Assembly (NCBI GenBank): GCA_903960515.1
Contig: CAJCBL010000234.1
Span: forward strand, 1-35,505
Length of the DNA: 35,505 bases
Direction of reading: 5' to 3'
DNA from: an uncultured Verrucomicrobiota bacterium
GTDB taxonomy: Bacteria; Verrucomicrobiota; Verrucomicrobiia; Opitutales; Opitutaceae
The notes beneath the pieces are model-generated. The model was given only the letters and a program-made list of their open reading frames with translations. It was not told where the DNA came from and ran no database searches. Made by a program: the position numbers and the translations under genes. Shown here one piece after another: positions 1 to 35,505 of this stretch (position 1 is the stretch's first letter; every line of letters starts with the position of its first letter).

Positions 1-114
1 CATCCCAGCGCGCAGGCGCAACCCGCCAAAGATCCGGCTTCCGTTTGCCAGGACAAGCCGGCAGCCTGAAGGCGTGCTGGTCGCCCTCGTTTCCCCTTTA
101 GCCGCCCGCTCTGA

Positions 115-148
115 GCCCGTCCAACGGGCCTCTGCGCGGCAGCCGCGC
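115..148. repeat. Two adjacent small hairpins
   Basis: Two perfect inverted repeats sit side by side. GCCCGT/ACGGGC (115-120 with 124-129) has a 3-base loop, and GCGCGGC/GCCGCGC (134-140 with 142-148) has a 1-base centre. Dense palindromes like these are unusual inside a coding region. They suggest that the open frame running through 2-280 is not translated here. Confidence 0.4.
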
Positions 149-187
149 GCCCTCCGGCACGCGTCGGGAAAGCGCACCTCCCCCCAT

Positions 188-209
188 AAAAACCGTGTCG
201 GGGTTTTTT
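188..209 (+). terminator. Terminator-like hairpin with T-tract
   Basis: AAAAACC (188-194) can pair with GGTTTTT (202-208), and an inner CCG/CGG pairing is also possible. A run of six T follows at 204-209. This is the form of a factor-independent terminator for rightward transcription, and the A-rich left arm could also serve leftward. It lies just upstream of the Rhs remnant, so whatever precedes it probably ends here. Confidence 0.5.
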
Positions 210-280
210 GCCGCCGCCCACCGGGTCCGCGTCCGGTTTGCCGCCCGCAAGTCGCTGATCTTGCGTCCGGTTGCACGGCT

Positions 281-1087
281 CGCCGCTACGAACCCGCATC
301 GGGTCCCCCATTTTGGCTATCCAGAGATCCCATCGGGGAACGCGGTGGGGCGAACCTGTACGGGATGGTCGGGAATAATCCGATCCAGAATATAGATATA
401 CTAGGTCGCGAACCACTCAAGATAGTCATTTCGCTCGATCCGCTGCAGCCTTTGCCGCTCACACCAGTCAATGGTGGCATATCTATCCCGAATGGTTTCA
501 ATCAGAGTCAGAATAACTTGTTTGACAGCACCGCTAGCAAGGGGAGCTCCCAATGGATGAACGCAAGTACCGGCCTTGAGATGCTTGGGGCGATGGAGAA
601 GATGACCGAGAATAACTGTTGTGTGAAACGACTCACCTTTGCTGGGCATGGATGGGATCATACCGACAAACCACAGAATAAGCCGTACCCGGCAATCTAC
701 CGAGGTCCGGGCATTCCGGGAACCACTTCTGGTTCAGCTGGGTTTTATGAGAATGGGACGGCCCATGATCAGGGCGGAGCAACGATCTCGGATCTGAAAA
801 GCAGAATCGACTCGGGGAAGGTAAGGTTCAGTAAGCCATGTCTAATACAAATTCACTCATGTAGAGTTTCCCGGAGTTTTATCGTTTCTTTGGCTTCCGT
901 TTCGGGTTGCCGTGTTGTGGCGGCGGCTGCCTCGGCGAGGCCAACTGATAACGGGAAGTGGCAGAGTGCGCCTGGCGTTTGGTGGGAGAATACGAAATAC
1001 AATCCTAACGCTGGGTATTCGGGGTTTGAGGCTTCCGACGCTGGCAGCTCGGTTCAACAGATTGGAGCCATTTATGATCCGCAGTAA
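281..1087 (+). CDS. Orphan Rhs C-terminal tip with caspase-like variable domain
   Basis: The frame is open from the left edge of the window (GTG at 74), but recognisable Rhs sequence starts only near 281. From there it carries the end of the Rhs core: RYEPASG, then WLSRDPIGE, NLYGMVGNNP and an ILGRE boundary. About 225 residues of non-Rhs sequence follow. Nothing before 281 resembles Rhs repeats, and a terminator-like hairpin at 188-209 interrupts the frame, so this looks like a displaced (orphan) tip rather than a full Rhs gene. In the variable domain, a GHG motif (His codon 647-649) follows a hydrophobic strand. A Cys codon (860-862) in HSCRVS follows a second strand and precedes GCRVVAA. 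This His/Cys order and spacing is that of CHAT, DUF4347 and other caspase-fold cysteine peptidases. Rhs tips are usually contact-dependent toxins, and peptidase activity here is inference. GC content is lower than in neighbouring genes. If translated alone, ATG 365 is a possible start. Confidence 0.6.
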   Translation, partial: RRYEPASGPPFWLSRDPIGERGGANLYGMVGNNPIQNIDILGREPLKIVISLDPLQPLPLTPVNGGISIPNGFNQSQNNLFDSTASKGSSQWMNASTGLEMLGAMEKMTENNCCVKRLTFAGHGWDHTDKPQNKPYPAIYRGPGIPGTTSGSAGFYENGTAHDQGGATISDLKSRIDSGKVRFSKPCLIQIHSCRVSRSFIVSLASVSGCRVVAAAASARPTDNGKWQSAPGVWWENTKYNPNAGYSGFEASDAGSSVQQIGAIYDPQ

Positions 1088-1616
1088 ACGTGCGGTAATT
1101 CTGTCTCTCTCGGTTTTGGCGGTCTCCTGCTTGGGTCAACCGTCAGAAGACGCCCATGAGGGGCTGCGAAAGACTATTGTATCCGTCCAGATGGATGAGA
1201 TTACAGTGCTTAAGAGTGGCGATGCGATAACGAGCGCGAAACTCGGCGCGGATACGTGTGGGGCTGAGTACTCGTGGCCCTCGATTTTGAGCCTTTGGCT
1301 TTCTGGGGAGGAGCAGTATGTAGCGCTTCTTTGGTGGCAGCAGGATGACCCAGAAACCAGGGCGTTGATCATCGCTTTGGCTTGGAGTCGGCATGCGCCA
1401 CCCGATGGAGCACAGCGGTGGACTTGTGGAACGATCAATTTTGAGGACCGAGCTAAACGGTTCGAACCTCATGAGCGCACGCAAAGATTGAGAGAAATCG
1501 CATTTGTTCGGGCTAACCTTCCTGCGATACGTGCTGATTTGGATGCTCTTTTCCGCCGAGTGGAAGAGAGTCAGCGGCAGCGCAGCAAAGGAACAGCCGG
1601 ACGGGGTTCACCTTGA
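1074..1616 (+). CDS. Small lipoprotein, candidate immunity protein for the Rhs tip
   Basis: This predicts a 180-residue protein that I do not recognise as a family. The ATG at 1074 lies inside the end of the Rhs-tip gene in another frame, giving a 14-base overlap. That suggests the two genes are translationally coupled and inherited together. The start gives a convincing signal: Arg/Lys at residues 3-6, a hydrophobic stretch, then LAVSC with the lipid-acceptor Cys near residue 19. An alternative in-frame ATG at 912 would destroy this signal, so I reject it. The mature part is rich in Trp and charged residues and ends in a basic, probably helical tail. Rhs toxin genes are normally followed directly by an immunity gene. 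A lipoprotein would fit a toxin active in the periplasm. The immunity role rests on position alone. Confidence 0.6.
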   Translation: MIRSKRAVILSLSVLAVSCLGQPSEDAHEGLRKTIVSVQMDEITVLKSGDAITSAKLGADTCGAEYSWPSILSLWLSGEEQYVALLWWQQDDPETRALIIALAWSRHAPPDGAQRWTCGTINFEDRAKRFEPHERTQRLREIAFVRANLPAIRADLDALFRRVEESQRQRSKGTAGRGSP

Positions 1617-2397
1617 CCCTTTCCGGCCAGCAAAAGGGGGCAGGTCTTGAATCTGGACACGGTATCGGAAGAACGGACCCAAGCGGCACGCCTCGCGCCA
1701 GATCTCGCAGCCCTCGATCTGTCACGAGCCCTGCTTTCTCCCTCCAGCCGCTGGCGCGGCTTGCGGTCCGATAAGCACCGTCCCCGCCGGCGGCGGCCGG
1801 TGCGCGAGGAATCGCGCACGAGGCACGGGAGGAACCCGCGCTGTTACGGCGCTCCTGTAAACCCGCGCCGTCGCCGTCGGGTCTCCACTTCGCTTGACGT
1901 TACGTTGTGAGAGTCGAACGGGGTCATGAATTAACTATTCACAATTCCTAATATTGAGACCTCACATGGCAAGCTGAGCCCGGGGCCTGCCTCTGTCCTC
2001 CGCTCCAGGCATATCGGTCGCAGCATCGCCCGACACGCAGAGCTCCAGGTGCGATCAATCTACTCAGTGCCCGTATATTCGATTCGACAACAGGCCGGCC
2101 AGGCAGAAGGGGTCAAACCCTAATGTCTGTGGTCCAGCCGCATCCTCTTTTGCTCCAGATCCTTAGGGACATCGGAGCGGGCCGGTAAAGAATAGGCCGA
2201 GTCGGCAGCAATAGCATCAGCGGCACGTCGCGCGCCAGCGCTGCGTCGCGGACTCCTTGGCGCTGCTCGCGAGCCCTGCATCCTCCTCCGCTTGGAGGGC
2301 TCAGGGAGAAAATCGGCCCCGCGCCACTTGCCAACCGGCGGTCCTCAGAGGGGCGGGCTCATGGCCCGCTCCTGAAGCCGAAACCCATGATCCCCGC
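1617..2397. other. Gene-free stretch with GGGG(T/G)CA motifs
   Basis: I see no gene in these 780 bases. Short open frames here (for example 1647-1910 and 2113-2334) are Arg/Ala-rich translations of GC-rich DNA without recognisable features. The stretch holds AGGGGGCAGGTCTTGA near 1635-1650, CGGGGTCA at 1919-1926 and AGGGGTCA at 2108-2115. These resemble the GGGG(A/T)CAGG motifs at 27811-27895. A GCGGGC/GCCCGC hairpin (2353-2358 with 2364-2369) lies about 30 bases beyond the cydB stop and could help end the cyd transcript, but it has no T-tract. Confidence 0.5.
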
Positions 2398-3432
2398 TCA
2401 GTAGCTGGTCTTGTCCAGCTTCACCTTGCCGCGGAAGATCCAGTAGATGCTCGCCGTATACGCGAGCACCACGGGCACTCCGATGAGCGCGATAGTGAGC
2501 ATCACCGCCAGCGTGCCTCGGGAGGAGGCCGAGTTGAAAGCCGTGAGGCTGTGGTCGGGGAACGGGCTGCTGAATACCAGATTCGGGTACGACCCCACTC
2601 CGAAGATCGCCATGAGCCCGGCCATCGCCGCGCAGGATGAGAGAAAGGCCAGGAACTCCTTCCCCCGATTCACCTCGCGGGGAATGTTCGCGATCGCCAG
2701 CACCACGGCCACCACCAGGCCGAAGAACCACGGCTCACCCCGGAACGCGTCGGTGATGTGCGGGATGTAGAGCAACGTGGCCAGAGTCACGAGCACATAG
2801 CACAGGATGAAGGCGATGATCAGCGGATTGACCCAGCGGCGCACTCTCGCCTGCACATCGCCCTCGGTCTTGAGGACCAGATAGATCGCGCCGTGCATCG
2901 CAAACAACGCAACCGTCGTCACGCCCATCGCCAAGGCGTACGGGTGCAACATCCCCAGGAAGCTGCCGGCGAACTCCCCGCGCTCATCGATCGGGATCCC
3001 CCAAGCGATGTTGCCCATCGCCACGCCGATCAGCAGCGCCGAGCCCGTGCTGCCCGCAGCGAACCCGACATCCCAGCACGCCCGCCAGCGCGGCGACGGG
3101 TGCTTGCTGCGAAACTCGATAGCCACCGCGCGGAATATCAACGCGCAAAGCAGCGCCATAAAGGCCAGGTAGAACCCGGAGAACACCGTAGCGTAGACGA
3201 TGGGAAACGCCGCAAAGAGCGCGCCTCCGCCGGTGACCAGCCACACCTCGTTGCCATCCCAGACCGGGCCGATCGCATTGAGAAACACCCGCCGATCCTC
3301 GTCGCGCTTCACCACGAAGAGGTGCAGCACCCCCACGCCAAGATCGAAGCCGTCGAGGATGACGTAGCCGGTGAAGAGCACGCCCACCAGGGCGAACCAG
3401 ACAGTGTTAAGATCAAGAGTACCGAAGTTCAT
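2398..3432 (-). CDS. cydB: Cytochrome bd-type ubiquinol oxidase subunit II
   Basis: CydB is the integral membrane partner of CydA in the bd-type quinol:O2 oxidoreductase, which reduces oxygen without pumping protons. The 344-residue length is slightly below the usual 335-380. It is hydrophobic throughout, with about eight to nine membrane segments. Family hallmarks visible are the N-terminal VWFALVGVLFTGYVILDGFD stretch (residues 11-30), GPVWDGNEVWL near 55-65, and a long GS/GN-rich central loop. The ATG at 3430-3432 has a good ribosome site (AAGGA, about 9 bases upstream on the minus strand). It lies 66 bases downstream of cydA, forming a two-gene operon. No cydX-like mini-gene or cydDC transporter follows. 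Confidence 0.95.
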   Translation of the reverse strand: MNFGTLDLNTVWFALVGVLFTGYVILDGFDLGVGVLHLFVVKRDEDRRVFLNAIGPVWDGNEVWLVTGGGALFAAFPIVYATVFSGFYLAFMALLCALIFRAVAIEFRSKHPSPRWRACWDVGFAAGSTGSALLIGVAMGNIAWGIPIDERGEFAGSFLGMLHPYALAMGVTTVALFAMHGAIYLVLKTEGDVQARVRRWVNPLIIAFILCYVLVTLATLLYIPHITDAFRGEPWFFGLVVAVVLAIANIPREVNRGKEFLAFLSSCAAMAGLMAIFGVGSYPNLVFSSPFPDHSLTAFNSASSRGTLAVMLTIALIGVPVVLAYTASIYWIFRGKVKLDKTSY

Positions 3433-3493
3433 TGGGCAAATCCTTCCGCTCGGTTTCCTTCGTTGGCTGCTGTAAGATTCATATTCCGGGTTC

Positions 3494-3530
3494 CGCTTTC
3501 AGCCTTCTGTATTCAGGCCCTTAGCCTTCG
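3494..3530. repeat. TTCAGCCTTC-type intergenic repeat
   Basis: CTTTCAGCCTTCTGTATTCAGGCCCTTAGCCTTCGG is an imperfect series of TTCAGCCTTC-like units. Similar units lie at about 5450-5480 and 10021-10054. On the minus strand it supplies the last codons and the stop of cydA, so the oxidase tail appears to run into the repeat. Confidence 0.4.
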
Positions 3531-4893
3531 GCCGAAAGCCCAGCGCCCACTTACCGGCCGGATGCAGGTCGGTGTCGTCGGGGCCGTGCTTGATCTTGTC
3601 GTTAAGCAAATAGAGGAACACCGCGAAGAGCAGCACGTACACCACGCCGAACATTATCATCGAAGCGACCACCTGGCTGGCCGTGACTACTGCGGACAGG
3701 GCCTCGGAGGTGCGCAGCAACTTGTACACGATCCAAGGTTGGCGCCCCACCTCTGCGGCCCACCACCCGGCTTGGTTTGCAATCTGCGGCCCGAGCACCG
3801 AGAGCGTAAGCAACCCGAGCAACAGGCGTGAGTTCTCCAAGGTCCCGCGCCACAGCGCCCAAGCTGCCCACGCGGCCAACCCGATCAACGCGAAACCCAC
3901 CACCACCATGATGTGGTAGAGCTGGAAGGTGAAGTTCACCGGCGGCCGGTCGGCCTTCGCCGGTGCCGTTTCCCTCAGTCCGGGCAACACGGCCCCGGCG
4001 TCGCCATGCACCAGCCAACTAAGCAGTCCCGGGATCGCCACGCCCCGGGTCGTCTCCGTCTTCTCATCAACCCAGCCGACCACATACAGCGGGGCACGAG
4101 CCATCGTCTCGTACTGCCCCTCGAAGGCGGCGAGCTTGGTTGGCTGGTGCTGGGCCACGCCCGCCGCGCTCCCATGTCCGCTGATGAGGGAGAGCACAGC
4201 GGCGATCGAGGCGACCGCCAGTCCAAGTTTCACCGACGCCACCGCAAAGTCGCGGTGCCGGCGCTTGAGCAGATACCAGGCGCCCACGCTAACCATGAAC
4301 CACGCGCCAGCCTGCCAGCAGCCGATGACGGTGTGAGTCAGCCGGTCCACCGACGACGGATTGAATACCATCGCCCAGAAATCGGTGATCTCCGCCCGGG
4401 CCTTGAGCCCCTCGCCCACGATGTGGTAGCCGGCCGGCGTCTGCATCCATGAATTTGCCACGATGATCCAGACCGCCGAGAAATGGGCACCGAAGGCGAC
4501 CATGCAAGTGGCGAGGAAATGGAGTCTCGGCCCGACCTTGTCCCAGCCGAACAGCAGCACCGCCAGAAAGCCCGACTCGAGGAAAAACGCGAAAATGCCC
4601 TCCGCCGCCAGGGCGCTGCCGAACACATCGCCCACGTAGCGCGAATACGTTGCCCAATTGGTGCCGAACTCGAATTCCAGCACGATGCCGGTCGCCACAC
4701 CTATGGCGAAGGTCAGAGCGAATACCTTCGTCCAGAACCGCGCCATCTGGTGATAGATGGGCTTCCTGGTCCACAGCCACATCGACTCATTGGCTACGAG
4801 CAGAAGCCCCAGCCCGATGCTCAGCGGGGGGTAGAGATAGTGGAACGCGGTAGTGAGCGCGAATTGCAGGCGGGAGAGCAGGAGTACGTCCAT
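3499..4893 (-). CDS. cydA: Cytochrome bd-type ubiquinol oxidase subunit I
   Basis: CydA carries haems b558, b595 and d and the quinol site. I take ATG 4893 as the start (464 residues), because [13 protein letters not shown] lines up with the family N-terminus. An upstream TTG at 4902 adds only three residues. Family residues can be seen in this numbering: His18 (FHYLYPPL), the acidic pair Glu96/Glu104 in [12 protein letters not shown], and His185 (RLTH). The quinol loop has Lys251 and Glu256 (TKLAAFE), then Met327 (LYHIM) and GRQPW at 381-385. The loop between the quinol residues and the next helix is short, so this is the short-Q-loop form. The C-terminal dozen residues are encoded by a TTCAGCCTTC-type repeat. 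Upstream lie about 600 bases without a gene, and I could not pick out an Fnr or ArcA-like site. Confidence 0.96.
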
Positions 4894-5510
4894 AATGTTC
4901 AACAGGGTTCAAAGCAGTTCCGCAGCCAGTTTGTCGTCGATTGAGCCGGGGACGAGGATTGGAAGCAATTGCGCTGTTGCCGGCGGCGCGAGCAGTCGCC
5001 GCGCATGGCCTCGCACCGAATCACCGCCCACCTTGGTGCGAGCGCGAAGCACCATCCGATAGGAAAGTCCGACGCGACACCGGCATTCACTTGCCCGCCT
5101 CCGAGTGGCACTCCCGCTCAGCCTCAGCCAGTCGCGGCCCCCCTGTTCCCCCGCCGCCGGCTCGACTTCCCCAAACTTGCCGACCGGAATCCCCTCCTGC
5201 TTGAAGAAGGTGGCGCTCGGGCGATGGGGGCTGCGGCGAAGTGGTCGAGTCATGACGCCAGGGAAAATCTGGGCGATAACCGGTTACGAGTATTAGGCGA
5301 TGACGCACCCGGCCAGCGGCCGCAACGTCCGAATCCCCTGCCCTGCCCCGGCCCCTGTGTCCTGCGTGGTCAAATCCGTTTTGGGGGGCCTTGTCTCATG
5401 TGATCCTTAGATTCTTTACGGGCAACAACGACTGCGTGCCGCATTCTGCTTTTCAGCATTCAGCCTTCTGCCTTCCTTCCCCCCTCCTTCTGCCTTAGGT
5501 CCTCCGCATC
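4894..5510. other. Gene-free region between cydA and the MBL-fold gene
   Basis: These 617 bases separate two divergent transcription units. Short open frames in both directions (such as 4909-5253 minus and 4969-5403 plus) have no recognisable domain and overlap each other, so I treat them as chance. At about 5450-5500 there is a pyrimidine-rich run with TTCAGCATTCAGCCTTCTGCCTTCC units directly before the next gene. No clear promoter or operator was identified. Confidence 0.45.
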
Positions 5511-6329
5511 ATGCCGCAGCTCCCACTCGAAGACCACGCCGGCGACGTCATCAGCAAAGCCATGCGCGGCTTGAACTATGGCGACACCGCGTTGGCCAAA
5601 CTCGCCGGCGTCACCCCGGAGGCCGTACAGGCCGCACGCAAAAACCAGGGCGACGAACCCACGCTGCGCGCCATCGCCCCGCCACTACGCCTGAGCGCCG
5701 AGGCCCTGGTGGCTCTCTCCCTCAGCCAGTGGCTCCCCCGGCCCGTCGCCTTCCCCGACGGCTTCGCCATGGCCACCTCCAGCTTTGGCGACATGACCGT
5801 CAACGCCTACCTCGTCTGGGACACGCACACCAAACAAGCCGCCATCTTCGACACCGGCGCCACCGCCGAGCCGCTGCTCGCCACGCTGCGCCAGCACCAG
5901 CTTTCCCTCGACTTCATCTTCCTCACGCACACCCACCGCGACCACATCGCCGACCTCGTCACCCTGCTGCGCCACGCCAAGGCGCCAGTATGGGCCTCGG
6001 AGCGCGAGCCCCTTGCCGGCGGCCACAGCTTTGCCGAGGGCCGCGTCTTCGAACTCGGAGCACTGCGCATCCGGACTCTTTCCACCTGGGGCCATTCGCC
6101 CGGAGGCTCCACCTATGTCGTCACAGGGCTGGCACACCCGTTGGCCATCGTGGGAGACTCGCTCTTCGCCTCCTCCATGGGCGGCGGCATGGAGTCCTAC
6201 CCCGACGCGTATCGCAACAATGTGGAGAAAATCCTCCGCCTGCCCGCCCCCACGGTGCTTGCCTGCGGTCATGGTCCACTCACGACTGTCGGCGAGGAAC
6301 TCGCCCACAACCCGTTCTTCGCCCAGTGA
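5511..6329 (+). CDS. MBL-fold metallohydrolase with N-terminal helical domain
   Basis: A 272-residue protein with a metallo-beta-lactamase fold of the glyoxalase II/hydroxyacyl-hydrolase type. Zinc ligands are visible: THTHRDH at 139-145 (His140, His142, Asp144, His145), His195 in TWGHSPGGS, Asp216 in VGDSLF, and His254 in CGHGP. FDTGA at 113-117 is the usual strand before the metal motif. The first 75 residues are separate from the catalytic domain: a predicted helical segment with a helix-turn-helix-like ALAKLAGVTPEAVQAA pattern, suggesting nucleic-acid or protein binding. The stop overlaps the GTG of the next gene (GTGA), so the two are coupled. The substrate is unknown. The HTH resemblance is a visual judgement. 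Confidence 0.85.
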   Translation: MPQLPLEDHAGDVISKAMRGLNYGDTALAKLAGVTPEAVQAARKNQGDEPTLRAIAPPLRLSAEALVALSLSQWLPRPVAFPDGFAMATSSFGDMTVNAYLVWDTHTKQAAIFDTGATAEPLLATLRQHQLSLDFIFLTHTHRDHIADLVTLLRHAKAPVWASEREPLAGGHSFAEGRVFELGALRIRTLSTWGHSPGGSTYVVTGLAHPLAIVGDSLFASSMGGGMESYPDAYRNNVEKILRLPAPTVLACGHGPLTTVGEELAHNPFFAQ

Positions 6330-7126
6330 AGCCCGCCTCCGCCCGTTCCCTCCGCCCGCTGCTACGCCTTCACGGCCTGCGCATCGCCCGCGACCGCACC
6401 ACCATCCTCCACGGCCTCGACTGGACCGTACAGCGCGGCCAACACTGGGTGATCCTCGGCCCCAATGGCGCGGGCAAAAGCTCCCTGCTCGCCTCCCTCA
6501 CCGGCTACCTCACGCCCTCCGGCGGCGACATCGAGGTGCTGGGCCGGCGCTTCGGCCACTGCGACTGGCGCGAACTGCGCCAACACATCGGCCTGGTGGG
6601 CGCCGGAATGCAGCGCCTCATCGAACCCGATACCACCGCCTTCGAGACCGTACTCGGCGGATACCGTGCGATGCTCAACCCGTGGGGCAGCTTCCCCGCC
6701 CTCGCCCACCGCCGCGCCCGCCGCCTGCTGGCCACCGTTGGGCTCACTGCAGCGGCCGGCCGCCCGTGGCTGCAAACCTCCGAGGGCGAGCGCCAACGCT
6801 CCATGCTCGCCCGCGCCCAGATGGCGCGCCCAGCACTGCTGATCCTCGACGAGCCCTGCGCGGGCCTGGATCCCGTGGCGCGCGAAGCGTTTCTGACCTC
6901 ACTCACAAAGATGGCTGGAACACGCACCGGCCCCGGACTGGTCCTGGTCACCCACCATGTAGAGGAGATCATTCCCGGCTTCACCCATGCGCTGCTGCTG
7001 CGCGCCGGTCGCATTCTCGCCGCCGGCCCGCTCGCAAGCACGCTCACCTCCGCGAACCTCTCGGCCACTTTCGACACCCCAGTGCGCCTCACCCGCGCTG
7101 CCGGCCGTTACCGCCTACAACTCTGA
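6326..7126 (+). CDS. ABC transporter-type ATPase, single domain (YlmA/ModF-like)
   Basis: A 266-residue ATPase that begins at GTG 6326, overlapping the previous stop by four bases. An apparent in-frame extension upstream to 5729 is a shadow of the MBL-fold gene. Visible motifs are Walker A GPNGAGKS (45-52), an altered signature TSEGERQR (151-158) in place of LSGGQ, Walker B LLILDEP (171-177) and a switch His at 210 (VTHH). The S-E/Q-GE-R signature and the absence of a membrane subunit nearby resemble YlmA/ModF-type ATPases, which are often encoded without a permease. No permease or binding-protein gene lies in this unit, so transport is not shown. A hairpin at the stop codon probably ends the transcript. 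Confidence 0.88.
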   Translation: MKPASARSLRPLLRLHGLRIARDRTTILHGLDWTVQRGQHWVILGPNGAGKSSLLASLTGYLTPSGGDIEVLGRRFGHCDWRELRQHIGLVGAGMQRLIEPDTTAFETVLGGYRAMLNPWGSFPALAHRRARRLLATVGLTAAAGRPWLQTSEGERQRSMLARAQMARPALLILDEPCAGLDPVAREAFLTSLTKMAGTRTGPGLVLVTHHVEEIIPGFTHALLLRAGRILAAGPLASTLTSANLSATFDTPVRLTRAAGRYRLQL

Positions 7127-7155
7127 TTGAGCGCCTCCACTTTCTCCGCTCAATC
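7125..7155 (+). terminator. Hairpin at the end of the ABC ATPase gene
   Basis: GATTGAGCG (7125-7133) pairs perfectly with CGCTCAATC (7147-7155) around a 13-base pyrimidine-rich loop. It begins within the stop codon of the ATPase gene. A short GTTTCTC follows instead of a clean T-tract, so termination is likely but not certain. Confidence 0.55.
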
Positions 7156-7491
7156 GCGTTTCTCACTGCAACATTTGGACAGCAAGGAGCGCGGTATCGG
7201 GGTGTTGGGTCCGGCGCAGGGCGGGTCCTTGCGCTCCACGTTGGGCACCTCGATGGCTTCGCGTGGCAACGCGCGATCCAGCGGCCGGGGGCCACCGGCG
7301 GAGCGCTCAAGTGGACATCTGTCGGGGGAGAATGGGGTCAACAGCCGCTATAGGGACGGGCGGGCGGCATGCTGTCCCCGCGTCGAAGCCTAGCGCTTAC
7401 GCACTACCGGCTTTTCGGCGACGACACCCCAGCCGCCCTGCACGCAGTGGGGTCGCTGCGAAGTCCCACTGCGTGCCAAGCCGCGCTGCGG
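7156..7491. other. Gene-free convergent intergenic region
   Basis: These 336 bases lie between two convergent genes. I see no gene. A GGGGTCA motif (AATGGGGTCAACAG, about 7331-7344) matches the motif found at 1919 and 2108. Short open frames crossing it are Arg/Ala/Pro-rich and unsupported. Confidence 0.4.
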
Positions 7492-9795
7492 CTAGTGTGG
7501 CTGGACCAGGAAACGCGAGAGAGCGTCGGCCACCGTAGTGTCGGTACGCCACTGGGAGCGCGGGGCTAGCTTTGTGTTGCGTCCCAAGAGCCCAAGCATG
7601 CCCAGCGGCACGGCTACCCGGTAGCGCCCGGCTGGGTCAATGGTGCGGGACTGGAGGTCGGGATGGAAGGCCATCCAGAATTCGGACGCCTCGGGGAGCG
7701 CGGCCACCAGAGTTTGGGCCTGGAGGAGCTCGCTGCCGGTCAACTCCAGCATGTCGATGGTGTGGCCGTAGAAGAGCGCCTCGAGGTCGGCCACTCGGGT
7801 TTCGCCTGGGGTGACGGGAACGCTGCCAAGCTCGCGCAGGCGCCCGGCTATGGCGAGATCGGCACCGGTGGCCAGGCGCACGGCCTCGGCGATACGGCGG
7901 CCGAGCACGGCCTGGTTCTGGGGCTGCTGGCAAACGATGGGCGAACGGTCGCGGTCGGGCAGCCAGCGCCAGCGGCTGTCGAAGCTACGCGTGGCCACAA
8001 GTTGGCGACCGGTGGCTTGGGTGATGAGCAGGTCGGCGCCGATGAAGAGCGGGGTGGCCAACGCGGTGACTGCGGCGTCGGGTGCGTATCCGGCCGGTTC
8101 GGTGGAGGCGATCCAGTACACCAGGCGTTGCATGGCCAGCGGGTTGAGGGCGACCAGGCCGAGGGTGCGTTGGAAGGCGGGCAGTGTGAAGCCGTCGCTG
8201 CAGGTGATGTTGCCGCCCTCCAGTCGCACGGGCAGGTCTGGGGCCAGGCGGGCGACGATGGTATTCTCGGCGGCCGAGCCGATGAGCACGAGGTTGCCAC
8301 TGGTGAGGTCGGCGTCGGTCACCTCGGTGTCGGCCTTGGTGCGCAGGCGGCCGAAGAGGTTTTGGCTGTGCGGTATGTTGTCGCGCGGATCGGCGTCGCC
8401 GGAGTCCAGGGCCCACAGCGGGCTGGAACTTTGACTGGCGGCGGTGGCGGCGGTGCGTAGGGCGGCGACGGTGGCGGCGTCGCCGCTGGTGCCGTACACG
8501 ATGAGCAGCGGCGAGCCGTCGTACACCAGGAGCGGCCCGCCCGGGGTGTGGGAGCGGGCGGGGGCTGTCCGGCCGCCTCCGGCCGAGGCGTCGCCGGGGA
8601 TGATCACCTCGGGAGACAGGGGCGCTGCCAGCGAGTAAGGCGGCTGGCCGGCGACGACGACCTGCAGCGGTTGAGAGGGGTCGAAGGGCGACTCCGGCAA
8701 GCGGAGACGCAGGCGGGCCACGTTGTCGAGCTCGACGTAGAGGGTGTTGTTCGCCCCGGCGGTGGCGATGAAGCGGGCCGGGCGCGACAGCGGGCCCCAT
8801 TCGACGATCTCCGCCCACCAACAGCGCGGCGCGGCTCCATCTGTGGCTGTGAAGTCGAGGTGGCGCACGGTGCGCGACTCGGGGAGTACCTGGTTGGCCG
8901 CCCAAGCCTCGGCCCGGGCGTTGCCGGCGGCATAGTCCCAGGCGGCGTGTCCCAGTCCGGTGGTTTCATCGAAGATGGCCTGACCGCCCCGGCGGCGCAG
9001 CTCGGAGAGCGGCCCGCGTGAAAGAAGGATGGGGACAACGGGGTCGTCGTCGCTATGGGTGGCGTAGATGGGGAAGGTGAGGAGGTTGCCGATGGCATCC
9101 TGTTGGAGGTAGCCGCAGGTGATCTGGCCGGAGGCGAAGCGGTGGGGGTAGCGGGCGCCGAGTCTGAAAGTTCCCGAGCCGCCCATGCTGCCACCGGCTA
9201 GGTGGATGCGGTTGGTGTCGATACGCCAGTGGGCCTCGACGTAGTCGAGGGCGTGGAGGACATCGGCCTCGGAGAGCGCCACGTACAAACCGCCGCGGGC
9301 GCGGCCGAGTACGGCAACCTCGAAATAGCCCGCGTGGTCCTTCATGTTGGCGGAGTGGTTGAGGTGGTCGCCGGTGTAGCCGTGCATGTAGAGCGAAAGC
9401 GGAGGCGCCGGCCGGCGCTCCGGGTCATAATCGGTAGGGATCACAATCTTGAAGGGCTGCCCGGATCCATCGACTGGTGACTCGTAGGCCCATTCCTGCA
9501 CGCCGCGCAATTTGCCCAGCAGTTGTGGGTCGGCGGTGATGCGACGGGTCCATTCGACGAGGCGGGAAATCTTGTCTGCAGCGGGGGCGCTAGCGGCACC
9601 GCTGCGGGCGACTGCGGTCTCGGCCTCGAAGCGCAGAAACTTGAGCCACCCCCGATAGGCGGCGAGTTCGGGCTGGGCCAGCGCGACCTCCGCAGCACTG
9701 GCAGCCTCTGGGAAGCCGGGCGTGACGGGAGCGGTGGGCTGGGCGGAGCCGACAAGCGCGGTGAGCCCAGCAAGGATAGGAAGAAGAATACGCAT
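7492..9795 (-). CDS. Secreted alpha/beta-hydrolase esterase fused to a 5'-nucleotidase-C-like domain
   Basis: I place the start at ATG 9795 (767 residues), because MRILLPILAGLTALVGSAQ is a good Sec signal peptide. The open frame extends 34 codons upstream but those look non-coding. Residues about 100-290 form an esterase or poly(hydroxyalkanoate)-depolymerase-like alpha/beta-hydrolase. Visible are the oxyanion-region YMHGYTGDH (136-144), the nucleophile elbow GGSMGGSG with Ser203, an Asp cluster HSDDDP near 247-252, and His283 in GLGHAAW. Residues about 300-620 hold beta-rich sequence I cannot name. Residues about 628-767 resemble the C-terminal substrate-binding domain of 5'-nucleotidases: RRIAEAVRLATGADLAI, ALFYGHTIDMLELTGSEL, then a YRVAVP strand. 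The matching N-terminal metallophosphoesterase domain is missing, so nucleotidase activity is not expected. Probably periplasmic or secreted. Confidence 0.8.
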   Translation of the reverse strand: MRILLPILAGLTALVGSAQPTAPVTPGFPEAASAAEVALAQPELAAYRGWLKFLRFEAETAVARSGAASAPAADKISRLVEWTRRITADPQLLGKLRGVQEWAYESPVDGSGQPFKIVIPTDYDPERRPAPPLSLYMHGYTGDHLNHSANMKDHAGYFEVAVLGRARGGLYVALSEADVLHALDYVEAHWRIDTNRIHLAGGSMGGSGTFRLGARYPHRFASGQITCGYLQQDAIGNLLTFPIYATHSDDDPVVPILLSRGPLSELRRRGGQAIFDETTGLGHAAWDYAAGNARAEAWAANQVLPESRTVRHLDFTATDGAAPRCWWAEIVEWGPLSRPARFIATAGANNTLYVELDNVARLRLRLPESPFDPSQPLQVVVAGQPPYSLAAPLSPEVIIPGDASAGGGRTAPARSHTPGGPLLVYDGSPLLIVYGTSGDAATVAALRTAATAASQSSSPLWALDSGDADPRDNIPHSQNLFGRLRTKADTEVTDADLTSGNLVLIGSAAENTIVARLAPDLPVRLEGGNITCSDGFTLPAFQRTLGLVALNPLAMQRLVYWIASTEPAGYAPDAAVTALATPLFIGADLLITQATGRQLVATRSFDSRWRWLPDRDRSPIVCQQPQNQAVLGRRIAEAVRLATGADLAIAGRLRELGSVPVTPGETRVADLEALFYGHTIDMLELTGSELLQAQTLVAALPEASEFWMAFHPDLQSRTIDPAGRYRVAVPLGMLGLLGRNTKLAPRSQWRTDTTVADALSRFLVQPH

Positions 9796-10434
9796 GATGG
9801 GGCGTGAGCCAGAGGAAGCACTGGTGGCCAAACCCGAAGAGCGAAAGGCCGAAAACGCTCCCCCGCAGAGGCGGAAGCTCTCACGCCGGGCGTGCAAGCC
9901 GCATGATGGAATAGATGTGGGTTAACGAGAAGCGGGTCGGGAGAGCGAAGCCAGGGACCGGCCCCCAAATACCGGACACCGGAGCGTCCCCATCGACGAG
10001 CGGCGGCTCTACAACGAAACTTCAGCCTTCGACCTCCAGCCTTCAGCGTTCTCCGAGCAGAGAGCCGGTTGGCTTTGCTGCGGTGCTGCCAGGCGAGGCC
10101 CGCCTCTCGTCGGGAAAGACCGGAGACCGGGAAGCAGAGACCCAAAAACCGGGGCAGTGGCTCGACGTGCAACCATCCAACAGGCGGACGGAATCGTCAC
10201 AGCAGGCCCGTTACCACGAGAACCAGGTCTGTCCACCTCCGGGAGCGCGCCGCGGTGGCGGCAGCAACACACAGCCGCTCCACTCGGCCGTGCGCGCCCC
10301 GCTCCTCCCCACTACGATGCAGCCTTCACCGCGGACAGATTCCCCCGTCACTACACGACCAGCCGACATCCCCGCCCCCACGCTTCGCCAAAATCACTTC
10401 CCATCGGCCCCCAGTTGCGGCCTGATTGGGGCGA
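9796..10434. other. Gene-free divergent region between esterase and rapA
   Basis: These 639 bases hold the upstream regions of two divergently transcribed genes. TTCAGCCTTCGACCTCCAGCCTTCAGCG at about 10021-10048 repeats the TTCAGCCTTC motif seen at 3494 and 5450. Short overlapping open frames (such as 10009-10272 minus and 9915-10478 plus) look like chance. No confident promoter was found. Confidence 0.4.
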
Positions 10435-13293
10435 ATGCCTCTCGACGTCATTGGTCAGCGTTGTGTGAGCGAACGTGAGCCCGAGCTCGGGCTTGGCGTG
10501 GTCGCGAGTTTCGAGGGGGCGCACCTCGGCGTTGTTTTCCCTGCCAGCGGCGAGAAACGCCTCTACAAGCGCAATACGCCGGTGCTCAAACGCGTGCTGT
10601 TTCATGTGGGCGACACGGTGTCGGCCCGCGGGGGCGAGCGCCTCGTGGTGGAGAGCGTCGTAGAGGAGGCGGGGCTGCTCGTCTACTGCGGCGGCGGCCA
10701 AAGGCTGCGCGAGGACGCCGTCTCCGACCTGGCCAGCGTATTGCTGCCGCAGGCGCGCCTGCTCGCCGGGCAGGCTGAACCCGGCGAGGTATTCGATCTG
10801 CGCCAGCGCGCCCTCCAGGCGCAGGCCACGCTGCGCCAGTCGCCGCTGCGCGGATTCATGGGCGGGCGCATCGACCTGATTCCCCACCAGTTCTTCATCC
10901 TTCGGGAAGTCGCGGCGCGCGCCGTGCCGCGGGTGCTGCTGGCCGACGAGGTCGGGCTGGGCAAGACCATCGAAGCCTGCCTGATCGTGCAGCGCCTGCT
11001 CGCCGTGGGCCGGGCCAAACGAGTGCTCGTGCTCGTGCCAGAGTCGCTCGTACACCAGTGGTTCGTGGAGCTGCTGCGCCGCTTCAACCTCTGGTTCAGT
11101 ATCCTCGACGAGCAGCGCTGCCTCGCTGCGGAGCCGGGCGCGCCAGAGGGCAACCCCTTCCTCGGCCAGCAGCTCGCGTTGTGCAGCCTCGCCTTTCTGG
11201 CGGGCGACGAGGCGCGCGGGGCCCAAGCGGTATCCGCCGGCTGGGACATCGTCGTGGTCGACGAGGCGCACCATCTCGAATGGGCGCCCGGGGCCCCTAG
11301 CCCCGAATACACACTGGTCGAACACCTCTCCTTCAGAAGTCCGGGGCTGCTGTTGCTCACGGCCACCCCGACCCAGCTCGGCCTGCCCGGGCATTTCGCC
11401 CGCCTGCGCCTGCTCGATCCCAACCGCTACGCCGACTATGCCACCTTCCTCGCCGAGACCGAGGCATTCGTAGGTGTAGCCGCCGTGGCCGAGCACCTCG
11501 TGGAGGAGAAGCCGCTCAAAGCCCGCGAGCTCGCCGCACTCAAGCGCATCTTCCAACGCGCCCCCGAGGCGCTGGCCCGCCATCTGGCCGCGCTGGAGGC
11601 CCGCACTCCGGGCGCGCGCGAAGCCCTGCTGCGCACCCTCGTAGACCAGCACGGGCCGGGGCGTGTGATGTTCCGCAACACACGTGCAGCGATGACCGGT
11701 TTCCCTCGCCGCAAGTTCTGCCCCGCCCTGCTCGCCGGCGCCGACCCCACCTTGCTCGCCCGCTGCGCACGCGAACTCGAAGCGGAGGAGAAGGGGGGGG
11801 AGGCCAGTATCCGCTATTCATACAAGGACGATCCGCGCATCCAATGGCTGGCTGGTTTTCTGCGCAAGCACAGCACGGCGAAGGTGCTGCTCATCTGCCG
11901 CTCCCAACGCAAAGTGGCGGCCATCGCCGCCGCGATGCAGGAGACGATCAACGTCAAGACCGGCCTCTTTCACGAAGGGCTTCCGCTGGTACAGCGCGAC
12001 CGCCAAGCGGCGTGGTTTGCCGAGCCCGACGGCGCGAGGCTGCTCATCTGCTCGGAGATCGGCAGCGAGGGCCGCAACTTCCAGTTCGCCCACCACCTCG
12101 TGCTCTTCGATCTGCCGCTCAATCCCGCGCTGGTCGAACAACGCATCGGCCGGCTCGACCGCATCGGCCAGACCCAGGCCATCCAGATCCACGCCCCCTG
12201 CCTCGGCGGCAGCGCGGAGGAGTGTGTCGTAGAATGGTATCAGCGCGGGCTGGGCGCCTTCGAGTCCCCGATGCACGGGGGCGCCGAGTATGTGAAGGAG
12301 TTTCGAGAACGCCTGCTGGTGCTGGCGCTGGGGTTCCATTCCGCCGCAGCGGCCGGCCGCAACCGTGCTGCGCTGGATACGCTTGTCGCCGAAACGGCCC
12401 AGTTCCGCCGCAGCCTACAGCGGCGGCTGCAGCAGGGCCGCGACCGGCTGCTGGAGCTGGCCTCCTTCGACCGTGCTGTGGCCGAGCGCCTGGTGGAGGA
12501 GGTGCGTGCTGCCGACGCCGATCCGATGATTCGGCGCCTCCTGCCCGACTTGCTCGACCACTACGGAGTGCAGATGAAAGAGCACGAGGGGCGAGATCTC
12601 TTCCTCGACCCGAGCCATGCCTACGTGGAGGCGTTCCCCTCGATACCGGCCGCCGGGATGCTTGTAACCTTCGAGCGCAGCCGTGCGCTGGTGCGCGAGG
12701 ACATCCCGTTCGTATCGCGCGACCACGCTCTGGTGCGCGACTCGCTGGACCTTCTGCTCAACTCCCCGAGCGGCACCACGGCCTTCGCCCTGGTCGCTTC
12801 CGGCAAACCCAATCTCATCCTCGAGTCGGTCTTCGTGCTGGAGGCGGTGGCCGATTCCCGGTGGCACGTGGACCAGTTTCTACCGCCGGCGCCGGTCCGT
12901 GTCGTGGTCGACGCCCGGGGACAGGATCTCACGGCCACCCGCCCCCCCGGTCCTCTCGCCGACGAGACACCCGAGCACGCGCTACTGCGTTTCCTTGAAC
13001 GCCCGCAGTTCAACGCCGCCCTGCTCAAGTCGATGGTCGACTCCGCCACCGCCGTAGCGGAAATCCAATCCACACGCCTGCGAGCCGCAGCGGCTACTTG
13101 CGCCCAAGCCTCGCTGTGTGCCGAGATTCAGCGCCTGATCGATCTGCGCAAGGTCAACGACCACGTCCGCCCCGAGGAGATTTCCCTCGCCCAGGACCAA
13201 CTCCGCCTCACCGGGGAAGCCATCGCGCAAGCCCGGCTGCGACTGGACTCACTGCGCCTGATCGTCGAAGGGGCCGCCACGCTTACGCGGTGA
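10435..13293 (+). CDS. rapA: RNA polymerase-associated Swi2/Snf2 ATPase RapA (HepA)
   Basis: At 952 residues this is close to the 968 of E. coli RapA, and it resembles that protein along its length. RapA binds RNA polymerase and uses ATP to promote recycling of stalled complexes. The ATG at 10435 gives MPLDVIGQRC, aligning with the family N-terminus MPFTLGQRW; a TTG at 10426 would add three residues. Order of domains: Tudor-like N-terminal region (about 1-110) with SEREPELGLG; a Snf2 helicase core with IPHQ (149-152), Walker A DEVGLGKT (171-178), DEAH (276-279) and LLLTATP; helicase C with FHEGL, CSEIGSEGRNFQF and EQRIGRLDRIGQ; then a RapA-specific C-terminal region with FLPPAPVRV and RLDSLRLIV at the end. 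The spacing of these motifs matches RapA rather than generic Snf2 proteins. Confidence 0.96.
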   Translation: MPLDVIGQRCVSEREPELGLGVVASFEGAHLGVVFPASGEKRLYKRNTPVLKRVLFHVGDTVSARGGERLVVESVVEEAGLLVYCGGGQRLREDAVSDLASVLLPQARLLAGQAEPGEVFDLRQRALQAQATLRQSPLRGFMGGRIDLIPHQFFILREVAARAVPRVLLADEVGLGKTIEACLIVQRLLAVGRAKRVLVLVPESLVHQWFVELLRRFNLWFSILDEQRCLAAEPGAPEGNPFLGQQLALCSLAFLAGDEARGAQAVSAGWDIVVVDEAHHLEWAPGAPSPEYTLVEHLSFRSPGLLLLTATPTQLGLPGHFARLRLLDPNRYADYATFLAETEAFVGVAAVAEHLVEEKPLKARELAALKRIFQRAPEALARHLAALEARTPGAREALLRTLVDQHGPGRVMFRNTRAAMTGFPRRKFCPALLAGADPTLLARCARELEAEEKGGEASIRYSYKDDPRIQWLAGFLRKHSTAKVLLICRSQRKVAAIAAAMQETINVKTGLFHEGLPLVQRDRQAAWFAEPDGARLLICSEIGSEGRNFQFAHHLVLFDLPLNPALVEQRIGRLDRIGQTQAIQIHAPCLGGSAEECVVEWYQRGLGAFESPMHGGAEYVKEFRERLLVLALGFHSAAAAGRNRAALDTLVAETAQFRRSLQRRLQQGRDRLLELASFDRAVAERLVEEVRAADADPMIRRLLPDLLDHYGVQMKEHEGRDLFLDPSHAYVEAFPSIPAAGMLVTFERSRALVREDIPFVSRDHALVRDSLDLLLNSPSGTTAFALVASGKPNLILESVFVLEAVADSRWHVDQFLPPAPVRVVVDARGQDLTATRPPGPLADETPEHALLRFLERPQFNAALLKSMVDSATAVAEIQSTRLRAAAATCAQASLCAEIQRLIDLRKVNDHVRPEEISLAQDQLRLTGEAIAQARLRLDSLRLIVEGAATLTR

Positions 13294-13401
13294 CAGTGCT
13301 TCGTCCGCACCTGGCGATTACAGCCCAAGCTCGTCGCATCGATGAGCGTAGGCCCCGATCACTCGCCCCGCCGCGGGGGCTCGACCCACACCGGCGACCG
13401 C

Positions 13402-13809
13402 TCAGCGACCGCCCTTGGTGTCCTTCGCGCTCTTCTCGGGCTTCGCCGGCTTGACGATCTTCTTGAAGAGCGCGGCGACATCGAGCCTGGTTTCCGGCCG
13501 GATCTCCATGCCCGCCAGTTCAGTGGCCAGCGCCTCCTGAGAGAGCGAACCAAGATCGGAAAGCAGGTAATTGAAAATCAATGCGCGGATGGCGGTGGCG
13601 GCTCCGGCAGGGTTGGGCCCGAACATGCGCAGGGCCTCCTTCTCGTGCACCCAGAGAAATTTCTCCACTCCGATCTCGATCCCTCGGCCGCTGTTTGCCG
13701 CCCGCACTTTGGCCGCCAGGTGGAGGAGATCCTCCGGACGTGTGCTGGGTAGCGCGCCCTCAAAAATGGCGAAGCGGGCAATTTCGGGGATCAGGTTCTC
13801 GGATTCCAT
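13402..13809 (-). CDS. Small hypothetical protein with Lys-rich tail
   Basis: A 135-residue protein starting at ATG 13809, not recognised. The N-terminal two-thirds alternate hydrophobic and charged residues (for example ENLIPEIARFAIFEG and GIEIGVEKFLWVHEKEALRMFG), as in a soluble helical fold. The last 25 residues are rich in Lys, Pro and Ala (KKIVKPAKPEKSAKDTK), typical of flexible basic tails. There are no membrane segments or signal peptide. It lies 108 bases downstream of rapA on the opposite strand and has no operon partner. Coding character is supported by a sensible amino-acid mix compared with the overlapping frames on the other strand, which are Arg/Pro-rich. Confidence 0.6.
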   Translation of the reverse strand: MESENLIPEIARFAIFEGALPSTRPEDLLHLAAKVRAANSGRGIEIGVEKFLWVHEKEALRMFGPNPAGAATAIRALIFNYLLSDLGSLSQEALATELAGMEIRPETRLDVAALFKKIVKPAKPEKSAKDTKGGR

Positions 13810-14201
13810 CGGGGGATCATAGCAGATCGCGCGGGCCCGCGTCTAGGGGCGTGACAGGGTTTCGTGCGGATTTCCTCCGCAAGGCAAAAAAAAGACACCC
13901 CGCCTGTGCCGTGCGTTCATAAGGCTCTAGTCCGTTTTAAGTTCAAGTGGGAGTCTCCCGACGGCATCTGTCTTCCGATGAACGGCCTGACATCAACCGC
14001 CGGTTCCGACTCCCGAGGGAGAAATATAGGGCCGAGAGCGTGGTAATGAACAACTCGAACACTGCAGGGTGCGGAATCAAAGTAGACTGCCACACGGCTC
14101 CGTCAAACGGGCATTTGCCCAAGTTTTCGCTTTTGCGACAGCCTGGGTATCCCAGCCGAAACAAGATTGCTCCCCGCAAAGCCGGCGGCACTTTCGCCCC
14201 C
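13810..14201. other. Upstream region of the multihaem cytochrome gene
   Basis: This 392-base stretch precedes the cytochrome gene. Its frame is open throughout and joins the gene, but lacks protein-like character before the signal peptide. Two small hairpins lie shortly before the start: GGGCA/TGCCC (14109-14113 with 14116-14120) and CTGGG/CCCAG (14143-14155 region). A polypurine run (CAAAAAAAAG) sits near 13885. Base composition is less GC-rich than the flanking genes, as expected for a regulatory region, but I cannot assign promoter boxes. Confidence 0.4.
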
Positions 14202-16409
14202 ATGTCCAGCGCTACCCCCGCTAGGTCCCGGGCCGGATGCCGGCCGGCCGCCCTTTTCCCGCTGCTGCTCGCTCTGCTGGCGACCCTGTCTGTCTTCGCT
14301 ACTACACCACAACCCGGGCCCGCCGCTGGACAGCCGATCGTAGCCGGGCCCACTCCGGCCGCCGCAGCCATTCTCGAGACCAGCGACTGCCTGGCCTGCC
14401 ACGACGAGGTCTCCGTAGGCACACTACCCGCGCGCAAATCGGGAGCCGCCCCGGCCGTGCACACCGGCCTGCTTGGCAAATCGGTCCACGCCAAACTCGC
14501 CTGCACCGCCTGCCATGCCGACATCGCCGACGTACCGCATGCCGACAAACTGGCGCCCGCCCAGTGCGCCTCATGCCATGAGGCCGAGGGCAAGGCCTAC
14601 GCCAGCAGTATCCATGGAGTAAGCCACCTGATGGGCGCCTCCGACGCCGCGTCCTGCAAAGATTGCCACGGCGGGCACGACATCCTGCCCGTAGGCTCGC
14701 CCAGCAGCCCGGTCCTGAAGTTCAACCTGCCGCGCACCTGCGCCAAGTGCCACAGCAACCCGGGCCTCGCCGCCGAGTACCAGATGCCTCGCCCGGAGGC
14801 CGCCAGCCACTACATGGAGAGCATCCACGGCAAGGCCCTCCTCCAAGGCTTGGCCGTCGCCCCGTCCTGCAACGACTGCCACGGCGTGCACGACATCCGC
14901 CGTTCCGTCGACAAGGCCTCCCACACCAACCACCAGAACATCGCCCATACCTGCGGCCACTGCCACGTGGGCGTGGAGCAGGTCTACAATACCAGTATCC
15001 ACGGCCAACTGCTCGCCGCCGGCGACAAACGCGGTCCAGTGTGTTCGGACTGCCACTCCGCCCACGACATCGAGCATCCCGTGAGCGCACACTTCAAGGC
15101 CAGCAGCGACCAGAGCTGCGGCAAGTGCCACCAGGACCGCCTCGCCCACTACCGCGACACCTACCACGGCAAGGCCATGGCGCTGGGCCGCCCCAACGTA
15201 GCCGCCGATGTGGCCGCCTGCTACGACTGCCACGGCCACCACGATGTGCTGCCCGTGAGCGATCCGCGCTCGCGCCTCTCCTCCTCCCGTATCGTGGGCA
15301 CCTGCCAGCAATGCCATCCCGGGGTGGGCGCCAGTTTTGCGAAGTACCAACCCCACGCCAACCCCCTCGACAGCGTCAACTACCCGATCCTCAACAAGGT
15401 ATTCGTCTTCATGACGATCCTGCTGGTGGGCACCTTCGCCTTCTTCGGCATCCACACCCTCTTCTGGCTGGTGCGCTCCATCTACCTCTTCCTTCACGAC
15501 TCCAGACAGTTCCTCGAGGCCAAGGTCACGATCGAGCGCGACGAAGAATGGTTCACCCGCTTCACGCCCTTCGAGCGCTTCCTGCACATGATGGTCGTCA
15601 CCAGCTTCCTGCTGCTGACCATCACCGGTATGCCGCTGAAGTTCTACTACACGGCGTGGGCCCACTCGATCTTCGAGCTCATGGGTGGGGCTGATGTAGC
15701 CCGCTCGCTGCACCACTTCGGGGCCATCATCACCTTCGCCTACTTCGCCCTGCACCTGGGCGCCCTTGCCATCTCGCTGTGGCGGCGCCGCTCTGCGCTG
15801 CGCGATCCGGCCAGCGGCCGCCGCTCGCTGCGCCGGCTCCTCGGTGCGGTGTTCGGTCCCGATTCGATGTTCCCGTCCCTGCAGGACGGGCGCGACTTCG
15901 TAGCCCACAACCGCTGGTTCTTCGGCAAGGGCCCGCGCCCGCAGTTCGACCGCTGGACGTACTGGGAGCGCTTCGACTACCTGGCCGTGTTCTGGGGCGT
16001 GGCCGTAATCGGCGCCTCCGGACTGCTCATGTGGTTCCCGGCCTTCTTCACCCGGTTCTTCCCAGGCTGGATCATCAACATCGCCCATGTCGTCCACTCC
16101 GACGAGGCGCTGCTGGCCGCCGGCTTCATCTTCACCTTCCACTTCTTCAACACGCACTTCCGTCTCGAGAAATTCCCGATGGACACGGTGATCTTCTCGG
16201 GGCGCATCTCCAAGAGCGAGATGCTCCACGAGCGCAAACGCTGGTACGACCGCCTCGTGGCCGAGGGCCGCCTAGAGGCCCACCGTGTGCGCGACGACTG
16301 GGAGGGCCGTCGCCCGATCGCCCGTACCTTCGGCTTCCTCTTCTTCGGCCTCGGGTTGGTGCTGCTCGCTCTCATCGTCTATGCGATGACCTCCCGCCTG
16401 CTGCACTGA
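14202..16409 (+). CDS. Undecahaem cytochrome c fused to a b-type membrane cytochrome domain
   Basis: A 735-residue protein from ATG 14202, chosen because it gives a signal sequence (Arg-rich, then FPLLLALLATLSVFA, residues 19-33). An upstream in-frame start at 13947 has no support. Eleven CxxCH haem c sites lie at about residues 63, 101, 122, 152, 180, 223, 251, 281, 306, 340 and 368. A unit with SIHG or TYHG followed by CxDCHGxHD recurs at about 136-160, 207-231, 266-289 and 321-348, which suggests internal duplication. After residue 395 come a transmembrane helix and a cytochrome b561/formate-dehydrogenase-gamma-like domain (about 450-660). It has membrane segments and paired histidines (His462, His504/505, His518, His629, His632, His647, His652) that could hold b haems. 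A final helix lies at about 710-728. The likely role is to move electrons between the quinone pool and periplasmic partners. The partner is unknown. Confidence 0.9.
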   Translation: MSSATPARSRAGCRPAALFPLLLALLATLSVFATTPQPGPAAGQPIVAGPTPAAAAILETSDCLACHDEVSVGTLPARKSGAAPAVHTGLLGKSVHAKLACTACHADIADVPHADKLAPAQCASCHEAEGKAYASSIHGVSHLMGASDAASCKDCHGGHDILPVGSPSSPVLKFNLPRTCAKCHSNPGLAAEYQMPRPEAASHYMESIHGKALLQGLAVAPSCNDCHGVHDIRRSVDKASHTNHQNIAHTCGHCHVGVEQVYNTSIHGQLLAAGDKRGPVCSDCHSAHDIEHPVSAHFKASSDQSCGKCHQDRLAHYRDTYHGKAMALGRPNVAADVAACYDCHGHHDVLPVSDPRSRLSSSRIVGTCQQCHPGVGASFAKYQPHANPLDSVNYPILNKVFVFMTILLVGTFAFFGIHTLFWLVRSIYLFLHDSRQFLEAKVTIERDEEWFTRFTPFERFLHMMVVTSFLLLTITGMPLKFYYTAWAHSIFELMGGADVARSLHHFGAIITFAYFALHLGALAISLWRRRSALRDPASGRRSLRRLLGAVFGPDSMFPSLQDGRDFVAHNRWFFGKGPRPQFDRWTYWERFDYLAVFWGVAVIGASGLLMWFPAFFTRFFPGWIINIAHVVHSDEALLAAGFIFTFHFFNTHFRLEKFPMDTVIFSGRISKSEMLHERKRWYDRLVAEGRLEAHRVRDDWEGRRPIARTFGFLFFGLGLVLLALIVYAMTSRLLH

Positions 16410-16426
16410 GGGGGCGATCGGGCTTG

Positions 16427-16456
16427 CTCGCACGCGCTTCGCCGGGCGCGTGCGAG
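16427..16456 (+). terminator. Hairpin downstream of the multihaem cytochrome gene
   Basis: CTCGCACGCGC (16427-16437) pairs perfectly with GCGCGTGCGAG (16446-16456) around an 8-base loop, 17 bases after the cytochrome stop. The stem is strong but no T-tract follows, so it may be a transcript-stabilising hairpin or a Rho-assisted terminator. Its GCTTGCTCGCACGCG sequence resembles the hairpin repeats at 33135 and 35401. Confidence 0.5.
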
Positions 16457-16547
16457 TACGCCACATACACCACGCGAGCACCCGCCACCGCTCCCACGCC
16501 GCTCTTGCCTGCCCGCGCCCAGTCGCGAAGTTGGGGGGCTGTTGTCC

Positions 16548-17549
16548 ATGAAGCCCACGCCGTCCTCCCCCACGCCACCACTTTCGGATAAGGCGGAGCT
16601 GCATCCACGCAACCGGCACCGCGGACGCTACGATTTCGCGCAACTCGTGGGCTCCTACCCCGCCCTGGCCGGCTTCCTGGGGCCCAACCCCCAGGGCGAT
16701 CGCACCATCGACTACGCCCAACCCGCCGCAGTCAAAGCTCTCAACGCCGCCCTACTGCGCCACTACTACGGTATCGACCGCTGGGATATCCCTGCGGGTT
16801 GCCTCTGCCCTCCGATTCCCGGCCGGGCCGATTATCTTCACCACGCCGCCGACCTGCTGGCCGAGGACAACGGCGGCCCCATCCCCCGCGGCCCGCTGGT
16901 TGCCGTGCTCGATGTGGGCGTGGGCGCGAACTGCATCTACCCCATCCTGGGCCACCAAGAGTACGGCTGGAGCTTCGTGGGCTCGGAGACCGAACCGGAG
17001 GCGCTGCGCAACGCCCGCCGCATCGTCGCAGAAAACTCGGCACTCAACGGCTTTGTCGACTGCCGCCACCAACCCTGCGCCGGGGCCATTTTCCGGGGCA
17101 TCCTGCGCCCGGGCGAGCGCTTCGAGCTCACGCTCTGCAATCCCCCCTTCCACGCTTCCGCGCAGGAGGCCGCCGCCGGCACACAGCGTAAGGTGCGCAA
17201 CCTCGGCATCGCCAAATCCTCCACTGCCGCCCGCGCCTCGCTCAACTTCGGCGGGAAAACCAACGAGCTTTGGTGCCCGGGCGGCGAACTCGCGTTCATC
17301 CGTCGCCTCATTGCCGAGAGCTCCGCCCTGCCGGCCACCGCACTGTGGTTCACCACCCTCGTATCCAAGGCGGAGAACCTGCCCGCCCTGCGCCGCGCGC
17401 TCACCGAGGCCCGCGCGGTCGAGGTGCGCGTCGTCCCCATGGCCCAGGGCCAGAAGCGCAGCCGCCTCCTCGCATGGAGCTTCCTCGCACCCCTGGCGCG
17501 CCGCGCCTGGTGCGCTCAGCGCTTGGCGGCCACGACGGCCTCGCGATAG
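16548..17549 (+). CDS. rlmF: 23S rRNA (adenine(1618)-N(6))-methyltransferase
   Basis: RlmF transfers a methyl group from S-adenosylmethionine to N6 of A1618 in 23S rRNA. The 333-residue protein shows the family pattern from the start: LHPRNRHRGRYDF (18-30), TIDYAQP (53-59), WDIPAGCLCPPIPGRADY (79-96) and LHHAADLLA. A Rossmann SAM site LDVGVGAN is at 121-128 and the adenine-N6 catalytic motif NPPF at 198-201, followed by a TNELWCPGGE segment. I use ATG 16548, preceded by a GGGGGG ribosome site; TTG 16542 adds two residues. The last 34 bases overlap the end of the convergent amidase gene. Confidence 0.94.
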   Translation: MKPTPSSPTPPLSDKAELHPRNRHRGRYDFAQLVGSYPALAGFLGPNPQGDRTIDYAQPAAVKALNAALLRHYYGIDRWDIPAGCLCPPIPGRADYLHHAADLLAEDNGGPIPRGPLVAVLDVGVGANCIYPILGHQEYGWSFVGSETEPEALRNARRIVAENSALNGFVDCRHQPCAGAIFRGILRPGERFELTLCNPPFHASAQEAAAGTQRKVRNLGIAKSSTAARASLNFGGKTNELWCPGGELAFIRRLIAESSALPATALWFTTLVSKAENLPALRRALTEARAVEVRVVPMAQGQKRSRLLAWSFLAPLARRAWCAQRLAATTASR

Positions 17550-18526
17550 CCGGCCAAGCCATCGGCGATGGCCGTAGCAATCTTTTGGCGCCATTCGGGG
17601 GTGGCGATCTTCTGCGCCTCGGCGTCGTTGGAGAGGTAGCCGCACTCCACCAACAGGCCGGGGCAGTCGATGTCGCGCAGCACGGCAAAGCGCGCGTGCT
17701 TAAGCCCCCGGTCGAAGGATTGCAGGCTACCCAGCAGTTCGCTGTGGATTCGGAAACCAAGTACCGCATTCCAGCCGTCCACAGCGTTGCCCGTCTGGCG
17801 AAACGCATCGTCGGGCTTCCGGCGGTCGGCCTCGGTGGAGCGCTGATTCTGCGGGGTGAGAATGAAGGTCTCGTTGCCCGAGACGCTCCGTTTGTCGATC
17901 GCGTTGAAATGAAGGCTGATGAACACATCGGCCTTCTCATGCTTGGCGAAGACCGCACGCAGCGGCAGCGGGATGAAGGTGTCGTTACGCCGGGTGAGCG
18001 CGACGCGGTATCCGGCAGCCTTGAGCAATTTCTCGAGCCGCAAAGCCACATCCAGCGCCATAGCCTTCTCCGAGAGCTTGAGGCGCGGGTTTACTGTGCC
18101 GTCGTCCCTACCTCCGTGGCCGGGGTCGATCACGATGGTGCGCAGGCCGGGCAGCGGCCCCGGGATCTGGCGCGGCTCGACGATGGGGCTCAGCAGACGA
18201 TCCCGGTCGACGCGGCTGATGTATAGAGTCTTGCGGTACGCCACAGCAGGCTCGCCCAGGAAGACTCGCCGGCCGTTGATCAGACAGTCGCGGCTATCGA
18301 CCTCCAACTCCAAGCGCAGGGTTTTGTTAGAGAGCAACAGTTTCTTGCCCGGCTCCAGCCATACTCGGCTCAGCCCGGCCTTCGAGGCAAAGGCGGCTGC
18401 ACTTACGTATTCGCTTTCGTAGAGCCTCGCCACCTCGCGTTCGGGACGTGCGGCGAAAGCCGCACACCCGAGCAACGAAAGCAGCGCGCACCCGACCATC
18501 AACCGGCCAAGGGGCGCGCGAGCCAT
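17516..18526 (-). CDS. N-acetylmuramoyl-L-alanine amidase (Amidase_3)
   Basis: This cuts the bond between muramic acid and the stem peptide of peptidoglycan in the periplasm, usually during cell separation. From ATG 18526 it is 336 residues. The signal sequence ends in LLSLLGCAAFAA, so it could be a lipoprotein (LLGC) or be cleaved after AFA. Residues about 35-110 look like a small beta-rich domain of the kind found before such amidases. The catalytic domain shows the zinc ligands His137 (DPGHGG), Glu153 (LSEKAMALDVA) and His206 (FISLHFNA), and the catalytic Glu294 (LLVECGYLSN). The alpha-helical insert that autoinhibits AmiC-type enzymes is not obvious. It starts 14 bases after the infC stop, so the two probably share a transcript. 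Its 3' end overlaps convergent rlmF by 34 bases. Confidence 0.92.
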   Translation of the reverse strand: MARAPLGRLMVGCALLSLLGCAAFAARPEREVARLYESEYVSAAAFASKAGLSRVWLEPGKKLLLSNKTLRLELEVDSRDCLINGRRVFLGEPAVAYRKTLYISRVDRDRLLSPIVEPRQIPGPLPGLRTIVIDPGHGGRDDGTVNPRLKLSEKAMALDVALRLEKLLKAAGYRVALTRRNDTFIPLPLRAVFAKHEKADVFISLHFNAIDKRSVSGNETFILTPQNQRSTEADRRKPDDAFRQTGNAVDGWNAVLGFRIHSELLGSLQSFDRGLKHARFAVLRDIDCPGLLVECGYLSNDAEAQKIATPEWRQKIATAIADGLAGYREAVVAAKR

Positions 18527-18540
18527 GACAGGGACCAAGC

Positions 18541-19254
18541 TCAGGTCGCGGGCTGCCCAGCCGTCGCGGCGGGGGCCGTGGCGGGCTTGGGAGCGGAGGC
18601 CGCCGGCTTGGGCGCGGGAACCTCCGCGTTGAGGCGGAGCTTGCGCTTGTTGGCGGGCAGCGGCGAGACCATCACCATGATATTGCGACCGGCGAGCTTC
18701 GGGTCGGAATCGGGATGGCCTACGTTGGCGAGCTCGGTGATGGCCTTGTTGACCACGGCAAAACCGATCTCGACATGGGCCATCTCGCGTCCGCGAAACT
18801 TGAGGCGCATCTTCACCTTGTTACCCTCGTTGAGGAACTCCTCGGCGTGGGTCAACTTGGTCATCAGATCGTGGGGATCAATACGAGCGGTGAGCTCGAT
18901 CTCCTTGATCTTGGTGGCGCCGCTCTTGGACGTCTTGGTCTTCTTGTTCTCCTCGTAGATGTACTTGCCGAAATCGAGGATACGGCAGACGGGAGGCACG
19001 GCGTTGGGCGCCACCTCCACCAGGTCGAGGCCGATCTGCAGAGCCAGTTTGTAGGCTTGGTCCGAGGTCATCACGCCCAACTGCTTGCCGTCGGGGTCGA
19101 TCACGCGAACCTGGGGCGCCTTGATGCGCAGGTTACGCCGGATATGGGCGTACGGGTCGTTGTTACGACCCCGGTTCTGATAGCCCGGCCGCTGAGGGCC
19201 GCCGCTGCTACTGCTGCTCGGGGTGCTGCCGGTGAAGGAAGGAGGTTTCTGCAT
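18541..19254 (-). CDS. infC: Translation initiation factor IF-3, with extended N and C termini
   Basis: IF-3 binds the 30S subunit, keeps it apart from 50S and proofreads start-codon and initiator-tRNA choice. The conserved core is clear: IRAP-like RIKAPQVRVIDPDG (44-57), LDLVEVAPNAVPPVCRILDFGKY (about 77-99), the linker, and the C-domain KMRLKFRGREMAHVEIG (about 148-164) with MVMVSPLP. At 237 residues it is longer than the typical 170-180. About 40 residues rich in Ser, Gly, Arg and Asn precede the core, and an Ala/Pro-rich tail follows. The start is either ATG 19254 or the adjacent TTG 19257. No strong ribosome site is visible, which fits the autoregulated rare-start behaviour known for infC. 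The usual rpmI-rplT genes do not follow; an amidase gene does. Confidence 0.93.
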   Translation of the reverse strand: MQKPPSFTGSTPSSSSSGGPQRPGYQNRGRNNDPYAHIRRNLRIKAPQVRVIDPDGKQLGVMTSDQAYKLALQIGLDLVEVAPNAVPPVCRILDFGKYIYEENKKTKTSKSGATKIKEIELTARIDPHDLMTKLTHAEEFLNEGNKVKMRLKFRGREMAHVEIGFAVVNKAITELANVGHPDSDPKLAGRNIMVMVSPLPANKRKLRLNAEVPAPKPAASAPKPATAPAATAGQPAT

Positions 19255-19432
19255 CAACTGATCGGATTTCGGTCTACGAGGGGATTGGTCGGGGCTGTGT
19301 TTGGCTGTTCATCCCTCGGGTTTCAACCCATTTCTGGCCAAAACGACGAATGTTCGGCAGACGGGCCGTCCGCCGTCGCAGCGGCACGGACACCAGGTGG
19401 GATGCTACAATCGGATTGAGTATGCTTACGGC

Positions 19433-20407
19433 TCAGTCGACGGGCCCCAGCCGCGCTTGGGCGCGCGTCAGGCTGGCGGCCATTGCGATGGCAGCCGCGA
19501 AACTGCGCCTGTCGGCCTCGCCCTTGCCGGCGAGGCCGAAGGCCGTGCCGTGGTCGGGGCTGGTGCGGATATGCGGCAGGCCCAGGGTGATGTTCACGCT
19601 GCGGTCGAAGTCCACGGCCTTCAGCGGCCCCAGGCCCTGGTCGTGGTAGGCGGCCACTGTGGCATCGAACTCGCCCTTGAGGGCGCGCACAAACACGGTG
19701 TCTCCGGGAAGCGGATCGCTCACGCCGGGCATGCTGCGGCGCAGGCGCCGCAGGAGCGGCTGCATCCAGCGCTGCTCCTCGTCGCCGAGCAGTCCGTGCT
19801 CGCCGGCGTGGGGATTAATCCCGCACACCGCGATGCGCGGCGTCTCCACGCCCTGGGCCCGGCACAGCCAGTGGGCCCGGCGCACCGCTCGCTCCAGCCG
19901 CTCGGGGGTGAGTTCGCTAGGCACCGCGCTTAGCGGCACATGCCACGTGGCCAGCGCCAGGCGCAGTTTGCCGCCGGCAAAAAGCATCGTCGGCTCCCCT
20001 CCCCAGCGTTGGGCGAAAAACTCCGTCTGCCCCACAAAGCCCGGGGACACCTTCGCCAGCCACTCCTTGCTCACCGGCCCGGTGACAACAGCGTCGAACA
20101 TCCCGTCGACACACCCCCGCGCCGCCTCCTCCATCGCCGCCAGCGCCACCCGGGCGCCGGCCATAGTGGGCTTGCCCGGGGCGGGCAGATACTGCGGGTC
20201 GCCCACGGCGAGTAGCCGGGCGTTGCACCGATCGCGCAACGGCTCCAGCCACGCCTGGGGCCCAAGCAACGTCACCCGACCCAGCCCTCGCGGATGCGCC
20301 AGGGCCCAGCTGGCCACAAGCTCGGGGCCTACCCCGGCCGGATCGCCGCAGGTGATGGCGAGGCGGGGGGCGGAGGGGCGCGGCCGGGGGGAAGTGGATG
20401 CGGGCAT
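19433..20407 (-). CDS. pdxA: 4-hydroxythreonine-4-phosphate dehydrogenase
   Basis: PdxA oxidises 4-phosphohydroxy-L-threonine with NAD(P)+ in the DXP-dependent pyridoxal-5'-phosphate pathway. From ATG 20407 it is 324 residues, the usual family length. Alternative starts at 20428 (ATG) and 20455 (TTG) would add a Gln/Arg-rich lead. Visible features are LAITCGDPAGVGPE (17-30), GPVSKEW near 110-116 and GQTEFFA, with metal ligands His156 (TWHVPL), His200 (INPHAGE) and His255 (YHDQGL). SPDHGTAF lies near residue 283. It is divergent from the hybrid kinase, with 63 bases between the two starts. It is followed after 175 bases by infC on the same strand. Confidence 0.94.
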   Translation of the reverse strand: MPASTSPRPRPSAPRLAITCGDPAGVGPELVASWALAHPRGLGRVTLLGPQAWLEPLRDRCNARLLAVGDPQYLPAPGKPTMAGARVALAAMEEAARGCVDGMFDAVVTGPVSKEWLAKVSPGFVGQTEFFAQRWGGEPTMLFAGGKLRLALATWHVPLSAVPSELTPERLERAVRRAHWLCRAQGVETPRIAVCGINPHAGEHGLLGDEEQRWMQPLLRRLRRSMPGVSDPLPGDTVFVRALKGEFDATVAAYHDQGLGPLKAVDFDRSVNITLGLPHIRTSPDHGTAFGLAGKGEADRRSFAAAIAMAASLTRAQARLGPVD

Positions 20408-20470
20408 GTGGGTTTGGACTGGGGCCATCCAAGCCTGCCGCCCTTGGAGTTTCAACTACCGGTTTGCGTC

Positions 20471-22489
20471 ATGAACAATTCGTTTCGCACGGCGAGAATC
20501 GGGTTTGCCCAGACCGGTTTCCTACTACGTCATGGAATCATGGAATTGGGATTTGCGCAGGCTTACCTTCAGGCGACCCTCATGGTCTCGCTCCTCTCGG
20601 TATGGGTGCTGGTGGGATTGTTCTACTACCTCAACCGCTACACCAAGCGCGAATACTTCACCATCTGGACGGCCGCCTGGCTCGCCTACGCGCTGTGGCT
20701 CACCCTCGGCCTCACCCGGCCCGATGAAGGCCCCACCAGCCTCATCTCGATGGTCAAGCAGTGCTGCGTGGCGGTATCCGCAGCCTTCATGCTCTGGGGC
20801 ACCCTGAGCTTCCTCGACATCCCCGTGCGCCAGACCCTCTTCGGCCTGTTCATGCTCTTCCTGGTCGCTTGGACGGTCGTCATGCCGCAGGTGGCCACCA
20901 ACGCCCTCCAGATCCAGCTCCCAGTATTCATCCTTCTAGGCTCCGGCAGCGTCTTCGCCGGCGTGTGCTTCTACCGGGTGCGCCGCCGGCTGCCCTATGT
21001 GGGCGCCGGGATGCTCGCGCTGGGCTTCCTGCTGTGGGGCCTGTACCTGGCGGTATACCCGGTGGCCCAACAGTATCCCGACCTCCACGCCATCGGCTAT
21101 CTCGTGGCCGCCGTGCTGCAGTTGTTCATAGCCGTGAGCATGATCGTGCTGGTGCTCGAGGAGGTGCGACACAAGACCGAGACTATGGTCGCCGAGATTG
21201 CCGACGTCCGCTCCGAAAAGGAGCGCCTGCAGGCCAAGGTGCTCACGGGCGAGGAACAGCTTCGCCGCATGTACGACCAGGTGCGCCTCACCGAGGGCGC
21301 CCAGCACGCCTACGACGAACTGCGGCGCACCCAGCAGACCGTCGTCCAACAGGAGCGCCTGCGCGCCATAGGCCAGATGGCCTGCGGCGTGGCCCACGAC
21401 ATCAACAACGCCCTCAGTCCGGTTTCTGCCTACACCGATCTGCTCACCCTCACCCTGCCCGACGACCTGCCCGACGAGGCCCGCCGCTACCTCGGCCACA
21501 TCCGCAGCGCCGCCGACGACGTGGCCCACATCGTAGGGCGCCTGCGCCAATGCTACCGCCCTCGCTCGGGTACTGAGCAACTGGAGGCAATCGCAGTCGA
21601 CCGCCTCATCGCCGAGGTGGCCGAGCTCACCCGTCCGCGCTGGCGCGACGACGCTCAGCGCAGGGGCGTCTCCATCGAGGTGGTCTGCACGCCCACCCCC
21701 GGCCTGCCCGCGCTGCTGGGCGACCCTTGCGAACTGCGCGAGGCGCTCGTGAACTTGGTATTCAATGCCGTCGACGCCCTCCCCTGCGGCGGACTGATCG
21801 AGCTGCGCACGAGCACCCAGGCCCCGAGCGCCGGCGTCGACGGGTCGCAGCGCCAGGTGGTCATCGAGGTTCGCGACAACGGCCTGGGTATGGACGAGGC
21901 CACCCGGCAGCACTGCCTGGAACCATTCTTCACCACCAAGGCGCAGCGGAGCACCGGACTGGGCCTGTCGATGGTGTACGGCATGATGCAGCGCCACGAC
22001 GGGCTCATCGAGATCGACAGCGCACCCAAGCGCGGCACCACCCTGCGGCTGATCCTGCCCGTGCGCGCCCTGCCCGCAGCCCCTGCCGGGAAGGTGCCGG
22101 CGGCCGCCGCCGGCCGCTCCCTGCGTATCCTCTGTGTTGACGACGAGCCGAAGCTGCGCGACCTCCTCGCCGATTGCTTGGGCAACTACGGCCACCGCGT
22201 CGTCGTGGCCGACAGCGGGCAACAGGGGCTGGCGATGTTCCGCTCCACCATGGAGGGTCCGGAGCACTACGAGGTAGTCATCACCGACCTGGGCATGCCC
22301 GAATTCGACGGCCGTCAGGTAGCGCAAGGCATCAAGGCCATGAGGCCCCGCACCCCCGTCATCATGATGACCGGTTGGAGCGACCTCATGAAGGACCAGG
22401 GGGAGCACTCGCCAGCGGTCGACGCCGTTCTGGGCAAGCCCCCCAAGCTCGAGGATCTCGTCGCCACGCTCCAATTGCTGGTGCCCTGA
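20471..22489 (+). CDS. Membrane hybrid histidine kinase with C-terminal receiver
   Basis: A 672-residue protein from ATG 20471; ATG 20540 is an alternative 23 codons in. Residues about 30-230 contain roughly seven hydrophobic membrane segments of an unrecognised sensor type. A predicted coiled coil (about 230-300) follows, then a dimerisation/phosphoacceptor domain with His309 in CGVAHDINNALSP. The ATPase domain has an N-box NLVFNAVDAL, a G1 box DNGLGMDE, FFTTK and a G2 box GLGLSMVYG. After a linker, the receiver begins near residue 552 with Asp557/Asp558, phosphoacceptor Asp606 (ITDLGMP), Thr634 and Lys656 (LGKPP). No separate response regulator lies nearby, so its output partner must be elsewhere. 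The signal sensed is unknown. Confidence 0.9.
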   Translation: MNNSFRTARIGFAQTGFLLRHGIMELGFAQAYLQATLMVSLLSVWVLVGLFYYLNRYTKREYFTIWTAAWLAYALWLTLGLTRPDEGPTSLISMVKQCCVAVSAAFMLWGTLSFLDIPVRQTLFGLFMLFLVAWTVVMPQVATNALQIQLPVFILLGSGSVFAGVCFYRVRRRLPYVGAGMLALGFLLWGLYLAVYPVAQQYPDLHAIGYLVAAVLQLFIAVSMIVLVLEEVRHKTETMVAEIADVRSEKERLQAKVLTGEEQLRRMYDQVRLTEGAQHAYDELRRTQQTVVQQERLRAIGQMACGVAHDINNALSPVSAYTDLLTLTLPDDLPDEARRYLGHIRSAADDVAHIVGRLRQCYRPRSGTEQLEAIAVDRLIAEVAELTRPRWRDDAQRRGVSIEVVCTPTPGLPALLGDPCELREALVNLVFNAVDALPCGGLIELRTSTQAPSAGVDGSQRQVVIEVRDNGLGMDEATRQHCLEPFFTTKAQRSTGLGLSMVYGMMQRHDGLIEIDSAPKRGTTLRLILPVRALPAAPAGKVPAAAAGRSLRILCVDDEPKLRDLLADCLGNYGHRVVVADSGQQGLAMFRSTMEGPEHYEVVITDLGMPEFDGRQVAQGIKAMRPRTPVIMMTGWSDLMKDQGEHSPAVDAVLGKPPKLEDLVATLQLLVP

Positions 22490-22673
22490 CCAGACTATTT
22501 GGCGCTCCCGGGCCACGCATTCGAGCCGAGGACCGAATCGGTATGCGCCCCGCGGATGGAAACCCGAGGGGCTCCCTCTATCACAGATCGACTCCAGGAG
22601 GAGGCGCTATCGAGTGCAGGCGCGCTCAGCCTACATCGACTCGGCCTTCGTTCCACCAGCCGGCAAATGGCAA

Positions 22674-23540
22674 CTAGCGTCCCAGAAACTCGGTGATCCT
22701 CGGGATCAGTTCCTCGCGGGCGTCCTCGAGCACGTAGTGGCCGGCGTCCGGGTAATACTCGACCTCGGCGTGGGTGCAGACCTTCTTCCAGCGCTCCAGA
22801 AAATGGTCGTTGAAGCAGAAATCCCGGCCGCCCCACCCGATCAGCATCGGCTTCGCGCGCAGCCACGCCAGATCGGTGCCGATCTGCTGGAGGATCGCCC
22901 GGCTGGGATGATCGGGCTCCATGGGGATGTCGCGAACAAACTGGTGCACGGCCACGCGCGAGCTCCAGCTGCGGTACGGCGCGAGATAGCCGGCGCGCAC
23001 CGCGGGCGGGAGCGGCTTGGCGACCGCCATCTTCACGGCCGGCCCGGCGAAACCGTTGAGCCCGCACACCAGCAACGCGCCCAGCACCGGCCACCGGCAT
23101 ACCGAAATGCGCCGCGGGATACGCGTATCAGGAAAGGCGGCGGTATTGAGCACCACAATCTTGCCAGTGGAGTCGACCGAGCGCGTGACCACGCCCATGC
23201 CGATCGCGCCGCCCCAGTCGTGCACGATTAGATGGATGCGCTTGAGCCGCAGGTGGTTGAGCAGCTTCACCACATCGCCTATGCGCCGCTCCAGGCGGTA
23301 GGGATAGTGCGCCGGCTTGTCGGAGAGCCCCATGCCCACGTGGTCGGGGACCACGCACCGCATGCGTCCACGAAGGGCGAGCACGACATTGCGGTAGTAG
23401 AAGGACCACGTCGGGTTGCCGTGGAGCATGAGCACGGCCTCGTCGGTGCGCGGCCCCTCGTCGAGGTAGTGCATCCGGGCCCCGTCGCCCACATCCAGGA
23501 AGTTCGAATCGAACGGATATTCGCTGCGCCAGTTTTCCAT
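22674..23540 (-). CDS. oleB: OleB-like alpha/beta-hydrolase (haloalkane dehalogenase family)
   Basis: OleB decarboxylates a cis-beta-lactone to the final olefin in long-chain hydrocarbon synthesis. The 288-residue protein starts at ATG 23540, two bases after the oleA stop; ATG 23549 is possible. A longer in-frame extension upstream is a shadow of oleA. Family features are HGNPTWSF (40-47), the nucleophile Asp108 in HDWGGAIG, an acidic GWGGRDFCF near 236-243, and His268 in DAGHYVLED. An Asp nucleophile in HDWGG, rather than Ser, places it in the haloalkane-dehalogenase branch, to which OleB belongs. The name is chosen mainly because the gene directly follows an oleA-like gene. A dehalogenase or other ester hydrolase remains possible. 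Confidence 0.78.
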   Translation of the reverse strand: MENWRSEYPFDSNFLDVGDGARMHYLDEGPRTDEAVLMLHGNPTWSFYYRNVVLALRGRMRCVVPDHVGMGLSDKPAHYPYRLERRIGDVVKLLNHLRLKRIHLIVHDWGGAIGMGVVTRSVDSTGKIVVLNTAAFPDTRIPRRISVCRWPVLGALLVCGLNGFAGPAVKMAVAKPLPPAVRAGYLAPYRSWSSRVAVHQFVRDIPMEPDHPSRAILQQIGTDLAWLRAKPMLIGWGGRDFCFNDHFLERWKKVCTHAEVEYYPDAGHYVLEDAREELIPRITEFLGR

Positions 23541-23542
23541 GT

Positions 23543-24577
23543 TCAACATTCCAGCACTAGCATCACGCAATTGATCCCGCTGCCGATGCCCAGCAGCCCC
23601 ACACGTTGCCCGGTGGTGATGAACCCGGACTCCCGCGCCTGCGCCAGCGTGAACGGCAACGCCACCGAGCCGGTGTTGCCCATCGTTTCGAAGGTCGAGA
23701 AGTCCTTGGCCAAGTCCAGCCCGAGCGTCTCGTAGAGTTTTTTCCGATGCATCACGCCCACCTGGTGACAGACAAAGCGGTCGAAATCGGCCTCGCCATA
23801 ACCCAGCTCGCGGCGGAGATCCTCCCAGGTGAGCCGCGCGGTCTCCACGCCGGCCACCAGCAGCTGCTCCGAATCGGTCTGCATCGCGAGCGCCTCGCCC
23901 TCGGTGCGGTCGCCCATGCACAGAGCGCTGAATTCACTGGCTGCGCGGGCTACGCCGCCCACCAGTCGCGGGCTTCCCGCCGGCGCCAGATCGCGGTGAC
24001 AAAGCACCGCGGCCACCGCGCCCGAACCGATGGTGAGGTTGGCGAAATAGGGTTTGATCTGCTGGCGGTCGAGCGGGCTGGTGCACAGGCGCCGTATCGT
24101 CTCCTCGACCAGCGGCCCGCCGTTCTCGCCGCAGGCGACAATGCCGGCGCGCACCTGGCCGCACTCGATCATGCCGCCCAACAGCGTGCAGGCATTGAGA
24201 AACCCGAGACAGGCGTTGGAAAGGTCGAGCACCTGCATCTGTGCGGGAAGGCCGGATTCACGGTGCACGAAGGCCGCCGTAGCCGGCTCCAGCATGTCGC
24301 GCGACACCGCGCCGTGGACAAGCAGCCCGAGCGCGGACGCCGGCACCGTGGTCTTCGCGAGCACGGCGCGCACCGCCCGGGCGCTGGCAGCCGAGGGGCG
24401 GGTGCCGGGTTCCCAGAAACGCCGCTCCTTGATGCCGGTCATCAACTCCAGGCGGCCGAAGGGCAGCTTGAGCCGCTCGTAGAGCGGGCGTAGCCGTTCC
24501 TCCAACGCGGCCGAGGTGAGCGCCACCGGCGGCAGCGCCGTGGCCAAGGATTCGAGTACGACGTTCTTGAAGTGCAT
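23543..24577 (-). CDS. oleA: OleA-like thiolase (3-oxoacyl-ACP synthase III family)
   Basis: OleA performs head-to-head Claisen condensation of two fatty acyl-CoAs to a beta-keto acid, the first step of olefin synthesis. The 344-residue protein has a FabH-type fold with Cys123 (SNACLGF), His271 (CHQVG) and Asn301 (GNTGSVALP) as the catalytic set. Glu97 in VSRDMLEPAT corresponds to the Glu that in OleA reaches in from the second subunit, and LLGIGSGINC near the C-terminus is also OleA-like. These distinguish it from housekeeping FabH. ATG 24577 lies three bases after the fabI stop. It sits in a fabZ-fabI-oleA-oleB operon. FabH-like condensation with another primer cannot be excluded. Confidence 0.82.
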   Translation of the reverse strand: MHFKNVVLESLATALPPVALTSAALEERLRPLYERLKLPFGRLELMTGIKERRFWEPGTRPSAASARAVRAVLAKTTVPASALGLLVHGAVSRDMLEPATAAFVHRESGLPAQMQVLDLSNACLGFLNACTLLGGMIECGQVRAGIVACGENGGPLVEETIRRLCTSPLDRQQIKPYFANLTIGSGAVAAVLCHRDLAPAGSPRLVGGVARAASEFSALCMGDRTEGEALAMQTDSEQLLVAGVETARLTWEDLRRELGYGEADFDRFVCHQVGVMHRKKLYETLGLDLAKDFSTFETMGNTGSVALPFTLAQARESGFITTGQRVGLLGIGSGINCVMLVLEC

Positions 24578-24580
24578 CGG

Positions 24581-25393
24581 TCAGGCTTTGGTCTCGGGGC
24601 GCATCGCCAGCCGGGTGACCTCTTTGTCGAAGTAGTTGAGCCCGAGGCCGGCGTCGACGACCATCGTGGTGCCGTTGATACCGCTGGAGCGCGCGCTCAG
24701 GAGGAAGAGGGCGGCGTTGGCCACCTCCTGCGTCTCCAGATTGCGGCGGCGGAAGGTAAGCTTCTCGGCGTAGAGGTAGCTCTCCACGTAGCCCGGGATG
24801 CCCGAGCTGCTAGCCGTCTTCAGCGGACCAGCACCCACGGCGTTGAAGCGCACCTCGGTGTCGGCGCTGAACGACTTGGCAAGGTTGCGCACGATGCCGT
24901 CGAGCGCGGCCTTGATCGGCGACATGTACCCGTAGTTCTCCGCCGTCACCAGCAGCGACGAGATGCCCATCGCCACCACCGAGGCGTCGCGGGCCAGGTG
25001 CGGCTTGAACGCCCGCGCCAGCTCCACCAGCGAAAAGGCGGAGATCGTCGTGGCCTGCAGAAAGTCGGCGCGCCGGGTTTCATGGAACGGCTTGAAGCCC
25101 TCGGCATAGTTGGCGAATGCCACCGAATGCACGATACCGTGGAGCGGGCCGTACTGCGGCCCCACCTCGGCGGCCAGCGAGTCGCAGGCGCCGTCGCGCT
25201 CGAGATCGCACACGAAGACCGGAGCGCTCGGCGCGAGCTTTCGCACCTCGGCCCGGCGCTTCTCGGAGTGCACGCTGTAGAGCACGCGCGCGCCCTCGGC
25301 CTCGAGCGATTTGGCCACATGCCAGGCTACGCTCTTCTTGTTAGCCACGCCGGCGACCAGCACGGTCTTGCCGGCCAGTCCCAGGAAACTCAC
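24581..25393 (-). CDS. fabI: Enoyl-ACP reductase, FabI-type short-chain dehydrogenase
   Basis: This reduces trans-2-enoyl-ACP to acyl-ACP with NAD(P)H, the last step of each fatty-acid elongation round. The 270-residue protein has the FabI nucleotide site GVANKKSVAWHVAKSL (15-30), HSVAFA (89-94), and the Tyr154-x6-Lys161 pair (YGYMSPIK). VRFNAVGAGPLKT near 181-193 matches the family's loop. The first of the two active-site tyrosines of E. coli FabI (Tyr146) appears to be Ser in SSLLVTAENY, where the spacing is more like FabL. GTG 25393 overlaps the fabZ stop by four bases (GTGA). Its place before oleA suggests it supplies saturated acyl chains to that enzyme or is the housekeeping reductase. 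Confidence 0.88.
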   Translation of the reverse strand: MSFLGLAGKTVLVAGVANKKSVAWHVAKSLEAEGARVLYSVHSEKRRAEVRKLAPSAPVFVCDLERDGACDSLAAEVGPQYGPLHGIVHSVAFANYAEGFKPFHETRRADFLQATTISAFSLVELARAFKPHLARDASVVAMGISSLLVTAENYGYMSPIKAALDGIVRNLAKSFSADTEVRFNAVGAGPLKTASSSGIPGYVESYLYAEKLTFRRRNLETQEVANAALFLLSARSSGINGTTMVVDAGLGLNYFDKEVTRLAMRPETKA

Positions 25394-25836
25394 GTCGCAC
25401 CCCCGGGCGTCTTCCAGGCCACTGCGAAATCGACGCTGAGCACGCGCTTATCACCCGATTTGATACTGCCGGCCATCATCGTGAACCCGCCCACGACCTC
25501 CTTGATCTTCGTGGTGATCTCGATGGTTTCGCCCGGGAACACGGGGTTGCGGAAGCGCACGTCGCTCACCCGGGCCAGCAGCGGCACCCCACCTGGCGTC
25601 CCTGCCCCGGAGGCCTTGTCCCGACGCGCCATCAACAGCGCTCCGGTCTGGAACACCGCTTCGCACAGCAGCACGCCCGGAGTGATCGGCTGGCTCGGGT
25701 AATGCCCGCGGTAGAAATCCTCGTCGGCGCGGAAAGTGCGGCGTGCCACCAGCGAGTCGGCCGTCTCGGCGACGATTTCGTCGACAAAAAGAAATGGCGG
25801 GCGATGCGGGATGAGATCGGTTACGGAGTCGGACAT
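25390..25836 (-). CDS. fabZ: 3-hydroxyacyl-ACP dehydratase, FabZ-type hot-dog fold
   Basis: FabZ removes water from 3-hydroxyacyl-ACP to give the trans-2-enoyl form used by FabI. From ATG 25836 it is 148 residues, the normal size; TTG 25848 would add four. The family pattern LIPHRPPFLFVDEI is at 8-21. The active-site His45 is in FYRGHYPSQPITPGV and Glu59 in LLCEAVFQ, with the correct 14-residue spacing. It is the first gene of the tight fabZ-fabI-oleA-oleB operon. The region upstream (25837-26052) holds the divergent promoter area shared with the lipoprotein gene. Confidence 0.9.
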   Translation of the reverse strand: MSDSVTDLIPHRPPFLFVDEIVAETADSLVARRTFRADEDFYRGHYPSQPITPGVLLCEAVFQTGALLMARRDKASGAGTPGGVPLLARVSDVRFRNPVFPGETIEITTKIKEVVGGFTMMAGSIKSGDKRVLSVDFAVAWKTPGGAT

Positions 25837-26052
25837 GGCGGGTGGCAAGTGGTGAAAGGCGAGAGGCTAGAGAGAGAAGCCCCGGCGCGGAAAGACTTAC
25901 TTTGCGGGTTTCGCGAAGCGGCGACCGAGTTGGCGGCGGCTAACTCTCCGATGCTCGCCAGCCGAACCGTAGACCGCCCCAATTTTGGGCGATCGCAACT
26001 GCCGGCAGAAATTCATCGCCTAAGAAATCTTCAGGAACTGCGTTGTTCGTGT

Positions 26053-26964
26053 ATGCGCAAGGTACTGCTTTGGACTCTTCCCTTTCTCGCTTTTCTGACC
26101 GCGTGCACCCGACCATCCAAAATTGAGCTGCAAAGAGCCAATGATATCCAGGCTCGGGTCGACGCGATTGCGAAGCTCTACGGCGAACTTGAACTGCCAA
26201 AGCACTTTATGGAATCGCCCGCTCGCAAACGAGGGGGAGAATTCGAAGTACCCCAGACCCTTTCTTTCTTTCCCCACCTACGAATGGAGAACGGCTATGT
26301 GCTCGACTACGTCTACCACTCTCAAGGTGCCGGAGGTGAACCTATTGTCTACGCGCGCAAAACCGAATGCCCGCCGTTTGCCGACGAAACGGCGTTCGTG
26401 GCCAGTGTCAGAGAGCGTGCCCACTTGGACGATGTCGAGAGTGCCCTGCGCAAATACCAAGAGGAGGAAGCAAAAGCCGTCAGTAATCCCGCCGAAAACG
26501 GCGCGGCCTTCGAGCGCCTCCAAAATCGCTTGGCCGAAATCCCTGACCATGACGTAGGGCACTGGTATTTGAAGCATATCGCATGCGACGGCAGCGACGA
26601 TGGATTTATCGAACTCGCTGCGCTGCGCCTCATTGGTGACCGGTTCTATCTTTTCTGGCATGCATGCTACAGCGACCTGAGATTGATACTGACCAAAGAG
26701 AAGGCCGAAAAGGTGATGGGGGGCCTCGAAGAATCGAAGCTTCCCCAGTTCACTCACGCCAAGAAACCGCCCAAAATCACGGCGGCATTGCTCTGCCCCA
26801 AGGTCAAGCGAGACGCCGATACAGTCACAGTCACCTTCCACGTGTTCAGTCGTTGGGGCGGGCTATCGCTGCTCACCTTCAAGTTCTCACCACGATTCCC
26901 CCACGGTCTACGCGAATCGGAACCGGAAACCATCATCCCTTACGACTGTGGCATCGTGTACTGA
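26053..26964 (+). CDS. Predicted lipoprotein of unknown function
   Basis: A 303-residue protein from ATG 26053. This start yields a clear lipoprotein signal: MRKVLLWTLPFLAFLTAC with a canonical LTAC lipobox (Cys18). The frame is open upstream to 25702, but that part overlaps the fabZ 5' region and lacks protein character. The mature protein is not recognised. It has a Glu/Lys-rich helical middle (about 115-145), a DHDVGHWYLKHIACDGSDDGF segment and aromatic strands towards the C-terminus, suggesting a soluble mixed fold anchored to the membrane. The DNA is visibly less GC-rich than its neighbours, which hints at recent acquisition. It converges on the DUF2293 gene with 15 bases between stops. 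Confidence 0.75.
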   Translation: MRKVLLWTLPFLAFLTACTRPSKIELQRANDIQARVDAIAKLYGELELPKHFMESPARKRGGEFEVPQTLSFFPHLRMENGYVLDYVYHSQGAGGEPIVYARKTECPPFADETAFVASVRERAHLDDVESALRKYQEEEAKAVSNPAENGAAFERLQNRLAEIPDHDVGHWYLKHIACDGSDDGFIELAALRLIGDRFYLFWHACYSDLRLILTKEKAEKVMGGLEESKLPQFTHAKKPPKITAALLCPKVKRDADTVTVTFHVFSRWGGLSLLTFKFSPRFPHGLRESEPETIIPYDCGIVY

Positions 26965-26979
26965 CTCCGAGCCCAACCG

Positions 26980-27675
26980 TCAGGCGGCACCCGGTTTCTG
27001 CTGGCCCAGCGCCCGGTGCAGCGGGCAGGCGGCCCGATCGATCGCCTGCCCTTGCCGGTAACGGGTGAGCAACTGCACCGAGCGCTGCGCCAGCATCCGG
27101 CGCACCTCGCGGCGGCGCCCCTTTTCGCGGGGGATGACCATGTTGTCGTATCCCGTGGTCTGATGGCGCATCCAGGCGATGGTGGCCGCCTCGGCGCGCT
27201 CCGCGATGGGGATACGCTCGGTGCGCGCCACCGTGCCGCTGCCCACAGGCGTGGCGTGGTCGGCGATCAGCTTGGCCATCACCTCCGCCGCCTCTCGGTG
27301 AACCGGGTGGAAAGCCAGAAAGGTCAGCACAGCGGCGCGAAAATCCTCCACGTATTCGACCTGCTCCTCGGCGCGGCGTTTGCGGCCGGCGTCGAGCTTG
27401 CGCTGGTAGGCCGGGTTCATGCGCTCCACCAGCAACTCGGCCCTCAGCGCCTCGATGCGGGCGGCCGGCGCCCAGATGCCCTTTGAGAAGCGCTTGTTGC
27501 CCTTCACCTCGATCATGGTCCAGGTGGGGCCGTCCTGCTTGATGCGGCGGCTGAGCGCGGCATCGCCGGGGGCAAGCAGGCTCCAGCCATCGGGTACGAC
27601 AAGCACGCGTCCCTCCGCGCTGAGCACACGGCGGGGTGTCGAAAATGTTCGGACTTCGCGGGTTTCGGTCGGCAC
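26980..27675 (-). CDS. DUF2293 domain-containing protein
   Basis: A basic protein of about 231 residues. The frame runs to a TTG at 27711, but GTG 27675 gives MPTETREVRTFSTPRRVL, which is how I recall members of this family beginning. The N-terminal part has VPDGWSLLAPGDAALSRR and WTMIEVKGNKRFSKGIWAP. The DUF2293 region follows at roughly residues 105-190, with FHPVHREAA, DHATPVGSGTVART and AWMRHQTTGYD. The His/Arg conservation in these segments suggests nucleic-acid binding, but no function is established. There is no signal or membrane segment. Upstream lies the repeat-bearing region 27676-27945. Confidence 0.78.
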   Translation of the reverse strand: MPTETREVRTFSTPRRVLSAEGRVLVVPDGWSLLAPGDAALSRRIKQDGPTWTMIEVKGNKRFSKGIWAPAARIEALRAELLVERMNPAYQRKLDAGRKRRAEEQVEYVEDFRAAVLTFLAFHPVHREAAEVMAKLIADHATPVGSGTVARTERIPIAERAEAATIAWMRHQTTGYDNMVIPREKGRRREVRRMLAQRSVQLLTRYRQGQAIDRAACPLHRALGQQKPGAA

Positions 27676-27810
27676 AGTGCCAAGGGAAAACGCGGCCGCC
27701 CGCAACCTCAAGCCCGGAGCATGTGAACCGGCCCAAGAGCCCCAATTCTCCGGCCATTTATCGAAACCGGAATCGACGATTCATTTTCAAGCCGCCACCC
27801 GGAGCGCCGA

Positions 27811-27895
27811 ATTAGGGACAGGTCAAAAGTACCCGCCCAAAAGCGCCCTCCGCAAAACGCTCCGCGTCGTATTGGGGACAGGCCAAAAGTACCCG
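27811..27895. repeat. Two copies of a 25-bp GGGACAGG repeat
   Basis: Copies at 27811-27835 and 27871-27895 match at 23 of 25 positions (ATTRGGGACAGGYCAAAAGT then ACCCG) and are exactly 60 bases apart. Between and beside them CGGAGCGC-type words occur in both orientations (27800-27808, 27858-27868, 27917-27929). Motifs of this GGGGACAGG type often flank REP-associated transposase elements, but no transposase gene is present here. Confidence 0.65.
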
Positions 27896-27945
27896 TCTCC
27901 CTCTTTTGCGTTTCAAAACGCGGAGCGCCCCCTCATCGCTTGGAG

Positions 27946-29250
27946 ATGCCGTTTTCCTCACTGGGCCTGATCGCACCTCTCACTCAGGCAGTCGCCGAGC
28001 GCAATTATCTCGCGGCCACGCCGGTGCAGACCGCCGTGATCCCGGCCATCCTGCGCGGCGAGGACGTGTGGGCCTCGGCCCAGACCGGCTCGGGAAAGAC
28101 AGCCGCATTTGCCCTTCCGATACTCCAACGCCTCGCCGCCAACCCCCGCGAACGCGGCGCCGTGGGCGCACTGGTCCTCGCGCCCACCCGCGAACTGGCC
28201 GCCCAGATCACAGCCTCCTTCCGCGCCTACGGCTGCCACCTGCCCGCACCGGCGCCAAAGATTGTCACCGTGTTTGGCGGCGTCTCGCTCAACCCGCAGA
28301 TGATGGCGCTGCGCGGCGGCGCCGATGTCGTGGTGGCAACGCCGGGACGCCTGCTCGACCTGCTCGCCCGCAACGCCCTGGGCCTGGGCGCCATCTCGAC
28401 CGTGGTTCTCGACGAGGCCGACCGCCTCCTGGACCTTGGTTTCTCGGATGAACTCGGCCGTATCCTGCGCCTCCTGCCCGCGCGCCGCCAGACGCTGCTC
28501 TTCTCGGCCACCTTCCCGCCCGAGGTCACCGCCCTCGCACAAAATGTCCTGCGCTCCCCCTTGCGCTTCGAGGGGGAAACCGCGCCGGCCTCCCAGCCCG
28601 TGATCCTCCAGCGCGCCATCGAGGTCGACCCGCCCCGGCGCACCCAGTTGCTGCGCCACCTCATCGAGTCCAACGGGTGGACACGAGTCCTGGTCTTTGT
28701 CGCCACCAAGTACGCCACCGAGCACATCGCCGAGAAGCTCCGCAAGGCCGGCCTCGATGCCTGGGCCTTCCACGGCGAGCTCAGCCAGGGAGGGCGCACC
28801 GCGGCGCTGGCCCGTTTCAAGGAGGCCAAGGTGGGCGTGCTCGTTGTCACCGATCTGGCCTCGCGCGGTATCGACATCGTGCGCCTGCCCGTAGTGGTGA
28901 ACTTCGACCTCCCCCGCTCAGCGGTGGACTACACCCACCGTATCGGCCGCACCGGGCGCGCGGGCGAGACAGGCATCGCCGTCAGCTTCATCAGCGCGGC
29001 CAGCCATGCCCATTTCCAGCTCATCGAGAAGACTCACAACCTCCACCTGCCCCGCGAGCAAATCGAAGGCTTCGAGCCCACCGAGCTTGCCGCGCCTGAG
29101 GCCCCGGTGTCTCCGGCCGGTGGAGGCGTGAAGGGCAAGCGCAAGAGCAAGAAGGACAAGCTGCGCGAGGCCGCCGCCCGCGCAGCCGCTGCAACCGCCT
29201 CCAAGGGAGAGCGTCCATTGCGCCTGCCTCCCGGCCGGCGGATGCGCTGA
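27946..29250 (+). CDS. DEAD-box ATP-dependent RNA helicase, RhlE-like
   Basis: The 434-residue protein from ATG 27946 (TTG 27940 possible) unwinds RNA duplexes in ribosome assembly or RNA decay. All core motifs are present in order: Q-motif region F3 to Q28 (ATPVQ), Walker A AQTGSGKT (45-52), PTREL (80-84), GG near 111, TPGR (132-135), DEAD-type DEADR (156-160), SAT (187-189), FVATK, DLASRGID (303-310) and HRIGRTGR (331-338). The short C-terminal tail is rich in Lys, Arg and Ala (KGKRKSKKDKLREAAARAAAA), typical of RhlE-type proteins and likely RNA-binding. The immediate upstream DNA carries the paired 25-bp repeats. Confidence 0.93.
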   Translation: MPFSSLGLIAPLTQAVAERNYLAATPVQTAVIPAILRGEDVWASAQTGSGKTAAFALPILQRLAANPRERGAVGALVLAPTRELAAQITASFRAYGCHLPAPAPKIVTVFGGVSLNPQMMALRGGADVVVATPGRLLDLLARNALGLGAISTVVLDEADRLLDLGFSDELGRILRLLPARRQTLLFSATFPPEVTALAQNVLRSPLRFEGETAPASQPVILQRAIEVDPPRRTQLLRHLIESNGWTRVLVFVATKYATEHIAEKLRKAGLDAWAFHGELSQGGRTAALARFKEAKVGVLVVTDLASRGIDIVRLPVVVNFDLPRSAVDYTHRIGRTGRAGETGIAVSFISAASHAHFQLIEKTHNLHLPREQIEGFEPTELAAPEAPVSPAGGGVKGKRKSKKDKLREAAARAAAATASKGERPLRLPPGRRMR

Positions 29251-29564
29251 GGCGTACCCGTTCCGTGAATAGCCATGGGCCGGATGCCTAGGGCCTATTC
29301 CCCTAGAAGACCTTGGCCGCACGCCTGCTCCTGAGCCCAACGCTGGCGGTTCGGCTCTCGCCACACGGAGCTCGGCGCCAGTCTGCATCACGGCTGCGGC
29401 GACCACTCATTGGGCACCGCCGTTCGCTCCAACTCAGTCTCCATGTGTGTTACAGGGCCAACAACCGAGTTAAGCCCTGCCCGCGCGCCGCCCCTTAGGC
29501 CACCTCGCACCAAGCAACATTCGGCCCACGCCCCAACCTACCGCGCAGAAGCTCGACTCCACAG
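29251..29564. other. Gene-free intergenic region
   Basis: These 314 bases lie between two co-directional genes. A small inverted repeat CTAGGG/CCCTAG (29288-29293 with 29301-29306) could help end the helicase transcript, though no T-tract follows. I see no gene or clear promoter. Confidence 0.35.
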
Positions 29565-30383
29565 ATGCACCTCCCCACCGCATTGTTGCTGCTGCTCCTT
29601 GGCCTCATCGACCGCGCGGCCGCCACCGCCCCCAAAACCACCGTGGTAGACGGCGTCGCCTACCAAGTGGTACACGCGGCCCCGCCCTCGGTGCGGGTTC
29701 TCTGGCAGGACAAGCGAGGGAGGCAGCTTCGCACGTTCCGCTCCGCCGCCCAGTACCTTCAGGAAGAGGGCTGTACCACCGAAACATTGATGAACGGCGG
29801 CATCTTCGAGCCCAACGGCATACCCAGTGGACTGCTGATCCAGGACGGCTCGGAATTGCGGCCAGTGAACCGAAAATCCGGTGACGGAAACTTCTTTCTC
29901 AAACCCAACGGCATTTTTCTGCTCGGGACCAAGGGTGCCGCCATCATCCCGACCGAGGCCTATCCGCCGAGCGCAATGGAGATCCACTACGCCGTGCAGT
30001 CGGGCCCCCTGCTCCTTCACGCCGGAGCGATCCATCCACAACTCTCGAAGAACTCCATTTCCCGCCTACACCGCAACGGGGTCGGGGTGACCAAATCCGG
30101 GGAGTTCGTGTTGGCGATCACCGATCCCGCTTCACCAAAGCTGCCAACGCTCCACGAGTTTGCACGGCTGTTCCTGAGCCTTGATTGCACGGACGCGCTG
30201 TTTCTTGACGGAGTGATCAGCCAGATGAGCTCGGGGTCGGACATCACCAAGCCCAGCAACAGTTTTGGCTCGATCATCGCAGTTACCAGCCCCGCTCAAC
30301 CACCCACTCCAACGGAGAGCCCCGAGACGCCAAACCCTGGTGGCTCGGCCATCGACCCAGATCGACCACCACCGGTTCGATAA
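29565..30383 (+). CDS. Secreted phosphodiester glycosidase-like protein (NAGPA/DUF2233 family)
   Basis: A 272-residue protein with an N-terminal signal peptide (ALLLLLLGLIDRAAA, cleavage near residue 20), so exported. The family includes the enzyme that uncovers mannose-6-phosphate by removing N-acetylglucosamine from a phosphodiester, and many bacterial proteins of unknown substrate. Family pattern visible: LMNGGIFEPNGIPSGLLIQDG (about 75-95), GDGNFFLKPNGIF (106-118), AVQSGPLLLHAG (143-154), RNGVGVTKSGEFVLAIT (170-186) and ALFLDGVISQM (211-221). The last 35 residues are Pro/Thr/Asp-rich and probably disordered. It stands alone, without sugar-processing neighbours. Confidence 0.85.
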   Translation: MHLPTALLLLLLGLIDRAAATAPKTTVVDGVAYQVVHAAPPSVRVLWQDKRGRQLRTFRSAAQYLQEEGCTTETLMNGGIFEPNGIPSGLLIQDGSELRPVNRKSGDGNFFLKPNGIFLLGTKGAAIIPTEAYPPSAMEIHYAVQSGPLLLHAGAIHPQLSKNSISRLHRNGVGVTKSGEFVLAITDPASPKLPTLHEFARLFLSLDCTDALFLDGVISQMSSGSDITKPSNSFGSIIAVTSPAQPPTPTESPETPNPGGSAIDPDRPPPVR

Positions 30384-30758
30384 TTCCGGAGCTGCAAGTT
30401 GTCACGGTTTAGTGGGGGCGCGAAACTGGGCCATAAACTACGGTCCCTCCAGCCATCCATCACTATGGGTTGCCGGCCCCTAATCCGGCCCCCGACAGCC
30501 CCGAGGTCACCGAGTTTTAGCAATATTGGCCAATGGGGCACATAGAGCGCGAAGCGCCCAAACGCAGCCGGCGCCTTACTCGGGCCTGAGCCCCTTGTCG
30601 CCTGGAACCGGGCACGTTCGCCAGCCTGCGGCCTTTGCTCGACTGCCTGCGGCCACCGAATCGTACGCCTGTTTTCCGCTTTGACCGCTCCCGCCGCCAG
30701 TCCCAAAAACGCAGCCCGTGACTTGTGCCCACCCACCGGGAACCCGCCACATCCATAC
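30384..30758. other. Upstream region of pyrB
   Basis: These 375 bases precede the pyrimidine genes. I looked for a PyrR-binding leader or a hairpin/T-tract attenuator and found no convincing one. An in-frame extension of pyrB to 30681 is open but has no support. The frames on the other strand are Arg/Ser-rich shadows. Confidence 0.4.
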
Positions 30759-31706
<948 letters not shown>

Positions 31707-31773
31707 TACCGCCGTCACCACACGCCCGCCCCCCAGTCCCCTCCCCTTTTCGCCCGCTCCGCGGCCTACCCAC

Positions 31774-33069
31774 ATGCCGAAAATCCTCTGGATCTCCAAC
31801 GCCCAAGTCATCGACCCCGCCTCCGGGCGTGAGGCCGTGGGCGACCTCTTCGCCATCGACGGCAAACTCGTTGCCGAACTCTCCGCCGAGCAAAAGCAGC
31901 AGGCACAAAAGATCGACGCCAGCGGCCTCGTAGCCTGTCCCGGCCTCGTGGACATCCACGTGCACTTCCGCGAGCCCGGCCAGACGCACAAGGAGACCAT
32001 CGAGACCGGCACCCGCGCCGCCGCCGCCGGCGGGTTCACCACCTGCGTGTGCATGCCCAACACCAGCCCGCCGGCCGACAACGCCGGCACCATCGAATAC
32101 ATCAACGACGCCATCGAGCGCTCCGCCATCGTCCATGTGTATCCGACCGGCTGCATCACCGTGGGCCAGAAGGGCGCCGCCCTCGCCCCGATCGGCTCGC
32201 TGGCGCGCACCGGTTGCGTGGCCATCACCGACGACGGCCTTTGCGTGCAGAACAACGAGCTCATGCGGCGCGCCGTAGAGTACGCCAAGATGTTCGGCAT
32301 CCCGGTGATGGACCATTGCCAGGACGCGGCCATGACACAGGGCGCAGTCATGAACGAGGGCTTCATGTCCACCAAGCTTGGACTGCGCGGCTGGCCCAAC
32401 GCCGCCGAGGACATCATCGTAGCCCGCAACGTGATCCTCGCCGCCTACGCCGGCCACCAGATCCACCTCCAGCACATCAGCTCCAAGTACTCCGTGGAGC
32501 TGATACGCCGCGCCAAGGGCCGCGGAGTGCCCATCACCGCCGAGGGCACCCCGCACCACATCGCCCTCACCGACTCCGCCCTGGCCGGCTACGACACCCA
32601 TTTCAAGATGAACCCGCCGCTGCGCATCGAGGAGGATCGCCACGCGATCATCGAAGGCCTGCGCGACGGCACCCTGGACTGCCTGGCCACCGACCACGCC
32701 CCGCATACCAACTACGAGAAGGACAAGGAGTTCGACAACGCCCCCTTCGGCATCCTGGGCCTGGAGACGGCGTTGCCCATCTGCCTGCAGATTCTGGTGC
32801 GCGAAAGCGGCTTCACCCTGCGCCGTGTGGTGGAACTGATGACCGTAAAGCCCGCGCAGGTGCTCAAGCTGCCCGCCGGCACCCTCGCGGCCGGAGCCAG
32901 CGCCGACATCACCCTCTTCGATCCCAACGAGGAATGGACCTACGACGCCCTCAAGGGCTTCAGCAAGTCGTCCAACTCGCCCTGGCACGGCCAGAAGCTG
33001 CGCGGGCGGGTGCGCACCACCATCGTAGCCGGCCGGGTAGTCTACCAAAACGGCGAGATCGTGGGCTAA
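31774..33069 (+). CDS. pyrC: Dihydroorotase, class I
   Basis: This cyclises carbamoyl-aspartate to dihydroorotate in the third step of pyrimidine synthesis. The 431-residue length and motif set are those of the long (class I) zinc amidohydrolases. Metal and substrate residues visible are DIHVHFREPG (60-69, with His62, His64 and Arg66), Asp153/Asp154, His181 (MDHCQD), His234 (LQHISS), and Asp307 in ATDHAPH. All key residues are present, so it should be active, unlike the PyrC' pseudo-enzymes paired with some pyrB genes. The ATG at 31774 follows pyrB by 67 bases. Two hairpins lie just after the stop. Confidence 0.95.
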   Translation: MPKILWISNAQVIDPASGREAVGDLFAIDGKLVAELSAEQKQQAQKIDASGLVACPGLVDIHVHFREPGQTHKETIETGTRAAAAGGFTTCVCMPNTSPPADNAGTIEYINDAIERSAIVHVYPTGCITVGQKGAALAPIGSLARTGCVAITDDGLCVQNNELMRRAVEYAKMFGIPVMDHCQDAAMTQGAVMNEGFMSTKLGLRGWPNAAEDIIVARNVILAAYAGHQIHLQHISSKYSVELIRRAKGRGVPITAEGTPHHIALTDSALAGYDTHFKMNPPLRIEEDRHAIIEGLRDGTLDCLATDHAPHTNYEKDKEFDNAPFGILGLETALPICLQILVRESGFTLRRVVELMTVKPAQVLKLPAGTLAAGASADITLFDPNEEWTYDALKGFSKSSNSPWHGQKLRGRVRTTIVAGRVVYQNGEIVG

Positions 33070-33078
33070 GCTGTAACC

Positions 33079-33121
33079 AAGCACTTGAGGCGATTCTTCC
33101 CACTAGCGTGGGCAAGTGCTT
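33079..33121 (+). terminator. Bulged hairpin after pyrC
   Basis: AAGCACTTG (33079-33087) pairs perfectly with CAAGTGCTT (33113-33121). Inside, CCCAC (33099-33103) pairs with GTGGG (33108-33112) around a TAGC loop, leaving an 11-base bulge on the left arm. It starts 10 bases after the pyrC stop. There is no T-tract, so it may end or stabilise the pyrBC transcript. Confidence 0.5.
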
Positions 33122-33127
33122 GTCCGC

Positions 33128-33186
33128 CGTAGGCGCGTGCTTGCACGCGATCTGCGCTCTGCATCGCCTGCAACCACGCGCCTACG
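33128..33186. repeat. 12-bp inverted repeat containing the GCGTGCTTGCACGCG motif
   Basis: CGTAGGCGCGTG (33128-33139) is perfectly complementary to CACGCGCCTACG (33175-33186). The left part also contains GCGTGCTTGCACGCG (33135-33149), itself a short hairpin (GCGTGC/GCACGC). The same 15 bases recur at 35401-35415. The rest of the gap up to 33368 shows nothing else. Confidence 0.55.
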
Positions 33187-33368
33187 ACAGAATGGTTACG
33201 ACTGGGCCGTATTGATGAAGTTCAGTTGCAGGGTTGTATCTTGCGTCCGTCCCCCGAGGCAGAGCCGCTGGCCCACCGGCGCGGCGGCGAAGGAAAGTTG
33301 AAAACCGGTGCTCGCGGGAAGGCTGGCGACCGGTTCTCCTTCGACCCCCTCGGCCCTACACTGCTCTC

Positions 33369-35153
33369 CTACGGTGCCAGTTCCACGCGTACGCGGAAGA
33401 AGCGGCGAGGCTCGGCCCCCAGCGGAGTACCCCACCGAACCACCTGCGCGGACGGAGCACCGGGCACAAGGGTCTGCATCACCGTCCACGTTGCCAGATC
33501 GGTGCTGGTTTCGACAACGTAGGTGAGCTTCGGATCATAGGTCTTCCGCGTGAAGCGCACCTCGGCATAGCTGCCCCCCTGACCCGGCGCGGCAGCAATC
33601 GCAACCGGAGGTGTCGCCAGGGACCCGCTGCGGGCGGCAGTTTTGAAGGCGTAGCGCAGAAGATTCGCCACCCCGGCGCCGTCCGGATCTGCCGCCGGGC
33701 CAGCGATGGCCGGGTTGCCCAGTTGGCCAGAGGTGAACGTCGCCGCCGCCCAAGACGAATACGAGAGATAGTCCTCATCGTGCACGACCACTTGGACGGC
33801 ATCGGAGGCGAGCGCACCGCCCGAGGTCACTGCACGGGCCTGATACACCCCGGCGTCCCCCAGTACCACCGGCGCAAAGCCCAGCACTCCATTGGCCCCG
33901 CCCGTCAGCAGGGTTCCACCACGGCGCCACTCATAGGTCGTGGCCAGCGGCGACACCGTCTCGAAACGCAATTGCGCGCTGCTGCCCACTCGTACCATCA
34001 GCGCCTGCGGCTGGGTGACGGCCCGCAGCGGGGCCGTCCACAGCGCAGTCAACTTGGCCACCCCGGCGCGAGGAGTGAGCGTGTCGGGGGCCGCGCCGCC
34101 GTTGGTGCGCGCGACCGAGAACAGTCCCCACCACTCCTCGTCGGCATAGCCGTCGGGGAACCAGGATGCCGCCCACCCTCCGGCGTCGTGCTGCAAATCG
34201 CCGGAGCCGGCGCCGCTGAACTTGTACCACTCGTCGCTGTACTCGAAAACACAGGCCCCGGAGCTCACCGCCTCGGAGCCAAGCCCGGCGTTGAACACAT
34301 CGCCCCAGAGTGCGGCGAGGCGGTCGCCCACGAAGCCGGCGCTGTCGAGATACTCGCGGCTGTTGGCGTGGTCGTAGGCGTCGAGGCCGAACTCCGTAAC
34401 GATGAGCGGCTTGGTGCTGGCCGCCGCATACTCCGTGAAGAACGATCCAAAGGTTGGTTGCCGGTAGACCTGCACACACCAGAAATCGAGTTTGGGCAGG
34501 CTCGCGTTGTATTCGCGTACCTGAGCGGTGGCGTCGGTGATCGCGATGGAGACCATGCGCGAAGGGTTGGAGGTCTTCACCGCCTGGGCGATGGTGTTCA
34601 TCGCAGCCCAGAAGGCCGGATTGGTGGCGTTGCCGTTCTGGCTGTTGACCTCATTGCCGATGACGATGCCTAGCACCGCCGGGTGGTTGGCTACGTTGCC
34701 ATCAAGGGCCACGAACTGCTGCGCCAGCGCTGCGACCGCTGCGGTGTTGCTCCAATCGGTGCCGGGGTTGATCCACGAGTTGAGCAGGACAAACACCGGG
34801 CTAATACCGCTGTTGTAGCAGCGGTCGAGGAAATCGGTGTGGCTCTGGTTGGACTTCCACCCATACACCCGCAGCACATTGCCCCCCATCGCCCGCACCC
34901 GTGGGAGATCCCGCTGGTAGAGAGCGGAGTAGTTCGCCGTGAAATAGTCGCCGTAGGGCTCGTACCGGGTGTTGTTGTTGCCGATCGGCGTGGGCTGGTA
35001 GCACACGCCCTGCACGAAGAACGGGCTGCCGTCCCGCAGGATTCGCCGCTGGGATACGGTGAATGCCGCCGAGGCGCGAATACAGGCCAGGGCACACATT
35101 CCAACTACGAGTTGGCGCAGCAGCAGACGCTTGAACGATGGGCAGAGGTGCAT
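33369..35153 (-). CDS. Secreted clan-A glycoside hydrolase with Ig-like and C-terminal sorting-type domains
   Basis: From ATG 35153 the protein is 594 residues, starting with a signal peptide (LLLRQLVVGMCALACIRASA, cleavage near residue 29). The open frame extends further upstream but without signal or domain character. Residues about 38-330 form a TIM-barrel like GH2/GH5/GH72 enzymes: GSPFFVQGVCYQPTP (42-56), MGGNVLRVYGW (89-99), the acid/base Glu168 in IGNEVN and the nucleophile Glu254 in VTEFGLDAYDH. Residues about 415-500 look like an Ig-like domain (VGSSAQL, YEWRRGG, DAGVYQARAV). The C-terminal 90 residues carry DPDGAGVANLLRYAF and VVETSTDLATW, a tail common on exported proteins of Verrucomicrobiota. 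It probably acts on extracellular or periplasmic beta-glycans. The exact substrate is unknown. Confidence 0.85.
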   Translation of the reverse strand: MHLCPSFKRLLLRQLVVGMCALACIRASAAFTVSQRRILRDGSPFFVQGVCYQPTPIGNNNTRYEPYGDYFTANYSALYQRDLPRVRAMGGNVLRVYGWKSNQSHTDFLDRCYNSGISPVFVLLNSWINPGTDWSNTAAVAALAQQFVALDGNVANHPAVLGIVIGNEVNSQNGNATNPAFWAAMNTIAQAVKTSNPSRMVSIAITDATAQVREYNASLPKLDFWCVQVYRQPTFGSFFTEYAAASTKPLIVTEFGLDAYDHANSREYLDSAGFVGDRLAALWGDVFNAGLGSEAVSSGACVFEYSDEWYKFSGAGSGDLQHDAGGWAASWFPDGYADEEWWGLFSVARTNGGAAPDTLTPRAGVAKLTALWTAPLRAVTQPQALMVRVGSSAQLRFETVSPLATTYEWRRGGTLLTGGANGVLGFAPVVLGDAGVYQARAVTSGGALASDAVQVVVHDEDYLSYSSWAAATFTSGQLGNPAIAGPAADPDGAGVANLLRYAFKTAARSGSLATPPVAIAAAPGQGGSYAEVRFTRKTYDPKLTYVVETSTDLATWTVMQTLVPGAPSAQVVRWGTPLGAEPRRFFRVRVELAP

Positions 35154-35380
35154 GGTGGGGCCCTGAGCTTGCACGGCGCCGCTCCAGGTTGGAAAGGCCG
35201 AAACCAAAGCCGCTATTCGCAAGCGGTGCAGGGCATGGAGGCGGTATTCGAGCGGGCTCTCCGGGTGGCCGCCTCCTACGGCCTGCAGCCCGCCACCACC
35301 CGGCCACCGGCGATACCGGAGTGCCAATTCTAGGTCGAAACCATGCAATCTTACCTCTTTGCGCTCTGCCAGTGCACGCA

Positions 35381-35415
35381 CTCCGGCGTCCGCCGCCGGA
35401 GCGTGCTTGCACGCG
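35381..35415. repeat. Adjacent hairpins with second copy of GCGTGCTTGCACGCG
   Basis: CTCCGGC (35381-35387) pairs with GCCGGAG (35395-35401). The last base starts GCGTGCTTGCACGCG (35401-35415), an exact 15-base copy of the motif at 33135-33149. A shared TGCGCTCTGC word also lies near both copies, so this looks like one dispersed intergenic repeat. Confidence 0.55.
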
Positions 35416-35465
35416 CCAGGGCCTCATCTTGAAAACGCGCCGGGATTACTCCTACGGCCCCCGGC

Positions 35466-35505
35466 CCAACCGTTTACCCTCACGGTCGTGAGGGTAAACG
35501 GTTGG
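35466..35505. repeat. Perfect 18-bp-stem palindrome at the right edge
   Basis: CCAACCGTTTACCCTCAC (35466-35483) is perfectly complementary to GTGAGGGTAAACGGTTGG (35488-35505) around a GGTC loop. It is the last 40 bases of the window and is more AT-rich than its surroundings. It could be a bidirectional terminator, an inverted-repeat element end, or a sign of an assembly break. No gene is attached to it within the window. Confidence 0.75.

Follow-up and report, generated by a model that had tools for sequence, protein, structure and literature searches.

The window analysed here is the whole stretch of 35,505 nt, and positions 22674-25836 of it are occupied by a run of four minus-strand genes, FabZ-like, FabI-like, OleA and OleB, with a convergent gene as neighbour:

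25390..25836, minus strand: FabZ-like 3-hydroxyacyl-ACP dehydratase, ole-linked paralogue, 148 aa (Pfam and NCBIfam scores; H45 and E59)
24581..25393, minus strand: FabI-like enoyl-ACP reductase, ole-linked paralogue in which Ile144 takes the place of the first active-site Tyr, 270 aa (NCBIfam and PDB matches; Y154 and K161)
23543..24577, minus strand: OleA, predicted thiolase-type head-to-head condensing enzyme, 344 aa (NF006720, 3row match, tree)
22674..23540, minus strand: OleB-like putative beta-lactone decarboxylase with the haloalkane-dehalogenase fold, 288 aa (tree, active-site residues)
20294..22489, plus strand: hybrid histidine kinase, convergent neighbour outside the operon (HisKA, HATPase_c and Response_reg domains)

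The gene layout given in the original prediction was reproduced by reading the ORFs: the FabZ-like and FabI-like genes overlap by 4 bases (GTGA), the FabI-like gene is followed by OleA after 3 bases, and OleA by OleB after 2 bases (TGA-AC-ATG). The convergent kinase described there was likewise found as a plus-strand ORF with the three domains listed; it has no relation to the olefin pathway in this reading. Compared with two same-genus genomes, substitutions in all four operon genes are concentrated at third codon positions (against L058, 17/13/93 differences at codon positions 1/2/3 in fabI and 32/24/129 in oleA), indicating that the four ORFs are real genes. Neither OleC nor OleD was seen next to the operon in the window.

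The OleA protein scores 409.7 bits against the equivalog model NF006720 (cut-off 285), which we take to stand for OleA, in agreement with its best PDB match, 3row (E 2e-63), presumably the Xanthomonas campestris OleA. If the catalytic Cys, His, Asn and second-monomer Glu are C143, H285, N315 and E117 in X. campestris numbering, as we assume, they align in the 3row comparison with C123, H271, N301 and E97 of this protein, which are invariant in 18/18 rows. In a 55-row IQ-TREE phylogeny OleA stands apart from six KASIII rows, and the X. campestris OleA is placed among the OleA rows, but on a long branch of unsure position. The score and the tree together rule out a housekeeping FabH and uphold the earlier assignment as OleA; the protein is most likely a head-to-head condensing enzyme for two acyl thioesters, as judged from its sequence. 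The OleB-like protein falls below the cut-off of the haloalkane-dehalogenase models (149 of 265 bits), and in its tree a group with 97/99 support unites 35 OleB-like rows, including OleB from a complete oleABCD cluster, and leaves five annotated haloalkane dehalogenases outside on long branches. The tree thus rules out a plain haloalkane dehalogenase, and the OleB assignment made earlier stands. The OleB active site, which we take to consist of an Asp nucleophile, His, Trp and Asn, is represented by D109, H269, W110 and N43, with D274 also present (numbering starts at the residue after the overlap TTG); the first four are found in 64-65 of 65 loci among the matches listed, the remainder being gaps.

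The original prediction held OleC and OleD to be absent while allowing that they might lie elsewhere, and it is the second of these that proved true: a genome search found the two genes side by side on contig C186 of the same genome:

C186:22592-24430: OleC (605.2 bits, cut-off 478)
C186:24576-25625: OleD, directly after OleC (best NCBIfam match the 2-alkyl-3-oxoalkanoate reductase OleD, below its own cut-off)

Each of the two proteins has an olefin-pathway model as its best or second-best NCBIfam match, and both stay under the cut-offs of the lineage-specific NCBIfam models (493 of 900 for OleC, 357 of 580 for OleD). The genome thus has the whole OleABCD pathway, divided between two loci on different contigs, fabZ-fabI-oleA-oleB and oleC-oleD, rather than gathered in a single four-gene cluster, as is common but not required. 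A similar split is seen in most relatives within the order: in seven of them with both genes on one contig, OleA and OleC lie 25 kb to 3.2 Mb apart (leaving aside the compact cluster of G029, a relative that carries a compact oleABCD cluster in addition to the split loci; L262, L263). A short dispersed repeat considered as interrupting OleC was dropped, as it matches once in the window, once in L055 and nowhere in 30 loci of relatives.

These findings bear on the proposal that OleA and OleB act without OleC and OleD and yield a ketone or another modified lipid. Neither OleC nor OleD occurs near OleA in the window or in ten wider stretches of relatives (L057-L066), and outside the order, where 20 of 27 OleA surroundings were read, OleA or OleA-OleB has neither gene beside it in 20/20. 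Gene content nevertheless refutes the proposal as stated for this genome, and both genes accompany OleA in 47/50 OleA-bearing genomes as well; with OleC and OleD in the genome, there is no need to postulate a ketone or some other end product, and we give this explanation next to no credence.

Conservation of the four-gene order was examined in related genomes. The order FabZ-FabI-OleA-OleB is kept in 28/30 short OleA loci, the two exceptions being a compact ole cluster (L025) and an OleA alone (L052). A contig scan with the FabI-like protein alone as query returned at least 80 loci, whose titles give Verrucomicrobiota taxa or simply "bacterium", and 63/80 loci among the matches listed have the same order. 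These two counts indicate that the operon order is not due to chance. Outside the order, 11 of the 20 OleA surroundings read have OleB beside OleA and none has FabZ or FabI, so that the pair is dispensable for OleA as such. On plasmids, OleA gave weak matches only, at ≤30% identity in the 20 matches listed.

The description of the first two genes as fatty-acid elongation genes should be taken with caution: both are divergent paralogues, and the presumed housekeeping enzymes are encoded elsewhere. The FabZ-like protein has a Pfam FabA-like domain (69.7 bits) and scores 97.2 and 93.5 bits against NCBIfam FabZ models, under their cut-offs of 113 and 155. H45 and E59, which we take to be the catalytic His and Glu of FabZ, are invariant in 17/17 rows and in 79/79 loci with FabZ among the matches listed. 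For the FabI-like protein the best NCBIfam families are FabI, with 175.4 bits against a cut-off of 370 (FabI cut-offs among the 25 families listed range from 299 to 477), and its best PDB matches are FabI by sequence and by fold. Relative to the E. coli FabI active site, presumably Y146, Y156 and K163, it retains the Tyr-x6-Lys pair as Y154 and K161 and has I144 for the first Tyr in 80/80 loci among the matches listed. Its enoyl-reductase activity is not certain because that first Tyr is missing. A FabV (627.9 bits, cut-off 400) and an LpxC-FabZ fusion (559.9 bits, cut-off 465), the FabZ part of which passes both FabZ cut-offs, are present elsewhere in this genome and are presumably the housekeeping enzymes; a FabK search of the genome gave 32 bits at best (cut-off 453). 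Finding FabV excludes the FabI-like protein as the sole enoyl reductase of the genome.

This divergence could mean that the pair performs special chemistry, with an isomerising dehydratase, or an altered reductase that skips or redirects a double bond, providing OleA with atypical chains, either unsaturated or special in length, for a non-ordinary olefin. The uniform Tyr-to-Ile change with its invariant I-S-S stretch in 80/80 FabI-like proteins among the matches listed would fit such a function, as would scores of both proteins under the equivalog cut-offs among the matches listed. We consider it very unlikely, since the ordinary catalytic residues of FabZ (H45, E59) and FabI (Y154, K161) are retained and the best fold matches of the FabI-like protein are FabI; InhA, too, has a non-Tyr residue (Phe) at this position. 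In its favour, Shewanella offers a precedent in which OleA is fed by a synthase of its own, as described in the available part of PMC6463001.

The coupling of FabZ and FabI to OleA suggested in the original prediction was borne out across a set of 57 genomes (this genome and related ones; counts are raw and not weighted for relatedness): OleA is over its cut-off in 50/57, and FabI-like is present in 50/50 of those. OleC is over its cut-off in 48 of the 50 (G001 and G041 have OleC-like matches below it), OleD is present in 49, and all four together in 47. FabI-like lies within 1 kb of OleA in 45/50. Among the other five, FabI-like and OleA are apart in G012, G025 and G041, where the separation may be due to a contig break, as it is in G025, in which a piece of OleA adjoins FabI; the only two clear cases of separation are G044 and G047, where both genes lie well inside long contigs. 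Four genomes that are 93-98% complete (G040, G042, G043 and G051) have no OleA, OleD or OleC over cut-off, and in these FabI-like is also missing and FabV kept. A single deletion of adjacent genes would give part of this co-occurrence.

Against a dedicated role, the pair might be redundant fatty-acid-synthesis isozymes that share a promoter with oleAB by chance and serve general lipid synthesis, playing no particular part in making olefins. FabZ-FabI lacks an adjoining OleA in 10/80 loci among the matches listed, one of the ten from a contig end, and may thus serve something besides OleA; in L143 the pair follows a FabV-looking gene (judged by eye from its first residues). Yet G044 and G047, with pair and OleA apart, still keep OleA, which counts against another function, and they retain FabI-like despite the separation. 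The absence of FabI-like along with OleA, OleC and OleD in 4/57 genomes that keep FabV, and the divergence of both proteins from housekeeping FabZ and FabI, likewise speak against redundant isozymes, which we regard as unlikely.

We judge it probable that the locus is one half of a complete, two-locus OleABCD head-to-head olefin pathway with two pathway-dedicated fatty-acid enzymes attached; the pair itself, on sequence grounds, most likely acts as a dedicated module that supplies acyl chains for ordinary head-to-head olefin synthesis. From the observed gene content, order, conservation, catalytic residues and co-occurrence we infer a route in which the FabZ-like protein would dehydrate, and the FabI-like protein reduce, the last acyl-ACP intermediates, delivering saturated acyl chains at OleA. 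OleA would then join two acyl thioesters into a 2-alkyl-3-keto acid, which OleD would reduce; OleC would subsequently close the beta-lactone, and OleB would remove CO2 from it, so that a long internal alkene results in the membrane. More tentatively, and with less than even odds, Opitutales may have co-opted a divergent FabZ, together with a FabI whose active site is remodelled, as a dedicated type II module making a particular acyl chain for OleA alone; membrane olefins would then draw on an acyl pool of their own, apart from FabV-dependent phospholipid synthesis.

These results settle that the genome has the complete set of olefin genes, and across the order two spare fatty-acid enzymes show a strong genetic link to olefin synthesis. 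Should the pair be dedicated to OleA, the source of OleA chains in this lineage is answered. In much of Verrucomicrobiota the pathway will be overlooked by searches that look for a compact oleABCD cluster. That ole genes occur in Opitutae is already known: Sukovich et al. 2010 is cited for Verrucomicrobia in the available parts of PMC5673642 and PMC7158056, and the former refers to an oleABCD operon for the Opitutae genomes it covers. Among the 80 FabI-like loci listed are four of those genomes (Tous-C10FEB, C1TDCM, C4FEB and C8FEB); in three the order is fabZ-fabI-oleA-oleB, and the fourth (L189) stops within oleA. No OleC was found at these four operon loci, and the OleD-like matches at two of them, with 57 and 46 bits and 26-27% identity, are weak. 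A literature search that covered few subscription papers found no report linking fabZ-fabI with OleA or olefin.

The OleABCD pathway of Xanthomonas and Shewanella shares with this system OleA, OleB, OleC and OleD, by best or second-best model matches where models exist, and the active-site residues of OleA and OleB; it differs in that here oleAB and oleCD are separate loci and fabZ-fabI leads oleAB. With FabI enoyl-ACP reductases the FabI-like protein has in common its best fold and sequence PDB matches and the Tyr-x6-Lys pair, and is set apart by Ile144, sub-cut-off NCBIfam scores and a coexisting full FabV. According to the available part of PMC6463001, the Pfa synthase feeds OleA in Shewanella and Photobacterium, and so is a fatty-acid-making system genetically linked to OleA that supplies its acyl chains, as the FabZ/FabI pair would do here. 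Pfa, as described there, is a large polyunsaturated-fatty-acid synthase, whereas the present operon has a dehydratase and an enoyl reductase, both of type II, and no further fatty-acid gene among its four.

All four open reading frames were found in the window with the coordinates and spacings originally predicted, and two further loci were recognized there from sequence alone:

22674-25836, minus strand: operon of FabZ-like (148 aa), divergent FabI-like (270 aa), OleA and OleB genes
2398-4902, minus strand: two genes resembling cytochrome bd oxidase subunits
13947-16409, plus strand: putative multi-haem protein with many CxxCH motifs and a cytochrome-b-like membrane part at its end

The OleB start adopted here is the ATG at 23540, 2 bases past the OleA stop; an alternative, in-frame TTG overlaps the 3' end of OleA. 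Compared with two genomes of the same genus, all four operon genes change mostly at third codon positions, indicating that all are under selection as proteins. OleA scored 409.7 bits against NF006720 (cut-off 285) and at most 85 bits against FabH/KASIII models, and its closest solved structure is 3row, OleA of Xanthomonas. A tree of 55 rows clusters it with 25 other Opitutales OleA rows (support 100/100), within the OleA part and separate from six KASIII rows drawn from the same or related genomes. One Xanthomonas and one Nonomuraea row, both on long branches, are of unsure exact placement. OleB is similar to haloalkane dehalogenases, yet falls under their model cut-offs, and in a 40-row tree it joins the OleB that relative G029 encodes in its complete oleABCD cluster, separate from five annotated, plasmid-derived haloalkane dehalogenases. 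The NF006720 score and the two trees thus bear out the identification of these proteins as OleA rather than a housekeeping FabH, and as an OleB lying outside the true haloalkane dehalogenases.

The original prediction also held that OleC and OleD were absent, while allowing that they might be encoded at another place; the genome-wide search contradicts the absence, placing both on contig C186. Among 14 AMP-binding stretches in the genome, a C186 gene scored 605.2 bits against NF006754 in two stretches (cut-off 478, passed by none of 14 control genomes), with the two olefin beta-lactone synthetase families as its next-ranking models. Directly downstream lies an OleD-like gene, whose top models are two 2-alkyl-3-oxoalkanoate reductase families. 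Neither protein reaches its high lineage-model cut-off (OleC 493 of 900, OleD 357 of 580). The OleC match (L055, 7545-9458) is in two pieces, resembling an insertion after about residue 345; several relatives likewise show OleC matches split in two. A second OleC-like ligase, on contig C226, scored 392 bits, under the OleC cut-off; it sits close to a DUF3419 gene and probably is not OleC. The surrounding region (L056, 5454-10585), comprising the DUF3419 gene, a Pfam-less ORF, a GNAT acetyltransferase and then the ligase, resembles a distinct cluster of lipid-type genes.

Also encoded in this genome are a FabV (627.9 bits, cut-off 400) and a fusion of LpxC with FabZ (559.9 bits, cut-off 465), the FabZ part of which exceeds the two FabZ cut-offs. 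Among the families listed, the operon pair falls under the FabZ and FabI cut-offs; the runner-up FabI-like protein in the genome scored only 35 bits, and there are four further FabA-domain stretches. The FabZ-like protein retains His45 and Glu59, and the FabI-like protein Tyr154 and Lys161. At the position of the first FabI active-site Tyr, the latter carries Ile144-Ser-Ser in 80 of the 80 listed loci, in a stretch free of gaps in both alignments. Its structure was predicted with middling confidence (pLDDT 75.7; residues 193-214 below 50), and the best of the matches listed are FabI or enoyl-ACP reductases of the FabI kind.

With the FabI-like family alone as query, at least 80 loci were obtained, with neighbours scored at 80 bits or more; those listed include Pelagicoccus, Lacunisphaera, Rariglobus, Ereboglobus and many Opitutaceae assemblies. 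The order FabZ-FabI-OleA-OleB occurs in 63 of the 80 listed. Six others have FabZ-FabI-OleA: four stop within OleA, L155 stops within a short OleB match, and in L141 OleB was not found despite room for it. One (L216, beginning at a contig end) has FabI-OleA-OleB, and ten have FabZ-FabI without OleA, including L171, which stops just past FabI. In L143 (3757-7801) this pair, with no adjoining OleA, is preceded by PfaD/nitronate-monooxygenase-type and FabV lookalikes (first residues only). No OleC was detected at E 1e-5 in any of the 80 stretches. Weak OleD-like matches several kb upstream of FabZ in six stretches (25-28% identity) probably represent another epimerase-type enzyme, since they score 44-57 bits versus about 400 for the OleD of most of the family.

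Across 57 genomes (own, genus, family and order; raw counts, kinship ignored), OleA and OleC exceeded their cut-offs in 50 and 51, respectively, OleD was found at E <=1e-30 in 51, FabI-like at E <=1e-25 in 52 (including a contig-end fragment in G053), and FabV in 54 (not found in G001, G041 and G048). All 50 OleA-bearing genomes have FabI-like, within 1 kb of OleA in 45. G044 and G047 carry the two genes on separate contigs, each far from contig ends, so here the separation is real and neither gene has been lost; the G044 FabI-like gene showed no neighbouring FabZ. In G012, G025 and G041 the separation may be an assembly effect; in G025 an OleA piece adjoins FabI-like. G033 has FabI-like and, of OleA, just a piece, each at a contig start. 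Of the 49 genomes having both OleC and OleD, 37 place them within 1 kb of each other and 12, including the same-genus G002, have them apart. Where OleA and OleC share a contig (seven genomes), 25 kb to 3.2 Mb separates them, excluding the compact cluster of G029. That genome (L262, L263) carries a compact oleA-oleB-oleC-oleD with a distant OleA (42% identity) alongside the fabZ-fabI-oleA-oleB operon, and a separate oleC-oleD pair on C24. By the same searches G040, G042, G043 and G051 lack OleA, OleD, FabI-like and any OleC above its cut-off; FabV is present in all four. In G050 (64% complete) OleC is present and OleA, OleD and FabI-like were not found; G053 has OleC, OleD and the FabI-like fragment, and OleA was not found. 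A single deletion removing adjacent genes would yield part of this co-occurrence pattern.

At E <=1e-85, 65 of the 240 phylum genomes searched carry OleA, and 27 of these 65 fall outside the order. In the surroundings read for 20 of these 27, several of which end at contig ends, OleB adjoins OleA in 11, and neither FabZ/FabI nor OleC/OleD was seen near OleA in any. Dispersed ole genes thus occur commonly across the phylum; the FabZ-FabI link to OleA is, as far as tested, an Opitutales trait. The portions of the literature available to us contained no published report of the split of the ole genes or of the FabZ-FabI link; ole genes in Opitutae are already described in PMC5673642 and PMC7158056. 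We infer the enzyme activities, the product and what the changed FabI site is for; the FabZ-like and FabI-like proteins would complete acyl chains destined for OleA. Read most simply, these genes form an ordinary pathway for head-to-head olefins, divided between two loci, plus two dedicated fatty-acid enzymes.
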